Positions 1 through 64,000 of a DNA stretch of 64,000 nt are shown in pieces; the stretch's first letter is position 1; each line of letters begins with the position of its first letter. This stretch comes from Candidatus Deferrimicrobiaceae bacterium (GTDB lineage: Bacteria > Desulfobacterota > Deferrimicrobia > Deferrimicrobiales > Deferrimicrobiaceae). The stretch covers positions 201,302-265,301 of the forward strand of contig DASXVV010000013.1 of assembly GCA_036504035.1 (NCBI GenBank). The letters are read 5' to 3'. The notes beneath the pieces were generated by a model. It saw nothing but the letters and a program-made list of their open reading frames with translations. It was not told the DNA's origin and ran no database searches. The position numbers and the translations under genes were made by a program.

Positions 1-309
1 GATCTTGGTCACGCCATCGACGAGGAGCGCGATCGAATCGCCGAAAAGCTCGGCGATCTCGGGAACGGTGGCGACAGTGTCTTCGACCGTATCGTGAAGC
101 AGGCCGGTGGCGACCGTTTCCTCGTCGAGGTTCCAGTCGGCCAGAAGCCAGGCGACGTTGATCGGGTGGATCAGGTAGGGTTCGCCCGATTTGCGAAGCT
201 GACCGTGGTGGACTTTCGCCGTGAAGACGTAAGCCTTCTCGATGAGCTCGATGTTGGCGGTCGGGCGGGCCGCCTGCAGCCGCTCGACGATGTCGTTAAG
301 ACGGAGCAT
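1..309 (-). CDS. spoT: RelA/SpoT-family (p)ppGpp hydrolase/synthetase, N-terminal part (cut by window edge)
   Basis: The first 103 codons from an ATG at 309 are present; the gene runs off the left edge. The segment is the HD hydrolase domain of the long RelA/SpoT enzymes that make and destroy the stringent-response alarmone (p)ppGpp. VHHGQLRKSGEPYLIHP and LLHDTVEDT are both visible, so the HD metal site looks intact. That favours a hydrolase-competent SpoT/Rsh enzyme over a RelA with a dead HD domain. It lies 18 bp after rpoZ, the usual rpoZ-spoT arrangement. Synthetase, TGS and ACT domains lie outside the window. Confidence 0.93.
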   Translation of the reverse strand, partial: MLRLNDIVERLQAARPTANIELIEKAYVFTAKVHHGQLRKSGEPYLIHPINVAWLLADWNLDEETVATGLLHDTVEDTVATVPEIAELFGDSIALLVDGVTKI

Positions 310-327
310 GAAGCGCCGTCCCTTGGT

Positions 328-522
328 TTATAGACGGACCCGGACTTTCCCCTGGGCAATCTCGCGAAGCGCGATGACGGTCGGCTTTTCCTTGCGTTCG
401 GAGGTATCGATCGTGGCTCCGGCCCCGCCCAGCAACTGCTTGGCGCGCTTGGCGGCCAGGACGGTCAGTTCGAAATGGCTGTTGACGTTTTCGAGACAAT
501 CTTCGACGGTTACTCTTGCCAT
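328..522 (-). CDS. rpoZ: RNA polymerase omega subunit
   Basis: Small 64-residue protein beginning [20 protein letters not shown], with the omega pattern of an N-terminal helix, [10 protein letters not shown], and a segment ending [12 protein letters not shown]. Omega helps fold and assemble the beta-prime subunit and in proteobacteria forms part of a ppGpp site on RNA polymerase. The gene overlaps the 3' end of gmk by 13 bp and precedes the RelA/SpoT gene, so the alarmone enzyme and a polymerase subunit linked to its action are co-transcribed. Family length is usually 65-90 residues, so this is a short member. Confidence 0.95.
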
Positions 523-1142
523 GTTGTTTCCTCTCCGGCTTCGAAAAGAATCGATATGATCCTTGTTTTTGCCCGCTCGCGGCGAAGCCGATGGGCATGG
601 ATGATCCTTGAGACGTTTTCGACGGCGACATCGAGGTCGTCGTTCACGACCAGGTAGTCGTAGGAAAGCAGGACCTCCATCTCTTGGCGCGCGGCCCCGA
701 TCCGGGCGCCGATCTCGTCGTCGCTATCGCGTCCGCGTCCGAAGAGCCGGTCCTGCAATGCCTTCCACGAAGGCGGGAAGACCCCGACCATGACGGCTTC
801 GGGCATCGCCTTCTTGATATTGCATCCGCCCTGCACATCAATCTCGAGCAGGGCGTCGCTGCCCTTTTCGACTATTGACTGAACGGTCTTTCGAGCGGTC
901 CCGTAGCAATTCCCGTAGACGGTGGCGGATTCGAGAAATCCGCCGGAATCTTTCATATTATCAAATTCGTTTCGATCGACAAAGACATAATCTCGACCGT
1001 CCGTCTCGCCCTGCTTGATGCGACGGGTCGTATAGGAGATCGAAAGTTCGAGGTCGTCGACTTCCTCAAGGAGCCGCCGGCAGATCGTGGTCTTACCCGA
1101 GCCCGAAGGGGCCGAAACGACGAATACGTCACCCTTGCCCAT
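510..1142 (-). CDS. gmk: Guanylate kinase
   Basis: ATP-dependent phosphorylation of GMP to GDP in the cytoplasm. The 210-residue product starts [19 protein letters not shown], with the P-loop at residues 10-17, the GMP-binding segment [13 protein letters not shown] and the lid region RGRDSDDEI. An in-frame ATG 42 bp upstream (1184) would add 14 residues encoded inside yicC. The start at 1142 fits the family and has a GGAG about 8 bases upstream, 4 bp after the yicC stop. The gene sits in the conserved yicC-gmk-rpoZ-spoT order. Confidence 0.96.
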
Positions 1143-1146
1143 CGGG

Positions 1147-2043
1147 TCACTCCACGTTCTGGATTTGTTCTCGTATTTTTTCAAGCTCGGTCTTCGCGGT
1201 GACGGCCGTTGCCGAAATGAGCGGGTGCGCCGATTTGTTGGCGGACGTCGTCAGCTCTCGGAATACTTCCTGGACCAGAAAATCGAATCGTTTCCCGAGC
1301 GCCTCCCCTCCCTTTTCGACCAGGATCGAAAGGGAGGAAAGGTGCGATTTCAGCCGGTCGATCTCTTCGGTGATGTCGAGACGATCGAGCTGGAGCGCAA
1401 TCTCCTGGTGGAGACGCCCCGGGTCGATCGACGTGCCGAACTCGCCGCAGGCGGCGTTAATGCGTTCACGAAATCTCGAGGCGGAAAGCTGCTTGTTTTC
1501 GGACGTCAACGCGGAGATCTGGGCAACATATCCGGCCAGCACCCCCAGCGCCTCCCGTATGACCTGCCGGAGGTTTTCCCCCTCGGCGGCGCGAGACTGC
1601 TGAAGCATCTCGAGTGCCTTGCGCAGCGCCTTTTCTGCGAACGGCCATCGCGATTCGGACGGATCGTCTTCGCCCTCCGCGTCGGGGACGAACAGCTCGG
1701 GAATGCGGACCAGCTCACCGAAAGAGATCTCGGTCGAGATCCCGAATTCCTTTCCGATCGATTCGGCTTCGGCCATGTAAGCGGCGAGGAGCGGACGATT
1801 GACCCGGAGGGTGGCCCCACCGCTTCCCCATTCCCGGACGTTGACGAAGATGTCGACCTTGCCACGCCTCAGCGTCTCGCGGGCTACGGCGCGTATCCGC
1901 GATTCCCACGACACGAATTTCCCGGGGGCCTTGACGTGCACATCGAGGTATCGATGATTGACAGACCGGATGTCTGCGGTGACCGAGATGTCGTCGCCGT
2001 GGGATTCACCCCGTCCAAAGCCGGTCATGCTCATCCAGGTCAA
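1147..2043 (-). CDS. yicC: YicC-family endoribonuclease
   Basis: 298-residue YicC/YloC-family protein, a stress-linked endoribonuclease family usually found next to gmk. The signature N terminus SMTGFGRGE is at residues 5-13, and the C-terminal DUF1732 region contains EIDRLKSHL and GKRFDFLVQE. I choose TTG at 2043 because a strong GGGGAGG lies 6 bases upstream and the codon overlaps the rfaE1 stop in a TTGA junction. ATG codons at 2034 and 2028 are alternatives. Confidence 0.92.
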   Translation of the reverse strand: MTWMSMTGFGRGESHGDDISVTADIRSVNHRYLDVHVKAPGKFVSWESRIRAVARETLRRGKVDIFVNVREWGSGGATLRVNRPLLAAYMAEAESIGKEFGISTEISFGELVRIPELFVPDAEGEDDPSESRWPFAEKALRKALEMLQQSRAAEGENLRQVIREALGVLAGYVAQISALTSENKQLSASRFRERINAACGEFGTSIDPGRLHQEIALQLDRLDITEEIDRLKSHLSSLSILVEKGGEALGKRFDFLVQEVFRELTTSANKSAHPLISATAVTAKTELEKIREQIQNVE

Positions 2044-3098
2044 GAATGTCCTCCCCGCCCCGATTCGGTCTTGTCGTCGGAATCGATATCGTGGTCACGA
2101 AGCCGTTGCTTCAAGGCGTGACGCAGCTTGTCGATCGTAATCGGGGAAGTGCCGACTTCACCGACCACGACCCCGGCCGCTATGTTGGCGAGCAAGGCGG
2201 CGTCGCGAATCGGGACCCCTGCCCCCATGGCGACGGCGAGCATCGCGATCACGGTGTCGCCCGCCCCGGTGACGTCGAAGACCTGGCGCGCAAGGGCGGG
2301 GACGTGGAACGACGCGTTGCGTCCGCGCTCGATCAGGCTCATCCCCTCTTCTCCCCGGGTGATCAGGATGGAGGTTGCGTGCGTCTTCCGTAGTAGCGCT
2401 CTGCCTGCTTCCGCGATTTCGACGTCGCCGTTGATCTCCCGCCCACCCATGGCAGCTTCGGCCTCTGACTTGTTGGGGGTGATGATCGTGCAGCCCGAGT
2501 AGAATGCGAAATCGGACTGCTTGGGGTCGACCGCGACAAACGCCCCGTGCCGTTTTGCGAGGTCGACGACCTCGGCGACAAGCTCCCGCGTCAGCACACC
2601 CTTCCGATAATCGGACAGGACGACTCCGTCGACCGAGGGGATGAGCGAAGCGATGCCGGCGAGAAGCGCGGCTTGCGCCTTCTCGCCGGGGGGATCCCTT
2701 TTTTCCCGATCGACGCGAACGACCTGCTGGTTATGGGCGATGACGCGCGTTTTTCGGGTGGTCGGACGCCCGGACTCGGTCACGATGCCCGAAACCCCGA
2801 TCCCTTTTTTCCGGAGCAGGCGGAGGACGTCCTTTCCGGAGGAGTCGTTGCCGATAAGTCCGATCAGATGGGCCGTTGACTGGAGGCCGGCCACGTTGAC
2901 GGCCACGTTCGCGGCCCCGCCGAGGACGTGGGAATCGTCCCGGACTGCGACGATGGGCACCGGCGCTTCGGGAGAGATCCGCCGCACCGAGCCCCATACG
3001 TACTCGTCGAGCATGATGTCGCCGATGACGAGCACACGGCTGGAAGGCAGGAGCGACAAGTAGTGCATCACGCGATCGTCGAAAGAACTTTCATTCAT
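2040..3098 (-). CDS. rfaE1: D-glycero-beta-D-manno-heptose-7-phosphate kinase (kinase-only RfaE1/HldA)
   Basis: PfkB/ribokinase-fold kinase that phosphorylates heptose 7-phosphate at C1, a step in ADP-L-glycero-D-manno-heptose synthesis for the LPS inner core. Visible are the N-terminal LVIGDIMLDEYVWG, the glycine-rich LGGAANVAVN, and the catalytic FDVTGAGDT near residue 270. At 352 residues it has only the kinase half; the nucleotidyltransferase domain of E. coli HldE is absent, so a separate HldC is expected elsewhere. Downstream of gmhB in the same operon, it supplies the step before GmhB. Confidence 0.93.
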   Translation of the reverse strand: MNESSFDDRVMHYLSLLPSSRVLVIGDIMLDEYVWGSVRRISPEAPVPIVAVRDDSHVLGGAANVAVNVAGLQSTAHLIGLIGNDSSGKDVLRLLRKKGIGVSGIVTESGRPTTRKTRVIAHNQQVVRVDREKRDPPGEKAQAALLAGIASLIPSVDGVVLSDYRKGVLTRELVAEVVDLAKRHGAFVAVDPKQSDFAFYSGCTIITPNKSEAEAAMGGREINGDVEIAEAGRALLRKTHATSILITRGEEGMSLIERGRNASFHVPALARQVFDVTGAGDTVIAMLAVAMGAGVPIRDAALLANIAAGVVVGEVGTSPITIDKLRHALKQRLRDHDIDSDDKTESGRGGHS

Positions 3099-3261
3099 AC
3101 GATTTAGCTTGGTCTAGAAGGAGGATGGGAATATCGTCCTCGATCGGGAAACGCAGGCGGCAGTGTTCGCACTGAAGCGTCTTCGAATCGGGAGACTGGA
3201 TCAGCGGTCCCTTGCAACCGGGACAGGCGAGGATATCGAGGAGTTCCTGATCGAGAGTCAT
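3091..3261 (-). CDS. Trm112-family small zinc-ribbon protein (YcaR-like)
   Basis: 56-residue protein beginning MTLDQELLDILACPGCKGPL, with CPGC at residues 13-16 and CEHC at 31-34 forming a zinc ribbon, then FPIEDDIPILL. This is the pattern of bacterial Trm112/YcaR proteins (UPF0434), often found next to lpxK/kdsB in Gram-negatives. In other domains Trm112 is an activator subunit of methyltransferases; the bacterial role is not settled. Its ATG overlaps the stop of the DUF3108 gene by 4 bp and its 3' end overlaps rfaE1 by 8 bp, so it is embedded in the operon. Confidence 0.9.
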   Translation of the reverse strand: MTLDQELLDILACPGCKGPLIQSPDSKTLQCEHCRLRFPIEDDIPILLLDQAKSYE

Positions 3262-4115
3262 CCGCCCTCCTGCGGGGGAATCAATTGGCCGACCAAAGTG
3301 CCGATCTTGATGCTCGCGTAGATGCGGATCGGAATATGGCGTTCGTCATTCGTGAGCCACATCTTGATGTCGCCCTTGCTTTCGATCTTCCCGTCACGAC
3401 GGATGATCGGTCTGATGATGGTGGTCTCGACCGGTTGGCCGAATTCGTCCGGAATCGTTTCGGTCCCGTTCCTGCTGGACGCGATCTGCCACATCTTGCG
3501 GCCCGCGTAGACATTGCGGCTTCGGTCGGGATTGCCCGTATCCTTGGCCCGGAAATAGTAGACTGCCGTCACCGGATCGTGGACGTTCGGGGTGACGTCG
3601 ACCTTTTTTTCCATCTTGGTCAGCGTCTTGTCCCAGTAGGAAATCTGTCCCTTGTCCTGGTCGTACAGGACCACCTCGTCCGTGAATTTCTTCTTTTCGT
3701 TTTTTGTGACGTCGATGCGGACCGGCGCGAGCGTCTTCACGTCGAGGTAGTAATCCATGATGTTGTTGACCGGATAAAAAACGGAAAGGAACTGCGATGT
3801 CCATCCCCGGACATGGAGATGCCAGACCTGCCGGCCGTCGACGATCGTCTTTCCCATGATGCTGAATCGCGCGTATCCGGCGGTCACGCCCAGGAATGTC
3901 AGGCGGTAGTACAGCTCTTCGTGTCCCTTGCCCCAGCCTGGCGCATTGGTCTTTCCGAGATCATGCTGCCTTGCCTTTGGTTCTTCGGGTTGCGACTTTT
4001 CGGCCTGGTTGTCGGGCGACGACGCAGGGGGCTGCGATCCGTTTTCGGCGGCCGCCCCAGCGAAGAGGGAAGAAGCCAGCGCGACGGCGAGAAGCAGCCG
4101 GCATATACCGTTCAT
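3258..4115 (-). CDS. DUF3108 domain exported protein
   Basis: 285-residue exported protein. From the ATG at 4115 it has a typical signal peptide (KR-less MNGICRLLLAVALASSLFAG then AAA at the cleavage site), a Pro/Glu/Gln-rich linker to about residue 60, then a DUF3108-like beta-rich domain starting ELYYRLTFLGVTAG. Function is unknown; the family is predicted to be periplasmic. The start at 4115 overlaps the gmhB stop by 4 bp (ATGA) and gives a clean signal peptide, unlike the longer upstream reading. Position in the LPS operon suggests a periplasmic envelope role, which is inference. Confidence 0.8.
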   Translation of the reverse strand: MNGICRLLLAVALASSLFAGAAAENGSQPPASSPDNQAEKSQPEEPKARQHDLGKTNAPGWGKGHEELYYRLTFLGVTAGYARFSIMGKTIVDGRQVWHLHVRGWTSQFLSVFYPVNNIMDYYLDVKTLAPVRIDVTKNEKKKFTDEVVLYDQDKGQISYWDKTLTKMEKKVDVTPNVHDPVTAVYYFRAKDTGNPDRSRNVYAGRKMWQIASSRNGTETIPDEFGQPVETTIIRPIIRRDGKIESKGDIKMWLTNDERHIPIRIYASIKIGTLVGQLIPPQEGG

Positions 4116-4690
4116 TTTTTTACCGATTCCGCAACGATCCAACTGGCTGCCTCTTTGATGTCTGAAAGATATGCATTCGGGAGGATGCCGCAAGTGGCGC
4201 ACCGTTCGGCTTCCTCGACGCCGTATCCCGTCGAGACGAGAACCGTTCGGGCCCCGAGCCGCCTCCCCATCTCGATGTCGATCATTTTATCACCGACCAC
4301 CCATCGACTCCATGACGGGGGCACGGAAAAGCGGGAAAGAATGCGCTCGGCCATCCCTGTGGCAGGTTTTCGGCAACCGCATTCTTGCCGGTAACGATCG
4401 ATCGAGCCCTCCGGGTGATGAGGGCAATATTCGATCGCGTCGAAGGTAACACCCTGCTCCGCGAATAGCGAGACGAAACGGTCGTGGACCGCCTCGAGTT
4501 GAGACTCGGTGATCTTCCCACGCGCAATCCCGGCCTGGTTGGATACGACGCAAAGAATAAGTCTCTGTTCGGCCAGGAGACGCAATCCCTCAGCCGCGCC
4601 CGGGATCAGGATCACGCGATCGGGATCGCTCAGGTAATCCTGCTCCTGGATCAGCGTCCCGTCCCGGTCGAGGAACACGATGCCGGGCAT
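4112..4690 (-). CDS. gmhB: D-glycero-beta-D-manno-heptose 1,7-bisphosphate 7-phosphatase
   Basis: HAD-superfamily phosphatase of 192 residues removing the 7-phosphate from heptose 1,7-bisphosphate in the ADP-heptose pathway. FLDRDGT near the N terminus is the nucleophile motif (DxDGT class), and CPHHP...CGC is the GmhB zinc loop that separates it from histidinol phosphatases; VVGDKMIDIEMG is the C-terminal acidic motif. The ATG at 4690 shares one base with the stop of the acyltransferase gene (TGATG). It precedes the kinase gene rfaE1 by two genes, supplying consecutive steps. Confidence 0.93.
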   Translation of the reverse strand: MPGIVFLDRDGTLIQEQDYLSDPDRVILIPGAAEGLRLLAEQRLILCVVSNQAGIARGKITESQLEAVHDRFVSLFAEQGVTFDAIEYCPHHPEGSIDRYRQECGCRKPATGMAERILSRFSVPPSWSRWVVGDKMIDIEMGRRLGARTVLVSTGYGVEEAERCATCGILPNAYLSDIKEAASWIVAESVKK

Positions 4691-5610
4691 CAGCAAGCCT
4701 CGTACGGGTTCGGCTCTCCCGGGGGACGCGTCTTCCAGCGCCGGTGGAACCACAACCACTGGTCGGGCGCCATCCGGATCGCCTTTTCGAGCTCCAGGTT
4801 GCATGCACGAGTGAGGCGCTCGACCTCTTCCTCTCGTGGCGCTTCCGGGTCCATCGGGAGCGGCGGCCCGAAACGAAGGATGTGGTGGAATTTCCGCTCA
4901 GGGTCCCGAAAGATGAACGCGGAATGGACCGTCGTCCGGGTCGCCAGCGCAAGCCGTGCCAGCCCGAAGGTCGTATAGGCCTTCTTGCTGAAGAAATCGA
5001 CGAGAACGCCGTTCATCGTATCGACGTTCTGGTCGATCAGGATGCCAACGAGTACGCCGCGTCGAATCTCTTTCAGTACGGCCTTGGCGGAATCGAATTT
5101 CCGGATGACATGGCTGCCGGAGAATTCCCGCCGGTCCTGGACGATCCGGTCGAGCGAAGCGTTCGCGAGCGGGCGGACGATGAACGCCAGCGGCTCCACG
5201 AGGACGGCATAGGCATGCGACAGCAATTCCCAGTTCCCGAAATGACCGGTCAGCCCGAGCGGGCCCAGGCCGGTCTTTGCCTTGGCTTCGACGAAATGAT
5301 GCGCTCCCTCGATCCGGAAATGTTTCTCGACGTAAGATTTATCCATTTTCGGAAGGTGGATGAACTCCGCGGCAGATGTGCCCATCTGGACGTAGCAGCG
5401 ACGGATGATGCGGGAAGCCGTTCGATCGTCCATCTCGGGAAAGGCGATCCGGAGATTCACGCGCGCGATGCGCCGATGCTTTCCGTCGGCGGCCCACACA
5501 AGCATCATCAGCCCTTCGAAGATGAACGCCCGGAGCGCAAGCGGAATCATCTCGAAAAATCGGAGCGCCAACCGATAACCGGTTCCTACAGGATTGTCAT
5601 TCGTCATCAT
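4690..5610 (-). CDS. LpxL/MsbB-type lipid A lysophospholipid acyltransferase
   Basis: 306-residue member of the LpxL/LpxM (HtrB/MsbB) acyltransferase family, which adds secondary acyl chains to Kdo2-lipid A at the inner membrane. The catalytic HX4E is seen as GHFGNWE (H123, E128), with a hydrophobic N-terminal segment at about 22-40 and a later PxxR-like region (PLAFIVRPL). ATGs at 5610 and 5607 are both possible; 5610 overlaps the lpxK stop (ATGA). Context directly after lpxK and waaA supports late acylation. Whether it acts on the 2' or 3' chain cannot be told, so no symbol is given. Confidence 0.9.
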   Translation of the reverse strand: MMTNDNPVGTGYRLALRFFEMIPLALRAFIFEGLMMLVWAADGKHRRIARVNLRIAFPEMDDRTASRIIRRCYVQMGTSAAEFIHLPKMDKSYVEKHFRIEGAHHFVEAKAKTGLGPLGLTGHFGNWELLSHAYAVLVEPLAFIVRPLANASLDRIVQDRREFSGSHVIRKFDSAKAVLKEIRRGVLVGILIDQNVDTMNGVLVDFFSKKAYTTFGLARLALATRTTVHSAFIFRDPERKFHHILRFGPPLPMDPEAPREEEVERLTRACNLELEKAIRMAPDQWLWFHRRWKTRPPGEPNPYEAC

Positions 5611-6590
5611 GGATGCTTTCCGAGGATGGTCTCGATCGCCGTTGCAAGCCCCCCCCATCCTTCCAGCCACTCGATATCGACGGAGAGCGCCTCGACTTCG
5701 AACGGGAGTCCCGGCGGGAGACGGACGAGATCCTTCTCTGTGGTCATGATCGGGAGACCTTTGGCCGAAGCGAGGATCTTCCCGATATCGGACTCGGTGA
5801 ACCGGTGGTGGTCCCCGAAGCCCGTAAAGCTGCGGACATCGTAACCTGCCGCCTTCAATGTTCCGGCAAATTGATCATTTCGCGCAAGGGAGGAAAATGC
5901 GGAAACCGGTTTCCCGGGCGGATCGAGAGGGCGTTCCGAACCGTCCCGTTTGACGATCACGCACGGCTTGAGACCGGACATCGCAACCGGGCGTCCGAGA
6001 GGGAATGGGACTTTTCGGGAGGTCTCTTCGCCCTGGCGACGATCCCGGCATTTCGACACGACGAGCGCATCGGCGTATCGCGCATGGGATGGGGGTTCCC
6101 GAAGAGGGCCGAAAGGAAGGGTCAACCGGTTCCCGAGCCCGCGGCCGGCATCGACGAGCAGGATATCGAGATCCCGCTTCAGGGCAAGGTGCTGGAATCC
6201 GTCATCGAGCAGGAAGAGGTCGACGTCCATTTTTTCGAGGCATGCCCTTCCCGCCGCGGCACGGGATTCTCCGACCAGTACCGGGACGCCTTTCAGCCGG
6301 GAGGCCAGCAGAAATGGCTCGTCCCCCGATTGATCGCAGGTCGACAGGATCCTTTCCCCGTCGGAAACCCAGACGACCCCATGCGAAGTCCGTCCGTATC
6401 CCCGACTCAAGATCGCGACACGAAGCCCTCGGCCCTTGAGCCAACCGGCGATCCACCGGACATGCGGCGTCTTCCCGGTTCCGCCGACGGACAGGTTCCC
6501 GATGCTGATCACGGGTCGCGGAAGCCGTTCGGACGCGATCAGGCCCCAGGAATAAAGCCGTCGACGCAACCGGTTCGCGATTCCGATCAC
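5607..6590 (-). CDS. lpxK: Tetraacyldisaccharide 4'-kinase
   Basis: LpxK phosphorylates the 4' position of the tetraacyldisaccharide to make lipid IVA. The 327-residue protein has its P-loop as GNLSVGGTGKTP near residue 45, a conserved FLLDDGFQH near 150, and the usual length. The long naive reading frame adds 134 arginine-rich residues that lie antisense-like inside waaA. I start at GTG 6590, overlapping the waaA stop in GTGA, which leaves the usual short N-terminal helix before the P-loop. Confidence 0.93.
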   Translation of the reverse strand: MIGIANRLRRRLYSWGLIASERLPRPVISIGNLSVGGTGKTPHVRWIAGWLKGRGLRVAILSRGYGRTSHGVVWVSDGERILSTCDQSGDEPFLLASRLKGVPVLVGESRAAAGRACLEKMDVDLFLLDDGFQHLALKRDLDILLVDAGRGLGNRLTLPFGPLREPPSHARYADALVVSKCRDRRQGEETSRKVPFPLGRPVAMSGLKPCVIVKRDGSERPLDPPGKPVSAFSSLARNDQFAGTLKAAGYDVRSFTGFGDHHRFTESDIGKILASAKGLPIMTTEKDLVRLPPGLPFEVEALSVDIEWLEGWGGLATAIETILGKHP

Positions 6591-7912
6591 GGGGTTGCGC
6601 TCCCCGCCATCTCGATAATCTTCCGGATGTTCCGCTCCGTGCCGCCCCGGGAGGCGGCCAGCAGATCCTGCCCCCGCTTTCCCATCCCGGTCGCCCGCTC
6701 CTTGTCTATCAAGAGTCCGCGAAGCACTTCCCCGAACGCCCCGGCGGATTCGACGACGTCGACCGCTTCGAGCCTTGTGAACTGCCGGGCCATCTCGCGA
6801 AAATTGTCCATGTGGGGTCCGACCATAACTGGGACGCCGAAGCAGGCGGGTTCGAGAATGTTGTGCCCGCCGACGGGAACGAGGCTTCCGCCCACGAATG
6901 CGACATCCGCCAGTGCATAAGCGCCGGAAAGCTCGCCGACCGTATCGAGAATCAGGACGCGGGCGGTTTCCGGGAACGCGCCATCCATGCAAGCCGTTTT
7001 ACGAACATACGGCATGCCGATCGATTCGCAAAGCCGCTCGACCCGGTCAAACCGCTCGGGGTGCCGAGGGGCGAGCAACAGGCGCAAGTCGGGGAATTCG
7101 CGGCCAAGATCACGGACGGCGTTCAGGATCGGCGCTTCCTCGCCTTCGTGCGTCGAACCGGCCACGAGCCATTTGCCTCCGCCCTGCCTGACCGCGGACA
7201 TGATACGAAAAAGGGCCGGCGAAATCTCGGGGACGGCCATGTCGTATTTCATGTTGCCGGTGGCCGCGACGCCGTCGGACCGCCCCCGAAGCTCCGAATA
7301 GCGGCTGGCGTCCTCGGGAGTCTGGGCCCCGATGAAGGAAATATTGGAAAGAACCCGGCGGAACAGCCAGCCTGCTTTCTTGTAGCCGGCATACGATCGT
7401 TCCGAGATCCGGCCGTTCAGGATAGCGACCGGGATCCCGCGCGATGCGCATTCTGCCAGGAAGTTGGGCCAGATCTCGGTCTCGAGGATGATGACGGCAT
7501 CGGGACGGACGCGCTCGAGGAAACGACCGCAGACAAATGGCAGGTCGAACGGAAAATAGATGATGGCCGAAGCCGACTCCCCGACGGTTTTCCGCGCGGT
7601 CTCCTGCCCGGTGAGCGTGACCGTGGAAATCGTGATCCCGGCGTCGGGCAACGTATTCTTGATGGACCGGATGAATGGCGCGGCCGCGAGCGTCTCGCCG
7701 ACCGAGACGGAGTGGATCCAGAAAGTGCGAGCCCCTTCCGGGTGCGGCACCGGGGGAATACCGAATCCCAATCGGGCCAGGAAGTTGGCCCGGCGCTTCC
7801 TGGCCGCCAGCATCCATGGAAGCCAGAGCACGAAGCCGCCAAGCAACGCGATGACGAGCGCCAGGTTATAGGCGAACCAGGCCGGCGTCCAACGAAGAAA
7901 GCGTTCAGCCAA
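6587..7912 (-). CDS. waaA: 3-deoxy-D-manno-octulosonic acid (Kdo) transferase
   Basis: GT30 glycosyltransferase of 441 residues that moves Kdo from CMP-Kdo to lipid IVA. An N-terminal membrane anchor (residues 11-32) precedes IHSVSVGETLAA, containing the catalytic glutamate, and ILETEIWPNF, the second conserved acidic site. The donor half includes GGSLVPVGGHNILEP. The start codon is a TTG (7912) overlapping msbA by 8 bp, with a GGAG about 12 bases upstream. It sits between msbA and lpxK as in many lipid A clusters. Confidence 0.95.
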   Translation of the reverse strand: MAERFLRWTPAWFAYNLALVIALLGGFVLWLPWMLAARKRRANFLARLGFGIPPVPHPEGARTFWIHSVSVGETLAAAPFIRSIKNTLPDAGITISTVTLTGQETARKTVGESASAIIYFPFDLPFVCGRFLERVRPDAVIILETEIWPNFLAECASRGIPVAILNGRISERSYAGYKKAGWLFRRVLSNISFIGAQTPEDASRYSELRGRSDGVAATGNMKYDMAVPEISPALFRIMSAVRQGGGKWLVAGSTHEGEEAPILNAVRDLGREFPDLRLLLAPRHPERFDRVERLCESIGMPYVRKTACMDGAFPETARVLILDTVGELSGAYALADVAFVGGSLVPVGGHNILEPACFGVPVMVGPHMDNFREMARQFTRLEAVDVVESAGAFGEVLRGLLIDKERATGMGKRGQDLLAASRGGTERNIRKIIEMAGSATP

Positions 7913-9683
7913 CCGAGATCGGCTCTCCGGCCGATTCCTGTCCGCCGGATTTTCTTTCTTCGAATTGTTTCAGGTGGAACAGACGGTATCGGGTATCGCC
8001 TGCGAGCAGTTGCTGGTGGGTGCCCCGCTCGACGATCTTCCCGTCCTCGACGACCAGGATGACGTCGGCATTGCGGACGGTGGACAGCCGATGAGCGATG
8101 ACGAAGGTCGTCCGTCCCTGCATGAGGGTGTCGAGCGCTTCCTGGACGATGGCCTCGGATTCGCTGTCGAGCGCGGAGGTTGCCTCATCCAGGATGAGGA
8201 TCGGGGCATTTTTCAGCAGGGCACGGGCGATGGCGACCCGTTGCCTTTCGCCCCCGGACAGTTTCATCCCCTGCTCGCCGACGGCCGTATCGTACCCTTC
8301 GGTGAAGCGGGAGATAAACGTGTGCGCGTTGGCCTTGCGGGCAGCATCTTCGATGGCGTCGATCGGAGCATCCTTCATGCCGTAGGCGATGTTGTAGCGG
8401 ATCGAGTCGTTGAAGAGGATCGTATGCTGGCTGACGATGCCGACCTGATCCCGAAGCGACGAAAGGGAGAAGTCGCGGATGTCCCGTCCGTCGATCCGGA
8501 TCGATCCCCGGTCGGGGTCGTAGAAACGCGGGATCAGGTCGACCAGCGTGCTTTTGCCCGCGCCGCTGGAGCCCACGATGGCGACCATCGTGCCGACCGG
8601 GACGTCGATGCAGATATCGTTGAGGGTGTAGTCGCCGCTGTCGAGGTATCTGAAATCGACGTGGTCGAACTCGATATTACGGGCGATGGGAGGGAGCGCG
8701 GGGGCACCCTCCGCGTCGGCGACATCCGGCTGCGTATCGAGCACCTCGAAGACCCGTGTGGCGGCCGCGATCCCCTGCTGGATCACGTTGTTGATTCGGG
8801 AGAGCCGCTTGACCGGTTCGTAAAGCATGAAGAGCGCAGTCATGAACGAGAAGAAGTTGCCCGGGCTGCTGTGCCCCTTGACCACGCTATACCCGCCATA
8901 GAAGATAACGGCCGCGGCCCCCATTCCGGCAAAGACTTCGGAGAGCGGCGCAGTCATCGCCTGGACCTTGACCACTTTCATGCTGAGCTTGTAGAGATCG
9001 GCGTTGCGGATCGTGAAGCGCTCGACCTCGTAGTCTTCGGCGCCGAAGGCCTTGACCAGCTTGGCGCCGCTGATGGTCTCATGCAGGTGTGAGGTCAAGC
9101 CGCCGGTGATCTCCTGTGTCTTCGTGCTGGTCCGGCGCAACTTGCGCCCGAAGCGTGCGATCGGCCAGAAGGCCAGCGGGAAGAACACCAGCGCGACGAA
9201 AGCAAGCCGCCAGTCGCGATAGAAGACGACGCAGATGAGCGCCAGCGCTGAAAAGACGTCCTTCACGAGCCCGGTAGCGGCGTCGGTGATGGCGCCCTGC
9301 ATGAGTCCGACGTCGTTGGTGACGCGCGACATCAAAACACCGGTGGGATTTCGCATGTAAAACGAGAGGGAGAGCGACTGCATGTGGCGGTAGAGATGGT
9401 CGCGGATGTCCCGGATGACCCGCTGGCCGACGCCGCTCATCATGTAGTTCTGGGCGAAATCGCAGAACCCTTTGAGCAGGTAGACGATCATGACGATCAG
9501 GGGAATCCAGGTGAGCTGGGTCGTATCTTTTTTGATGAAGATGTCGTCGAGGGCAGGCTTGACGAGAAAGGCGATAGCCCCCTGGAGCCCCGAAACCCCA
9601 ATCATGAACAGAACCGCGAGGATCATCTTCGGGACGTACGGTTTCACGTATTCGAGCATCCTGCGGTAAATCGTTACGCCCAT
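7905..9683 (-). CDS. msbA: Lipid A export ABC transporter, fused permease/ATPase
   Basis: 592-residue type IV ABC half-transporter that flips lipid A-core across the inner membrane. The N-terminal half has about six membrane helices (first near residues 18-40); the C-terminal ATPase has Walker A GSSGAGKST, signature LSGGERQRVAIARAL and Walker B ILILDEATSALD. The ATG at 9683 gives a normal N terminus (MGVTIYRRMLEYVKPY) and overlaps lpxB by 10 bp. The longer frame would add 54 residues from inside lpxB. Lipid A context makes MsbA the best call over other exporters. Confidence 0.93.
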   Translation of the reverse strand: MGVTIYRRMLEYVKPYVPKMILAVLFMIGVSGLQGAIAFLVKPALDDIFIKKDTTQLTWIPLIVMIVYLLKGFCDFAQNYMMSGVGQRVIRDIRDHLYRHMQSLSLSFYMRNPTGVLMSRVTNDVGLMQGAITDAATGLVKDVFSALALICVVFYRDWRLAFVALVFFPLAFWPIARFGRKLRRTSTKTQEITGGLTSHLHETISGAKLVKAFGAEDYEVERFTIRNADLYKLSMKVVKVQAMTAPLSEVFAGMGAAAVIFYGGYSVVKGHSSPGNFFSFMTALFMLYEPVKRLSRINNVIQQGIAAATRVFEVLDTQPDVADAEGAPALPPIARNIEFDHVDFRYLDSGDYTLNDICIDVPVGTMVAIVGSSGAGKSTLVDLIPRFYDPDRGSIRIDGRDIRDFSLSSLRDQVGIVSQHTILFNDSIRYNIAYGMKDAPIDAIEDAARKANAHTFISRFTEGYDTAVGEQGMKLSGGERQRVAIARALLKNAPILILDEATSALDSESEAIVQEALDTLMQGRTTFVIAHRLSTVRNADVILVVEDGKIVERGTHQQLLAGDTRYRLFHLKQFEERKSGGQESAGEPISVG

Positions 9684-10828
9684 GCGCCCTCCGAAACTTT
9701 GACCAGCGTGTCCACGACGGCCGCAGTGGGGCCGCTGCCCCGGAGCCGTTCGCGCAGTGCGATGCATTGCGCGGAAAGCCGGGCCCGCCTGGAGTCGTCG
9801 GCCAGGATGGAAAGCATCTCGGACGCCATGCGTCCGGGGTTGCATTCCCCCTGGATCAATTCCGGAAGAAAAGGCGTTCCCGCGATGAGGTTCGGCAGAC
9901 CGATGCTCTTGACCGATACCAGCATCCGGCCTACCAGGTAGGTCAACGGTGAAATTCGGTAAACGATAACGTGCGGGACGCCGAGCAACGCCAGCTCGAG
10001 CGTCGCGGTTCCGGATGCCGAGATCGCCGCGGACATGGAACGAAACAAAAGGTGCCGCTCCTTGTCGACGATCACCGCCTTGAGGCCGCTGCCGGCCAGG
10101 CCGTCCTCGATCTGCGACCGGAACCGGGAAGATGCGACCGGAATCGCAAATAAACAGTCAGGACGCACTTCGGCGATCCTTCGGGCCGCATCGACCATCA
10201 AGGGGAAGTGCCTGCGGATCTCCCCCGAACGGCTCCCCGGGAGCAGGCCCACGACGGTGCTTCCTTCCGGGATTCCGAATCGGCCGGGGCAGGGCGGGGC
10301 GTCGAAGAAGGGAGAGAGTTCGTCGATGAGCGGATGCCCGGCGAAACGGGCGGCGACGCCGGCGTTACAAAGCGTCTCCTCCTCGAACGGGAATGCCACG
10401 ACCACGCCTTTCGTGAATTCGGCGAGCTGCCGGGCCCTTCCCTTTCGCCATGCCCACAATTGCGGAGGGATGAAGTAGACCACCGGCTTCCCGGCGCGCG
10501 CCGCATGTTTCCCGACCCGGAAGTTGAAATCGGGGAAGTCTACGAGCAGGACGGCACCGACCTCGAGCCTCGAGGATTCGTGCATGGCGAGACGAAGCGT
10601 CCGACGGATCTCGGGAAGGTGCCGGATCACCTCGGTGATGCCAACGACGGAGATACCGGAATAATCGGCCACAAGCTCGACGCCTTCGGCCCGAAGACGG
10701 TCGCTCCCGATCCCCCGGACGGGCGCCTGCGGGAACCGGCGCCTGAACTCGCGAACGGCGTTGACGGCGTATGTCTCCCCGGAGGGTTCGCCGCAGACGA
10801 CGAAGAGGGATTTGGAAACTGTGTTCAA
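9674..10828 (-). CDS. lpxB: Lipid-A-disaccharide synthase
   Basis: GT19 enzyme joining lipid X and UDP-2,3-diacylglucosamine to form the lipid A disaccharide. The 384-residue protein shows VVCGEPSGETYA at the N terminus, LLVDFPDFNFR, VVYFIPPQLWAWRKGR and GLLPGSRSGEI, all LpxB hallmarks. No ATG fits; a TTG at 10828 overlaps the stop of the upstream oxidoreductase (TTGA) and gives the normal length. The upstream ATG at 10924 lies far inside the neighbouring gene. The 3' end overlaps msbA by 10 bp. Confidence 0.94.
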   Translation of the reverse strand: MNTVSKSLFVVCGEPSGETYAVNAVREFRRRFPQAPVRGIGSDRLRAEGVELVADYSGISVVGITEVIRHLPEIRRTLRLAMHESSRLEVGAVLLVDFPDFNFRVGKHAARAGKPVVYFIPPQLWAWRKGRARQLAEFTKGVVVAFPFEEETLCNAGVAARFAGHPLIDELSPFFDAPPCPGRFGIPEGSTVVGLLPGSRSGEIRRHFPLMVDAARRIAEVRPDCLFAIPVASSRFRSQIEDGLAGSGLKAVIVDKERHLLFRSMSAAISASGTATLELALLGVPHVIVYRISPLTYLVGRMLVSVKSIGLPNLIAGTPFLPELIQGECNPGRMASEMLSILADDSRRARLSAQCIALRERLRGSGPTAAVVDTLVKVSEGAWA

Positions 10829-11760
10829 CGACTTCTCATCTTGCCCAGGATGCGGAATGCCACTTCGAGCGCAGCGAGCCCGTCGGCGCCAGTGACGCGC
10901 GGCGATCCATTCCCCGATGCGCATTCGACGAACGCGTGGATCTCGTCGCGCAGGTGGTCGCTCTTCCCCGTCTCGACGATCTCTCCTGACAGCTCGGGAA
11001 GCCCTTCCTTGCCGTCAGGCCAGGTGCGGCGAAAGATCTGGATCGTGTTTTCGACGAAGTCCATCGACAGGTAGGCGTCGGACTGGAAGATCCGGATCTT
11101 CCGTTGCTTCCGGGCCGAAACCCGGCTGGCGGTGACGTTCGCCACGCATCCGTTCGCAAATAGAAGGCGGGCGTTGGCGATGTCGATGTTCGGCGAAATG
11201 ACGGGCACCCCGACCGCATGGATGCGGGTGACCGGCGACCGCACGAACGAAAGGATGAGGTCGATGTCGTGGATCATGAGGTCGAGCACGACGTCGACGT
11301 CGGTCCCCCGGCCGCCGAAGGGTCCCAGCCGGTGACATTCGATGAAGCGGGGCTCGGTCAGGATGGAAGCGGCCGAGACGACGGCCGGGTTGAACCGCTC
11401 GAGGTGGCCGATCTGGAACACGAGCTTGCGTTTCTGAGCCTCGCGGACCAGCGCCCTGCCCTCGCGGACGGTGGCGGCGATCGGTTTTTCGAGCAGCACG
11501 TGGACGCCCGCCTTCATCGCGTCCATGGCAATGCGGTAATGCGCGGTCGTCGGGACCGCGATCGAGACCGCGTCGACGAGTTTCAGCAGCGCGCGATGGT
11601 CCGGGAAAAAGGGGACGGAATATTCTTTCGAGACCGCTTCTCCGTGCGCGACGCTGGTATCCGAGATGCCGACGAAATCGACGTCGTCGAACGACGCCAT
11701 CTTCTGGGCGTGAAGCCTGCCGAGGTACCCGACTCCGATGACACCGATGCGTGTTTTCAT
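10825..11760 (-). CDS. Gfo/Idh/MocA-family NAD(P)-dependent oxidoreductase in the lpx operon
   Basis: 311-residue sugar dehydrogenase-like protein with an N-terminal Rossmann motif GVIGVGYLGRLHA, the family motif EKPIA near residue 93, and a C-terminal alpha/beta domain with DLMIHDIDLIL. Substrate unknown. In several bacteria a homologue at this place (GnnA, between lpxA and lpxB) oxidises UDP-GlcNAc at C3 so that an aminotransferase, GnnB, can make the 3-amino sugar for amide-linked lipid A. No GnnB-type aminotransferase lies nearby, so that role is only a possibility. It sits 4 bp after lpxA and overlaps lpxB. Confidence 0.85.
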   Translation of the reverse strand: MKTRIGVIGVGYLGRLHAQKMASFDDVDFVGISDTSVAHGEAVSKEYSVPFFPDHRALLKLVDAVSIAVPTTAHYRIAMDAMKAGVHVLLEKPIAATVREGRALVREAQKRKLVFQIGHLERFNPAVVSAASILTEPRFIECHRLGPFGGRGTDVDVVLDLMIHDIDLILSFVRSPVTRIHAVGVPVISPNIDIANARLLFANGCVANVTASRVSARKQRKIRIFQSDAYLSMDFVENTIQIFRRTWPDGKEGLPELSGEIVETGKSDHLRDEIHAFVECASGNGSPRVTGADGLAALEVAFRILGKMRSR

Positions 11761-11764
11761 CGCT

Positions 11765-12543
11765 CTACCTCAGCACGCCGCGCTTGCTGGACCGGATGAA
11801 CCCGATCAGCCGGCGCACTTCGGCGGATTGCTCGATTTCGGCCTCGGCTTTCATGAGGGCATCCTTCAGGGGGAGCTCGGACCGGAAGATGACGCGATAG
11901 GCCTTCTTGAGCAGGTCGATCGCCTCTGCGGACATCCCGGCCCTCTGGAGCCCGATGACGTTCAGCCCGAAGAGCGACCGGTTGCGCCCTTGACGGGCTG
12001 CTACCGCCTTGACGTACGGCGGGACATCCTGGGAGATCCCGGACATCCCCCCGACGATCGCGAGGGTGCCGATGCTGACGAACTGGTGCACGGCGCTGAG
12101 GCCGCCGATGAAGGCGCCGTCCTCGATGTGGACATGCCCCGCGAGAGTTGCGGCATTGGCCATGATGACCCGGCTCCCGACCTGGCAATCGTGCGCGATG
12201 TGGACATAGGCCATGATCATGGAGTTGCTTCCGACCCTCGTGATGCCCTCGCCGGTCACTGTCCCCCGGTTGATCGTGGCATATTCCCGGACGATGACGT
12301 CATCCCCGATCTCGACCCAGGTCTCTTCACCACGGTACTTGAGGTCCTGGGGAGGGGCGCCGATCGATGCGAAGGAGGAGACCTTGACGTTACGCCCCAG
12401 CCGGGCATGCGACTCGACGACGGCGTGGGAGCCGATCGAGCATCCGTCCCCGATCGTGACGTTGGGACCGATGACGACATAGGGACCGACGGAGACCTCC
12501 TTGCCCACCTCCGCTCCCGGATCGATAATGGCGGTCGGATGGA

Positions 12544-12547
<4 letters not shown>
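11765..12547 (-). CDS. lpxA: UDP-N-acetylglucosamine O-acyltransferase
   Basis: First enzyme of lipid A synthesis, moving a 3-hydroxyacyl chain from ACP to the sugar nucleotide. 260 residues with the left-handed beta-helix hexapeptide repeats, the catalytic histidine in YVHIAHDCQVG (near residue 121), AVHQFVSIG, and the C-terminal helical domain. The stop of fabZ overlaps its ATG by 4 bp. The residues IVGGMSGISQDVPPY line the acyl/sugar site. Given the neighbouring Gfo/Idh gene, substrate choice (GlcNAc versus GlcNAc3N) is worth testing. Confidence 0.96.
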
Positions 12548-13008
<461 letters not shown>

Positions 13009-13009
13009 C

Positions 13010-14032
13010 CTAGGATTCCCCCTGCGCAGGATTGGGCTTTTCAAGCCTCGAGACGCGGCGGAACAGTTCGGGGAGCTTCGGCAGGAGCGTTGCCATCCGG
13101 AGCCAGGTCCCGTGGGGCATCGCCGGGATTCCCGACCAGACCCGCGAGGTAGACGCCTTCAGGGTGTCGGGAACGCCGGACTTCGCGCCGAGCATGATGC
13201 CGTCCTCGATCTCGAGGTGTCCGGCAAGGCCGGCCTGCCCGCCGATCATGACCCTGTTCCCGATCTTGCAGCTTCCGGATATCCCAGCCTGCGACGCGAT
13301 CACCGTGTCGGTTCCGATGACGACGTTGTGCCCGACCTGGACCAGGTTGTCGAGCTTCGTGCCACGCCCGATGCGCGTGACGCCCAATGCCGCGCGATCG
13401 ACCGTGGTGTTGGCTCCGATCTCGACATCGTCGGCGATCTCGACCGTGCCGACCTGCGGGATTTTCTTGTACCCGGAACGGGAAGGTGCGAACCCGAAGC
13501 CGTCGCTGCCGATAACGCTTCCGGAGTGCAGGATCACCCGGTTCCCGATGACAACATCGTCGTAAAGGACGACGTTCGGATAGATCCGGCATCCTGCGCC
13601 GATCTTGACGTTTCGGCCGACGACGACGCCCTGGAAGAGGATGGTGCCTTCTCCGACGGTTGCCCCATCGGCAATCGAAACAAAGGCGGAAACGGCCACG
13701 CCCGAGCCGATCGATGCATCGGGATGGATGTCGGCCTTCGGCGAAACCCCGGCAGGCGGCATGTACGGCGGGTGGAACAGTTCGACCGCGCCGGCGAAAG
13801 CGTAGTAAGGGTTATCCGAGATCAGAAACGTCGCGGAGGAACCCGGGATCGGCTCTTTCGTGATGATTGCGGAAGCCTTCGAATGGGCAGCCATCGAAAC
13901 ATATTTCCCCTGTGCGATGAAGGAAACCTGCCCCGGACCGGCCTCGTCGAGAGGAGCGACGCCCGTGACGACCATCTCGGACGGGCCTTCGATCCGGGCG
14001 GAGATTTTCGAGGCCAGCTCGGCCAGCGTCAT
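13010..14032 (-). CDS. lpxD: UDP-3-O-acylglucosamine N-acyltransferase
   Basis: Third lipid A enzyme, adding the 2-N-acyl chain. 340 residues: N-terminal uridine-binding domain (MTLAELASKISARIEG...), then a hexapeptide-repeat beta-helix, with the catalytic histidine expected in LVQVGHNVVIG, then a C-terminal helix. Start at ATG 14032, 1 bp after the ompH stop; the 14089 start would add residues from ompH. GSDGFGFAPS is a conserved LpxD motif. Same order ompH-lpxD-fabZ-lpxA as in E. coli. Confidence 0.96.
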   Translation of the reverse strand: MTLAELASKISARIEGPSEMVVTGVAPLDEAGPGQVSFIAQGKYVSMAAHSKASAIITKEPIPGSSATFLISDNPYYAFAGAVELFHPPYMPPAGVSPKADIHPDASIGSGVAVSAFVSIADGATVGEGTILFQGVVVGRNVKIGAGCRIYPNVVLYDDVVIGNRVILHSGSVIGSDGFGFAPSRSGYKKIPQVGTVEIADDVEIGANTTVDRAALGVTRIGRGTKLDNLVQVGHNVVIGTDTVIASQAGISGSCKIGNRVMIGGQAGLAGHLEIEDGIMLGAKSGVPDTLKASTSRVWSGIPAMPHGTWLRMATLLPKLPELFRRVSRLEKPNPAQGES

Positions 14033-14033
14033 G

Positions 14034-14606
14034 CTATTTGGCAACGGGGGCCTCCTTTGCGGGCTGTTCGACCTTGTTGACCAGCGCAAGAACCTTGCTC
14101 GTGATATCGAGGGACGGAGAAGCGTGAAGGACGACGTTCCCCTGGCCGCTGTCGAGGAGCAGGTCGATCTTCTCCTCGGTCACGACCGACATCACCTTTC
14201 CCTCGATATCCTTCAGGATGTCGCGCGTCATGTCGGCCTGGCGCCCCTGCATTTCCTTTTCGGCTTCCTGCCGCAGCTTTTCGAATTCGGCGACTTTCGC
14301 CGCGAACTTGTCTTCCTTGTCCTTGAGTTTGCCCTTGCCCTTGTCCTTGTCGAGGAGGACTTTCATCTTGTCGAGCTCCTCCTTGAGCTTCTGGGCCTCT
14401 TCCTTCCGGGCGTCGATCCCCTTCCGAAGTTCGTCGAACCGGGCCTCGAGCTTTTTCTTGGCGACCTTGCCGGCCTCGGATTCGTTGAGGATCCGGGCGA
14501 CGTCGATCACCGCCACCTTGAGCCCGTCGGCGTGGGCCGCGATGTCGGTGAACGAGAGGACCGCCGTCATGCATGCGGCCGCGAATGCCAGCTTGTGGAT
14601 ACGCAT
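14034..14606 (-). CDS. OmpH/Skp-family periplasmic chaperone
   Basis: 190-residue exported protein with a signal peptide (MRIHKLAFAAACMTAVLSF, cleavage near AHA-DG), then LKVAVIDVARILNESEAGK, the OmpH/Skp N-terminal beta motif. A long charged coiled coil at about residues 55-135 forms the tentacles, and a C-terminal strand region follows. Skp holds unfolded outer membrane proteins on the way to BamA, which is immediately upstream. ATG 14606 has a GGAGG about 9 bases upstream; the earlier in-frame ATG at 14702 lies in bamA. Lysine-rich repeats KDKGKGKLKDKED are a lineage detail. Confidence 0.9.
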   Translation of the reverse strand: MRIHKLAFAAACMTAVLSFTDIAAHADGLKVAVIDVARILNESEAGKVAKKKLEARFDELRKGIDARKEEAQKLKEELDKMKVLLDKDKGKGKLKDKEDKFAAKVAEFEKLRQEAEKEMQGRQADMTRDILKDIEGKVMSVVTEEKIDLLLDSGQGNVVLHASPSLDITSKVLALVNKVEQPAKEAPVAK

Positions 14607-14626
14607 CAAACTGTACCTCCTGATTG

Positions 14627-16897
14627 TCAGAATGCGGTTCCGATCGTGAATTCGGCGACCTTCCTGGACTCGCCGGGCTTGGGAGAAAGGTTCCACCCCC
14701 ACTCGAACCGGAGCGGCCCCATCGGTGAGTACCAGCGGACGCCGAAGCCCGTCGAATAGCGCAACCCCTCATCTTTTCCGGGCCACTCGCCCTGTCGCCA
14801 CGTATTGCCCGCGTCGAAGAAGAAGACGCCCTTGAAACCGATGTCGTTCATCAGCGGGAATACATATTCGACGTTCAGCACCAGCTCCTTGTTGCCGCCA
14901 TAGAGCTCTCCGGTGTTGGGATCGGCCGGCGAAAGGCTCCGGGACTTGAAGCCGCGAATGCTGTAGGGCCCCCCGAGGAAGAAGCGTTCGAAGATCGGCA
15001 CTCGCCCGCCGCCCTCCGTGCTCACGACGTGGCCCCACGTCAGGTTGCCGGAAAGCACCGAGGATTCGGTGACCGGGAAAAATACCTTCTCGGTCAGGAA
15101 ATATTTTGCGAACTGGCTCGTGCCGCCCATCGGTCCGCCGGCGTATTCGACGACCGCAGACTGGACGGACCCTTTCGAAGGGTCTACGAACCGGTCGGTG
15201 CTGTTCCGGGTCAGATTCGCCGACAGGGAATGGGTCTGCTGGGTCCCCTTGTTGAATTCGTCGAGAAGGATGGAGGAGACGGTTGTGGGGTTGGTGGCGG
15301 TGATCCGGCTGGTGTCATGCCGGTAGCTCAGGCTGCCGCTGACCAGTCGGGAAAAATTGTAGCCGAGCCCGAGCTTCCCTCCGCGCGCCTTCCGCTTGAA
15401 ATCGGTATATTCGGTATCGCTGTTGTAGGCGTTCAGGAGCAGGCTGTAATCGGTGTCGAACAGGTTCGGATCCCGGAAGTCGAGGCTGAACACGGTCTTT
15501 CGCGCGCCGAACTGGGAATTGAGGGAACTTTTCCAGCCGCGCCCGAACAGGTTGTTCTCGCTGACCTGGACCACGCCGAAAAGCTTGTCGACGGAGCTGA
15601 ACCCGAGTCCTCCGGAAAGCGTTCCGGTAGGGCCTTCCTGCAACTCGACCTTTACGTCTTTCTCGTCGGGCACGGTCGACTGGGAGGTCGTGATCTTGAC
15701 GTCCTTGAAGTAAGAAGTCCGGACCAGATTTTCCTTGCTCTCCTTGAGCGCGGATTCGGAGTAAAGCTTTCCGTCAACGGCCTCGAGCTGCCTTCGTGCG
15801 ATCCGGTCGAACGTCTTGGTGTTGCCTGCGATCTCGACGCGCCCGAAACGGAACAGCGTCCCCTGCTCCAGGACGTACTTGACGTCCGCCAGCGGATAAT
15901 CCTTGTGCTTCTCGACGACGGGGCGAACGTTGGCTTCTGCGTATCCCTTGTCCTTGAGCATCGTGGAAAGGTTCTGCAGATCCTGGATGAGCAGTTCCCG
16001 GTCGAAGATCTCCCCCTTCTTGAGACGGACGCTCTCGCGCAGACGCTCGGTCGGGACGGAACTTTCGCCGCCGACGGAAATATCCCCGACACGGTATTGT
16101 TTTCCTTCGAAGATCCGGATGGAAACGACCAGCCCGTCGGCCCCGCGGGATATCTTTGGATCGGTGACTTTCGAATCGAGAAACCCGTTGTTGCTGTAGA
16201 GCGCCTCGATACGCAAGATGTCGTTCTGGAGGACGTCCTGCTTGAAGGTTCCGGAATCGGTGATGAAAGAAAAGAAGCCCCTCTCTTTCGTCTCGAGAAC
16301 CTTCCGGATCTCGCTGTCTGAAAGGTAAAGATTTCCGTCGAACCGGATCTTTGCGATCTTGATCTTTTCGCCTTCGCGGACCCGGAACATCGCCTTCATC
16401 GACCCGTCGATATCTTCCGTCACCGAGGAATCGATCGCCGCGTCGTAATAACCCTTGTTGTGGTAAAGCTCCGTCATCTTGCGAACCGATTCGCGAACCT
16501 TATCTTCGTTGTAGAGGTCGCGCTCCTTCAAGGAGATCGCCGCCTTGAGCTCCGCGTTGTCGAGTTCCTTGTTTCCCTCGAGCGTCACCCGGGAGACGAC
16601 CGGCTTCTCGGCCACGATGATGGTCAGCTTGTAACCGTCGGCGACCTCCTCTGAGTCGAAACGGACATCGGTGTAGAACCCCATCTTCCAGATCGTCTTG
16701 ACGTCGTCCCGAATATCCTGAAGGTCGAAATCGCGGCCGACTCGGGTCTTCAAGTTCTGGAGAATCGACGAGGGCTTGATCCGGTTGGCGCCGACCACCT
16801 CGATATCGACGACCTTGAACCCTTCGGGCATGGCGACCCCTGCCGTGACTGCAAGGAGGAGGATCGAAACGATGACGGACAGCAGAACCTTTTTCAT
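14627..16897 (-). CDS. bamA: Outer membrane protein assembly factor BamA
   Basis: 756-residue Omp85-family protein that inserts beta-barrels into the outer membrane. Signal peptide at residues 1-22, five POTRA domains to about residue 400 (first begins FKVVDIEVVGANRI), then a 16-strand barrel. The loop-6 motif is visible as SIRGFKSR, and the protein ends in an aromatic strand (TIGTAF). ATG at 16897 shares one base with the lolD stop. Neighbours ompH and the lpx genes match the usual cluster. Confidence 0.97.
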   Translation of the reverse strand: MKKVLLSVIVSILLLAVTAGVAMPEGFKVVDIEVVGANRIKPSSILQNLKTRVGRDFDLQDIRDDVKTIWKMGFYTDVRFDSEEVADGYKLTIIVAEKPVVSRVTLEGNKELDNAELKAAISLKERDLYNEDKVRESVRKMTELYHNKGYYDAAIDSSVTEDIDGSMKAMFRVREGEKIKIAKIRFDGNLYLSDSEIRKVLETKERGFFSFITDSGTFKQDVLQNDILRIEALYSNNGFLDSKVTDPKISRGADGLVVSIRIFEGKQYRVGDISVGGESSVPTERLRESVRLKKGEIFDRELLIQDLQNLSTMLKDKGYAEANVRPVVEKHKDYPLADVKYVLEQGTLFRFGRVEIAGNTKTFDRIARRQLEAVDGKLYSESALKESKENLVRTSYFKDVKITTSQSTVPDEKDVKVELQEGPTGTLSGGLGFSSVDKLFGVVQVSENNLFGRGWKSSLNSQFGARKTVFSLDFRDPNLFDTDYSLLLNAYNSDTEYTDFKRKARGGKLGLGYNFSRLVSGSLSYRHDTSRITATNPTTVSSILLDEFNKGTQQTHSLSANLTRNSTDRFVDPSKGSVQSAVVEYAGGPMGGTSQFAKYFLTEKVFFPVTESSVLSGNLTWGHVVSTEGGGRVPIFERFFLGGPYSIRGFKSRSLSPADPNTGELYGGNKELVLNVEYVFPLMNDIGFKGVFFFDAGNTWRQGEWPGKDEGLRYSTGFGVRWYSPMGPLRFEWGWNLSPKPGESRKVAEFTIGTAF

Positions 16898-17574
16898 CAG
16901 GCGATCATCCCGTCGTCGATCCGGATGACGCGGTGCATCCTGGAGGCGAGGTCCATGTTGTGGGTCACCATCATGACCGTCAGCTTGCGGGTACGGTTCA
17001 GATCGCGGAGAAGGTCGAAGACGCCGTTGGCGGTTTCCTTGTCCAGGTTCCCGGTGGGTTCGTCGGCCAGCAGCACACTCGGGTTCATCACGAGCGCCCG
17101 GCAGATCGCCACGCGCTGCTGCTCTCCCCCGGAAAGCTCTCCGATCCGGTGATCCTTGCGATCGGTCAGGCCGACTTCGTCGAGCAACGCATCCGCCCGA
17201 CTGCGTGCCTCGGACCGCGACGCCCCCTGGATCAGGCAGGGAAGCATGACGTTTTCGGTCGCGTCGAACTCGGGCAACAGGTGGTGAAACTGAAAGACGA
17301 AGCCGATCGTCCGATTGCGGAAAGATGCCAGCGCTTCCTCGGAGAGCGCCGATATGTCGTTCCCTTCGAAGGATACCGAGCCGGAGGTGGGCCGATCGAG
17401 CGTCCCGACGATCTGCAGGAGCGTCGTTTTTCCCGCGCCGGAAACGCCGACGACGCCGAGCAGCTCCCCGCGCGCGATATCCATCGTGATCCCCTTGAGG
17501 ATCTCGAGCTTCCCGCCGTTCCGGAGGTAGGTCTTCCGGAGCGATTCTACGTGGATCAGGGTATCGCTATTCAT
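16897..17574 (-). CDS. lolD: Lipoprotein-releasing ABC transporter ATPase
   Basis: 225-residue ATPase of the LolCDE machine that extracts lipoproteins from the inner membrane. Walker A GVSGAGKTT, Q-loop GFVFQFHHLLPEF (typical of the LolD/MacB group), signature LSGGEQQRVAICRAL, Walker B VLLADEPTGNLD. Start ATG 17574 (MNSDTLIHV) overlaps lolC by 8 bp; the longer 17634 frame would add residues from lolC. It lies between lolC and bamA. Confidence 0.95.
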   Translation of the reverse strand: MNSDTLIHVESLRKTYLRNGGKLEILKGITMDIARGELLGVVGVSGAGKTTLLQIVGTLDRPTSGSVSFEGNDISALSEEALASFRNRTIGFVFQFHHLLPEFDATENVMLPCLIQGASRSEARSRADALLDEVGLTDRKDHRIGELSGGEQQRVAICRALVMNPSVLLADEPTGNLDKETANGVFDLLRDLNRTRKLTVMMVTHNMDLASRMHRVIRIDDGMIA

Positions 17575-18802
17575 AGCGTATCGCCTCGGCGGGATCGATC
17601 CGGCTGGCTTGCCGGGCGGGATAGAGCGTCGCAAGGAAGCAGATCAGGATGGAGCTGCCGCCGACCAGCATAAGGATCGCGGGATCGAACAGCACGGGAA
17701 GCGTGGTGATGTAATAGACGTCGTTGGGAAGATGGATGAACTGGTATTTTTTCAATAGCCAGCAAAGCCCCCCGCCCAGGATCGTCCCGGCCAGCGTCCC
17801 CACGATCCCGATGAAAAGGCCCTCGAGCGCGAAGATGCGGCGGATCGTGCGCCGAGTGGCGCCCATGGTCATCAGGATCCCGATGTCCTTGTTCTTTTCC
17901 ATGACGATCATGATGAGCGTGCTGATGATATTGAACGCCGCCACCATCACGATGAGCACGAGGATGATGAACATGACCACCTTTTCGAGCTTGAGCGCCG
18001 AGAACAGGTTGCGGTTGCTCTGCATCCAGTCCTTGGCGTAATAGGGCAGCCCCAGATCGGTCCGGATGCGCGCGGCGATAGCCGAGGCCTGATAAATGTC
18101 GTTGACCTTGAGCTCGATCCCGCTGGCGCGCCCGCCGGTGCCGAGCATGCGGGACGCCTCGTCGAAGGAGACATAAGCAAAGGTGGCGTCGTACTCGTAC
18201 ATGCCGGATTCGAAGATGCCTGCGACCTTGAACCGCTCGGATCTGGGGAAAGCCCCGAGAGGGGTCACGTTGCCGCCGGGCACGAGCACTTCGACCAGGT
18301 CGCCCATCCCCACCCCCAGGTTGCCGGCCAGCTCTTTCCCGAGGATCACCCCGGGCAGGTCGTCCGCGGATCTCCGGATGATGTTTTCGATCTTGCCGAC
18401 CCGGACGTCCTTGACCAGCCGGGTTACCTTTCCGACAGAGGCCGGGTCGACCCCCCGCAGCACGCCCCCGGTAGCGCCGCCCCCGGAAGTAATCATCATC
18501 TGGGAAAAGACGTAGGGAGATGCGGCGGCGATGCCTTCCATCGCGCCCAGCCGGGCGGCGAGCCGGTAGGGTTCCGGGATCGTCCCGTCGAGGCTGGTCA
18601 CGTGGACGTGGGCGGTCGCTCCGAGGATCCGGTCCTTCAGCTCTTGCTCGAATCCGTTCATGACCGCAAGCACGATGATGAGCGCGGTCACGCCGATCGT
18701 CACCCCCAGCACGGAAATGAAGGTGATGATCGAGATGAACGTCTGCTTCCGCTTGGCCAGAAGATACTTCTGGGCAATGTAATATTCGACCGGGAATCGC
18801 AA
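17567..18802 (-). CDS. lolC: Lipoprotein-releasing system permease LolC/LolE
   Basis: 411-residue FtsX-type permease with four membrane helices: about 22-48, then a large periplasmic domain, then 270-300, 318-345 and 378-400. The C-terminal EARxIDPxEAIRYE-type ending (SRIDPAEAIRYE) is typical. One permease gene is present rather than separate LolC and LolE, as in many bacteria that use a single LolF-type or LolC-like homodimer. The start appears to be TTG 18802, preceded by AGGAAGGG, 7 bp after the lysS stop. Confidence 0.92.
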   Translation of the reverse strand: MRFPVEYYIAQKYLLAKRKQTFISIITFISVLGVTIGVTALIIVLAVMNGFEQELKDRILGATAHVHVTSLDGTIPEPYRLAARLGAMEGIAAASPYVFSQMMITSGGGATGGVLRGVDPASVGKVTRLVKDVRVGKIENIIRRSADDLPGVILGKELAGNLGVGMGDLVEVLVPGGNVTPLGAFPRSERFKVAGIFESGMYEYDATFAYVSFDEASRMLGTGGRASGIELKVNDIYQASAIAARIRTDLGLPYYAKDWMQSNRNLFSALKLEKVVMFIILVLIVMVAAFNIISTLIMIVMEKNKDIGILMTMGATRRTIRRIFALEGLFIGIVGTLAGTILGGGLCWLLKKYQFIHLPNDVYYITTLPVLFDPAILMLVGGSSILICFLATLYPARQASRIDPAEAIRYE

Positions 18803-18809
18803 GCCCGGG

Positions 18810-20297
18810 TCACCCTTCCTTGCGAAGTTGCGGGAACAGGATCACGTCGCGGATGGAGGGGGAATCGGTGAACAGCATGACCAGGCGATCGATCCCGATC
18901 CCCTCGCCCGCGGCTGGCGGCATGCCGAATTCGAGCGCCCGGATGTAGTCGTCGTCCATCGCCATCGCCTCCTCGTCGCCGCGCGCTTTCTCTTCGAGCT
19001 GTGCCTCGAACCGCTTGCGCTGATCGACCGGGTCGTTGAGCTCGGAGAAGGCATTGGCAATTTCGCGGCCGTTGACGATGAGCTCGAAACGGTCGACGAT
19101 CTCGGGACGCTGGTCGTTCTTGCGGGAAAGCGGCGACACCTCGATCGGATACTCGGTGACGAACGTGGGCCCGATGATTGCGCGCTCGCCCACCGCCTCG
19201 TAGAGTTCGACCAGCAGCTTTCCGTCGGGGGTGCCTTCCTTGACGTAAAGACCCAGGCCCGCCGCCATCTCGCGCAGGAACGCCGGGTCGGACAAACGCT
19301 CCTCGGGAACCTTCCCGTAGAGGGCGACTGCCTGGCGGACGGTCAACCGCTGCCAGGGCGTGGCGAAGTCGATCTCTTTCCCCTGAAGGGGAACCTTGGT
19401 GGACCCGAACAAATGTATCGCCAACCCGGAAAATAAATCTTCGGTGAGGGTCATCAGCTCGTCGACGGTGGCGTAGGCCTGGTAAAACTCGACCATCGTG
19501 AACTCTGGATTGTGCTGGGTGGAAATCCCCTCGTTCCGGAAATTGCGGTTGATCTCGAAAACACGCTCGAAACCGCCTACCAGGAGCCGCTTGAGATAAA
19601 GTTCGGGGGCGATCCGGAGGAACAGATCCATGTCGAGGCTGTTGTGATGCGTCATGAAGGGACGCGCTGTTGCGCCGCCCGCGATCGGTTGCATCATCGG
19701 CGTCTCGACTTCGAGGTAGTCGCGCGCGACGAGGAAGTTGCGGACGAAAGAGATGATGCGCGAACGTTTCCGAAAGATCTCGCGGACGTCCTCGTTGACG
19801 ATGAGATCGACGTATCGCTGCCGGTAGCGCGTCTCGACGTCGGAGAGGCCATGCCACTTTTCGGGAAGCGGCCGGAGCGCTTTCGTCAACAGGCGGAAAG
19901 AGGAGACCTTGATCGTCAGCTCGCCGGTCTGGGTCACGAACAGCGTGCCTTCGGCCCATACGATATCGCCGATGTCGATGCGCTTCTTGAACTTCTCGTA
20001 TTCGGCCTCGCCGACGCTGTCCTGGGTCAGGTGGAACTGGATCTTCCCGGCACGATCGAGGATGCTCAGGAACGCCGCCTTGCCCATCCGGCGCTTGGCG
20101 AGAATTCTTCCTGCGACGTCGACCTTGATGGCGCGGCCCGGAAGCTCCGCGGCCGGGATTCCGTCGGCAGCCCTACGAACCGCATCCGATGTCCAGCCTA
20201 CATGCTGCCCGTTGGGATAAGCGATCTCGCCTGCTTCCCGTATCTCTTCGACCTTCCGGTAACGGTCCCGGATCAGGTCGTTCCATTCTTCATTCAA
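18810..20297 (-). CDS. lysS: Lysyl-tRNA synthetase (class II)
   Basis: 495-residue class IIb enzyme: OB-fold anticodon domain at about 55-150, then a catalytic core with motif 2 FERVFEINRNFRNEG and motif 3 GIGIDRLVMLF. The long frame to ATG 20384 includes 29 residues overlapping prfB. A TTG at 20297 has a GGAGG 5 bases upstream and gives a normal N terminus (TTG-AAT-GAA: LNEEWNDLIRDRYRK), so I use it. It overlaps prfB by 8 bp, mirroring the prfB-lysS pair of E. coli. GC-rich codons like its neighbours. Confidence 0.95.
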   Translation of the reverse strand: MNEEWNDLIRDRYRKVEEIREAGEIAYPNGQHVGWTSDAVRRAADGIPAAELPGRAIKVDVAGRILAKRRMGKAAFLSILDRAGKIQFHLTQDSVGEAEYEKFKKRIDIGDIVWAEGTLFVTQTGELTIKVSSFRLLTKALRPLPEKWHGLSDVETRYRQRYVDLIVNEDVREIFRKRSRIISFVRNFLVARDYLEVETPMMQPIAGGATARPFMTHHNSLDMDLFLRIAPELYLKRLLVGGFERVFEINRNFRNEGISTQHNPEFTMVEFYQAYATVDELMTLTEDLFSGLAIHLFGSTKVPLQGKEIDFATPWQRLTVRQAVALYGKVPEERLSDPAFLREMAAGLGLYVKEGTPDGKLLVELYEAVGERAIIGPTFVTEYPIEVSPLSRKNDQRPEIVDRFELIVNGREIANAFSELNDPVDQRKRFEAQLEEKARGDEEAMAMDDDYIRALEFGMPPAAGEGIGIDRLVMLFTDSPSIRDVILFPQLRKEG

Positions 20298-21421
20298 TGT
20301 CGCCTCCGGAATCCTGCACGTCGGCGCCGCCCGAGAGCAGGTACTTATGGATGAAGTCCATGATGTCGCCGTCGAGCACGGCATCGACGTTCCCGGTCTC
20401 GTGCCCGGTCCGATGATCCTTGACCATTCTGTAAGGCGCCAGCACGTAGGACCGGATCTGCGAGCCCCAGGCGATGTCTTTTTTCGCCTTATGGCTGTCC
20501 TGCACCTTCTCGGCGCGTTGCCGCATCTCGAGCGCGTACATCTTGGACCGCAGGATCTTGTAGGCCAGCGCCTTGTTCTTGTGCTGGGAACGCTCCTGCT
20601 GGCAAAGAACGACGAGTCCGGTCGGCAGGTGGGTCAGCCGGACGGCGGATTCCGTCTTGTTGACGTGCTGCCCCCCCGCGCCGCCGGAGCGGAGCGTGTC
20701 GATCCTGAGGTCGTTATCGTCGATGGTGATCTCGACGGTATCGTCGATCTCGGGAGACACGAAAACCGAGGCGAACGACGTGTGCCGGCGCTTGTTCGCG
20801 TCGAAGGGCGAGATCCGGACCAGCCGGTGGACGCCGCCTTCGGCCTTCATGTACCCGAATGCATGGTCGCCTTTCATGAGGAAGGTGACGCTCTTGATGC
20901 CGGCTTCCTCGCCGTCCTGCCGCTCGGCCAGCTCCATTTCATACCCGTTGCGGTCGCAGAACCGTGTGTACATCCGGAGCAGCATCTCGGCCCAGTCCTG
21001 GGATTCGGTGCCGCCGGCGCCGGCATGGATCGTCACGATCGCGTTGAGGTCATCCCCTTCGCCGCTGAGCATCCGCGCCATCTCCAGGTCGTCGAGACGC
21101 TCCGAAATCGTGCGCAGAATCGACCCGATCTCTGATTCCAGCCCGGGATCGGCCTGCTCGTCGACCAGGTCGAGGCAGGCGTGCAGGTCGCCGAAAGAGG
21201 CATCGAGGGAGCCCCATTTCTCGAGGAAAGTGTCGATCGACTTGCGTTCCTTGAGAATGGGCTCAGCTTTTTCGGGAGACTCCCAGAAGCCGTCCCGTGC
21301 CGCGATCGACTCGAGTTCGGCGTGGCGTGCGAGTTTTCGATCTACGTCAAAGATAACCTCGAAGCGCGCGCGCGCGTGCTTCAAGGGCGATTGCTTGCTC
21401 CTCAAGAATTCCGGCTGCCAT
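20290..21421 (-). CDS. prfB: Peptide chain release factor 2, with programmed +1 frameshift
   Basis: RF2 reads UGA/UAA stops. The gene starts at ATG 21421 (AAAGGA upstream) and reads MAAGILEEQAIALEARARAL then RGYL before an in-frame TGA at 21347-21349. A +1 shift at CTT TGA C continues as DVDRKLARHAELES, for 376 residues in total. The body has SPF (stop-codon recognition) and GGAGGQHVNKTES with the catalytic GGQ. A naive ORF starting at 21471 is in the shifted frame throughout and gives a false N terminus. The gene overlaps lnt by 20 bp and lysS by 8. Confidence 0.96.
21347..21352 (-). promoter_or_regulatory. RF2 programmed +1 frameshift site (CTT TGA)
   Basis: On the minus strand the sequence is GAGGTTATCTTTGAC. 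Reading in the start frame gives R-G-Y-L then TGA. The slippery CUU, the poor UGA-C stop and the Shine-Dalgarno-like GAGG just upstream match the E. coli prfB site (AGG GGG TAT CTT TGA C). Low RF2 favours the shift and raises RF2 synthesis, an autoregulatory loop established for this family. Confidence 0.95.
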
Positions 21422-22943
21422 GGGGTCCTTTCAAGGCGAAAAGAAAAATGAGAAAACCAATTATAATACACGAATATCCGAACAGTTCACCCGTTTTTGC
21501 GTAGAACGTGGTTCCTGTACCGGGTGTAATCTCGGCGACCACGATCCCCTTGCGGAAAAGACCGAGCGAGCGGTCGATCGCGCCATCCGGACGAATTATG
21601 GCGCTGATCCCGGAATTGGCCGCCCGGACCATGGGACGGCGCTCTTCGATGGCGCGCATCCTCGCCATAGCCAGGTGCTGCCATGGAGCGACGGTGTCCC
21701 CGAACCAGGCGTCGTTCGTGACGTTGATCAGCCATCCGGCTCCCGCCAGCACGCTTTCGCGAACGAGCTCGGGGAAGACCGCCTCATAGCAGATCGAAGC
21801 GGCGGCGGCAGTATTGTCGATCATGAAGAGCGTGGGCGCCTTCCCGCGGGAGAAATCCTCCTCCCCCGCCGTGAGCTTGCTGATGAACGGCAACAGCCTG
21901 CGAAGCGGGACGTATTCTCCGAAGGGGACCAGATGGCGCTTGTCGTAACGGCCTATCGGCATCCCTCTTGAATCGACATGGAAGACGCTGTTGAAATATT
22001 TCACGCCGTCTTCGGGGCTGAACCACGGGGCCCCGAATACGATCGGGACCGAAAGGCTTCGCGCCACGTTGTCGACCCGCTGCGTTAGATCGGCCTCCCA
22101 CCCGTAGAAAAACGGCGCCGCCGTCTCTGGCCAGACGACCACGCTCGCCCCGTTGGCCACGGCCTCGGACGTCAGTTGGCGATAGATGTCGATCGTCGCT
22201 TCCTGGTTGGCGGGATCCCATTTGCGGTTCTGGTCGATTCCTCCCTGGGCGATGCCGACCCGAATCGCGGGGCCGGCCGGAGCGACCGGCTGCCCCAGGC
22301 GAAAGCTCCCGTAGCAGGCCATGAAGGCCACCACGGCCATTCCGGCAAGGCCGGGCAGCACCGCTTTTCGCCACGCGCGTTCCGCCAGGCTCCTTGTTGC
22401 GACGAAGATCGCCACGTTCACGCAGACCACGAGAAAACCCAGGCCGTAGACTCCGGCCAGGTCGGCGGCCTGGCGAAGCCATGGACTGTCGGCGAGCGAG
22501 TACCCGAACAGCATCCAGGGGAAGCCGGTGAACAAATGCATCCTTGCGGTTTCGATGGCGACCCAGAAGAAGGGAAATGCCCAGAACGCCGCGGGCCCCA
22601 GCATTCGAAAACAAAAATGGTTCAGGGCGCAGACTGCCGAGATGAAACAGGCCACGAAAGCGGAGACGGCAAGCGCGCATGCCGCGCCGATCAACCACCC
22701 GAGATTCCCGGGAACGGCTACGGTCCAGGCGATCCAGTAGTAGATCGGGAGATCGGCAAGCGTGCCCAAGGCGAAGCCGAGCCTGGCGGCCGACCGGGTC
22801 GACGAGGCGGATGCCGATAGCGCCAGCAGTGGAACGAGGGCGACGAAGGGGAGAAACGGGATGCCGTAGCCGGGCATCCCGAGCGGATAGCAGAGCACGA
22901 ACGCTGCCCCCAGCAGCGCATCACGACAGGCGATCCGAGCCAT
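21402..22943 (-). CDS. lnt: Apolipoprotein N-acyltransferase
   Basis: 513-residue inner-membrane enzyme that adds the third acyl chain to lipoproteins. About seven N-terminal membrane helices, then a periplasmic nitrilase domain with the catalytic triad: E in VVVWPETAAPFF, K in RYDKRHLVPFGEYVP, and C in ASICYEAVFPEL. A C-terminal helix anchors it. Start ATG 22943 shares a base with the ybeY stop; the longer frame to 23288 lies in ybeY. With LolCD and BamA nearby, it feeds the lipoprotein pathway. Confidence 0.95.
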   Translation of the reverse strand: MARIACRDALLGAAFVLCYPLGMPGYGIPFLPFVALVPLLALSASASSTRSAARLGFALGTLADLPIYYWIAWTVAVPGNLGWLIGAACALAVSAFVACFISAVCALNHFCFRMLGPAAFWAFPFFWVAIETARMHLFTGFPWMLFGYSLADSPWLRQAADLAGVYGLGFLVVCVNVAIFVATRSLAERAWRKAVLPGLAGMAVVAFMACYGSFRLGQPVAPAGPAIRVGIAQGGIDQNRKWDPANQEATIDIYRQLTSEAVANGASVVVWPETAAPFFYGWEADLTQRVDNVARSLSVPIVFGAPWFSPEDGVKYFNSVFHVDSRGMPIGRYDKRHLVPFGEYVPLRRLLPFISKLTAGEEDFSRGKAPTLFMIDNTAAAASICYEAVFPELVRESVLAGAGWLINVTNDAWFGDTVAPWQHLAMARMRAIEERRPMVRAANSGISAIIRPDGAIDRSLGLFRKGIVVAEITPGTGTTFYAKTGELFGYSCIIIGFLIFLFALKGPHGSRNS

Positions 22944-23407
22944 CAGACGACGTGCCCCGGAACGACCGCGCGATAGATCTTGAGCTCCCTGGCCCGCATC
23001 CGACGCGCCTGCTTCCTGTCTCCGACATGATCGTACCCCAGCAGGTGAAGCATGCCGTGGAGGACGAAGAAGAAGACGCGCTCTTCCTCTGTGCCTTCCC
23101 ATCCGGAAGTCTGCGCCAGGCAGGTCGGGGCCGAGATCACGATATCCCCCAGGATGCGGGAAGTCTCGCCCTCGACCGGCTCTTCCTCTGGGAAGGAGAT
23201 GACGTTGGTCGTTCCGGCATGCCCCATGAACCGTCCGTTCCAGCGCGCCATCTCGGGATCGCCGACGACCAGGAGTCGAAGATCGCACGCCTCCGCCTGC
23301 AGGACCTCGAGGGCGTGCAGGATCAACCGGCGCAACGCCTTCCCCGAAAAAAGGGCGGGACGAACATTTTGACGGATGCTGACCTGCATGGGCACGGTTG
23401 CGCTCAT
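22943..23407 (-). CDS. ybeY: YbeY endoribonuclease / rRNA maturation factor
   Basis: 154-residue metalloprotein with the zinc motif HX3HX5H seen as HGMLHLLGYDH near residues 115-125, and the upstream TTNVISFPEEE. YbeY works in 16S rRNA 3' processing and ribosome quality control. Its ATG overlaps the PgpH stop by 4 bp (ATGA) and its stop shares a base with lnt. The phoH-pgpH-ybeY-lnt order is widely conserved. Confidence 0.94.
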   Translation of the reverse strand: MSATVPMQVSIRQNVRPALFSGKALRRLILHALEVLQAEACDLRLLVVGDPEMARWNGRFMGHAGTTNVISFPEEEPVEGETSRILGDIVISAPTCLAQTSGWEGTEEERVFFFVLHGMLHLLGYDHVGDRKQARRMRARELKIYRAVVPGHVV

Positions 23408-24903
23408 CGCGCGGGCCTCAGGATTCCTTTGCCGCTTTCGGGATAATCGACCCGGGTGTGCGAAATCGCGATCAGGACCTTGATGAATATCTGGCTGACG
23501 GCGTGGAAATCGCGCAGCGTCATGTCGCAGTCGTTCAGCTGTCCGTCGAGGTGGATCCGGTTCACCAGCCCCATCACCGTCGCTTCGATATCGGCGGCCG
23601 TCGGATTAACGAGGCTGCGCGTAGCGGCTTCCGCCGAATCTGCGAGCATGATGATGGCCGCTTCGCGGGATCGGGGCCTGGGCCCGGGGTAGCGGAAGGT
23701 CTCCTCGCTGGCGTCGGGCCCGGCCACTTGCCTTTGGGCCTTGTCGTAGAAGCAGTAGAGAACGCTCGTCCCGTGGTGCTGCTGGATGATCTCGACGATC
23801 CGTTCCCCGAGCCGATACGACTCGGCCAACCGGACCCCTTCAGAGACATGGGACAGGATGACCAGTCGACTGGCCGCCGGCGTCAGAAAATCGTGGACGT
23901 TTCCCATCCCGGCCTGGTTCTCGGAGAAATAGCCCGGCTTGCCGAGTTTGCCGACATCGTGAAAGAGGGCGGCCACCCGGCAAAGATTCGGATTGGCGCC
24001 GATGGCGGTCGCCCCCGCCTCGGCCAGCGTTCCGACGATGACGCTGTGGTGGAACGTCCCGGGCGCTTCGACCATCAGGCGCTTGAGCAGAGGATGCGCC
24101 GTGCTCGAAAGCTCGACCAGGCGGATATCGCTGGCGTACCCGAAGACGTATTCGGCGACGGGAAGGATCGCGATAGCCATCGGCCCCGAAACGATTCCGT
24201 TGATGGCGCCGAAGAAGCCCGCCCACAAGATGTCGGAGGGGCCGTGAAAGGCAAGCTCGAGCGCGACGGCGCCGAGCGCGCAGACGGGCGCCGTGAGGAT
24301 GCCCGCGAGCAGCGCCCGGTAACGGTCCTGGATGCGCCCCGCCCGTGCGGCGCCGGCCGTCCCGCAAAGAAGGAGGAACAAAAGCGTCGGCCAGCGCCCG
24401 GAGGCGGCGGCGGCGGAAAGAACCGATGCGGCCACGGTGAACAGGATCGCCACTTCCGAATTGAGCAGCATCCGGACGACCATCGCGAATGCGGTCACGG
24501 GAATCAGGTAGACGTAGGCGCGGGCGGGAACATGGCGATTCCAGGCCCGGACGTCGGGGAGGACATCCATGACCGTCTTCGCGAGAAAAAAGAGAACAAG
24601 GACCAGCGAAAACAGGAGCAGGAAATCGCGCGCGGCCAGGCGGACCTTGCGAACCTCCCGCCCGGCGAAGCCGAACCATTCGGACAGGAACAGGGCGACG
24701 GCCAGCGTCAGGGAGACCGCCCCGACGAACGGGAAAAGGTGGCCGGACCGCCCCGCCGCCCGCGGCATCAGCTCCTCCCCCCAAAGGTAGAAGATCGCCG
24801 CGAACGCGGCTGCGGACAGAATGCCGATGGCCATCTCGCGGAAAAGACGCTTCCTGCGAGGTTTAGGCGATTTTTCGATTTCAGTCGGCTGAACGATTTT
24901 CAT
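23404..24903 (-). CDS. PgpH-like 7TM-HD phosphohydrolase lacking the extracellular sensor domain
   Basis: 499-residue membrane protein with about seven or eight helices (24-41, 57-77, 93-113, 129-148, 150-167, 172-187, 196-216, 226-255), then a cytosolic HD domain: FHHSVIVG at 284-291 and LFHDVGK at 313-319. PgpH-family HD domains hydrolyse cyclic di-AMP in Firmicutes and elsewhere. Members normally have a large extracellular 7TMR-HDED domain between helices 1 and 2; here only about 15 residues separate them. The ATG at 24903 overlaps phoH by 23 bp. Ligand and substrate unproven. Confidence 0.88.
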   Translation of the reverse strand: MKIVQPTEIEKSPKPRRKRLFREMAIGILSAAAFAAIFYLWGEELMPRAAGRSGHLFPFVGAVSLTLAVALFLSEWFGFAGREVRKVRLAARDFLLLFSLVLVLFFLAKTVMDVLPDVRAWNRHVPARAYVYLIPVTAFAMVVRMLLNSEVAILFTVAASVLSAAAASGRWPTLLFLLLCGTAGAARAGRIQDRYRALLAGILTAPVCALGAVALELAFHGPSDILWAGFFGAINGIVSGPMAIAILPVAEYVFGYASDIRLVELSSTAHPLLKRLMVEAPGTFHHSVIVGTLAEAGATAIGANPNLCRVAALFHDVGKLGKPGYFSENQAGMGNVHDFLTPAASRLVILSHVSEGVRLAESYRLGERIVEIIQQHHGTSVLYCFYDKAQRQVAGPDASEETFRYPGPRPRSREAAIIMLADSAEAATRSLVNPTAADIEATVMGLVNRIHLDGQLNDCDMTLRDFHAVSQIFIKVLIAISHTRVDYPESGKGILRPAR

Positions 24904-25864
24904 ACCGCTCGTAGGCCTTGATGATTTCCTGGACGATCGGGTGGCGCACGACATCGATCTCGGTGAACCGGCAGAAACGGATTCCGGGCAGTCCCCCGAG
25001 AATTTCCAGCGCCTCGTTCAGTCCGCTGACCCGCCCGGACGGCAGGTCTGTCTGAGTGATATCGCCCGTAACAACTGCCTTCGACCCGAAACCGATCCGC
25101 GTGAGAAACATCTTCATCTGCTCCGAGGTGGTGTTCTGGGCCTCGTCCAGAATGACGAAAGCATCGTTCAGCGTGCGACCGCGCATGAACGCCAACGGGG
25201 CGACCTCGATGGTCCCGCGCTCCATCAGCTTGGAAGCCTGATCGAATTCGAGCATGGTATAGAGAGCGTCGTGGAGCGGCCGGAGATAGGGATTGACCTT
25301 TTCCGCCATATCGCCCGGCAGGAAGCCTAGCTTCTCCCCGGCTTCGACCGCAGGACGCGCGAGGACGATTCGCTTCACTTCCTTCCGCATCAGGGAACTC
25401 ACGGCCATCGCCATGGCCAGGAAGGTCTTGCCTGTCCCGGCGGGGCCGACGCCGAATACGATATCTTCCGTCCGGATCGCATCGAGGTAGATCTTCTGGG
25501 CTATGCTTTTGGGGGCGATGACCACGTTCCGGGACGAACGAAAGACGACATCCTGGAACACTTCGTAGACATCGGCATTCTTGTCGTAATTGACGATCCG
25601 GATCGCCGAAGCCACGTCGTTCGACGTGACCGGGATCCCCTTCCGAAGAATCCGATAGAGCCCTTCGAGTACCTTGGTTCCCAGCTCGACCTGCAGCGGA
25701 TCGCCGTGCAACGTCACCTGGTTCCCGCGCGGGACGATGACGACTCCCATAACCCGCTCGACGATCTTGAGGTGTTCGTCATGCCCCCCAAACAGGTTGG
25801 GAAGGAGCGCAGTGTCCTCGAACGTCAGGGTCGCTTCGCTTTTCTGCGTGGTCATCTTGTTCAA
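24881..25864 (-). CDS. phoH: PhoH-family ATPase (PhoH/PhoL)
   Basis: 327-residue cytoplasmic nucleotide-binding protein with an N-terminal KH-like region (IVERVMGVVIVPRGNQVTLHG) and a SF1-helicase-like ATPase core: Walker A GPAGTGKTFLA, Walker B AFVILDEAQNTT. It usually neighbours ybeY and is linked to RNA metabolism. TTG at 25864 has a GAGG 8 bases upstream; ATG at 25855 is an alternative. It overlaps the PgpH-like gene by 23 bp. Confidence 0.93.
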   Translation of the reverse strand: MNKMTTQKSEATLTFEDTALLPNLFGGHDEHLKIVERVMGVVIVPRGNQVTLHGDPLQVELGTKVLEGLYRILRKGIPVTSNDVASAIRIVNYDKNADVYEVFQDVVFRSSRNVVIAPKSIAQKIYLDAIRTEDIVFGVGPAGTGKTFLAMAMAVSSLMRKEVKRIVLARPAVEAGEKLGFLPGDMAEKVNPYLRPLHDALYTMLEFDQASKLMERGTIEVAPLAFMRGRTLNDAFVILDEAQNTTSEQMKMFLTRIGFGSKAVVTGDITQTDLPSGRVSGLNEALEILGGLPGIRFCRFTEIDVVRHPIVQEIIKAYERYENRSAD

Positions 25865-25880
25865 AAATCCCGCCTCGATT

Positions 25881-26768
25881 CTAGAAGAACCCGGACCAGG
25901 AGGAGAAGATCCAGGCCGAATCCGGCGAAAGAAGCGCCTGGAACAGCCAGAAGGCTGTCGCGATGCCTCCTGCGGCCCAGAGCGTCGCGCGAATCATCGC
26001 AATGCGCCGCCGGCGCCCGAGCTCCTCGCGGATGATCCCCCGCTTGTCGCCCGCTTGTGACGTATCGGGTAACGAAACTTCGATCACACCCCGGTCCAGG
26101 AGGGAATGCAGCCCCTTGATGCCTTCGAAAGCCGTGAGATACGCCCGCCTGAAGACGCGGACGGGCTCGTCCGAAAAATCGAGCGCCTTCCAGACGATCC
26201 GCTCCTCGGGTGCGAGTGCGGATGGGTCGATCTTGATCCCCTTCTTTCGGGTTACGCGAAAATCGCCCTTGGGGAACTTGTCGCGATAACGGGGGTACTC
26301 ATCGAGATATTGCATCCCCTCCATCATCAGCACGTCGGGACGAACGGGGTCTCCCATGACTCCCGACGGATGGAAGGCATATCCCTCGAATCGATATTCG
26401 CCATCCTTGAGTCGAAGGACGTCGAAGACCGTTTCCTTCAGTTGAAGATTCAGGAAGCGAACCAGTGATTCCCGGGAGATCTTTTCTTTTTCGAGGAGAT
26501 GCTCCCCGAGCTTCTTCCCCGACTTGAGCTGATCACCCAGTCCGCGCCGCAGCTCTTCGACCGTGATGATCCCGGCATCGGTCAGCATGCGTCCCAGCAT
26601 GGCCGCAGGTTCCCGCCGGTCAGGCTGGACGTCGACAATCATTCCGTCGGAGAAATAGAACAGGGCGTCGCGTCCGTCCCCCCGGATCGCCAGAGAGCCG
26701 CTTTTGCCTTGGGAAGAGACGAGTTGGAAGATGTCGGGTATGCCGAAATCGACGATTTTCCCCTGCAT
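25881..26768 (-). CDS. DUF4388 domain protein with C-terminal membrane anchor
   Basis: 295 residues. The N-terminal part (about 1-65) is a DUF4388 domain (MQGKIVDFGIPDIFQLVSSQGKSG), followed by a GspE/PilB N-terminal-like module (LGRMLTDAGIITVEELRRGL ... LGEHLLEKEKIS, about 65-135), an unrecognised middle and one C-terminal helix at about 258-280. Such proteins are common in deltaproteobacteria and other Gram-negatives, often in motility or polarity contexts; function here is unknown. It is 3 bp from the membrane protein gene upstream and 16 bp from phoH, so all three are likely co-transcribed. Confidence 0.75.
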   Translation of the reverse strand: MQGKIVDFGIPDIFQLVSSQGKSGSLAIRGDGRDALFYFSDGMIVDVQPDRREPAAMLGRMLTDAGIITVEELRRGLGDQLKSGKKLGEHLLEKEKISRESLVRFLNLQLKETVFDVLRLKDGEYRFEGYAFHPSGVMGDPVRPDVLMMEGMQYLDEYPRYRDKFPKGDFRVTRKKGIKIDPSALAPEERIVWKALDFSDEPVRVFRRAYLTAFEGIKGLHSLLDRGVIEVSLPDTSQAGDKRGIIREELGRRRRIAMIRATLWAAGGIATAFWLFQALLSPDSAWIFSSWSGFF

Positions 26769-26771
26769 CGG

Positions 26772-28667
26772 CTACCGCCCTCCCACGATGTTGAATCGAC
26801 GCTGAAGGGAGGAAAACGACTGGAGACTCCACGCCGCTCCGAAAATCCAAAGCAGCGCCGTGATCAAGAGAAAGAAGACAAGGACCGATCTCTGAAGGGA
26901 ATAGACGAGAGGATTCCCTTCGGCGCCGATCCCGAGAGAGGTCGTTACTCCGGCGAGGGAACCCGCCAGGAACAGGCCGTAAACGAACGCGCGAATTTCC
27001 TTTCCGGCCCATAGCATGCCGGCCCCGGGAACTGCCATCGAAGATAGCCGGACGAAGCGCTGGTGAAACAGGATGACCTGGACGCGCCGATCGCGCTCCT
27101 CCCCGCCCCGGATACCGCTGCCGATCTGTGCCCGGCACGGCGTGCAGATGTCCGATTCCTCCACGTTACCGATGATCATGGAGCGGGCGCCGCAGGCCCT
27201 GCAGGTGCAATTGACCCATAGCTTCATGGATGCGGCTTTCCAGACCATCGACCAAACATAGGCCATCCCGAGGAAGAACAGCGCGCCGGAGGGCGACATC
27301 GGGTGAAAGAATTTGTTGAAGACCTCGCTCTTGCCGGCATCCCGGATCAGTCCCTGGCCGCCACGGAAAAGCGCCATCCAGATCTCGCCGACGGGGAGAC
27401 CGGAGGCGATCCATTCCCCTTGCTCGAATTCAGACGGGCGAAAACCGAAAGGACGCAAGTTCTGGACCCCGGACCACGCGTCGGCCTGGATCGTCCCTGC
27501 CATCTCGAGGTTGAAAGTCTGCAGATATATCTGGTAGGCGTTCCAAAGCGCGGGGGCGTAACCAGGGCGCTTGCCCCGGGCAGCCTCGAAATCTGCGAGC
27601 GCATCCTGCATCCTGCCCTGCATGGCGCGCGATATCCCCCGATTGTTGAGCACCTCCGCGGTCGCCTTGCCTGTTTCGAAGATTTCATCGAATCGGCGTT
27701 CGGCCGAAGCGGCCTTACCGGACTGCATGTCTAAACGCGCACGGGCGAAATCGAGCATCCAGGCGACATCGGCCGAAACGACCGGTGCTCCCTCGTCGGG
27801 CATGTTCAAGGGGATGTACCCTTCTCCGCCGAGCCAACCGCCTTTGTGAGTATTCCCGCCCATCCGGTCGAACGAGTAGAGAATGCCGCCCCCAAGCACG
27901 AGACTCGCCAGCATCAGAACGGAGACCGTCATGACGACCAGTTCCATCCGTCGGAGATAGACGGTCGAGAAGGCAAGCCAGATGCCCGCGGCGATGGCGA
28001 GACCGAATCCCAAGGCTACAGGCAGGATGAAAATCAGGAACGTAACGATCGGCGCAACGTACTCGCGATATGGCATTTTGAGGAGACGTTTGAGGTCGGC
28101 TTCCAGGGATGGGCGCCCACGAAGGAAAAGATTGACGGCCGCCCATGCGGAAAACCAGCAGGCCATTGCGACGAGATAGGTGACCAGCCACGCTCCATAG
28201 CCCATGAGTGCAGGGCCGAACTGGCGCACCGCGCCGGTGATTCCCGAGAAATCGAGGATCGCTTCGGGAATCCTGAAATGGAGGATATCCTCTTTGAACA
28301 GCCAGGCCCATAGCGGAACGGAAAGAGGCGCAACCTCGCCGAGGATGCGCATCGTGTCCGCGGATTGCGAATTCCATCCTTCATTCAGCGACTTCTTGAA
28401 GACGGTATCCGGGATCGTATTGATCGAAAGGATGGCTCGAGCGTGCATTCGCTTCCCGAGGATGCGGACCTCGGACTTGAGCTGCGCTTCCTGCCCCGGT
28501 TTCGCGGCCGCGACGACTTTTTCCGCGTTTTGACGGATATCGGGGGGATAGCCCTTGAAATTGCCGCCTTCCTGCCCCGCCTCGGCTATCCCGGATGCAA
28601 GACACGTCGACATGATCGACACGAACAGGACAAACCGTATGGCGGATTGGAACGAACGGGTTATCAT
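26772..28667 (-). CDS. Membrane protein with TPR-like region and zinc ribbon, function unknown
   Basis: 631 residues, not assigned to a family I know. A signal peptide or anchor at 8-28 is followed by helices at about 155-183, 205-233 and 242-264, a TPR-like stretch at about 305-385 (LDFARARLDMQSGKAASAE; NNRGISRAMQGRMQDALADF), further helices at 459-478, 558-578 and 592-613, and a CX2C...CX2C zinc ribbon (C489, C492, C508, C511) in the loop. It is the first gene of the minus-strand envelope cluster, divergent from mazG. Co-transcription with the DUF4388 gene suggests a shared role. Confidence 0.7.
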   Translation of the reverse strand: MITRSFQSAIRFVLFVSIMSTCLASGIAEAGQEGGNFKGYPPDIRQNAEKVVAAAKPGQEAQLKSEVRILGKRMHARAILSINTIPDTVFKKSLNEGWNSQSADTMRILGEVAPLSVPLWAWLFKEDILHFRIPEAILDFSGITGAVRQFGPALMGYGAWLVTYLVAMACWFSAWAAVNLFLRGRPSLEADLKRLLKMPYREYVAPIVTFLIFILPVALGFGLAIAAGIWLAFSTVYLRRMELVVMTVSVLMLASLVLGGGILYSFDRMGGNTHKGGWLGGEGYIPLNMPDEGAPVVSADVAWMLDFARARLDMQSGKAASAERRFDEIFETGKATAEVLNNRGISRAMQGRMQDALADFEAARGKRPGYAPALWNAYQIYLQTFNLEMAGTIQADAWSGVQNLRPFGFRPSEFEQGEWIASGLPVGEIWMALFRGGQGLIRDAGKSEVFNKFFHPMSPSGALFFLGMAYVWSMVWKAASMKLWVNCTCRACGARSMIIGNVEESDICTPCRAQIGSGIRGGEERDRRVQVILFHQRFVRLSSMAVPGAGMLWAGKEIRAFVYGLFLAGSLAGVTTSLGIGAEGNPLVYSLQRSVLVFFLLITALLWIFGAAWSLQSFSSLQRRFNIVGGR

Positions 28668-28704
28668 CGGTTAGATGTTACCACCATTTCAAGGAAAACG
28701 ACTC

Positions 28705-29478
28705 ATGCAGGAATTCGACGATCTCGTAGCCATCATGGCCCGCCTTCGATCCGATAACGGATGCGAATGGGACCGGATCCAGACCCACGATTCTTTGCGC
28801 CAATATCTTCTCGAAGAGACACACGAAGTCGTCGAGGCCATCACGCACGGAAGTCCGGAACATCTGTGTGAAGAGCTCGGCGATCTGGTTCTTCAGGTCC
28901 TTTTCCATGCCAGGATCGCCGAAGAGGCGGGGCAGTTCGATATTTCCGACGTCCTTCGCGCTATCTCCGAAAAAATGATCCGGCGTCATCCGCACGTTTT
29001 CGGCACCGCCGTGGCCGACACCCCCGAGGCCGTCGCCCGCCAATGGGAACATATCAAGAAGACGGTCGAGAACCGGACCCACGATTCCCTGATCGACGGA
29101 ATTCCCCGGGGCTTTCCGGCATTGCTTCGGGCGGCCAAGGTCTCCCGGAAGGTCGCACGGGCCGGGTTCGACTGGTCCAGCACCGAACATGTCATGGAAA
29201 AAGTCGACGAAGAGCTTAACGAGCTGAAAACGGCGATTTCCGAGGGGGATCCCACCGCTATCGAGCACGAGCTGGGCGATGTGTTCCTCGCGCTGGTCAA
29301 TCTCGGTCGATTTATCGATGTCCAGCCGGAAACTGCCGTCATGAAAGCCAACAGCAGGTTCGAGAAACGGTTTCGCACTTTGGAGATAATCGCAATGGAA
29401 TCAGGCATATCGATCGATAACGCCGATATGGGGACGCTCGATCGTCTTTGGATCGAAGCGAAGAAAAGGGTGGGTTGA
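28705..29478 (+). CDS. mazG: MazG-family nucleoside triphosphate pyrophosphohydrolase
   Basis: 257-residue house-cleaning enzyme that hydrolyses NTPs to NMP and pyrophosphate. Two MazG modules: the first with EETHEVVEAI and EELGDLVLQVLFHA (the EExxE...ExxD metal site), the second with KVDEELNEL and HELGDVFLALVN. The motif usually written CPWDxxQTH reads CEWDRIQTH here. I start at ATG 28705 with AAGGA upstream; ATG 28675 would overlap the divergent gene's leader. Same strand as rpsT but separated by 243 bp with its own promoter. Confidence 0.92.
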   Translation: MQEFDDLVAIMARLRSDNGCEWDRIQTHDSLRQYLLEETHEVVEAITHGSPEHLCEELGDLVLQVLFHARIAEEAGQFDISDVLRAISEKMIRRHPHVFGTAVADTPEAVARQWEHIKKTVENRTHDSLIDGIPRGFPALLRAAKVSRKVARAGFDWSSTEHVMEKVDEELNELKTAISEGDPTAIEHELGDVFLALVNLGRFIDVQPETAVMKANSRFEKRFRTLEIIAMESGISIDNADMGTLDRLWIEAKKRVG

Positions 29479-29491
29479 TCTTCTCCCTGCT

Positions 29492-29537
29492 TTCTCCACA
29501 CCACCTGTGGACAGGTTGTGGATTCCTTTGTGGACAA
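29492..29537. promoter_or_regulatory. Cluster of four DnaA-box-like nonamers
   Basis: Within 46 bp: TTCTCCACA (29492), TGTGGACAG (29506), TGTGGATTC (29517) and TGTGGACAA (29529). Against the DnaA box TTATCCACA or its complement TGTGGATAA, these differ at 1, 2, 2 and 1 positions. The first two form an inverted pair with a 5-bp spacer. The sequence is noncoding, just after mazG. DnaA binding is inference; another regulator recognising TGTGGA repeats is possible. Confidence 0.4.
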
Positions 29538-29611
29538 TCGAAAACCACCACGCAAACTGAGCAGGTTGAGCACATTGCCTTATTATTGGGCAACCGAAAG
29601 GAGCCGGACGT

Positions 29612-29630
29612 CGGTCGCCCGGCGCGACCG
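29612..29630 (+). other. GC-rich hairpin between mazG and rpsT
   Basis: CGGTCGC-CCGGC-GCGACCG makes a 7-bp perfect stem with a 5-base loop. There is no T-run, so it is not a clear intrinsic terminator. It may slow or end mazG transcription, 20 bp before the rpsT promoter. Confidence 0.4.
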
Positions 29631-29649
29631 AAACCGGGATGAAATTCCT

Positions 29650-29678
29650 TTGACAAGAAGGCCGGGATAGAGTCTAAT
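29650..29678 (+). promoter_or_regulatory. Sigma70 promoter of rpsT
   Basis: TTGACA (29650-29655), a 17-bp spacer and TCTAAT (29673-29678). Start would be near 29685, leaving a leader of about 37 bases with GGAGG at 29711 before the rpsT start. Near-consensus, as expected for a ribosomal protein gene. Confidence 0.85.
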
Positions 29679-29721
29679 ACGTGTTTAATCGAAAATTTTC
29701 TTTCGTTTCAGGAGGCACGAA

Positions 29722-29997
29722 TTGGCCAAGAGGTTGAAATCCGGAATCAAGCGTCACAAGCAGAGTCTCAAGCGGCGTATCAGAAATCGCCACGTCCGGT
29801 CCACAGTCAAGAGCGCAGTGAAGGAAGTCCGTACCGCCATCGCCGAAAACAACGTTGAGACCGCGAATGGCGCGCTCTCTGCCGCGTCTTCCGAATTGAC
29901 CCGGGCCGCCAAGAAAGGCGTCCTCCATCGCAAGACCGCTTCCCGCAAGATCGGCCGCCTCGCCAAGGCGGTCCACAAGGCTTCTTCCGCCAAATAG
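29722..29997 (+). CDS. rpsT: 30S ribosomal protein S20
   Basis: 91-residue basic protein reading (M)AKRLKSGIKRHKQSLKRR..., the S20 helical-bundle pattern, with KKGVLHRKTASRKIGRL in the C-terminal half. It binds 16S rRNA in the 30S body. The start codon is TTG at 29722 with GGAGG 6 bases upstream; in E. coli rpsT also starts with a non-ATG codon (UUG), tied to autoregulation. Converges on holA with only 13 bp between stops, as rpsT and holA often neighbour each other. Confidence 0.96.
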   Translation: MAKRLKSGIKRHKQSLKRRIRNRHVRSTVKSAVKEVRTAIAENNVETANGALSAASSELTRAAKKGVLHRKTASRKIGRLAKAVHKASSAK

Positions 29998-30001
29998 CCC
30001 T

Positions 30002-30023
30002 GCTGCTTCCCTAGCGGAGCAGC
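30002..30023. other. Hairpin at the rpsT/holA convergent junction
   Basis: GCTGCTTCC and GGAGCAGC are complementary apart from one bulged T, around CTAGC. It overlaps the last codons of holA. No T-run on either strand, so it may be a weak bidirectional terminator or only an RNA 3'-end structure. Confidence 0.35.
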
Positions 30024-30907
30024 TTCAACAGCTGAATTTCGACCACCTGTTCGGGGGAGAGTTCGCTCTCCCCCTTTATTCCCCGGTCAATCGCCCCCAA
30101 AGCATCGATCAGTGCTCCCGCGCGTTCAGGCGACATCCTTCCCCCCGATGCCCTGACCTTCCAGGATACGGCCCCCAGCAGCTTGAAATACTCGTCCTTT
30201 TCCGCCGCCTTCGAAAACCTCCGGAACATCGGGATGACCTGGTCCATCTTTCCCGCGATCAACGCCTCGGCGAACTTGAACGGGTCCATCTCGAATCCGC
30301 CGGCGACGCAAATTTCACGGATCTCGTCTTCGCCGATCTCTTTCCCTTTTTCGACGGTCGCCAGCAGCTTCCGGATCTCTTCCTTGAGTCGCGGAAAATC
30401 GAGTCCGATCCACCGGGCGAGAAAAGCGGCCGCCTGAGGGGTGACCTTCCCGCCGGCGTCGCGAATCACGGACGCGGCAAATGCGGACATGGCCGATTCC
30501 GCCTGGTCGGTCCGGAGCGAGACGGACTTGACGCCCTTGATCGTCGAGATGGGATCTTTCTTTGAGCACGGGATGAAAAGCGTGACCTGCGGTGTCGGCC
30601 CCTTGAGATATTCGGCGATCTCCTCGCGAGGGCCTTTCTTGAGGTCTGCAAGATCGGGCAGGATGAAAAGGCGATATTTTGCGAAAAAGGATGGGGTGCG
30701 CCAATCGAAGACGACGGTGTCGCGCTCCATGTCGATCGGCGTCAGATGGGTCATCTCCGCGGATTGGGCTTCATGCTTCAGCCGTGCGCTCCAGCTTTCG
30801 GCCAGCATCTCGGTCAACCCGGCGGCATCCCCCGTCAGGACGAAAGCCGGAGGAGGGTCCCCTTCCAGCAGCTCGCGGAATACGGATGCGGTCGTTGCCT
30901 TGCTCAA
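30011..30907 (-). CDS. holA: DNA polymerase III delta subunit
   Basis: Clamp-loader subunit that opens the beta clamp. The 298-residue protein has an AAA-like N-terminal domain (AFVLTGDAAGLTEMLAESW), the mid segment LFILPDLADLKKGPREEIAEYL, and a C-terminal collar region with GGFEMDPFKFAEALIAGKMDQV. The start appears to be a TTG at 30907 overlapping the lptE stop (TTGA). The ATG at 31369 adds 154 arginine-rich residues read out of frame through lptE and is rejected. It ends the leuS-lptE-holA set, as in E. coli. Confidence 0.88.
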   Translation of the reverse strand: MSKATTASVFRELLEGDPPPAFVLTGDAAGLTEMLAESWSARLKHEAQSAEMTHLTPIDMERDTVVFDWRTPSFFAKYRLFILPDLADLKKGPREEIAEYLKGPTPQVTLFIPCSKKDPISTIKGVKSVSLRTDQAESAMSAFAASVIRDAGGKVTPQAAAFLARWIGLDFPRLKEEIRKLLATVEKGKEIGEDEIREICVAGGFEMDPFKFAEALIAGKMDQVIPMFRRFSKAAEKDEYFKLLGAVSWKVRASGGRMSPERAGALIDALGAIDRGIKGESELSPEQVVEIQLLKLLR

Positions 30908-31437
30908 AGGACCATCCGCAGCGTCTTTCCGAGGCGCCCCGCAAGACGGCGGCATGCGTCTTCTAGCGCCATCCTGCGGTTGGATTCCGTGTACTGGAAG
31001 TCGCGCCCGGCAAAATAGGTGGCGCTTTCGGAGACCGACTCGTCCTTCAGCAGGACGCGGGCCTTTGATACCTCGACGACCCGGATGTCGACCACGAGCG
31101 TCAGGGCGTGTTCGAGCGAAAACCCTTCGGCCCCATGCGTGACGACGTCCTCCCTGACATCTCTGACTTTCCCTTCCACCAGGAAATCGGCGCCCGCCCG
31201 TTCGAAAGTCCCGCGAAAACCGTTCCGGCGCAGTTCTTCTCGAAGTCGCGTCGCCATGAGGGCACCGGCATCGGAATCGAACGAGAGATTCTGGAACGGC
31301 TCGAGGGAGATTCGAATCCCCGGATCGGTAAAGCGGGCTTGATGCGCGGTCTGAAGTTGGTACCCGCAACCGGCCAGAAGAAGGGCCATCGCCGGGACCA
31401 AGACAAGTTTGAAGCAGGCGCGATACCGGGAGCCCAT
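30904..31437 (-). CDS. lptE: LPS assembly lipoprotein LptE
   Basis: 177-residue outer-membrane lipoprotein that plugs and stabilises the LptD barrel for LPS export. Signal peptide with lipobox LLAGCGYQL (cysteine at residue 24), then RISLEPFQNLSFDSDAGALMATRLREEL, typical of the LptE/RlpB fold. It lies between leuS (4 bp gap) and holA (4 bp overlap), the same order as leuS-lptE-holA in E. coli. LptD is not in the window. Confidence 0.92.
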   Translation of the reverse strand: MGSRYRACFKLVLVPAMALLLAGCGYQLQTAHQARFTDPGIRISLEPFQNLSFDSDAGALMATRLREELRRNGFRGTFERAGADFLVEGKVRDVREDVVTHGAEGFSLEHALTLVVDIRVVEVSKARVLLKDESVSESATYFAGRDFQYTESNRRMALEDACRRLAGRLGKTLRMVL

Positions 31438-31441
31438 CCCG

Positions 31442-34015
31442 TCAGACCACGATGCTCACGAGCTTCCGGGGCACATACACGAGTTTCCGGACCGTCTTGC
31501 CCTCGAGATATTCGAGGATTTTCGGATCGGCCAACGCAGCTGAACGGATCGTCTCTTCGTCGGCATCGGGAGCGACGACCAGTTTTGATCGAAGCCTACC
31601 GTTGACCTGGATAACGACTTCGATCTGCTCCTCGCGCGCGGCTTCAACGTCGACGTCGGGCCAACGTCGGGTGCAGAGCAGGTCGTCCTGCCCGATCCGC
31701 GACCAGAGTTCTTCGGCCAGGTGGGGCGCAAAAGGGGAAAGCATCAGCAGCAGCGTCTCGATCGCCTCCTTCAAGGCCGAAGCTGTCGCGCCGCCTTCCC
31801 AGTCGGTTTCGGGGACCAGGTAGAGGAAGTTGACCATTTCCATGATGGCGGAAATGGCGGTATTGAAGTGAGACCGGTCTTCGATATCGGCTGTAACCTT
31901 CTTGAGCGTCCGGTGGGTGACCGAGCGGATCGGACGCGCTTCCTCCCCGGCCGCGTCGACCGCGACCGCGGAGCGGATGGTTTCTTCGTGCTGGACGACC
32001 AGACGATAGACCCGGTTGAGGAACCGGAACGAACCCTCCACGCCCTGCTCGCTCCAGTCGAGGTCCTTTTCGGGAGGAGCGGCGAACAGCGAGAACAGGC
32101 GCGCCGTATCGGCGCCGTATCGCTCGACGAGCGTCGATGGTTCCACGACGTTTCGCTTCGACTTCGACATCTTGACCGAACGGCCGACCGAGCATTTCTC
32201 GCCGCACTGGACGCAGTTGCCGTTTGGGTCGACCTCCTCGGGATAGCGCCACCCGTGCTTCGGGCACTCGGTGGTGGCCATGCAGACCATTCCCTGGGAA
32301 AGGAGCCGGAGGAACGGCTCGTTGCCGGGGGTGAGACCCTTGTCGCGCAGGAACTTGTGGAAGAAGCGCGCGTAGATCAGGTGCATGCAGGCGTGTTCGA
32401 CGCCGCCCACGTACTGATCGACGCACATCCATTTCGCCGTCTTGGCGGGATCGAGCGGCTGGTCCTGGTTCTTGGGATCGATATAGCGCAGGAAATACCA
32501 GCTCGATTCCATGAAGGTATCGAAGGTGTCGGTTTCCCGGCGCGCCGGCTTCCCGCACGCGGGGCACGGGACGCGGACCCAGTCTTCGACTGCGACCAGG
32601 GGGTTTCCGCGTTCGCGCGAATAGGCGATGTCCTCGGGAAGGACGACCGGGAGATCCTTTTCGGGAACGGGGACGATGCCGCACGATTCGCAGTGGATGA
32701 CCGGGATCGGGGCTCCCCAGTAACGCTGGCGGCTGATTCCCCAGTCCCGGAGCCGATACTGGACCTTGCCGCGTCCCATCCCGTTGGACGCGATATGGTC
32801 GATGACCGCCTTCTTCCCGGCCTCGTTGGGCGTTCCGGAGAATATGCCCGAGTCGACCATGCTTCCGGTCCCGACGTACGCCTCGGTCAGCGCCTCGGCG
32901 CCGGCGGGAGAATCTTTGGGCCGGATGACGATCTTGACCGGGAGGTCGTATTTCCGGGCGAATTCGAAATCGCGCTGGTCGTGGGCCGGAACCGCCATCA
33001 CTGCGCCGGTCCCGTATTCGTAGAGGACGAAGTTTGCGGCGAAGACCGGGACCTTGCCGCCGGTCAACGGGTTGATGCAATATCCGCCGGTAAAGACTCC
33101 CTCTTTCTCGAACTCGTCGGCGGTGCGGTCGATCTTATCGATGCGGGAAACCTTCTCGACGAAGGCGGCGACCTCGGCCTCCCGGCCTGACCTCCGGGCG
33201 AATTCCATGACCAGCGGATGCTCGGGCGCCATGCTCATGAAGGTGACGCCGTAAACCGTGTCGGGCCGCGTCGTGAACACGGTGAGTTTTCCGTCGGACC
33301 CATCGATCGGGAAATCGATCTCGGCGCCCTCGCTCCGGCCGATCCAGTTGCGCTGCATCTCGAGGATGTTCTCTGGCCAGCCGCCCTTGAGTTCTTCGTG
33401 TCCGGACAGCAGCTCCTCGACATATTGCGTGGTCCCGATGAACCACTGGTCGAGATCGCGCTGTGTGACGCGCACCTGATCGTGGATGAAGCAGGTGCCG
33501 TCCCGGTTGACCTGCTCGTTGGCAAGCACGGTCTGGCACTCGTCGCACCAGTTGAGTTGGGCGCGTTTGCGGTAAGCCAGCCCGTCCTTGAGCATCCAGA
33601 GGAAGAAGAGCTGCTCCCATCGGTAATATTCGGGCGAACAGGTCGCGAACTCGCGGTCCCAGTCGTAGGAGAAGCCGAGCTGCTTCAGCTGGCCTCGCAT
33701 GAAGGCGATGTTTTCCCAGGTCCACTTGGCGGGATGCACCCCATGGCGGACGGCGGCATTCTCGGCGGGAAGACCGAAGGCGTCCCAACCGATCGGGTGG
33801 AGCACCTGGAACCCGCGCATGCGCTTGAACCGCGCGATAAGGTCGCCGATCGTGTAGACCCGGACGTGCCCCATGTGGATGCGGCCGGACGGGTACGGGA
33901 ACATTTCGAGGCAGTAGAATTTGGGGGATCCGGGCTCATCGGGACAACGGAATACGCCTGCTTCCTCCCATCGCTTCTGCCATCGGGATTCGATCGCCTG
34001 CGGCTGATATCTCAT
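31442..34015 (-). CDS. leuS: Leucyl-tRNA synthetase
   Basis: 857-residue class Ia synthetase. The HIGH-type motif is in PYPSGRIHMGHVRVY (residues 41-55), the editing domain carries TTRPDTVYGVTF and AVPAHDQRDFEFA, and KMSKSKRNVV is the KMSKS loop near residue 620. A zinc-ribbon-like insertion (CPKHGWRYP ... CVQCGEKC) lies just before KMSKS. ATG 34015 overlaps the nusB stop by 4 bp. No T-box or leader peptide is visible; it appears to be transcribed from the upstream operon. Confidence 0.97.
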   Translation of the reverse strand: MRYQPQAIESRWQKRWEEAGVFRCPDEPGSPKFYCLEMFPYPSGRIHMGHVRVYTIGDLIARFKRMRGFQVLHPIGWDAFGLPAENAAVRHGVHPAKWTWENIAFMRGQLKQLGFSYDWDREFATCSPEYYRWEQLFFLWMLKDGLAYRKRAQLNWCDECQTVLANEQVNRDGTCFIHDQVRVTQRDLDQWFIGTTQYVEELLSGHEELKGGWPENILEMQRNWIGRSEGAEIDFPIDGSDGKLTVFTTRPDTVYGVTFMSMAPEHPLVMEFARRSGREAEVAAFVEKVSRIDKIDRTADEFEKEGVFTGGYCINPLTGGKVPVFAANFVLYEYGTGAVMAVPAHDQRDFEFARKYDLPVKIVIRPKDSPAGAEALTEAYVGTGSMVDSGIFSGTPNEAGKKAVIDHIASNGMGRGKVQYRLRDWGISRQRYWGAPIPVIHCESCGIVPVPEKDLPVVLPEDIAYSRERGNPLVAVEDWVRVPCPACGKPARRETDTFDTFMESSWYFLRYIDPKNQDQPLDPAKTAKWMCVDQYVGGVEHACMHLIYARFFHKFLRDKGLTPGNEPFLRLLSQGMVCMATTECPKHGWRYPEEVDPNGNCVQCGEKCSVGRSVKMSKSKRNVVEPSTLVERYGADTARLFSLFAAPPEKDLDWSEQGVEGSFRFLNRVYRLVVQHEETIRSAVAVDAAGEEARPIRSVTHRTLKKVTADIEDRSHFNTAISAIMEMVNFLYLVPETDWEGGATASALKEAIETLLLMLSPFAPHLAEELWSRIGQDDLLCTRRWPDVDVEAAREEQIEVVIQVNGRLRSKLVVAPDADEETIRSAALADPKILEYLEGKTVRKLVYVPRKLVSIVV

Positions 34016-34428
34016 GCCTGGCCTTTCTTTTTCCGGGAGATCTCGGAGATCCTGTCGAGGATGCCGTTGATGAATCCGCCGGACTCGACCGAACCGAACC
34101 GCTTCGCGAGCTCGACGGCTTCGTTGATCGCAACGACGAACGGGACGTCGGAGGAATGGCAGATTTCGAATGTGCCGAGTCGCAGGATGTTCCGGTCGAC
34201 CAGCGCCATGCGCTCGATGCGCCAGTTGGCGGCAACCGAAGAGATCATCAGATCGATCTCCTCGAGGTGGTCGAACACCCCCTCGACCGTCCCTCTATAG
34301 TAGGCCTCGTCGGAGGGGGGGGTGTCGGAGGTCATAGCGTAAAGCGGGATCGCCTTTTCGGGCGGTATCCCGAGGACATCCATCATGAAGAGCGTCTGAA
34401 AAACCTTTTCTCGCGATTCTTTCCGCAC
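34012..34428 (-). CDS. nusB: Transcription antitermination factor NusB
   Basis: 138-residue helical protein that with NusE binds boxA RNA in rRNA antitermination. Hallmarks: REKVFQTLFMMDV at the N terminus, VDRNILRLGTFEI in the middle and INEAVELAKRFGS...FINGILDRI at the end. GTG at 34428 is the best start; the ATG at 34539 lies in ribH. It is 22 bp from ribH, the usual ribH-nusB pairing, and overlaps leuS by 4 bp. Confidence 0.95.
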   Translation of the reverse strand: MRKESREKVFQTLFMMDVLGIPPEKAIPLYAMTSDTPPSDEAYYRGTVEGVFDHLEEIDLMISSVAANWRIERMALVDRNILRLGTFEICHSSDVPFVVAINEAVELAKRFGSVESGGFINGILDRISEISRKKKGQA

Positions 34429-34450
34429 GTCTGCTCTTTTCTGTCCCGGC

Positions 34451-34912
34451 CTAAAGGTTCCGGAGAAGGTTGGCCATCTCGATGGCTGAAAGGGCCGCCT
34501 CGGCGCCCTTGTTGCCGGCCTTGGTCCCGGCTCGTTCAATGGCCTGCTCGACCGAATCGGTGGTCAGGACGCCATAAGATACGGGGATACCCGAATCGAG
34601 CATCACCATGGCCACGCCCTTCGTCACCTCGGCGCTGAGATAATCGAAATGAGGGGTGCCGCCGCGGATCAGCGCACCGAGGGCGATGACCGCGTCGATG
34701 TCGCCCGTTGCGGCCTTCCGGACGCCCAGCGGAACCTCGAAGGCGCCCGGGACCTTGATGACGGCGATATCCTTTTCTTCGACTCCGTGCCGCACCAAGG
34801 CGTCGAGCGCACCTTCCAGCAGCCGGTCGGTGATGAAGCTGTTGAAGCGGGAAACCACGATGTTGAATTTCAGCCCTTTTCCCTGAAGGTCGCCCTCGAT
34901 CGTCCGGATCAT
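34451..34912 (-). CDS. ribH: 6,7-dimethyl-8-ribityllumazine synthase
   Basis: Penultimate riboflavin enzyme, forming an icosahedral or pentameric shell. 153 residues with [30 protein letters not shown], the [18 protein letters not shown] loop with the catalytic histidine, and [18 protein letters not shown] 34912 has a GGGGGG stretch upstream; the 34933 start would overlap ribBA. Located between ribBA and nusB. Confidence 0.96.
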
Positions 34913-34922
34913 CGTATCCCCC

Positions 34923-36128
34923 CTATTCGACATGCAGAATGTGCCCCATTTTCTTTTTCTTGGTCCTGAGGTATTTCACGTTGTCTTCCGTAGGCGCTGT
35001 CTCGATGGGAACGCGTTCGATCATCCGGATGCCATACCCTTCGAGACCGATGATCTTCTTGGGGTTGTTCGTCAGCAGCCGCATGTCGCGAACGCCGAGA
35101 TCGACCAGAATCTGTGCGCCGACGCCGTAGTCGCGCAGGTCGGGCTTGAATCCGAGCCGCTCGTTGGCCTCGACCGTGTCGAAGCCCTTGTCCTGCAGCG
35201 CGTAAGCCTGGATCTTGTTCGCAAGCCCGATGCCGCGCCCTTCCTGCCGCATGTACAGGAGGATTCCAGTTCCCTCCGCCTCGATCCGCTTGAGCGATTT
35301 CTGGAGCTGTTCCCCGCAGTCGCAGCGGAGGGAGCCGAAGACGTCGCCGGTCATGCATTCGCTGTGGACCCGGACAAGAACGGGCTGGGTCGAGTCGATG
35401 ACGCCCTTGACCAACGCGATATGCGTTTCTCCCGTGACATTGTCCTGGTATGCGATCGCCTTGAAATCGCCGCCAACCCTCAGCGGAAGCCCTGTCTCCC
35501 CGGCCCTGGTGATGATGCGCTCGTGCTTCATGCGGTATGCGATGAGATCCTTGACGGAAACGATCTTGAGCCCATGTTCCGCCGCGAAGATCTCGAGGTC
35601 GGGCAACCGCGCCATCGAGCCGTCCTCATTCATGATCTCGCAGATGACGCCGGCCTCGGTGAGTCCCGCCAGTCGGGCAAGATCGACCGACCCTTCCGTC
35701 TGGCCGGTCCGGACGAGGACGCCGCCGTTCCGGGCGATCAGCGGGAAGACGTGGCCGGGGCGGACGAGATCCTCGGGCTTGGCTTCCTGGGCGATGGCCG
35801 TGCGGATGGTCGTGGAGCGGTCGTAAGCCGAGATTCCGGTCGTGACCCCGCGACGGGCCTCGATGGAAACGGTGAATGCGGTCCCGAACGGCGATGAGTT
35901 GTCATGCACCATTGGGGGAAGCTGCAACTGCTTCGCCTTGGTTTCGCTGATGCTGAGGCAGATCAGCCCCCGGCCGTAGCGCGCCATGAAATTGATCGCT
36001 TCCGGAGTCACGAACTCGGCTGCGAGGGTGAGATCGCCCTCGTTCTCGCGGTCCTCGTCATCAACGAGGATGACCATTTTTCCGGCCCGGATATCTTCGA
36101 TCGCTTCTTCGATCAGTGACAATGTCAT
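34923..36128 (-). CDS. ribBA: Bifunctional DHBP synthase / GTP cyclohydrolase II
   Basis: 401-residue fusion catalysing both entry steps of riboflavin synthesis. The N-terminal RibB domain has [17 protein letters not shown] (acidic metal site) and [14 protein letters not shown]; the C-terminal RibA domain (from about 205) has the zinc ligands [15 protein letters not shown] and the catalytic [11 protein letters not shown]. Both active sites look complete. It lies 15 bp after ribE and 10 bp before ribH. Confidence 0.96.
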
Positions 36129-36143
36129 CGATAGAGCCCCTTT

Positions 36144-36779
36144 TCAGGCAAACCCGTGTTCCTTCAGAAAGTCGATGGAGACGCCGCCCTCGTCGCGCCC
36201 CATGAGCTTGTGGACATATTTGCCGATGATGTCGGTTTCGATATTGACCGGGTCTCCCGGCGAAAGGATCCCGAAGGTGGTCCACTCGAGCGTCAGCGGG
36301 ATGAGCGCAACCTCAAAAGCCCCGGGGAGGACGGCACTGATCGTGAGGGAAACGCCGTCCACCGCGACCGATCCCTTGAAAACCAGGTATTTCATTATAT
36401 TGGCATCGGCGCGGATATGGAATACCCGGCCGTCGCCGACCGATCTGGATTCCCGCACGGTGCCTGTTCCGTCGACGTGTCCGTAGACGAAGTGTCCCCC
36501 AAGGCGGCCGCCGACCGGCATCGCCCGTTCGAGATTCACCCGCTCGCCCGGCTTTTTTTTCGACAGCGTCGTCCGGTCGAGCGTCTCGGCCGATACGTCG
36601 GCCGTGAACCGGCCTGCCCCTTTCGAGGTCACCGTAAGGCACGCGCCCGACACCGCGATCGAGTCCCCTTCCGCGATCTCGGACATCGGCAAGGCGGTGG
36701 ACACGCAGATCAGGGCGCCCGCGCCATGCTTTTCAAGCGTCAGGACCGTTCCGACATTTTCGATCAGGCCGGTGAACAT
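36144..36779 (-). CDS. ribE: Riboflavin synthase alpha chain
   Basis: Final enzyme, dismutating two lumazines to riboflavin. 211 residues from [10 protein letters not shown], with the two repeated lumazine-binding barrels: [14 protein letters not shown] and [16 protein letters not shown] at 36779 shares a base with the ribD stop (TGATG); a GTG three bases upstream is also possible. The order ribD-ribE-ribBA-ribH in one run gives a complete pathway apart from the phosphatase step. Confidence 0.96.
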
Positions 36780-37888
36780 CACGCCCTCCCTGGAAGTCGG
36801 GATTCGACCATCGGCAGCGATTCGATCATCACATCGTCCCCCATCCTGCGGACCCTGGAGATGGCGAAACGACGGCCCTCGGCCGGGGTGCTCGCCGCCC
36901 AGCCCGATACGGACCGGACGGCTTCCCCGAACATGACGGGAGCATAAAACATGACGAGTCGATCGACGGCGGAATCGCCCAGAAACATCCCAGCCGTTTT
37001 TCCCCCGCCTTCGACCAACAGGGTCGTGATTTCCTTTTTCGCGAGCTCGGCCAGGATATCGGCCGATCGGATGCTACCGGCGGGCGCGGGAAGAACGATC
37101 ACGGATGCGCCTTTCGACCGGATCGCTTCGACGGCCCCTTTCGAAGTCTCGTCCGGCACGATGACGATATTCCGGTCGCTGTCTTCGGAAAACATCCGCA
37201 GGGGGAGGAGCGCGTCGGGGCGCGAGGTCACGACGATCCTGACCGGGTCGCGGCCGCCTTTTACGCGGCTGGTGAGCAGCGGGTCGTCCTGGATCGCGGT
37301 ATTTCCGCCGACAAGCACGGCATCGCACTCGGAGCGCATCCGGTGAACCTGCATGCGGGACCGTTCGCCCGTGACCCATCGGGACTCGCCGGTGGCCCCG
37401 GCGATCTGGCCATCGAAGGAGACCGCCAGTTTCAATGTCACATGGGGGATCCGTTTGACGATCCAGTGGACCCAGCCGCGATTAATCTCGCGCGCCTCCT
37501 TTTCCATCAGGCCGGTCGAGAGCTCGACGCCCGCCATGCGCAAGGCACTGAAACCGGAACCGGACACCAGGGGGTTGGGATCTTCCATGGCGGCGCAGAC
37601 GCGCCGGATGCCGGCATTGAGAATCGCGTCGACGCACGGCCCGGTTCGTCCCGCGTGTGCGCACGGTTCGAGCGTCACGTAAAGGTCGGCTCCGCGCGCA
37701 AGCGGTCCGGCGGCTGCAATGGCTTCGATCTCGGCATGGGGCATCCCGGCCGCATGGTGCCAACCGGAACCGACGATAACCCCGTCCCTGGCGAGAATCG
37801 CGCCCACGGCCGGGTTCGGAGATGTCCTCCCTATCCCTTTTCTGGCAAGACGAAGCGCCTGCCGCATATGCGAAGGGTTCGGGAACAA
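36779..37888 (-). CDS. ribD: Bifunctional pyrimidine deaminase/reductase RibD
   Basis: Second and third riboflavin steps in one protein of about 369 residues. The N-terminal deaminase has HAEIEAIAAAG and LEPCAHAGRTGPC (zinc site); the C-terminal reductase has LKLAVSFDGQIAGATGESRWVTG and VLVEGGGKTAGMF. A TTG at 37888 with AAAGGG close upstream lies 8 bp after nrdR; ATG 37867 would start at MRQALRLARKG and is a reasonable alternative. The longer ATG 38155 reading is inside nrdR and rejected. Confidence 0.93.
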   Translation of the reverse strand: MFPNPSHMRQALRLARKGIGRTSPNPAVGAILARDGVIVGSGWHHAAGMPHAEIEAIAAAGPLARGADLYVTLEPCAHAGRTGPCVDAILNAGIRRVCAAMEDPNPLVSGSGFSALRMAGVELSTGLMEKEAREINRGWVHWIVKRIPHVTLKLAVSFDGQIAGATGESRWVTGERSRMQVHRMRSECDAVLVGGNTAIQDDPLLTSRVKGGRDPVRIVVTSRPDALLPLRMFSEDSDRNIVIVPDETSKGAVEAIRSKGASVIVLPAPAGSIRSADILAELAKKEITTLLVEGGGKTAGMFLGDSAVDRLVMFYAPVMFGEAVRSVSGWAASTPAEGRRFAISRVRRMGDDVMIESLPMVESRLPGRA

Positions 37889-37896
37889 GGGACCCT

Positions 37897-38373
37897 TTAG
37901 CGACGGGTTTTTCTGTCGGAGGATTCGGTGATGAGCGCCCTGATCTCGTCGACGAACTGGTTGGCGTCCTTGAACTGACGATAGACCGACGCGAACCGGA
38001 CGTAGGCCACATCGTCGATCTTGAGCAGCTCGGACATCACGCGCTCGCCGATCGAGACGGAATCGATTTCCTTTTCGCCGGAGGCCTGAAGCTCGGATTG
38101 CAGCGAGTCTACGACCTTTTCGATCGCGGCGTAGCCGACGGGCCGCTTTTCGCACGCTTTCATGATGCCGTTGAAGATCTTCTGGCGGTCGAACGGCTCG
38201 CGTCGCCCGTCGCGCTTTACGACGAGCGGGAACTCTTCCTCGACGCGTTCATAAGTGGTGAACCGGTTCCTGCAGGCGAGGCATTCCCTGCGCCGGCGGA
38301 TGACATCGGCGTCTTTTCCCGTGCGGGAATCGACGACCTTGTTGTCGATGTGACCGCATAACGGGCATTTCAA
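37897..38373 (-). CDS. nrdR: Transcriptional regulator NrdR
   Basis: 158-residue ATP/dATP-sensing repressor of ribonucleotide reductase genes. The zinc ribbon is [15 protein letters not shown] ... [13 protein letters not shown], followed by the ATP-cone ([16 protein letters not shown]). It starts at TTG 38373 overlapping the comEB stop (TTGA); the true N terminus is (M)KCPLCG, as in the family, so the 94-residue extension to 38655 is false. An NrdR box was not looked for systematically; the nrd genes themselves are not here. Confidence 0.95.
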
Positions 38374-38831
38374 GGAGCGGGCTCCACCATCCTGACGAGC
38401 TCCATCCCGACCTCCTCGAGCATCTCGCCTGCCAGGACATCGGAGTATCCGTCGAGATAGACGATGCGCCGGACCCCGGCATTGATCAGCATCTTCGCGC
38501 AGATGATGCACGGGAGATTGGTGCAGTAAAGCGATGCGCCCTTGATGGAAACACCGTGCAAAGCTGCCTGAAGGATCGCGTTCTGCTCGGCATGGAGCCC
38601 GCGGCAAAGCTCGTGGCGCTCTCCCGACGGGACGTGGAGCTTCTCGCGAAGGCACCCGGACACCTCACAGTGCGTGACGCCGGTCGGGACCCCGTTGTAT
38701 CCGGTCGACAAGAGCCGGCGATCCTTGACGAGGACGGCCCCGACCGCCCTCCTGAGGCAGGACGACCGGGAGGAGGCCAGCTTGGCCATCGACATGAAGT
38801 AGGTGTCCCAGTCGGGGCGGGCGTGTGCCAC
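38370..38831 (-). CDS. Deoxycytidylate deaminase (ComEB-type)
   Basis: 153-residue zinc-dependent deaminase converting dCMP to dUMP for dTTP supply. [10 protein letters not shown] and [13 protein letters not shown] carry the HAE and PCxxC zinc motifs. The start is GTG 38831 ([16 protein letters not shown]), 2 bp after glyA. With glyA (one-carbon units for thymidylate synthase) and nrdR adjacent, the segment is themed on deoxynucleotide supply. Confidence 0.92.
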
Positions 38832-38833
38832 GG

Positions 38834-40096
38834 CTAAGCCTGTGCGTACTCGGCGAGTCGGCCGGGGTAGAGGGGAAACGCATCGCAGAGCGCTCGGACT
38901 TCGGCGGAGACGCGGGACGCAACGACGGCATCTCCGGGCGCTGAAAGGATGTCGGCGATCATTTCGCCTACCCTGGACAGTTCGGCTTCCTTCATTCCGC
39001 GCGTGGACAGCGCGGGCGTCCCGATCCGGACCCCGCTCGTGACGAACGGGCTGCGAGTCTCGAAGGGCACCGTGTTCTTGTTGACGGTGATCCCGACGTG
39101 CTCAAGAGCGGCTTCCGCGTCCTTGCCGGTCAGCTCCCGTTCCTTGAGGTTGACAAGCATGAGATGGTTGTCGGTCCCGCCGGACACGAGCCGGAAGCCG
39201 CGCGCCATCAGCGTGGCGGCCATGGCTGCGGCATTCTTGACGACCTGCTGCTGGTACACCTTGAACTCCGGCGTCATCGCCTCCTTGAGCGCCACCGCCT
39301 TGGCTGCGATCACGTGCATCAGCGGGCCGCCCTGGATTCCCGGGAAGATGGAAGAGTTCAGCTTTTTCGCCATTTCTTCTCGGCACATGATCATGCCGGA
39401 CCGGGGGCCGCGCAGCGTCTTGTGCGTCGTCGTCGTGACGAATTCGGCGTAAGGGACGGGACTCGGGTGAATGCCGGCCGCGACCAGACCCGCGATGTGG
39501 GCGATGTCGACCATGATCATCGCCCCGACTTCGTCGGCGATCTTGCGGAATGCGGGAAAATCGATGGTCCGCGGATATGCGGATGCGCCGACCACGATCA
39601 TCTTGGGGTTGTGGGCCTTCGCGAGATCGCGTACCTGATCGTAATCGATAGTCTCGGTGTCTTCCCGGACGCCGTAGGGGACCACGTTGTAGAGCTTCCC
39701 GGAGAAGTTGACCGGGCTGCCGTGGGTCAGGTGGCCGCCGTGGGAAAGGTTCATCCCCAGGATCGTGTCACCCGGGGAGAGGACGGACATGTAGACGGCC
39801 ATGTTGGCCTGGGATCCGGAGTGGGGCTGGACGTTGACGTGGTCGGCGCCGAAAATCTTCTTCGCCCGCGCGATCGCCAGCTCCTCGGCCTGGTCGACGA
39901 ATTCGCAACCGCCGTAATACCGCTTTCCGGGGTAGCCCTCGGCATACTTGTTGGTCAAGGTGGACCCGGTCGCCTCAAGGACGGCCTCGCTCACGAAATT
40001 TTCGGATGCGATCAGCTCGAGCTTGTAGGACTGTCGCTCGGTTTCGCGGCGGATGATGTCGTAAATTTCGGGGTCGACCGTCTTGAGGAAGGACAT
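38834..40096 (-). CDS. glyA: Serine hydroxymethyltransferase
   Basis: PLP enzyme of 420 residues interconverting serine and glycine with transfer of a one-carbon unit to tetrahydrofolate. Motifs: [12 protein letters not shown], the substrate/PLP region [22 protein letters not shown], and the Schiff-base lysine in [15 protein letters not shown] 40096 has GGAG upstream. Between rpiB (28 bp) and the dCMP deaminase gene (2 bp). Confidence 0.97.
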
Positions 40097-40124
40097 GCTG
40101 CGGATCTCCTTGGTTGTTCTAACT

Positions 40125-40592
40125 TTATTTCCGATGATTCTCGATCATCGCGATCTTTTCGACCCTTCGTTCGTGGCGGCCCCCCTCGAACGACTCGTTG
40201 AGGAAGATCTTCAGCCGTTCCAGGATCTGGGCGGACTCCATCGTTCTGGCACCAAAGACAGCCACGTTCGCATCGTTGTGAAGGCGGGCGAACCGGGCGG
40301 AAGTCTTGTCGTAAAGGAGCGCGGCGCGCACTCCGGGAATCTTGTTGGCGGCAATCATCATCCCCGTGCCGGTCCCGCAGACCAGGACCCCGAAGGCGGC
40401 GCTGCCGTCGGTGATGTGTTCCCCGACCATCTCGGCGTAATCGGGGTAATCGACCGAGGCGTCGGTCTCGGGGCCTAGATCTTCGACCGGGAACCCCTCG
40501 GCGGAAAGCGCCGCGACGATTTCTTTCTTGCTCTCGATTCCCGCATGGTCGGATGCGACCACAACCCTGGGCTTTCCGTTCGGCTCGGCCAT
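40125..40592 (-). CDS. rpiB: Ribose-5-phosphate isomerase B
   Basis: 155-residue RpiB/LacAB-family isomerase. [13 protein letters not shown] at the N terminus and [23 protein letters not shown], with the catalytic cysteine, are clear. ATG 40592 lies 7 bp after the fabF stop; 40670 would be inside fabF. Rpib-glyA adjacency is common. Supplies ribose 5-phosphate. Confidence 0.95.
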
Positions 40593-40599
40593 CGCAGGA

Positions 40600-41838
40600 C
40601 TACCCGTCGAACCTGCCGAAGAGCAGACAGGAGTTGGTCCCGCCGAACCCGAATGAATTCGAAAGGACATATTTGATTGCCTGCTGACGGGGCCCGCCGG
40701 TGACGTAATCGAGATCGCATTCGGGATCGGGCGTCGTGTAGTTCATCGTCGGGGGAATGACCCCGTCGTGAAGCGCCATGGCGGAGAAGAAGCCTTCGAC
40801 AGCGCCGGCGGCCCCGAGCAGATGCCCGGTCATAGACTTCGTGGAACTGACCGCGATCTTTTTGGCCCGCTCGCCGAACACCGTCTTGATCGCCATCGAT
40901 TCGAAAAGGTCGTTAAGAGGCGTGGATGTGCCGTGGGCGTTGATGTAATCGACATCCTCCGACGTGATGCCCGCGTCATCGATCGCGGCCCTCATGCAAC
41001 GGGCGGCGCCTTCGCCTCCCGGCGCCGGAGAAGTGATGTGGTAAGCATCCGCCGTCGCCCCGTATCCGCACAGTTCGGCGTAGATCTTCGCTCCGCGTTT
41101 CCGGGCGTGCCCGTATTCCTCGAGGATGAGCACCGCGGAGCCCTCGCCCATGACGAAACCATCACGATCCTTGTCGAAGGGGCGGGAAGCCGTCTTCGGG
41201 TCGTCGTTCCGTGTGGAAAGCGCCTTCATGACGATGAAGCCGCCCAATCCCAGCGGGGTGATGGTGGCTTCGGTCCCGCCGGCGATGACCACGTCGCAGA
41301 CTCCGCGCCGGATCGCGTTTAGCCCCTCGCCGATGGCGTGGCTGGACGCGGCGCACGCGGTCGTGGTGGCGATGTTCGGCCCTTTGGCGCCGTACTTCAT
41401 CGCAATCTGTCCGGGCGCCAGGTTGGAGATCAACATCGGGATGAAGAAGGGGCTGATCTTCCTGACGCCGCCTTCGAGGTAGGCCTGATGGTATTTTTCG
41501 AGCGTCGTCAACCCACCAAGGCCGCTCCCGATGTAGACGCCTGCGCGCGGGGCGAGCGACTCGTCGATGACAAGACCCGAGTCTTCCATGGCCATCGACG
41601 CAGCCGACATGGCGTAGTGGATGAACGGGTCCATCCTCTTGCACTCTTTCTTGTCGATGAAGTCCTCGGGATTGAATCCCTTGACCTCGCCCGCGATCTT
41701 GACCGGGAAATCGGCGGTATCGAATTTCGTGATGAGATCGACGCCGGACCTTCCGGCGAGAATCCCCTCCCACGAAGACTTGACTCCGATACCGAGGGGA
41801 GTGACGGCCCCCAACCCTGTAACGACAACCTTGCGCAT
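40600..41838 (-). CDS. fabF: Beta-ketoacyl-ACP synthase II
   Basis: 412-residue condensing enzyme extending acyl-ACP with malonyl-ACP. The catalytic triad is C in TTTACAASSHAIGE, H in YINAHGTSTPLND and H in STKSMTGHLLGAAGA. ATG 41838 (MRKVVVTGLGAVTPLG) follows an AAAGGAAAGGGAG ribosome-binding stretch; the 41898 start lies in the intergenic hairpin. It is the last fab gene of the cluster, 80 bp after acpP, and is followed by rpiB. Confidence 0.97.
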   Translation of the reverse strand: MRKVVVTGLGAVTPLGIGVKSSWEGILAGRSGVDLITKFDTADFPVKIAGEVKGFNPEDFIDKKECKRMDPFIHYAMSAASMAMEDSGLVIDESLAPRAGVYIGSGLGGLTTLEKYHQAYLEGGVRKISPFFIPMLISNLAPGQIAMKYGAKGPNIATTTACAASSHAIGEGLNAIRRGVCDVVIAGGTEATITPLGLGGFIVMKALSTRNDDPKTASRPFDKDRDGFVMGEGSAVLILEEYGHARKRGAKIYAELCGYGATADAYHITSPAPGGEGAARCMRAAIDDAGITSEDVDYINAHGTSTPLNDLFESMAIKTVFGERAKKIAVSSTKSMTGHLLGAAGAVEGFFSAMALHDGVIPPTMNYTTPDPECDLDYVTGGPRQQAIKYVLSNSFGFGGTNSCLLFGRFDG

Positions 41839-41872
41839 GGGCTCCCTTTCCTTTTGAAGAATCGAACCTCGC

Positions 41873-41896
41873 GGGCGCCCCGGATCGGGGTCGCCC
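41873..41896 (-). other. Stable hairpin between acpP and fabF
   Basis: Arms GGGCGCCCCG and CGGGG-T-CGCCC make a 10-bp GC-rich stem with one bulge and a 3-base loop, in the 80-bp gap after acpP. There is no U-run in the minus-strand RNA, so it is more likely an attenuator or RNase-protecting 3' structure that would let acpP be expressed above fabF than a full terminator. Confidence 0.5.
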
Positions 41897-41918
41897 ACGA
41901 GCAGCTTCGTGTTCGTCG

Positions 41919-42152
41919 TTATTTTTTGTTCGCCTGGATGTAGTCGACGACGTTCTGGACGGTCTTGATCTTCTCTGCTTCCTCGTCGGGAATCTCGATG
42001 GAAAACTCTTCTTCCATCTTCATGACGAGCTCGACGATGTCGAGCGAATCCGCGCCAAGATCGTCGACGAAGGACGCCTCGGTGGTAACCTCATTGATAT
42101 CCCGCTCGAGCTGTTCGGCAACGATTTCCTTGACCTTTTTTTCGATGGACAT
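41919..42152 (-). CDS. acpP: Acyl carrier protein
   Basis: 77-residue acidic four-helix carrier. The phosphopantetheine serine is in [13 protein letters not shown] (S36). Starts [16 protein letters not shown] with AGGAGGG upstream. All fatty acid synthesis and lipid A acyl transfer in the window depend on it. It is flanked by fabG (35 bp) and fabF (80 bp). Confidence 0.98.
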
Positions 42153-42187
42153 GGTGGAGCCCTCCTTCCCTGATTGGGAGTGTGATT

Positions 42188-42934
42188 TTACATGTAAAGG
42201 CCGCCGTTGATCCCGATCACCTGGCCGGTGACGTATGCGGCACCGGCGGACGAAAGCCAGGCGACCAGGTCGGCGACTTCTTCGGGAGCGCCGAAGCGTC
42301 CCAGCGGGATGCCGGCCAAAAACGTTTCCCGGACGGCATCGGGCAGCTTGCCGGTCATTTCAGTCGTGATGAATCCCGGCGTCACGGCGTTGACCGTGAT
42401 GCCGCGAGAAGCAAGTTCGCGGGCCATGGCCTTGCTGAACCCGTTGATGCCGGCCTTGGTCGCCGCGTAGACGGATTGCCCGGAATTGCCCATCTCGCCC
42501 ACCACGGAGCTTACGTTGACGATCCGGCCGCCCTTCTGCTTGATCATGATGCGCGAGACCGCCTTGGTCAAAAGGAAAGTCCCCTTGAGGTTGGTCCGGA
42601 CGACCTCGTCGAAATCGGACTCGGACGAGCGCATGAGGAGGTTGTCGCGCGTGATTCCGGCGTTGTTCACCAGGATGTCGATCCGCTGGCGCAAGGCGAC
42701 GATCTCCTTGACGGCGGCGTCGACCTGGGAAGCGTCGCCGACGTCGAACTTCATCGGCAGGCCGTCTCCGCCCGCGGCGCGGATCGCCGACATTGCTTCG
42801 GCCGCCGCCGCTTCGTTTCCGGCGTAGTTCACGACGACGAAAGCGCCCTCGGAGGCGAGCCGGACCGCGATCGCGCGACCGATTCCGCGCGAAGCGCCGG
42901 TGACAAGGGCCACTTTTTCTGCAAATCGCGTCAT
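42188..42934 (-). CDS. fabG: 3-oxoacyl-ACP reductase
   Basis: 248-residue short-chain dehydrogenase using NADPH. Cofactor motif [20 protein letters not shown], catalytic S in [12 protein letters not shown] and YAATKAG (YxxxK), and [16 protein letters not shown] 42934 has AAGGAGC upstream; the 43183 start would add 83 residues antisense-like from the fabD 3' region. Sits between fabD and acpP in the usual order. Confidence 0.97.
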
Positions 42935-42972
42935 CGAATGCTCCTTCCCTTTCGTTGGGAACCGGGGACGAC

Positions 42973-43908
42973 TCAGGCGGACAGTGCGGTGCGAACGCCT
43001 TCCATGTCGGAGGGCTTGCTGAATGCCGCGGTGACGGCTTCGCGCTCGATCCGCTTCACGAGTCCGGAAAGGACCTTCCCCGGGCCTACTTCGATGAATG
43101 CGGAAGCGCCCAAGGCGCGCATCGCGCGAACGGAGGCTTCCCATCGGACCGGAGAGGCAATCTGCCGAGCCAGAAATTCCCAAGCGGGGATACCGTCAGA
43201 ATAGCATTCCCCCGTGACGTTCGCTACCACCGGAAACCGGAAAGTCCCTTGCGGCATGGCTGAAAGCTCGGGCGCGAGACGGTCGGCGGCCGGTTTCATG
43301 AGCGCACAGTGGAAAGGCGCGCTCACCGGCAGCGGAAGCGCCCGCTTGGCGCCCGCGGCCTTGCCCGCTTCGCACGCCGCTTTGACGGCATCGGCGCTTC
43401 CCGAGATGACGACCTGGTCCCCTCCGTTGAAGTTGGCGGGGGAGACGATGCCTTGGCCGGCCACCGATGCGCAGACCGCCTCGACGGCTTCGGCGGACAG
43501 CCCCATGATGGCCGCCATCGCGCCCTCCCCGACGGGGACCGCCTCCTGCATGTACCGGCCGCGCGAACGAAGCACCCGGACCGCATCGCGAAGGGAGAAG
43601 ACGCCCGCGGCCACGAGTGCCGAGTATTCGCCGAGGGAATGGCCCGCAACGCACACGGGCGAGAGCGACAGCTCGGCATCGAGTACGCGGAACGCGGCAA
43701 CGCTCACGGTGAAGATCGCCGGCTGGGTGTTTTCGGTCATTCGAAGCGCCTCTTCGGTCCCGGTAAAGCACAGCGCCGCAAGGTCCATCGAAAGCGCTTC
43801 GGAAGCCTCCTCGAACACAGCGCGGGCGACGGGGCTATCGTCGTAAAGTTCCTTCCCCATACCGCTGAACTGGGACGCCTGGCCTGGAAATATCAGTCCG
43901 ATTCCCAT
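42973..43908 (-). CDS. fabD: Malonyl-CoA:ACP transacylase
   Basis: 311-residue serine acyltransferase loading malonyl onto ACP. GQASQFSGMGKEL near the N terminus, the nucleophile in VAGHSLGEYSALVA (S91 region), and the conserved SAPFHCALM with the catalytic histidine. 11 bp after the fabH stop, 38 bp before fabG. Confidence 0.96.
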   Translation of the reverse strand: MGIGLIFPGQASQFSGMGKELYDDSPVARAVFEEASEALSMDLAALCFTGTEEALRMTENTQPAIFTVSVAAFRVLDAELSLSPVCVAGHSLGEYSALVAAGVFSLRDAVRVLRSRGRYMQEAVPVGEGAMAAIMGLSAEAVEAVCASVAGQGIVSPANFNGGDQVVISGSADAVKAACEAGKAAGAKRALPLPVSAPFHCALMKPAADRLAPELSAMPQGTFRFPVVANVTGECYSDGIPAWEFLARQIASPVRWEASVRAMRALGASAFIEVGPGKVLSGLVKRIEREAVTAAFSKPSDMEGVRTALSA

Positions 43909-43919
43909 GGGGCGGCCGC

Positions 43920-44897
43920 CTACATCCGGACCAGGGCGGAGCCCCAGGTCAGTCCGCCTCCGAACGCGGACATCAGGACGAGATCCCCCGGCTTGTATCG
44001 CTTCTGCTCATAAGCCTCTGCCAGCGCCATCGGGATGGACGCCGCCGATGTATTGCCATATTTCGCCAGGTTAACGAACACGCGCTCGGAAGGGATATGG
44101 ATTCGCTTGCCGACCGACTTGATGATCCGGAGGTTGGCCTGGTGCGGGATGAAGAGCGCAACGTCTTCGATGCCGACGCCGTTTGCTTTGAGCGCCTCTT
44201 CCGACACCTCGGCCATCCGGGTAACGGCGTGCTTGTAGACGTCGTTCCCGGCCATGTTGATGACGCGCCTTGGGGCATCGTGGCCGTGGTCGGTCCCGGC
44301 TCCGACGGTGCCTCCGCCGGGGCCGTTCAGGAGCGTCCACAGGTCGCCGTCGGAATGGGTGTGCGTGCTCAGGATCCCCTCACCTTCGGGACAATCCGAT
44401 AGAACCGCAGCGCCGGCGCCGTCGCCGAAGAGGATGCAGGAGTTCCGGTCGGTGTAGTCGAGGATAGAGGACATGATCTCGGCGCCGATGACCAGTGCGT
44501 TCTTCCCGCGCCCGGCACGGATCATCGCGTCGGCCATCGAGAGGGCGAAGATGAAACCGGAGCAGGCAGCCATAATATCGAAGGCGAAGGCGTTCTTCGC
44601 CTTGATCTTGCTCTGGACGTAGCACGAGGTGGACGGGAACAGCATGTCGGGCGTCAGGGTGGCGACGATAATGATGTCGATATCGTCGGGACTCAGGCCG
44701 GCGTTGGCCATCGCCCGGCGGGCAGCCTCGGCGGCAAGGTCCGAGGTCGGAGTGCCGGGAGCGGCCTTGTGGCGTTCGACCATCCCGGTGCGTTCGCGAA
44801 TCCACTCGTCAGAAGTCTGGACCATTTTCTCGAAATCTTTGTTGGTCACGATTTGAGGCGGCGCATACATCCCGACGCCAACGATCTTGCTGCCCAT
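43920..44897 (-). CDS. fabH: Beta-ketoacyl-ACP synthase III
   Basis: 325-residue initiation condensing enzyme. The catalytic cysteine is in DIMAACSGFIFAL, H in FIPHQANLRI and N in YGNTSAASIP. ATG 44897 (MGSKIVGVGMYAPPQIV) follows a G-rich run ending GGGAAAGAT. The in-frame 45023 start is within plsX and rejected. 46 bp after plsX. Confidence 0.97.
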   Translation of the reverse strand: MGSKIVGVGMYAPPQIVTNKDFEKMVQTSDEWIRERTGMVERHKAAPGTPTSDLAAEAARRAMANAGLSPDDIDIIIVATLTPDMLFPSTSCYVQSKIKAKNAFAFDIMAACSGFIFALSMADAMIRAGRGKNALVIGAEIMSSILDYTDRNSCILFGDGAGAAVLSDCPEGEGILSTHTHSDGDLWTLLNGPGGGTVGAGTDHGHDAPRRVINMAGNDVYKHAVTRMAEVSEEALKANGVGIEDVALFIPHQANLRIIKSVGKRIHIPSERVFVNLAKYGNTSAASIPMALAEAYEQKRYKPGDLVLMSAFGGGLTWGSALVRM

Positions 44898-44943
44898 ATC
44901 TTTCCCCCCCCCGGGATAGTGCCCGCCCGCGGACCGCGATCGA

Positions 44944-45969
44944 TCAGTTTCGGGCGGATATCCCCTCGTCGGCCTGACAGCCGTGCGAGGCGATCGAACG
45001 CGCGATCTCGACATCGACTCCACCGCGGCTGAGCGAGGCCGCCATGCGGATTCCGTTCTTGATCGCCTTTGCGTCGGAGGAACCGTGGCAGATCACCACC
45101 CCCCCGCGAACGCCGAGCAAAGGCGCTCCGCCGTATTCCGTGTAGTCGAGTTTTTTCTTGAGTTTTTTGATCGCCCCGCCGGCAAGCAGCGCGCCCAGCA
45201 TGGCGGGGTAAGATTTCCGGATCTCGGCCTTGAGGAACTGCCCGAGTGCGGAGGCCATCCCCTCCATCGTCTTGAGCACGACGTTCCCGACGAAGCCGTC
45301 ACAGACGAACACGTCGGCTTTGCCTGCGAAGAAATCGCGCCCTTCGACATTGCCCACGAAATTGAGGCGGCTGTTGCGAAGCTTCTCGCCGGTCTCCCGC
45401 GTCAGGTCGGTGCCCTTGCCTTCCTCTTCGCCGATGCTGACCACGCCGATACGCGGTGATGCAATGCCGAGGATCTTCCGGGCATAGGCGTCGCCCATGA
45501 ACGCGAACTGCTCCAGGTGGGCGGGTTTGCAATCGACATTTGCCCCCGCGTCGATGAGCACGATGGGGCCGGAAGGGGTCGGGATGGTGGCGCTGATGGC
45601 GGGACGATCGATGCCCTCGACCTTCTTGAGGATATACAGGGCTCCCGCCATGACTGCACCCGAATTGCCGGCGCTGACGAAGGAGGAGACCTCCCCGGAA
45701 GACACCAGGTTGAGGCCGACCCGCATGGAGGAATCCTTCTTCTTGCGCATGGCGATCGCCGGCGACTCGTCCATCTCGACGATTTCGGAAGCGTGGACCA
45801 CCGAGACGAGGGGATGACCGCCTCCCGCGCGCGCCAGCTCCTCCCTGATCCGGGTCTCCTGGCCGACAAGAACGATCGGGACGTTCAACTCGCGGGCGGC
45901 CATAAGTGCGCCTGACACGACTTCCCGCGGAGCGTGGTCGCCCCCCATAGCGTCGACAGCGATTTTCAT
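44944..45969 (-). CDS. plsX: Phosphate acyltransferase PlsX
   Basis: 341-residue enzyme that makes acyl-phosphate from acyl-ACP for phospholipid synthesis via PlsY. MKIAVDAMGGDHAP at the N terminus, SAGNSGAVMAGAL, and LIDAGANVDCKP are family marks. ATG 45969 is 28 bp after rpmF; the 46026 start would lie inside rpmF. Order rpmF-plsX-fabH is widespread in bacteria. Confidence 0.96.
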   Translation of the reverse strand: MKIAVDAMGGDHAPREVVSGALMAARELNVPIVLVGQETRIREELARAGGGHPLVSVVHASEIVEMDESPAIAMRKKKDSSMRVGLNLVSSGEVSSFVSAGNSGAVMAGALYILKKVEGIDRPAISATIPTPSGPIVLIDAGANVDCKPAHLEQFAFMGDAYARKILGIASPRIGVVSIGEEEGKGTDLTRETGEKLRNSRLNFVGNVEGRDFFAGKADVFVCDGFVGNVVLKTMEGMASALGQFLKAEIRKSYPAMLGALLAGGAIKKLKKKLDYTEYGGAPLLGVRGGVVICHGSSDAKAIKNGIRMAASLSRGGVDVEIARSIASHGCQADEGISARN

Positions 45970-45997
45970 CTTGAAAGCGGCAGGAGACGCTGTCGGG

Positions 45998-46174
45998 TCA
46001 GTCCTTGGCGATGACTTCTCGGCCATTATACGTTCCGCAGTTCTGGCAGATCATGTGGGGCCGCTTGATCTGCTTGCACTGCGGGCAGACGTTGATTGCG
46101 GGATTGGAAAGCTTCTTGTGCGTGCGCCGCTTGTCGCGCCGAGTCTTTGAACCGCGTCTTTTCGGATTAGGCAT
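45998..46174 (-). CDS. rpmF: 50S ribosomal protein L32 (zinc-ribbon form)
   Basis: 58-residue basic protein MPNPKRRGSKTRRDKRRTHK... with CPQC and CQNC (residues 30-33 and 43-46). It is thus the zinc-binding (C+) form of L32, not a C- paralogue. It lies 4 bp after yceD and 28 bp before plsX. Some bacteria swap C+ for C- copies under zinc starvation; only this copy is in the window. Confidence 0.96.
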   Translation of the reverse strand: MPNPKRRGSKTRRDKRRTHKKLSNPAINVCPQCKQIKRPHMICQNCGTYNGREVIAKD

Positions 46175-46178
46175 CGTA

Positions 46179-46721
46179 CTACTCCTTTTTCGTTTTCAGG
46201 GATTCCAGCACGGAGAACACGTTTCTTCGTTCGGCGGAAGGACACGTGCACTCGCCGCGATTTCGGTTACCGCCGCATCGGGGGCAAAGCCCCTTGCAGT
46301 CTTCCTTGCAGACGATCCTGGACGGGATTCCCAGCGCTACATGCTCCCGCAGGATATCTTCCGGGTCGATCGAGACCCCGTTATGATAATTCAGTTCGAG
46401 GTCGCCCTCGTGAAGCTCGACATGCGAGTTGCCCGCCGGCTCCTCGTCGGGCGGCACCAGGAAGGCATGGAAGCGATCTTCCAGAAGAACGGAGACCGGC
46501 TCCGAGCAGATGTCGCACTGCCCTTCCCCCTTGGCCCGGTATGCCCCCTCGACGAAGACATCCTTGCCTTCGACCCGAAGATACAATTCGACGGAAACCA
46601 GCTTGCAAGACTCTAACGGGTAAGGATCGATCCCTTCAAGAACATTCGGGACCCACGCGCTCCCCCTGGAGGCGACCACGTCGAGCCCGTCCCCGGGAAT
46701 TTCGGCAATTCGAATATGCAC
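46179..46721 (-). CDS. yceD: YceD-family (DUF177) protein
   Basis: 180-residue protein implicated in 23S rRNA maturation, nearly always upstream of rpmF. Features: GQCDICSEPVSVLLEDRF and a C-terminal cluster CKEDCKGLCPRCGGNRNRGECTC, likely metal-binding. I choose GTG 46721 (VHIRIAEIPGDG): it is downstream of the mapped promoter and follows GGAGACAGG, while ATG 46790 lies upstream of that promoter. First gene of the long minus-strand run. Confidence 0.9.
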   Translation of the reverse strand: MHIRIAEIPGDGLDVVASRGSAWVPNVLEGIDPYPLESCKLVSVELYLRVEGKDVFVEGAYRAKGEGQCDICSEPVSVLLEDRFHAFLVPPDEEPAGNSHVELHEGDLELNYHNGVSIDPEDILREHVALGIPSRIVCKEDCKGLCPRCGGNRNRGECTCPSAERRNVFSVLESLKTKKE

Positions 46722-46752
46722 GGCTGTCCTGTCTCCAGAAGTCGAATTGAAT

Positions 46753-46781
46753 ACTATAGGCAAGGCGGCCGTTTCTGTCAA
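46753..46781 (-). promoter_or_regulatory. Consensus sigma70 promoter of the yceD-rpmF-plsX-fab-rib operon
   Basis: On the minus strand TTGACA (46781-46776), 17-bp spacer, TATAGT (46758-46753). Start near 46746 gives a 25-base leader to the GTG of yceD. No other minus-strand promoter of this quality was noticed before holA, so much of the next 16.7 kb may depend on it. Confidence 0.88.
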
Positions 46782-46831
46782 TCGCAACATGGCGGGGCGT
46801 CGACTCGCGCAACATCTTGTTATATCATTGG

Positions 46832-47638
46832 ATGATGATCCGCAATCCTGCCGTCGCCGGACAGTTTTACCCGGCGAGCGAACGCGAGCTCGACCTTGCC
46901 GTGGAATCGCTCACCGCCGACCTTCCGGGCAAAGTGCCCGCGAAGGCGGTCGTCGTCCCGCATGCCGGCTACCTGTATTCGGGCAAAGTCGCCGGCGCCC
47001 TGTTTTCCGCGATCGAAATCCCCGACCGGATCGTCGTGATGTGCCCAAACCATACCGGCGTCGGCCACCAGGCTGCCCTCTGGGGTTCCGGCGAATGGCG
47101 CATGCCCTGGGGAAACGTCCCCGTCGATGAAGAATTTTCGAGCCGCCTCCTGAAAGCCGCTCCGATCCTGGTCGACGATCCCTCCGCTCACGGGGGGGAA
47201 CATGCCCTCGAGGTCGTCCTCCCCTTCGCCCACAGATTCCGGAAGACGTTCCGTTTGGTCCCGATCGTTCTCGGTCACCTTTCCCTGGCCCAATGCCGGC
47301 AGCTCGGCGAGGCGATCGCCGACACCGTTTCCGCGTCGGAATCACCGACGCTGATCGTGGCCAGCTCCGACATGTCCCACTACGTCCCCGACGAAGTCGC
47401 CCGCAGGAACGACCGCCTCGCGATCGACCGGATGCTGTCGCTCGACCCGAAAGGACTCCACGAGACCGTCCTGACCCACCGGATCTCGATGTGCGGGGTG
47501 CTCCCCGCCACGACGGCGCTGTTCGCCGCGCTTTCCCTTGGCGCAACCGAAGCCCGTCTGGTAAAATACGCGACCTCCGGCGATGCCACCGGCGACTATC
47601 GTCAGGTCGTCGGCTATGCGGGCCTTCTGTTCCGCTGA
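46832..47638 (+). CDS. amrB: AmrB / MEMO1-family protein
   Basis: 268-residue MEMO1-like protein with the three ligand residues of the family visible: [11 protein letters not shown] (H44), CPNHTGVG, and [13 protein letters not shown]. In some organisms AmrB works with AmrA/AMMECR1 or radical SAM AmrS; none is adjacent. Human MEMO1 binds copper or iron; the bacterial function is unresolved. Start at ATG 46832 or 46835; little Shine-Dalgarno signal is visible, and a TTATAT at 46820 could make the mRNA nearly leaderless. Divergent from yceD. Confidence 0.9.
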
Positions 47639-47681
47639 TCCGTTCCCCGTCATCCCACATCTTCAACGAAAGAGGCGCAAC

Positions 47682-49082
47682 ATGTCCGACGTCGTCACCC
47701 GATTCGCTCCGAGTCCCACCGGTTACCTGCACATCGGCGGCGCGAGAACCGCCCTTTTCAACTGGCTCCACGCCCGGGAGACCGGCGGCACTTTCGTTCT
47801 CCGCATCGAGGATACCGACCAGGAGCGTTCCACTCCCGAATCCGTCCAGGCAATCTTCGACGGGATGAACTGGCTCGGGATGAATTGGGACAAGGGGCCT
47901 TTTTATCAGACGCAGCGGATGGACCTCTATAAGAAGGAAGCGGAACGTCTCCTCGCGCAGGGAAAGGCCTATCGGTGCATCTGCACCCCCGAGGAGCTCG
48001 ACCAGCGTCGCGAAGCCGCGCGCGCCCGTGGCGAGAAGCCGCGATACGACGGACGCTGCCGCAATCTCTCTCCCGCCGAGTCCGAGGGGAAGAAATCGGT
48101 CATCCGGTTCAAGCTTCCCGAAGGCGGGCAGACGATCGTCCACGACTTCATTTTGGGGGACGTGTCGTTCGACAACGCCGAACTCGACGACATGATCCTC
48201 GTCCGGACCGACGGCTTCCCCACCTACAACTTCGTCGTGGTCGTCGACGATGCTTCCATGGGCGTGACGCTCGTCCTGCGCGGGAACGACCACCTCAACA
48301 ATACTCCCAAGCAGATCCTCCTTTATGAGGCGCTCGGGTATTCGATGCCCCGCTTCGGCCACGTCCCGATGATCCTTGGCAAGGACGGCACCAAGCTGTC
48401 CAAGCGGCACGGGGCGATGTCGGTCATGGCCTACCAGGAGATGGGCTATCTGCCCGAGGCAATGGTCAACTACCTTGTCCGCCTCGGATGGTCGCATGGC
48501 GACCAGGAGATCTTCTCCGTCGAGGAGCTGAAGCAGGTATTCTCGCTCGACCACATCGGCAAGTCGGCCGGCAAGTTCGACCCCGACAAGCTGCTCCACT
48601 TGAACGCCCACTACATCAAGAGCGGCGACCCGGCACGGATCGCGGCGCTCCTGGTCCCCTTCCTCGCGAAGGTCGGCATCTCGACCGAGGCGTCCCCCCG
48701 GCTCGAAGCCATCGTCAAGACGCTCCAGGAACGGGCGAAGACACTGGTCGAGATGGCGGAATCGGCGGTCTTCTTTTTCCGTGAAAAGGAAATCGACCCC
48801 GCCGCAGCCAGGAAAGTCCTTACCCCCGAGGCGCTCGCCCTGCTCGATGAAGTGGTCGCCGCGCTCTCCGGGTCGGCGTCCTTTTCCCACGAGGCGCTGG
48901 AAGCGGCGGTCGCCCCCCTTGTCGTCAAGGCCGACGGCAAGCTCGGGAAAATCGCGCAGCCGATCCGGGTCGCACTTACGGGCGGCACCGTCTCCCCCGG
49001 CGTATTCGAGATCATGGAAGTACTGGGAAAAGAAGAGGTGATCCGGAGACTTTCGAGCGCGCGGAGCCGGATTCCCGCTTGA
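47682..49082 (+). CDS. gltX: Glutamyl-tRNA synthetase
   Basis: 466-residue class Ib synthetase. [18 protein letters not shown] (HIGH) at the N terminus, [10 protein letters not shown], and the KMSKS equivalent [13 protein letters not shown] near residue 245, then an alpha-helical anticodon domain. ATG 47682 follows AAAGAGGCG; the 47583 start would lie inside amrB. Directly upstream of tRNA-Gln and tRNA-Glu. Whether it is discriminating or also charges tRNA-Gln cannot be read off here. Confidence 0.96.
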
Positions 49083-49107
49083 CTCCCACCGTCCCTGCGG
49101 GTAAAAT
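49079..49107 (+). promoter_or_regulatory. Sigma70 promoter of the tRNA-Gln/tRNA-Glu pair
   Basis: TTGACT (49079-49084) overlaps the gltX stop codon; 17-bp spacer; TAAAAT (49102-49107). Start near 49114, six bases before the tRNA-Gln 5' end. Confidence 0.8.
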
Positions 49108-49119
49108 TTTCGTTCTCGT

Positions 49120-49193
49120 TGGGGAATGGTGAAATGGAATCACACGTGGCTCTGACCCACGTATTCCAGGTTCGAACCCTGGTTCCCCAGCCA
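49120..49193 (+). tRNA. tRNA-Gln (anticodon CUG)
   Basis: 74 nt with encoded CCA. Acceptor TGGGGAA/TTCCCCA; anticodon stem CGTGG/CCACG with loop CTCTGAC, so anticodon CTG; T arm CCAGG-TTCGAAC-CCTGG. The D arm is short (GTG/CAC). The U1-A72 pair and loop fit tRNA-Gln. Confidence 0.95.
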
Positions 49194-49197
49194 ATGC

Positions 49198-49273
49198 GGT
49201 CCCATCGTCTAGTGGCCCAGGACGCCGCCCTCTCACGGCGGAGACGGGGATTCGAACTCCCCTGGGACCGCCA
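49198..49273 (+). tRNA. tRNA-Glu (anticodon CUC)
   Basis: 76 nt with encoded CCA. Acceptor GGTCCCA/TGGGACC; anticodon stem CCGCC/GGCGG with loop CTCTCAC, so anticodon CTC; T arm GGGGA-TTCGAAC-TCCCC. 4 nt after tRNA-Gln, so both come from one precursor. Confidence 0.96.
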
Positions 49274-49283
49274 CTAAAAAATA

Positions 49284-49313
49284 AAAGCCCCTCGCGCGAG
49301 CGGGGGGCTTTTT
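49284..49313 (+). terminator. Bidirectional intrinsic terminator
   Basis: AAAGCCCC (49284) pairs with GGGGCTTT (49304) around CTCGCGCGAG-rich loop sequence, with T-run on the plus strand and an A-rich stretch (TAAAAAATAAAA) on the left that makes a U-run for the minus strand. It serves the tRNA pair and the converging TMTC-like gene. Confidence 0.9.
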
Positions 49314-49355
49314 CGTATCCGCCGATCCCGGCAGGGTTAGAAGGAAGCCTGCCGA

Positions 49356-51161
49356 TCAGCGCGGGCCCATTCTTTGGAGCTGATCTTCGGCTTTCCGCGC
49401 GACCGCCTCGCGGCCGGCACGAATTGCCTCGTCCCGTAACGCAATCAGCAACTCGCGATCCTCCGGTGCAAGGGTCGCCGCACGCTCAAGGATCGAAAGC
49501 CCTGAATCGATATCGCCTTTCCGAATACGGAGCGATCCCGCTGCCAGCATGGCGTTCGTGTCGTCGGGCCTCCATGCAAGCACCTGCTCGTAAATACGAA
49601 GCGAGGCCGCTTCGTTGCCGAGTCGTCCGTATGCCGCCCCCAGGTTGTACCAACTCTTGACGTAGTCCGGTTCCAGGCGAATCGATTCCTCCAGCAGAGG
49701 GATCGCTTCGGTGATGTGACCATCCTTGATCCGTTCCACGGCAAGCGCCGTCCGGGCACGCGCGTGACGCGGATTTGTCCTGATCGCCATCAGGAACGAT
49801 TTCTCTGCCCCCCCACGATTTCCGTCCAGGAGATCCAGGTTCCCCAGGTTGTACCACCCGTCCCCCGGATCGCTTTCGATGAGACGTTCAAAGAGCGCTC
49901 TGGAATTTTTCCAGTGGGCCAGTTGCGCCCGTGCAGCGAGCCCGAGCGCAACGACGACGCCGGCGATCAGGATCCCCATGGCGATCCTTACGGAGCGACG
50001 TCGACATTTAAGGAAGAGATCGCAGAAAAGAAAAGAGAATGCGATATAAAGCCCGATGAATGGCAAGTAGGCATAACGGTCCGCCATCGCCTGTCGGCCG
50101 ACTTGCACGATGCCGACCATCGGAACCATCATCCCCAGAAACCAGAACCATCCGACGGGGAGATAAGGTCGGCTCCGGCCGACCATGATGATGGCAACCG
50201 TCAGGGCGATGAGGATCATCGCGCTGCCCGCGACCTTCCATGCCGGAATCGACAGGGGCAACACATAAAGCGCGGCAAGATGCGTCGGCCAGACTGCCTT
50301 TCCGATATACGCCACGTAGGAGACGACGGCGTTCGACAGCCGAAGGGAAACGGGAATGTCCCCGAGCTCGCTCACCGCCCCTCCGGCTCTTTGGGCCGCA
50401 ATCGTGACGACCGAGAGGATGATGGAGAGCGCCAGGAGCGGCAGTTTCTCGATGATGGCCCATCGCCATCGCACCCGAGAAAATGCCGTCAAGGTCGTAG
50501 GAGGGCTCCCTGTCTCCGCTACAAGCAAGGGCGCCATGACGCCCCCCAATGGCCAGATATCGAGCAGGAGCAATACGAACGGGATCGTGACGAGCGTCGC
50601 CTTCGACAATAGACCTGCGACGAATGCAAGTACGACGAGAATATACCGGCCGGCTTTTCGAGTTCGTGCATACCAGACATAGGCAAGCAGCGTGAGCATG
50701 GCGAACAAACCTGACAGGACGTCTTTTCTTTCGGAAACCCAGGCAACCGATTCCACATGCATCGGGTGGAGGGCAAAAAAGACGGCAACGAGCACGGAGG
50801 ACACGGCGGCGCCTGTTGATGAATACAGGAAAATGAAGAGGAGCGCGGCATTTGCGGCATGAAACGCGACGTTCACGATGTGATGCCCACCGGCGGACAA
50901 TGGCGCCGCGCCGAAGAGTGAAACATCGACCATATGCGAAATCCAGGTCAGTGGATGCCAGTTTGCGAAACGAAACTCCGTGAAAGCGCGGATGAAACCA
51001 TCGCGAGTCAGCCCCCGCAACACCAATTCGTTCGCAGTAACGTATCCCGGGTCGTCAAATGTGACAAATGCGAACCCTCCGATCGGCGCGTAGACTGCGA
51101 CAGCAAGCATGATCGGCACGAGCGCAAGGAATAACCGGGAGACAGGGGGAATCTTCCGCAT
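49356..51161 (-). CDS. TMTC-like membrane glycosyltransferase with C-terminal TPR repeats
   Basis: 601 residues. About 10-11 membrane helices from residue 8 to about 410 and a periplasmic-type first loop with an acidic FDDPGYV. HPMHVESVAWVSERKDVLSG is a strong TMTC/bacterial homologue signature (GT-C fold). Three or four TPR units follow at about 440-590 (WYNLGNLDLLDGNRGGAEKSF; SWYNLGAAYGRLGNEAAS). TMTC proteins mannosylate cadherins in animals; bacterial homologues are of unknown target. Start at ATG 51161 (MRKIPPVSRLF). Isolated between two terminators. Confidence 0.8.
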   Translation of the reverse strand: MRKIPPVSRLFLALVPIMLAVAVYAPIGGFAFVTFDDPGYVTANELVLRGLTRDGFIRAFTEFRFANWHPLTWISHMVDVSLFGAAPLSAGGHHIVNVAFHAANAALLFIFLYSSTGAAVSSVLVAVFFALHPMHVESVAWVSERKDVLSGLFAMLTLLAYVWYARTRKAGRYILVVLAFVAGLLSKATLVTIPFVLLLLDIWPLGGVMAPLLVAETGSPPTTLTAFSRVRWRWAIIEKLPLLALSIILSVVTIAAQRAGGAVSELGDIPVSLRLSNAVVSYVAYIGKAVWPTHLAALYVLPLSIPAWKVAGSAMILIALTVAIIMVGRSRPYLPVGWFWFLGMMVPMVGIVQVGRQAMADRYAYLPFIGLYIAFSFLFCDLFLKCRRRSVRIAMGILIAGVVVALGLAARAQLAHWKNSRALFERLIESDPGDGWYNLGNLDLLDGNRGGAEKSFLMAIRTNPRHARARTALAVERIKDGHITEAIPLLEESIRLEPDYVKSWYNLGAAYGRLGNEAASLRIYEQVLAWRPDDTNAMLAAGSLRIRKGDIDSGLSILERAATLAPEDRELLIALRDEAIRAGREAVARKAEDQLQRMGPR

Positions 51162-51207
51162 GTCTCGATGATACCATCCCCCAACCCGGGAACTTTCCGG
51201 ACCCGAA

Positions 51208-51248
51208 CAAAAAAGCGACGCCCCGGAAACAGCCCGGGGCATCGCTTT
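51208..51248 (-). terminator. Intrinsic terminator of the OFA transporter operon
   Basis: Stem AAAGCGA-C-GCCCCGG against CCGGGGC-A-TCGCTTT with one mismatch and a short loop, followed on the minus strand by a run of six or more U. It lies 50 bp after the transporter stop and also fills most of the 137-bp gap before the TMTC-like gene, where nothing else is seen. Confidence 0.9.
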
Positions 51249-51298
51249 GGTGCCGGCGGTATCGCTCCGCTTCCGGAGCGGGTCTCGTTATGTGGCCG

Positions 51299-52669
51299 TT
51301 AACGAATCCGGTTCGCGTTCCATGCCGGCGCCTCGACGAAGCCGAGCAGGACTCCGAGGCCGCGCGAGAATTCACCCAGGAAAGAAGGCGTCGCAACGGG
51401 GAAAGCCGCTGTCTTTTTGGCCTCCGACTTTTCGGCGCCGGTCTTGAGCGTCGTCGTCAGCGCGGCGCCTGCCAGCAGCAGGACGCCAGCCAGCATGAAC
51501 GACTTGCTCATGCCGCCCGGCTGGGCGTTGAGCGTCTCGGACACCTTGCCCATGACGAAACCCCCGACGCCCCAGGCCGTGAAAAGCGCACCGTAGTTCA
51601 TGCCGTAGTTCTTGAATCCCCAATAGTCCTTGCTGAAGGTCGGGAACAGGGCCAGATTCGAACCGTAGTTGAAGCCGATGAAGGTGGCGAGCAGGACGAG
51701 CAGCGCCGCGCTGCCGGTGTTGATGACGGTGAGCGCCCCGAACATCATGACGGCCTGGAAGCAGAGCATCAGGATGAGCGTCGCCTTTCGGCCGATCTTG
51801 TCGGAAAGGATGCCCGCAGTCACGCGGCCGCCCGCGTTGCCGATCGCCATGATCGCGACCGCGATGAAGGCCATGGAGCCGAGGCTCTTCTTCGCCAGGC
51901 CGGCAACGCTTCCGATGACCATGAGGCCGGCGCCCGCTCCTATGAAGTAGGCGATCCACAAAAGGTAGAAGCGTGGGTCGCGGAGCATCTCGCCGACCGT
52001 CGCGTCGTTGCCCGACTTCTTGGCCGCAACTTTCGCCGGGTCGACCTTCGCGGTCTCGACGGGGACGTAGCCCGCGGGCGGGTTGACGAGCAGGAAGGAC
52101 AGGCCGCACGCGATCACGGCGAAGGCCGCCGCCAGGAACAGCATCGCCTGCTGAACGCCGTAGGCGCCGATCAGGTAGCTGGACAGCGGAGCGATGTAGA
52201 CGGGGGCAACGCCGAAGCCGGCGACGACGAGCCCGGCGATCAGGCCGGTCTTGGAGGCGGGGAACCACTTGAGCGCGGGCGGCGTCGCAGCCGAGTAGCC
52301 GAAGCCGAAACCGGCGCCGGCGAGCACGCCAAAGCCGACGACCCACGCCGCGTAGGCGGGCGAGAACGCCATCAGGCTGAAGCCGGCGCCCACCAGGATG
52401 CCGCCGATCAGCGCGGTGCGGGCCGGCCCGATCTTGTCCTGGCACTTGCCGGCCAGGATCATCGCAAAGGCGAAAGTGAGGCAGCAAACGGCGTACGGAT
52501 CGTTGATCGACGCGTGATCCCAGGTAAACGCCCCCGGGCCGCCCTTTTCGATCGACGCCTTGATCGCGCCCTTGAAGATGCTCCAGGCATAGAGGACGCC
52601 CAGCGCCAGGTTGATCCCCAGGCCGGCCATCGTGACCTGCCACCCTCTATTCTTGATCGTCTGTTCCAT
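51299..52669 (-). CDS. OFA-family MFS transporter (oxalate/formate antiporter-like)
   Basis: 456-residue major facilitator with 12 predicted helices. N terminus WQVTMAGLGINLALGVLYAWSIF is typical of the OFA family; MFS motif loops GKCQDKIGPAR and GILSDKIGRKATL are clear. The family moves small carboxylates (oxalate, formate, lactate and others); substrate here is unknown. ATG 52669 has GAGGAG upstream. Last gene of a four-gene operon and followed by a terminator. Confidence 0.87.
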   Translation of the reverse strand: MEQTIKNRGWQVTMAGLGINLALGVLYAWSIFKGAIKASIEKGGPGAFTWDHASINDPYAVCCLTFAFAMILAGKCQDKIGPARTALIGGILVGAGFSLMAFSPAYAAWVVGFGVLAGAGFGFGYSAATPPALKWFPASKTGLIAGLVVAGFGVAPVYIAPLSSYLIGAYGVQQAMLFLAAAFAVIACGLSFLLVNPPAGYVPVETAKVDPAKVAAKKSGNDATVGEMLRDPRFYLLWIAYFIGAGAGLMVIGSVAGLAKKSLGSMAFIAVAIMAIGNAGGRVTAGILSDKIGRKATLILMLCFQAVMMFGALTVINTGSAALLVLLATFIGFNYGSNLALFPTFSKDYWGFKNYGMNYGALFTAWGVGGFVMGKVSETLNAQPGGMSKSFMLAGVLLLAGAALTTTLKTGAEKSEAKKTAAFPVATPSFLGEFSRGLGVLLGFVEAPAWNANRIR

Positions 52670-52697
52670 GATCGCGACTCCTCGGTAATTTTGGGTT

Positions 52698-53795
52698 CTA
52701 GCGATTGGCCGGTTGGCCTTCGTGGAACGTCACCGGCATCTCGATCAAGGCGTCCGCCTGCTTCTTGACGGGCCCGTTCATGCGCATCGCGGCGGAAAAT
52801 TCCATCCAGAAGATCAGGTAGATCGAGATCATGAGCGACAGCCCGATGTTCTGGTTCTCAGGTCCAAGCGCCTTGGTCAGGACCGGGGAGAGGAAACCGG
52901 CGCCCAGCGTGCCGGTCACGCGTTCCAGGACATAGAAGAAGACCAGGGTCGCGGCGGTGCCGCCGAACATGATGGCGAGCCCCCTCCCGCGCTTGACCCA
53001 GTATTTCGGGGAGAAGCCGAACATCCGCATGAAGATGACGACCCAGATGATCCACACGGAGTAATCGACGGCCGCGTCGGGGAGCGCCAGCTTGTTCTTG
53101 ACCAGGACGATCTCGAGGACGGTCACGACGGCGAGCAGGATGAACATCCACGAGAACTTCTCGTCGGCCTGCGACCGCCAGGTCCGGCTGTCGGGCGGCG
53201 CGATCTCCTTTACGGAATGGGAATGCGTCCCCAGCGACATGAACAGGATGGCGAACCAGATGCCCGCGTTGTGGAACAGCAGCGAGGCGTGGTTGCCCGC
53301 GATGTTGGCGATGCGCGCCATCGGGTCGCGAATGAAGTCGGCGGCGATCCGCATGAGGAACAGGTTGACGAGGATGGAGCAGACGGCGACGACCAGGACG
53401 GTGAAGATCCGCTTCGGGAGCAGATAGGCGTCGATCCGGTCCGGGAAGCCGAGGATGAAGGCAAACCAGATGAGGAACATGATAAAGGGAATCCCGAAGC
53501 AGATGCCGTAGGTGGTATTGCCTGCGAAATCGCCGGCCTGTGCGTAGATCACGAACTTTTCCTTGACGAGGGGATCGGTGTTGGCCGCCTTGACGACGTC
53601 CTTTGCGACGGTCTTGACGTGCGGCAAGAGCCCCATCGTGCCCCAGCCGTGATCGCCCTGAGTCGTGTCGAGCACCCAGTACCGGTCGCCCATGGTGGCA
53701 TCGAGCCCCTGGAAGAACTTCATCGAATAGGTCGCGCAGAGAGCCACGACCACCAACAGCAGGATTGCGTTCTTGATGCTCATCGGCTTGGTCAT
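52698..53795 (-). CDS. Polytopic membrane protein of unknown function
   Basis: 365 residues with about eight helices (8-25, 95-116, 129-150, 172-190, 215-233, 245-263, 273-290, 313-332). A soluble loop at 26-94 and a conserved-looking histidine motif FHNAGIWFAILFMSLGTHSH near 174-193 are notable. I do not recognise the family. ATG 53795 has AAGGA upstream and lies 4 bp after the preceding stop; 28 bp before the transporter gene. A transport-accessory or electron-transfer role is only a guess from the operon. Confidence 0.7.
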   Translation of the reverse strand: MTKPMSIKNAILLLVVVALCATYSMKFFQGLDATMGDRYWVLDTTQGDHGWGTMGLLPHVKTVAKDVVKAANTDPLVKEKFVIYAQAGDFAGNTTYGICFGIPFIMFLIWFAFILGFPDRIDAYLLPKRIFTVLVVAVCSILVNLFLMRIAADFIRDPMARIANIAGNHASLLFHNAGIWFAILFMSLGTHSHSVKEIAPPDSRTWRSQADEKFSWMFILLAVVTVLEIVLVKNKLALPDAAVDYSVWIIWVVIFMRMFGFSPKYWVKRGRGLAIMFGGTAATLVFFYVLERVTGTLGAGFLSPVLTKALGPENQNIGLSLMISIYLIFWMEFSAAMRMNGPVKKQADALIEMPVTFHEGQPANR

Positions 53796-53799
53796 GGCG

Positions 53800-54207
53800 C
53801 TATTCCTTGTGGGTGGTCCAGAACATGGAAACCGCGTTGGCTGCGAAAATGCCATAGAGCCACATGGTGTTCCAGGCCGGGCCGGACCAATGGCTTCCCT
53901 TGCCGGCGCCGACGACGCCAGAGGCGATGACCATGCCGATGATCGCGGTGAACGATACCGTCGTCACGGCGCGAAGGATCTGGTTGTTCCGCCAGGTGTG
54001 GCGTTCCATCTCCTCGATCCGCTCGACGACCGACTCGTTGTACTGCTGGCGCCACTGCTCGATCAGGAGCTGGGTATCCTCGAGCGAATAAGAGACCTTT
54101 TCATCGGGCTTTGCCACCTTGAGGTTGTTCTTGCGCGCATCTTCCGCCCCGATCTCCTCAACCTGCTGAAGCTTTTCGGCGGTCGCTTTCATGTCCCGGA
54201 TGCTCAT
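53800..54207 (-). CDS. Small membrane protein with N-terminal helical domain, unknown
   Basis: 135 residues: a charged, probably helical N-terminal half (to about 77; YSLEDTQLLIEQWRQQYNESVVERIEEMERHTW), then two membrane helices (about 81-100, 113-130). No family recognised. GGAG 8 bases before ATG 54207. It is next to the 365-residue protein (4 bp), so the two may form a complex. Confidence 0.7.
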   Translation of the reverse strand: MSIRDMKATAEKLQQVEEIGAEDARKNNLKVAKPDEKVSYSLEDTQLLIEQWRQQYNESVVERIEEMERHTWRNNQILRAVTTVSFTAIIGMVIASGVVGAGKGSHWSGPAWNTMWLYGIFAANAVSMFWTTHKE

Positions 54208-54248
54208 GTCTTTTCTCCTTTGCTATCGGTCAAGTCTGGTTGCGGTCT

Positions 54249-54443
54249 TCAAGCAGATGCGGCTGTCTTCGTTTCCGACGGGAATCGATCGGCCAGTTCC
54301 TGGTATTTCGGGCAATCGGCAAAACGGCTGCTGCAGTACCGGATGATCAGGTTCACGTCGTGGGGGAAGATGTACCCGCACCCGACGTCGCAGTAGTCTT
54401 CGTTCTTGCCGTAATAGGGACAGACCGGTTGTTGTTCGTTCAT
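54249..54443 (-). CDS. Small cysteine-rich protein, unknown
   Basis: 64 residues starting MNEQQPVCPYYGKNEDYC, with five cysteines (8, 18, 22, 37, 43) in the pattern CPYYGKNEDYCDVGCGYI...YCSSRFADC, which looks metal- or cluster-binding. First gene of the OFA operon. ATG 54443 follows the sigma54 transcription start by about 36 bases; a longer reading from 54500 would begin inside that promoter. Role unknown. Confidence 0.65.
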   Translation of the reverse strand: MNEQQPVCPYYGKNEDYCDVGCGYIFPHDVNLIIRYCSSRFADCPKYQELADRFPSETKTAASA

Positions 54444-54488
54444 GGGTTGGACTTCACCCTTTTGCGAAATGGTTACGGCAGTTGATTG

Positions 54489-54504
54489 AGCAACAGGCAT
54501 GCCA
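54489..54504 (-). promoter_or_regulatory. Sigma54 (-24/-12) promoter of the Cys-rich/OFA operon
   Basis: On the minus strand TGGCATGCCTGTTGCT. GG and GC are ten bases apart, as required, and it differs from TGGCAC-G-N4-TTGCW at one base (T for C). Transcription would start near 54478, 36 bases before the ATG of the Cys-rich gene. The next upstream gene encodes a GAFTGA-type sigma54 activator. Confidence 0.88.
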
Positions 54505-54522
54505 TGACTGAATGCAGATGCG

Positions 54523-54623
54523 GAACCCTGTGTTTCCGGGAGGTTATGCTGAAAGGGGATTCAATGAATGAGGTGGGACGAGGAATTGATTCGCGCGGGC
54601 GCAAAATTCCGAACCCGTGTTTC
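54523..54623 (-). promoter_or_regulatory. Two copies of a candidate activator-binding sequence upstream of the sigma54 promoter
   Basis: GAACCCTGTGTTTC (54523-54536) and GAACCCGTGTTTC (54611-54623), in direct orientation and differing only by one inserted T, about 45-57 and 133-145 bases upstream of the predicted start. Each has the GAA...TTC look of an imperfect inverted repeat. Proposed binding sites for the NtrC-type regulator; inference. Apart from these elements, 54444-54650 shows no gene. Confidence 0.5.
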
Positions 54624-54650
54624 GCAGAAATGCAAAAACGAAATATGAAT

Positions 54651-56045
54651 CTATCTTTGTGCGTCGTCCTCCCGGCGGATGCCGTATTTCTTGATCTTGC
54701 GATAGATCGTCGCCATGTTCATGCCGGCTTCGCGCGCGGCGGCTTCGACGTTCCAACGATGCTTCTTCAGCAAGCCCCTCAGGTAATCCGTCTCGAAGCG
54801 GGAAAGCGCCTGCGCATATTCGCCATCTTCCGATGCCTGTTCCGGGGACTCTTCCTGCCCGATCACCGGCAATTCAATGAATTGCGCCAGGACCGGGAGT
54901 TCGATGTAGTCGGAATCCTCCATGGCAATGCACGCCTCGATCACGTTCCGCAGTTCGCGGATATTCCCGGGCCATGCGTACCCCAGGGCATGTTCCATGG
55001 CTTCCGGCGAAAGCCCGCGGATCGAGGTGCCGAATTTTCGGTTCTGCAACGCGATGAAATGGGCGGCCAGAAGCGGGATGTCCGCCTTCCGTTCCCGGAG
55101 CGGCGGCAAGTGGATGTTGAGCACGTTAAGCCGATAGTAAAGGTCCTCCCGGAATGCTCCGCTCTTGACCGAGGCCTTCAGGTCCGAATTCGTGGCGGAA
55201 ATAATCCGGACGTCGACCCGCGTCGGCTTGGTATCGCCCAGCCGGGTGAATTCCTGCTCCTGCAGGAATCGAAGCAGCGTCTTCTGGACGTTCATCGGCA
55301 GGTTGCCCGCCTCGTCGAGGAAAAGCGTCCCGCCGTCCGCCGCCTCAAGCAGCCCCTGACGGTTTTCGGCGGCGCCGGTAAACGCCCCCTTCTTGTAGCC
55401 GAACAACTCGGATTCCAGGATCGATTCGGGCAACGCCCCGCAGTTGATCGCGATGAATTTCCGGTCCTTGCGGGGAGAGTTGTAGTGGATCGCCTGCGCG
55501 ATCAATTCCTTGCCCGTCCCGGATTCGCCCGTCACGAGCACGGAGGTGTCGCGGCCTGCAATCTTCTCGACGCGCTCGAGCACCCCCTTGAGTCCATCGG
55601 AAGCGCCGATGATGTTGCCGAAGTGGAACTTGCCGACGAGCTCTTCCCGCAATTCGCGGTTCTCTTCGACCAGCTCGGTATGCTTGAGCGCATTCTTGAC
55701 CCGGTAGAGAAGCTCTTCGGGCTCGAACGGCTTGGTGAGCATGTCGTAGGCGCCCCGACGCAGCGCCTGGATCGACATCTCGACGGTCGCGTAGGCTGTG
55801 ACCATGATGACGGGAATGGACGGTTCTTTCGCCTTGACCCGCTGCAGCACCTCAAGGCCATCCATGCCGGGCATCTTGATGTCGGTGACCACGAGATCCC
55901 ACTGGCCCCGCTCGAACGCCTCGACGGCCTCGAACGAACGGGTGAAGGTCTTCGCAAAATATCCGTTGTCGAGCAGGACCGCCTCCATCATGAGGCAGAG
56001 GCCCTCCTCGTTGTCGATCAGCATCACCCGTTTATTCTGCGTCAA
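54651..56045 (-). CDS. NtrC-family sigma54-dependent response regulator
   Basis: 464 residues. Receiver domain with phospho-acceptor D55 (VVTDIKMPG), AAA+ domain with Walker A GESGTGKE (173-180), the sigma54-contacting GAFTGA loop (220-225), then a Fis-type helix-turn-helix at the C terminus (NVEAAAREAGMNMATIYRKI). Start TTG 56045 with GGGGAG 7 bases upstream. It is 12 bp after the kinase gene and presumably is its partner; the likely target is the sigma54 promoter just downstream. Confidence 0.95.
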   Translation of the reverse strand: MTQNKRVMLIDNEEGLCLMMEAVLLDNGYFAKTFTRSFEAVEAFERGQWDLVVTDIKMPGMDGLEVLQRVKAKEPSIPVIMVTAYATVEMSIQALRRGAYDMLTKPFEPEELLYRVKNALKHTELVEENRELREELVGKFHFGNIIGASDGLKGVLERVEKIAGRDTSVLVTGESGTGKELIAQAIHYNSPRKDRKFIAINCGALPESILESELFGYKKGAFTGAAENRQGLLEAADGGTLFLDEAGNLPMNVQKTLLRFLQEQEFTRLGDTKPTRVDVRIISATNSDLKASVKSGAFREDLYYRLNVLNIHLPPLRERKADIPLLAAHFIALQNRKFGTSIRGLSPEAMEHALGYAWPGNIRELRNVIEACIAMEDSDYIELPVLAQFIELPVIGQEESPEQASEDGEYAQALSRFETDYLRGLLKKHRWNVEAAAREAGMNMATIYRKIKKYGIRREDDAQR

Positions 56046-56057
56046 TACCGCTCCCCG

Positions 56058-58028
56058 CTATTGAAAGTCTTCAGGCCGGACCGGCAGCCGGATCTTTACG
56101 GTGGTGCCTTCCCCGACCTTGCTCTCGATCGTGATCCGTCCATGGTGCTGCTCGACGATTTGCCGCGTGATGGGAAGCCCCAACCCCGTACCGCTCGTCT
56201 TGGTCGTGAAAAAGGGCTCGAACATCTTATCGAGATTTTCGGCGGGAATCCCGACCCCGTTGTCCACGAACAGGATGTTGACGTATCCCTCTTCGTCCAG
56301 ATACGTCTTCACGACCAGCTTCCCCCCCGCCGGCAGTGCGGCCCCGGCATTCAGGATGAGGTTGATCGCCACCTGCCGCAACTGGTCGCCGTCCGCCATG
56401 ATCGTCGGGAGGCCGGGCGCGAACTCCTTCACGACCTTCGCGTGGTGCATGTCGGTATGGTTGGACGCGAAGTCGACGATCTGGTCGAGCAGGTCGTTGA
56501 TGTCGACTTCCTCGGGGGCGGGCTTGGGCGTTCGCGCAAAGCTGAGCAGGTTCTGGACGATCTTCTTGCAGCGCTTGCTCTCCCGCTTGATCTCGCTGAT
56601 GTATCTGTAATTGGGGTCGTCGGGCGAAAGTTTCCCCTCGATGTGGCTGGCGAATCCGAGGATGACCCCGAGCGGGTTGTTGATCTCGTGCGCCACCCCG
56701 GAGGAGAGAACGCCGAGCGACGCCATCTTCCCCTGCTGCGCGAGGTTCGCCTCCATCTCGCGATTCTGGCGGATGATGGCCGTCATCCGGTTGAAGGCCG
56801 ACGCGAGCTCGCCCAGTTCGTCGTTGGTGTCGACATTCATCCGTTCCTCGAGCCTTCCCTGCTTGACCTTGCGAATGACATCCATCATGTGTCGTATGGG
56901 ATCCGTGAACACCTTCGACGCGTAATTGACCAGGAAGGCGGAGACGAGCGCCGAGAGGATCACCAGCAGGACCATGGTTCCGAGGATCCGCCCGGAAATC
57001 TTGTTCGCCTCCCGGTAGAACTCGTCCTCGTAGGAGCCGACCGCCACGATCCAGCCCCAGGGCTCGAAATATTCGTAGCGGACGATCTTCATGCGCGGCT
57101 TGCGGTCGCTGATGTTCTTCCATGGATAGCGGATCCACCCGCTTTTTTTCGTGCACATCTCCCGGATGAACTCGTTCCCGTCGAGGTCTCTGGACCGGTA
57201 GATATTCTGGCCTTCCGCGTTCGGGTGGACGACCAGGTCCCCCTTCGTGTTCATACAATAGATGTAACCGGTGTCGCCGACTTTCTTCTTTTTGATCTTT
57301 TCCCGGAGCTCCTCGAATGAACGTCGTTCGAAGGCCGCGTCCTCGTAAGTCTCTTCGACGTATCCGCCCGCCGCGATGATCCAGTCCCATTCCCGGAAAT
57401 AGGTGTAGGCGACCACCTTTTTCCGCGGGAACTTGTCGCCCAGCATGGCGTTCCGCCAGGGATAGGTGGTGTAGAGGATCTCCCCGGGCTTCGAAAGCAG
57501 CGCCTTCTCGCACATCTCGCGGATGAAGTGGCGGCCGTTTTCGTCTTTCTCGTTGATGACGTTCTGCCCTTCCCGGGCGATATGCGCCACGAGCTTTCCC
57601 TTGCTGGTCATGGCATAGATGTAACCGGATTCGCCGACGTTGACCCGGGTCAACGCTTTCCGCGCCTCTTCCCTGGCGGCGGCCGGGCTTACCTGACCAC
57701 TCCGTGACTGGTTCTCCTCGGCCTGGACCAGGTTTCGCGAGAGGTTGACAAGAGTGGCGAGCTCCTTGTTGAAGCTGCCCTGCTTGTCCTGCTTGTAGAC
57801 CTGGAACTGCTGGTAATGGGAATTGATCAGGTCGAGGGTGAAGCTGGCCATGTGCTGCAGGTCGTCCTTGCTCGTCTGGGTGATCCCCAGGTTTGCCTGC
57901 TGGGTCGCGATGCTGCCGACGACGCCGCCAACCACAAGGATGGGGATGATCACCAGCGGCATGACCATGGCCATCATCTTCCAGCGTAATTTCAGGTTGG
58001 TCACGAAACCGGACAGTGGCCTGTGCAT
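56058..58028 (-). CDS. Membrane histidine kinase with duplicated Cache sensor
   Basis: 656 residues from ATG 58028: helix 20-42; two similar Cache modules (about 132-228 and 250-338); helix 349-369; HAMP 370-423; phospho-acceptor H447 in VAHEINNPLG; HATPase with NLILNAGAALP, VDNGVGIP and GTGLGL. The modules share GxxGYIY, EGQN, FIREMC, YPW and YFxxWxWI. Cache domains bind small ligands such as carboxylates. ATG 58070 is another start; no good ribosome-binding site is seen for either. The frame running to 59093 passes antisense through gspC and is not real. Confidence 0.93.
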   Translation of the reverse strand: MHRPLSGFVTNLKLRWKMMAMVMPLVIIPILVVGGVVGSIATQQANLGITQTSKDDLQHMASFTLDLINSHYQQFQVYKQDKQGSFNKELATLVNLSRNLVQAEENQSRSGQVSPAAAREEARKALTRVNVGESGYIYAMTSKGKLVAHIAREGQNVINEKDENGRHFIREMCEKALLSKPGEILYTTYPWRNAMLGDKFPRKKVVAYTYFREWDWIIAAGGYVEETYEDAAFERRSFEELREKIKKKKVGDTGYIYCMNTKGDLVVHPNAEGQNIYRSRDLDGNEFIREMCTKKSGWIRYPWKNISDRKPRMKIVRYEYFEPWGWIVAVGSYEDEFYREANKISGRILGTMVLLVILSALVSAFLVNYASKVFTDPIRHMMDVIRKVKQGRLEERMNVDTNDELGELASAFNRMTAIIRQNREMEANLAQQGKMASLGVLSSGVAHEINNPLGVILGFASHIEGKLSPDDPNYRYISEIKRESKRCKKIVQNLLSFARTPKPAPEEVDINDLLDQIVDFASNHTDMHHAKVVKEFAPGLPTIMADGDQLRQVAINLILNAGAALPAGGKLVVKTYLDEEGYVNILFVDNGVGIPAENLDKMFEPFFTTKTSGTGLGLPITRQIVEQHHGRITIESKVGEGTTVKIRLPVRPEDFQ

Positions 58029-58073
58029 ACTGAAACCATGGTTGAAGCGGGGTATCCTGTCAAGACCCATCGG

Positions 58074-58102
58074 ATGACTGCGGGCGGCAAAACGGATACA
58101 AT
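58074..58102 (+). promoter_or_regulatory. Probable sigma70 promoter of gspC
   Basis: ATGACT (58074), 17-bp spacer, TACAAT (58097-58102), then GGAG at 58125 before gspC. The -35 is weak (4/6). It lies in a 105-bp divergent gap with the kinase gene. Confidence 0.5.
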
Positions 58103-58133
58103 GTAGTTTCACCGATCTCTTCCCGGAGCGTGG

Positions 58134-59042
58134 ATGCAACGATCCGTATTTTATAGCGTTGTCGGCCTGGCCCTGCTCGTCACCGCGACGGGGGCAGCCT
58201 TGTCGGTCACTCGATACCTTTCCGCCCGCCTCTACGTCCCGCCGCGAGGCGGGATCTCCCGGTCCGCGACCGTGTCCGAGCGGGTCGAGGCCGTCGCACC
58301 GCCCGATAAATGGACCAACGTCTTCTCCCCTTCCGCCGGGATGGGCGTCCCGGTCAAGGCAGGCCCTGCAACCGAAGCCAAGGACACTCCCAAGATCGTC
58401 TACGCGCTGATCGGGACGATCGCCTCCTCGAACCCCGACGCATCCCGTGCCATCCTCTGGGCCGAGGGGATGAAGGAACCGCGCCTCTTCCACTTGAAGC
58501 AGGTCGTCGAGCCCGGCGTGACGCTCGTCCGGATCGACCGCGACGCGGCGTGGTTGCTCCGGGGAAAGGTGCGCGAGAAGCTCGAGCTGCTGCCCGTCGG
58601 CTCCAAGGTCCGAATCGCGGCGCCTCCCGCGGCGCCCGGTGGCGCGGCGGGCCCGGCCATCGCCGGCGGCACGCCCCCGGCTGCTTCCGGCGGTACCGAC
58701 CTCCGGGTCAACAAGATCGGCGAAAATACCTATTCCATGGACGAGGCGAGCCTGACCCAGCTCACCGGAAACTTCAACCAGTTCATGACCCAGGTCCGGC
58801 TGATCCCCTATTTCGAGGGGAACAAGAATTCCGGATACCGGCTCGCCGCCATCCGGCCGGGGACCGCCTTCGAAAAGATGGGATTCGTGGGCGGCGACGT
58901 CATCCAGGCGGTCAACAACATCGAACTGACCAGCCCCGAACGCATGTTCACCATTTTCCAGAACCTGAAAGACGAAAAGCGTGTTTCCGTCAATGTCCTC
59001 CGGCAGGGTCAGAAGACGACGCTCACCTACGAAATAAGATGA
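58134..59042 (+). CDS. gspC: Type II secretion protein GspC
   Basis: 302-residue inner-membrane protein linking the platform to the secretin. One helix at about 6-27, a homology region (IVYALIGTIASSNPDASRAI, about 85-150), a Pro/Ala-rich linker, and a C-terminal PDZ domain with GYRLAAIRPGTAFEKMGFVGGDVIQAVN. ATG with GGAG 5 bases upstream. Its stop overlaps the possible first ATG of gspD. First gene of the gspCDEF run. Confidence 0.9.
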   Translation: MQRSVFYSVVGLALLVTATGAALSVTRYLSARLYVPPRGGISRSATVSERVEAVAPPDKWTNVFSPSAGMGVPVKAGPATEAKDTPKIVYALIGTIASSNPDASRAILWAEGMKEPRLFHLKQVVEPGVTLVRIDRDAAWLLRGKVREKLELLPVGSKVRIAAPPAAPGGAAGPAIAGGTPPAASGGTDLRVNKIGENTYSMDEASLTQLTGNFNQFMTQVRLIPYFEGNKNSGYRLAAIRPGTAFEKMGFVGGDVIQAVNNIELTSPERMFTIFQNLKDEKRVSVNVLRQGQKTTLTYEIR

Positions 59043-59056
59043 CCTGGAGCCCCTCG

Positions 59057-61531
59057 ATGAAGAAAATCCTGATCCTGCTCGCCGCGCTGGCATTGCTCCC
59101 GGTCACAGGCGATGCGCTTGCGCTCGAGGAGCACCCCGACACCCACGTCGTCGCAAAGGGTGAATCGCTCGTTCGCATCCTCCGGGCGCGGGGCGTCTCC
59201 GAGAGAGAGATGCCCAGATACTTCGGGGCGGTCAAGGCGATCAATCCCGACCTGAAGAGCATCGACCATCTCGTTCCGGGCCGCACGGTCAACCTCCCGA
59301 CCCTGGCATATTTCCAGCCCGCCTCGACGGGATCATCCGCGTCGGCCGGAAGGCTCGCACAGGCCGAACCGTCTTCAACCCTTGGCAACGCGCCAACGGC
59401 AACTCCGGCCGCGGACAATACCGCGACGCCCCCCGCGGACGCTCCAGCCGACAACAACGCAAAACCGATCGCAGTTCCCGACAATACGGCCAAGCCGGTT
59501 ACCGGAGGAAACGGTGAGACGCCGACAACTGCCCAACCAAAGGCGGCAGCCTCATCCAGGAAAGCCCTCCCCCGATCCAACATCTTCCTGTCGATGGATT
59601 TCACCGACGTCGATCTGCCCGTCCTGATCAAGTTCATGAGCGAGCAGACCAAGAAGAACTTCATTTTCGACGAGCGGGTCACCGGCAAGATCACGATCAT
59701 CTCCCCCCGGAAGGTCACCCTCGACGAGGCCTACGACGTGTTCATCTCCGTCCTCCAGGTCAAGGGGTTTACGACGATCGAGCAGGGGAACGCCATCAAG
59801 ATCGTCCCGCTCAGCACCGCCAAGCAGGAAAACCTGCCCTACGCGAAAGATCCCGACGGCACATCCGTCTCCGAATTCGTGACACGCCTGATCCCGCTCC
59901 AGTATGTCGATTCTCCGGAGATCGTCCAGTTACTGGCCCCGCTGATGTCGAAAGACGGCCTGATCACCTCGTTTACGACTTCGAACACGCTGATTCTCAT
60001 CGATTCGCGGGCGAACGTCGACCGGATCGTCCGGATCATCTCCGAGATCGACGCCGAGGGCGCAACCAGCATCCTGCGCATCATTTCCCTCAAGAACGCT
60101 TCCTGCGTCGAGATCGGGAAGACGCTCGAATCGATCTATCAGGATTCCGCCGCCGGTGCAGCCGTACAACCCGGAGCCGGGGCCCGCGCCCGCCGTCCCC
60201 GGACCGGCAAGGGGGGACATACCGGCGGCATCAAGGTCATTCCCGATCCAAGAACCAACAGCATCCTCATCCTTGCCGGCAAGGACCAGATGCCCGAGAT
60301 CGAAGACCTGGTCGCAAAGCTCGACATCCCTTCCCCCGAAAACACGGGCAAGATCAACGTCTACTACCTCGAGAACGCCGATGCCGAAGAGATGGCCAAG
60401 GTGCTCTCGAACCTGGCCGACAAGAAGGCCGGCGCCGCCCCTGTCGCAACGGCCCAGGCGCCTGCCACGATCAAGAGCGTCATCACCGCCGAGCTCGAGG
60501 GCGGGGTCAAGATCACGGCCGACAAGTCCACCAATTCACTCATCATCATCGCCTCCGTCAACGACTACCAGACGCTTGTCGAGGTCATCAAGAAGCTCGA
60601 CATCCGCCGCCGCCAGGTCTACGTCGAAGGCCTGATCATGGAGATCTCGCTCGACAAGGCGCGCGACCTCGGAATCGAGTACCGTGCGGCGATCCAGACC
60701 GGCGGCAACAACGGCGCGGTGATCTCCGGGACCAACTTCGACTTCGCCGGCAACGTCAACAGCCTTTTCACGGCGCTGGCCGGAGGCAATCCGCTGATGT
60801 TTTCCGGCAGCGGCCTCATCGCAGGCGGCATCGCCGGCAACGTCACCCTCCCCGACGGCAGCAAGATCCCGGCCATCACGGCCATCCTCCGCGCCGCGCA
60901 AACCAACACGAACGTGAACATCCTGTCCTCCCCCCACCTCCTGACGCTCGACAACAAGGAAGCCGAGATCATCGTGGGCGAGAACGTCCCGTTCATCACC
61001 AGCAACCTGACCAACACCGCCAACTCATCAAATTTGTCCACCAATGTGGCCAACACCATCGAACGCAAGGATGTCGGCATCACGCTTCGGCTCACGCCCC
61101 ACATCCACGAAAGCGATTTCGTCAACCTCGACATCTATCAGGAGTCATCGGCCGTCAAGGGCGATTCGGTCCTCAACGTCAACCAGGTCGGCCCGACCAC
61201 CACGAAACGGTCCGCCAAGACCAGCGTCATCGTCCGCAGCGGCGACACGGTCGTGCTCGGCGGGATGATGCAGGAGACGATCAGCACGGTCAAGAAACAG
61301 GTCCCCCTGCTCGGCGACATCCCGCTGCTCGGCTATCTTTTCAAATACAATTCGGTCTCCCGGAGCAAAACGAACATGCTCATCTTCCTGACGCCGAAGA
61401 TCATCAAAAACCCGGCGGACATGGCCTCGATCGCCGCCGACAAGCAGAAGGCCATGGACAAGTTCATCGACCAGAACAAGGACGAGGTCGAGCGGATCAT
61501 TCCCGACAAGAAGGGGTCTGCGCCCAAGTGA
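59057..61531 (+). CDS. gspD: Type II secretion secretin GspD with N-terminal LysM-like module
   Basis: 824-residue outer-membrane secretin. Signal peptide (about 1-22), a LysM-like module (THVVAKGESLVRILR ... INPDLKSIDHLVPGRTVNLP, about 29-81), a Pro/Ala/Thr-rich linker to about 170, N0 (about 175-250, FTDVDLPVLIKFMS), N1-N3 domains to about 530, and the secretin core ending VPLLGDIPLLGYLFKY. The ATG at 59057 has GGAG 7-8 bases upstream; ATG 59039 overlaps the gspC stop. The LysM part is unusual for GspD. Confidence 0.93.
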   Translation: MKKILILLAALALLPVTGDALALEEHPDTHVVAKGESLVRILRARGVSEREMPRYFGAVKAINPDLKSIDHLVPGRTVNLPTLAYFQPASTGSSASAGRLAQAEPSSTLGNAPTATPAADNTATPPADAPADNNAKPIAVPDNTAKPVTGGNGETPTTAQPKAAASSRKALPRSNIFLSMDFTDVDLPVLIKFMSEQTKKNFIFDERVTGKITIISPRKVTLDEAYDVFISVLQVKGFTTIEQGNAIKIVPLSTAKQENLPYAKDPDGTSVSEFVTRLIPLQYVDSPEIVQLLAPLMSKDGLITSFTTSNTLILIDSRANVDRIVRIISEIDAEGATSILRIISLKNASCVEIGKTLESIYQDSAAGAAVQPGAGARARRPRTGKGGHTGGIKVIPDPRTNSILILAGKDQMPEIEDLVAKLDIPSPENTGKINVYYLENADAEEMAKVLSNLADKKAGAAPVATAQAPATIKSVITAELEGGVKITADKSTNSLIIIASVNDYQTLVEVIKKLDIRRRQVYVEGLIMEISLDKARDLGIEYRAAIQTGGNNGAVISGTNFDFAGNVNSLFTALAGGNPLMFSGSGLIAGGIAGNVTLPDGSKIPAITAILRAAQTNTNVNILSSPHLLTLDNKEAEIIVGENVPFITSNLTNTANSSNLSTNVANTIERKDVGITLRLTPHIHESDFVNLDIYQESSAVKGDSVLNVNQVGPTTTKRSAKTSVIVRSGDTVVLGGMMQETISTVKKQVPLLGDIPLLGYLFKYNSVSRSKTNMLIFLTPKIIKNPADMASIAADKQKAMDKFIDQNKDEVERIIPDKKGSAPK

Positions 61532-63063
61532 CGCCATCTCCCGGCCCGGCGCATCTATTCGACCTTTCGAAAGTCACGCCCGAGGCGGACCTCCTGGCGC
61601 GGCTGCCGATCGCCTACGCCCGTAAATACCTGCTGCTCCCCTGTCGCGACGCCGCCGGGACGCTCTTCCTGGTGACAGGCAAACCCGAGGCGACCGAGGC
61701 GATCGACGAATTCCGCTTCCTCGCCGGGCCGATCGAGGTCGTCCCGGCCCCCGAATCTGCCGACGAAGTGCTGGCGCAAATCGACGGCACCTACGAAAAG
61801 ATCCAGACCCCCGGGCAGGAGATCTCCGACGGCCTCACGGGCGATTGGGACCTCAACGTCGAATCCACCATCGAGGAAACCAAGGACCTGCTCGAGTCTC
61901 CCGACGAGGCGCCGGTCATCCGCTTCGTCAATTCCCTGCTGTTCCGTGCTATCCGCGAGCGCTCCAGCGACATCCACGTCGAGCCCTACGACCGGGAGCT
62001 GCTGGTCCGCAACCGGGTCGACGGCATCCTTCGCACGATGGTCACCGCCCCCCGCAAGTGGCACGCGCCGGTCGTTTCCCGCATCAAGGTCATCGCCGGG
62101 ATGGACATCGCCGAACGCCGGCTTCCGCAGGACGGTCGCATCAAGATTCGCCTCGGCGGGAAAGAAATCGACATCCGCGCCTCGATCGTCCCGACTTCCT
62201 TCGGCGAGCGGGCGGTGCTCCGCCTTCTCGACCGGAGCAATCTCGTCCTCGGGCTCGAAGACGTCGGCCTCGACCCTTCCGACATGCAGAAGGTCTCGAA
62301 GCTCTTGACGCGGGCCAACGGCATCATCCTCGTCACCGGCCCCACGGGGTCGGGCAAGACGACCACGCTCTACGGCGTTCTCCGGCGTCTCGATTCCGCG
62401 ACGCGCAACATCATCACCATCGAGGACCCCGTCGAGTACCAGATCCAGGGGATCGGCCAGATCCAGGTCAATCCCAAGATCCAGCTCACATTCGCCAACG
62501 GACTTCGGTCGATCCTTCGCCAGGACCCCGATGTCATCATGGTCGGCGAGATCCGCGATGCCGAAACCGCCGAGATCGCCATCCAGGCATCCCTGACCGG
62601 CCATCTGGTGCTGTCGACGCTCCACACCAATGATTCCGCCAGCGCCGTCACACGCCTGGTCGACATGGGCATCGAGCCGTTCCTGGTCGCCTCCTCCCTT
62701 TCCGCCGTCATCGCCCAAAGACTGGTTCGACGCCTTTGCCCGCAATGCAGCAAGCCCTATTCGCCTACACCGGCGGAATGGAGCAAGCTGGGGCTTTCCG
62801 GATCGCCGACCGGAGAGTTCCGCGCGCCCGTCGGCTGCGACGCCTGCCTGGGCTCGGGGTACACCGGCCGGATCGGCCTGTTCGAGATCCTGATCGCCGA
62901 TGATCCGGTCCGGAACCTTGTATTGACCCGTTCCGATGCCGACGGGATCCGCAACTTCGCCGTTTCCCGGGGGATGCGAACCATCCTTGCCGCAGGCGCC
63001 GAAAAAGTTATGTCCGGGCGTACCTCGGTCGAAGAGGTATTGCGCGTGACCCAGGAACAATAA
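61528..63063 (+). CDS. gspE: Type II secretion ATPase GspE
   Basis: 511-residue secretion ATPase. N-terminal region (about 1-110) binds GspL; the core has GPTGSGKTTTLYG (Walker A), an Asp box and DPVEYQIQGIGQ, Walker B (ILRQDPDVIMVGEIRD), His box SLTGHLVLSTLHTN, and a zinc motif CPQC...CDAC. GTG start at 61528 overlaps the gspD stop (GTGA). Drives pseudopilus assembly from the cytoplasm. Confidence 0.96.
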   Translation: MTPSPGPAHLFDLSKVTPEADLLARLPIAYARKYLLLPCRDAAGTLFLVTGKPEATEAIDEFRFLAGPIEVVPAPESADEVLAQIDGTYEKIQTPGQEISDGLTGDWDLNVESTIEETKDLLESPDEAPVIRFVNSLLFRAIRERSSDIHVEPYDRELLVRNRVDGILRTMVTAPRKWHAPVVSRIKVIAGMDIAERRLPQDGRIKIRLGGKEIDIRASIVPTSFGERAVLRLLDRSNLVLGLEDVGLDPSDMQKVSKLLTRANGIILVTGPTGSGKTTTLYGVLRRLDSATRNIITIEDPVEYQIQGIGQIQVNPKIQLTFANGLRSILRQDPDVIMVGEIRDAETAEIAIQASLTGHLVLSTLHTNDSASAVTRLVDMGIEPFLVASSLSAVIAQRLVRRLCPQCSKPYSPTPAEWSKLGLSGSPTGEFRAPVGCDACLGSGYTGRIGLFEILIADDPVRNLVLTRSDADGIRNFAVSRGMRTILAAGAEKVMSGRTSVEEVLRVTQEQ

Positions 63064-63070
63064 AATCGTC

Positions 63071-64000
63071 GTGGCCACCTTCCATTACAAAGGCGTCGGC
63101 CGCGACGGGACCAAGCTGTCCGGCGAAATCGATGCCGATTCCGTGGCCGCGGCACGTCGAAAGCTGCACACCGACGGCGTCTTCCCCCTCGAACTCGATG
63201 AAAAAAAGCCGTCCCGCTCCTTCTTTTCCGGCGCAGGCCTCCTGTCGCGCCAGGACATCCTCCCGCTGGCAACGCGTCAGATCGCCACTTTGATCGATGC
63301 CGGCGTCCCGATCGTCAAGGCCCTCCAGTCCCTTTGCGGCCAGGTCGAGGATCCCGGCTTCCGCGGGGTGCTCATCGACATCCAGGAAGCCGTCCGGGCC
63401 GGCATGCCGTTCGCCCGCGCGATAGAAACGCACCCCGCCGTATTTCCCGAGATCTACGTCAGCATGGTCCGGGCAGGCGAGGAAAGCGGGCATCTCCCGC
63501 TCGCCCTTTCGAGGCTGGCCGACCACCTCGAGCTCCAGGCGCGCACCCGCAGCCGCGTCCGTTCCGCGCTGGCGTATCCCATCCTGATGGGAGTCGTCGG
63601 GGTTCTCGTGGTCTCGTTCCTCTTGACCTTCGTCGTCCCGAAGATCGTCGGCATCTTCTCGCACCTGGGCGCGGCGCTTCCCCTTCCCACTAAGATGCTG
63701 CTCGCAGTGACCGGCGTCCTCTCCTCCGCCTGGTGGGCCATCCTGATCGTCATCTTCCTGGCGGTCGCGGTCTTCCGGCGCTATGTGGCGACGCCCCCGG
63801 GCCGCCTCGTCCGGGATGGTCTGCTGCTCCGGCTCCCGCTCTTCGGCCGGATCAACCATCTCGCCGCCCTGTCCCGTTTTTCCCGCACCCTCTCCACCCT
63901 GATCGCGGGGGGGATCCCTGTCGATCGGGCACTCCGGATCGTGGCGCCGGTCGTCGGGAATGCCGTGATGTCCACGCACATCGAATCCGCCGCTACACGC
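63071..64000 (+). CDS. gspF: Type II secretion platform protein GspF (cut by window edge)
   Basis: 310 codons present; continues past the right edge. Starts at GTG 63071 (MATFHYKGVGRDGTKLSGE), 7 bp after gspE. The first T2SSF domain has LATRQIATLIDAGVPIVKAL and helices at about residues 170-200 and 218-236; the second begins near FSRTLSTLIAGGIPVDRAL. Pairs with GspE and GspL in the inner membrane. The order C-D-E-F matches type II systems rather than the type IV pilus. Confidence 0.93.
   Translation, partial: MATFHYKGVGRDGTKLSGEIDADSVAAARRKLHTDGVFPLELDEKKPSRSFFSGAGLLSRQDILPLATRQIATLIDAGVPIVKALQSLCGQVEDPGFRGVLIDIQEAVRAGMPFARAIETHPAVFPEIYVSMVRAGEESGHLPLALSRLADHLELQARTRSRVRSALAYPILMGVVGVLVVSFLLTFVVPKIVGIFSHLGAALPLPTKMLLAVTGVLSSAWWAILIVIFLAVAVFRRYVATPPGRLVRDGLLLRLPLFGRINHLAALSRFSRTLSTLIAGGIPVDRALRIVAPVVGNAVMSTHIESAATR

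Follow-up and report, generated by a model that had tools for sequence, protein, structure and literature searches.

A sigma54 promoter with paired upstream dyads between a two-component system and a putative monocarboxylate uptake operon in Geobacter-type bacteria

Genomic organization of the locus

The window, the whole stretch of DNA analysed here, covers 64 kb of contig C13 (positions 201302-265301) in a genome of 3.17 Mb that carries rpoN in single copy. It contains an operon of four minus-strand genes (54443-51299) ending in a strong intrinsic terminator, with a sensor kinase gene and a response regulator gene upstream on the same strand. The features of the locus are as follows.

51212..51248, minus strand: intrinsic terminator, a 16-pair stem followed by a T run, directly 3' of the MFS stop codon
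51299..52669, minus strand: MFS transporter matching the SfMCT L-lactate model NF049980
52698..53795, minus strand: 365-aa polytopic membrane protein, no match in Pfam, NCBIfam or PDB sequences
53800..54207, minus strand: 135-aa protein with a hydrophobic segment, no family match
54249..54443, minus strand: Cys-rich protein of 64 aa, first gene of the operon, no family match
54489..54504, minus strand (reads 54504 to 54489): -24/-12 sigma54 promoter TGGCATGCCTGTTGCT, assigned from its consensus match and conservation
54590..54605, minus strand: proximal dyad UAS2, TTTGCGCCCGCGCGAA, centred 93 bp upstream of the promoter element
54621..54636, minus strand: distal dyad UAS1, TTTGCATTTCTGCGAA, centred 124 bp upstream of the promoter element
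54651..56045, minus strand: NtrC-type response regulator with a receiver domain, an AAA+ domain carrying GAFTGA and a Fis-type HTH
56058..58028, minus strand: sensor histidine kinase with tandem Cache modules, HAMP, HisKA and HATPase domains

The four same-strand genes and the terminator at 51248-51212 bear out the operon described in an earlier, sequence-only reading of this DNA. That reading called the operon unrecognised, a term that fits only in part, since its last gene encodes an MFS transporter of the SfMCT/L-lactate type. The carrier scores 402.7 bits against NF049980 (cut-off 320), and the SfMCT substrate residues N276, R280 and Y331 are aligned and conserved in it, so that the fourth gene is, as judged by its sequence, a recognisable lactate-type transporter. 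The term holds for the first three proteins, none of which matched a Pfam or NCBIfam model. The conserved core of the 135-aa protein is its C-terminal part of about 80 aa. The 365-aa protein, for which a longer open reading frame begins at 53855, is modelled at low confidence (pLDDT 49) with about 8 long helices. Elsewhere in the window, two tRNA genes adjoin each other at 49120-49270 on the plus strand.

The possibility that the 5' UTR holds a riboswitch or other structured leader was considered and rejected, there being no Rfam family near the operon in the window or near the leaders of eight relatives.

The sigma54 promoter and its conservation

The element TGGCATGCCTGTTGCT, of the TGGC/TGGY-N8-TTGC type, has its GG and GC 10 bases apart, matches the degenerate consensus TGGCAYRNNNNTTGCW with zero mismatches and is separated by 45 bases from the ATG at 54443. 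Sequence, strand and coordinates are as the sequence-only reading had given them, and its distance of about 46 bases to the Cys-rich gene is close to the measured one. Its count of one mismatch hinges on the consensus chosen, and its description of a near-perfect sigma54 element stands. From the general spacing of sigma54 promoters, transcription is predicted to start near 54479, about 11-12 bases 3' of the GC. The stretch from the regulator gene to the operon showed no sigma70-type site. The same 16-mer occurs, letter for letter, upstream of glnB-glnA in the same genome, and another exact consensus match lies upstream of two amtB genes. Both glnB-glnA and amtB are classical sigma54 targets. 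In Geobacter sulfurreducens the RpoN promoters of glnBA and dcuB have been mapped, and regulator genes there sometimes adjoin their targets (PMC2725144).

A motif of this kind could be a chance match in a G+C-rich genome and have no role, since 0.62 matches at no more than one mismatch are expected in a window of this size and one was found. That one match, however, has 0 mismatches. Pattern searches of the whole 3.17-Mb genome returned six exact matches to TGGCAYRNNNNTTGCW against two for the reversed pattern, and a 0-mismatch GG-N10-GC element appeared in 2 of 20,000 shuffles of the 200 bp upstream. The sequence-only reading had suggested looking at the matching position in related genomes, and had named absence of the motif from orthologous operons as its refutation. 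Such absence does not apply because 72 of 76 upstream regions of the Cys-rich gene, the window's own included, have the element at no more than one mismatch, against 0.33 in shuffles; at no more than two mismatches the number is 74 of 76. Control positions before other genes of the locus gave no element (0/77, 0/80, 0/30, 0/26 and 0/27), and the opposite strand gave one. The search itself demanded the GG and GC; the near-invariance of T0, A4 and T12 was not demanded. Among relatives of the same genus the element is kept while the intergenic DNA has otherwise largely diverged. On conservation, shuffles and control positions, a chance match was rejected statistically.

Some orthologous promoters carry further conserved sequence. 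From the -12 element onward, 24 of 74 read TGCTGTATAC (e.g. L066, L075, L040 and L063), often with the palindrome TGTATACA; these are mostly MFS-linked loci without adjacent two-component genes, and the two sequences are possibly a repressor site or a start-region preference. The promoters of L022-L043, which have no linked MFS gene, share a conserved GTTACTCCTT stretch about 10-25 bases 3' of the -12 element, in a long leader (about 100 nt) with no Rfam match. At L016, an exact sigma54 element (3993-3978, minus strand) lies just 3' of a GAFTGA response regulator gene (5457-4132) on the same strand, a candidate second regulator-target pair of the same genome.

Paired enhancer dyads upstream of the promoter

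Upstream of the orthologous promoters we found a repeated dyad, TTYGCR-N4-YGCRAA, that is absent from the sequence-only reading. Both dyads of the window are exact copies located between the regulator stop codon and the promoter, 31 bp or about three helical turns apart, and both lie within the range of about 80-200 bp upstream of a sigma54 promoter used to define an upstream activating sequence. Two of the 76 loci had no scorable promoter. In the other 74, at least one dyad at no more than one mismatch was present in all 74 (1.82 in shuffles), an exact dyad in 70 (0.09 in shuffles) and at least two dyads at no more than one mismatch in 68 (0.01 in shuffles), counts that are partly circular because the consensus came from part of these same promoters, which are also related to one another. 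The independent check on the dyad comes only from the MFS and SatP promoters and the counts in other genomes described below. That dyads precede the promoter in all 74 scored cases speaks further against a chance motif, an explanation to which we now give almost no credence. Dyads are present at orthologous promoters with or without an adjacent regulator gene.

The proximal dyads have their centres in three groups, at 80-85, 91-95 and 102-108 bp, with a spacing of about one helical turn. This grouping is only suggestive because the loci are related, and so is the phase of these dyads on the helix (distinct values giving R 0.42 at 11 bp, nominal p 0.01, several periods tried).

In the whole genome the exact dyad occurs at only seven places, two of them here. 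The other five were rejected as further dyad targets, being unpaired and having no sigma54 element of no more than one mismatch within about 2 kb. We found no description of the enhancer or regulon in the open-access literature, which is weak evidence, most subscription papers lying outside it.

A small target set in Geobacterales

We searched genomes for a composite pattern, a dyad followed after 72-102 bases by a sigma54 element, with the search blind to genes. It matched in 71 of 141 Geobacterales genomes, with 0 for the reversed control. Once duplicates were removed there were 69 distinct classifiable sites (one more stands 58 bases from the end of its contig), and all of these stand before three kinds of gene, none before any other. 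The module of Cys-rich, small membrane (TM) and 8-TM proteins follows 54 of them, a SatP/YaaH permease (PF01184) follows 9, an MFS carrier alone of the SfMCT-like lactate type follows 5, and an MFS-SatP pair follows the remaining 1. The MFS gene is detached from the module in genomes G087 and G302, at a distance of tens of kb, and is preceded there by dyads and a promoter of its own. We describe this as a small uptake regulon because in Geobacterales one type of enhancer-promoter unit would drive the module, MFS and SatP/YaaH genes from separate places.

The membrane protein was found at 80 loci in a scan of 84,980 species genomes, mostly in Geobacterales, and the nearest named contigs with the operon belong to 'Deltaproteobacteria' and Geobacteraceae assemblies. 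Within the window's own class, the composite site and the membrane protein are each confined to the three genomes of its own genus, a distribution which suggests that operon and composite site were acquired from Geobacterales.

Three genomes of one genus (G311, G312 and G314, 98-100% complete) have the 8-TM protein with no regulator at the identity used and no composite site; the module may be regulated differently there.

The response regulator and its connection to the dyad

The regulator is of the NtrC type, with a receiver, a sigma54-interaction AAA+ domain carrying GAFTGA and a Fis HTH. Its best NCBIfam model is the AtoC equivalog NF008469, at 442.2 bits and below the curated cut-off of 714. 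Counting the regulator as present at E<=1e-150, we found it in 8/8 genomes of the phylum with the membrane protein versus 10/289 without (Fisher 3e-11), and in 97/106 Geobacterales with the membrane protein versus 4/35 without (7e-19), p-values that are nominal because the genomes are related. Six of the 71 genomes with a composite site have no detected regulator, and all six are draft assemblies. In 27 of the 76 loci the two-component genes are found upstream in the same orientation, and in 8 they are nearby in another arrangement; at 39 they were not seen in the stretch examined, and the last two loci are those with no scorable promoter. The HTH end, NMATIYRKIKKY, is nearly constant in regulator orthologues, linked or unlinked, and differs in two other regulators. 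By these sequence comparisons the dyad is tied statistically to the regulator.

Promoter and dyads could still be real and be served by NtrC or another NtrC-type protein binding the dyads, the adjacent pair having other targets. The genome has many NtrC-type proteins (more than 100 first-look candidates), another GAFTGA regulator stands at L016, the promoter 16-mer is shared with glnB, a gene whose activators known from other organisms are of the NtrC type, and many orthologous loci lack adjacent two-component genes. Against this, none of the seven exact dyads is near glnB, and the regulator and module co-occur far above chance. The regulator's linkage in 27 loci and in 8 rearranged ones shows that linkage is kept despite rearrangement, and in G300, G198, G148, G033 and G221 no more than a few kb separate the dyads from the regulator gene, even though the neighbouring target is a different one. 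We therefore consider binding by some other protein quite improbable. The sequence-only reading had proposed that the adjacent two-component system drives the operon, and the two dyads, the dyads at unlinked loci and the co-occurrence of regulator and module argue for that proposal.

The sensor kinase and the proposed mechanism

The kinase core has AtoS as its best-scoring NCBIfam model, below the cut-off of 646, and this model has no match to the sensor part. For the sensor domain the nearest solved structures are 4k08 and PscD of Pseudomonas syringae (5g4y). PscD binds glycolate, acetate, propionate and pyruvate, its carboxylate contacts being Tyr90, His103, Tyr143 and Lys156, between Trp92 and Trp145 (PMC5062169). 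In every orthologue examined (36-46 sequences) each of the two Cache modules retains the pocket Tyr, His, Tyr, Trp145 and Lys, and has Tyr or Phe in place of Trp92. PscD differs in being a chemoreceptor with one Cache module, whereas here two stand in tandem on a histidine kinase. Given the pocket residues that are kept and a target set made up of carboxylate carriers, the sensor's likely ligand is a C2-C3 monocarboxylate. SfMCT of Syntrophobacter fumaroxidans transports L-lactate, not pyruvate, and shorter acids did not compete (PMC6573034); lactate is not among the reported PscD ligands, so the sensor may recognise another compound than the carrier does.

The signal itself might be another, such as a dicarboxylate or carbon/redox stress, with promoter, dyads and regulator as described and the transporters induced within another response. 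The sensor's similarity to PscD is distant and the ligand assignment rests on sequence; in Desulfovibrio vulgaris, moreover, the lactate genes are under several regulators (PMC3333781). Every regulon member of known family, however, belongs to a family of short-chain carboxylate carriers, and the carboxylate-holding residues are kept in both Cache modules, which leads us to regard a different signal as rather unlikely.

Our preferred reading, which we hold to be highly probable from the sequence comparisons, is a carboxylate-responsive two-component system dedicated to sigma54-dependent control of the operon and of monocarboxylate uptake. The promoter, the dyads, the target set, the co-occurrence and the pocket residues are shown by sequence statistics. 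The tandem Cache domains would sense a small (C2-C3) monocarboxylate outside the cytoplasm, and the kinase would then phosphorylate the AtoC/NtrC-type regulator, a phosphotransfer that we infer. The regulator would bind the two dyads about 93 and 124 bp upstream, and its GAFTGA AAA+ domain would open sigma54 holoenzyme at TGGCATGCCTGTTGCT. The four genes would be transcribed up to the intrinsic terminator, giving the Cys-rich protein, the small membrane protein, the 8-helix membrane protein and a predicted SfMCT-like proton-coupled monocarboxylate transporter.

Acetate and lactate are main electron donors of Geobacter-type bacteria, and to our knowledge their sensing and uptake there are poorly defined. 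In these bacteria the neighbouring pair seems to switch on the uptake of small organic acids resembling acetate or lactate. With sensor, regulator, exact enhancer, promoter and target set now named across an order, the question of how acetate and lactate are sensed and taken up becomes directly testable.

Relation to known systems

The mechanism belongs to a known kind, the NtrC-type two-component/sigma54 system. In D. vulgaris, lactate uptake and oxidation are controlled by the sigma54 response regulator DVU3023 and its paralogues DVU0539 and DVU0946 (PMC3333781, PMC4641369), and the present system resembles them in its NtrC-type GAFTGA regulator, its sigma54 promoters and a regulon conserved in relatives; lactate permeases are among the targets there. 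D. vulgaris belongs to a different order, and its targets are lactate permeases, TSUP/PSE-family transporters and lactate-oxidation operons (PMC3333781, PMC4641369), where here they are the SfMCT-type MFS carrier, SatP and a three-gene membrane module of no known family. The comparison covers regulator type, promoter type and targets; the D. vulgaris motifs are published as figures. Escherichia coli AtoS/AtoC gives the best models for both proteins here, with scores below the curated cut-offs as noted above.

The RpoN regulon of G. sulfurreducens has the same promoter type, with consensus TTGGCACGGTTTTTGCT (PMC2725144). Among the RpoN-dependent operons named in the main-text passages compared here there is none of the SfMCT, SatP or Cys/TM/8-TM kind, and these passages describe no TTTGCA-N4-TGCAAA enhancer; the oxalate-formate antiporter GSU2490 is given an RpoD promoter (PMC2725144).

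Operon proteins and a possible role in transport

The MFS carrier is like SfMCT (PMC6573034; 6g9x) in scoring above the NF049980 cut-off and in its conserved substrate-site Asn, Arg and Tyr. Unlike SfMCT, it is encoded in an operon with three proteins of no known family, and its substrate is predicted. The module formed by these three proteins is the main regulon target in Geobacterales, where the other members are all carboxylate carriers, and it is often found without an adjacent classical carrier. A part in transport is thus conceivable for them, and we tentatively raise the possibility, short of an even chance, that the module is an undescribed uptake or energy-coupling system for short-chain monocarboxylates. 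The three proteins could be new, and monocarboxylate uptake is a first functional setting in which to place three widespread protein families that have no curated model among those searched.

A single open reading frame spans both the Cys-rich domain and the MFS carrier in G300 (L132, 6823-5036, minus strand) and in G198 (L133, 10642-8987, minus strand); it adjoins the regulator genes and has dyads nearby. The starts of these frames come from a crude ORF finder, and the two tblastn matches fall in the same frame with no stop between them; this arrangement is possibly a fusion, which would link the Cys-rich protein to transport.
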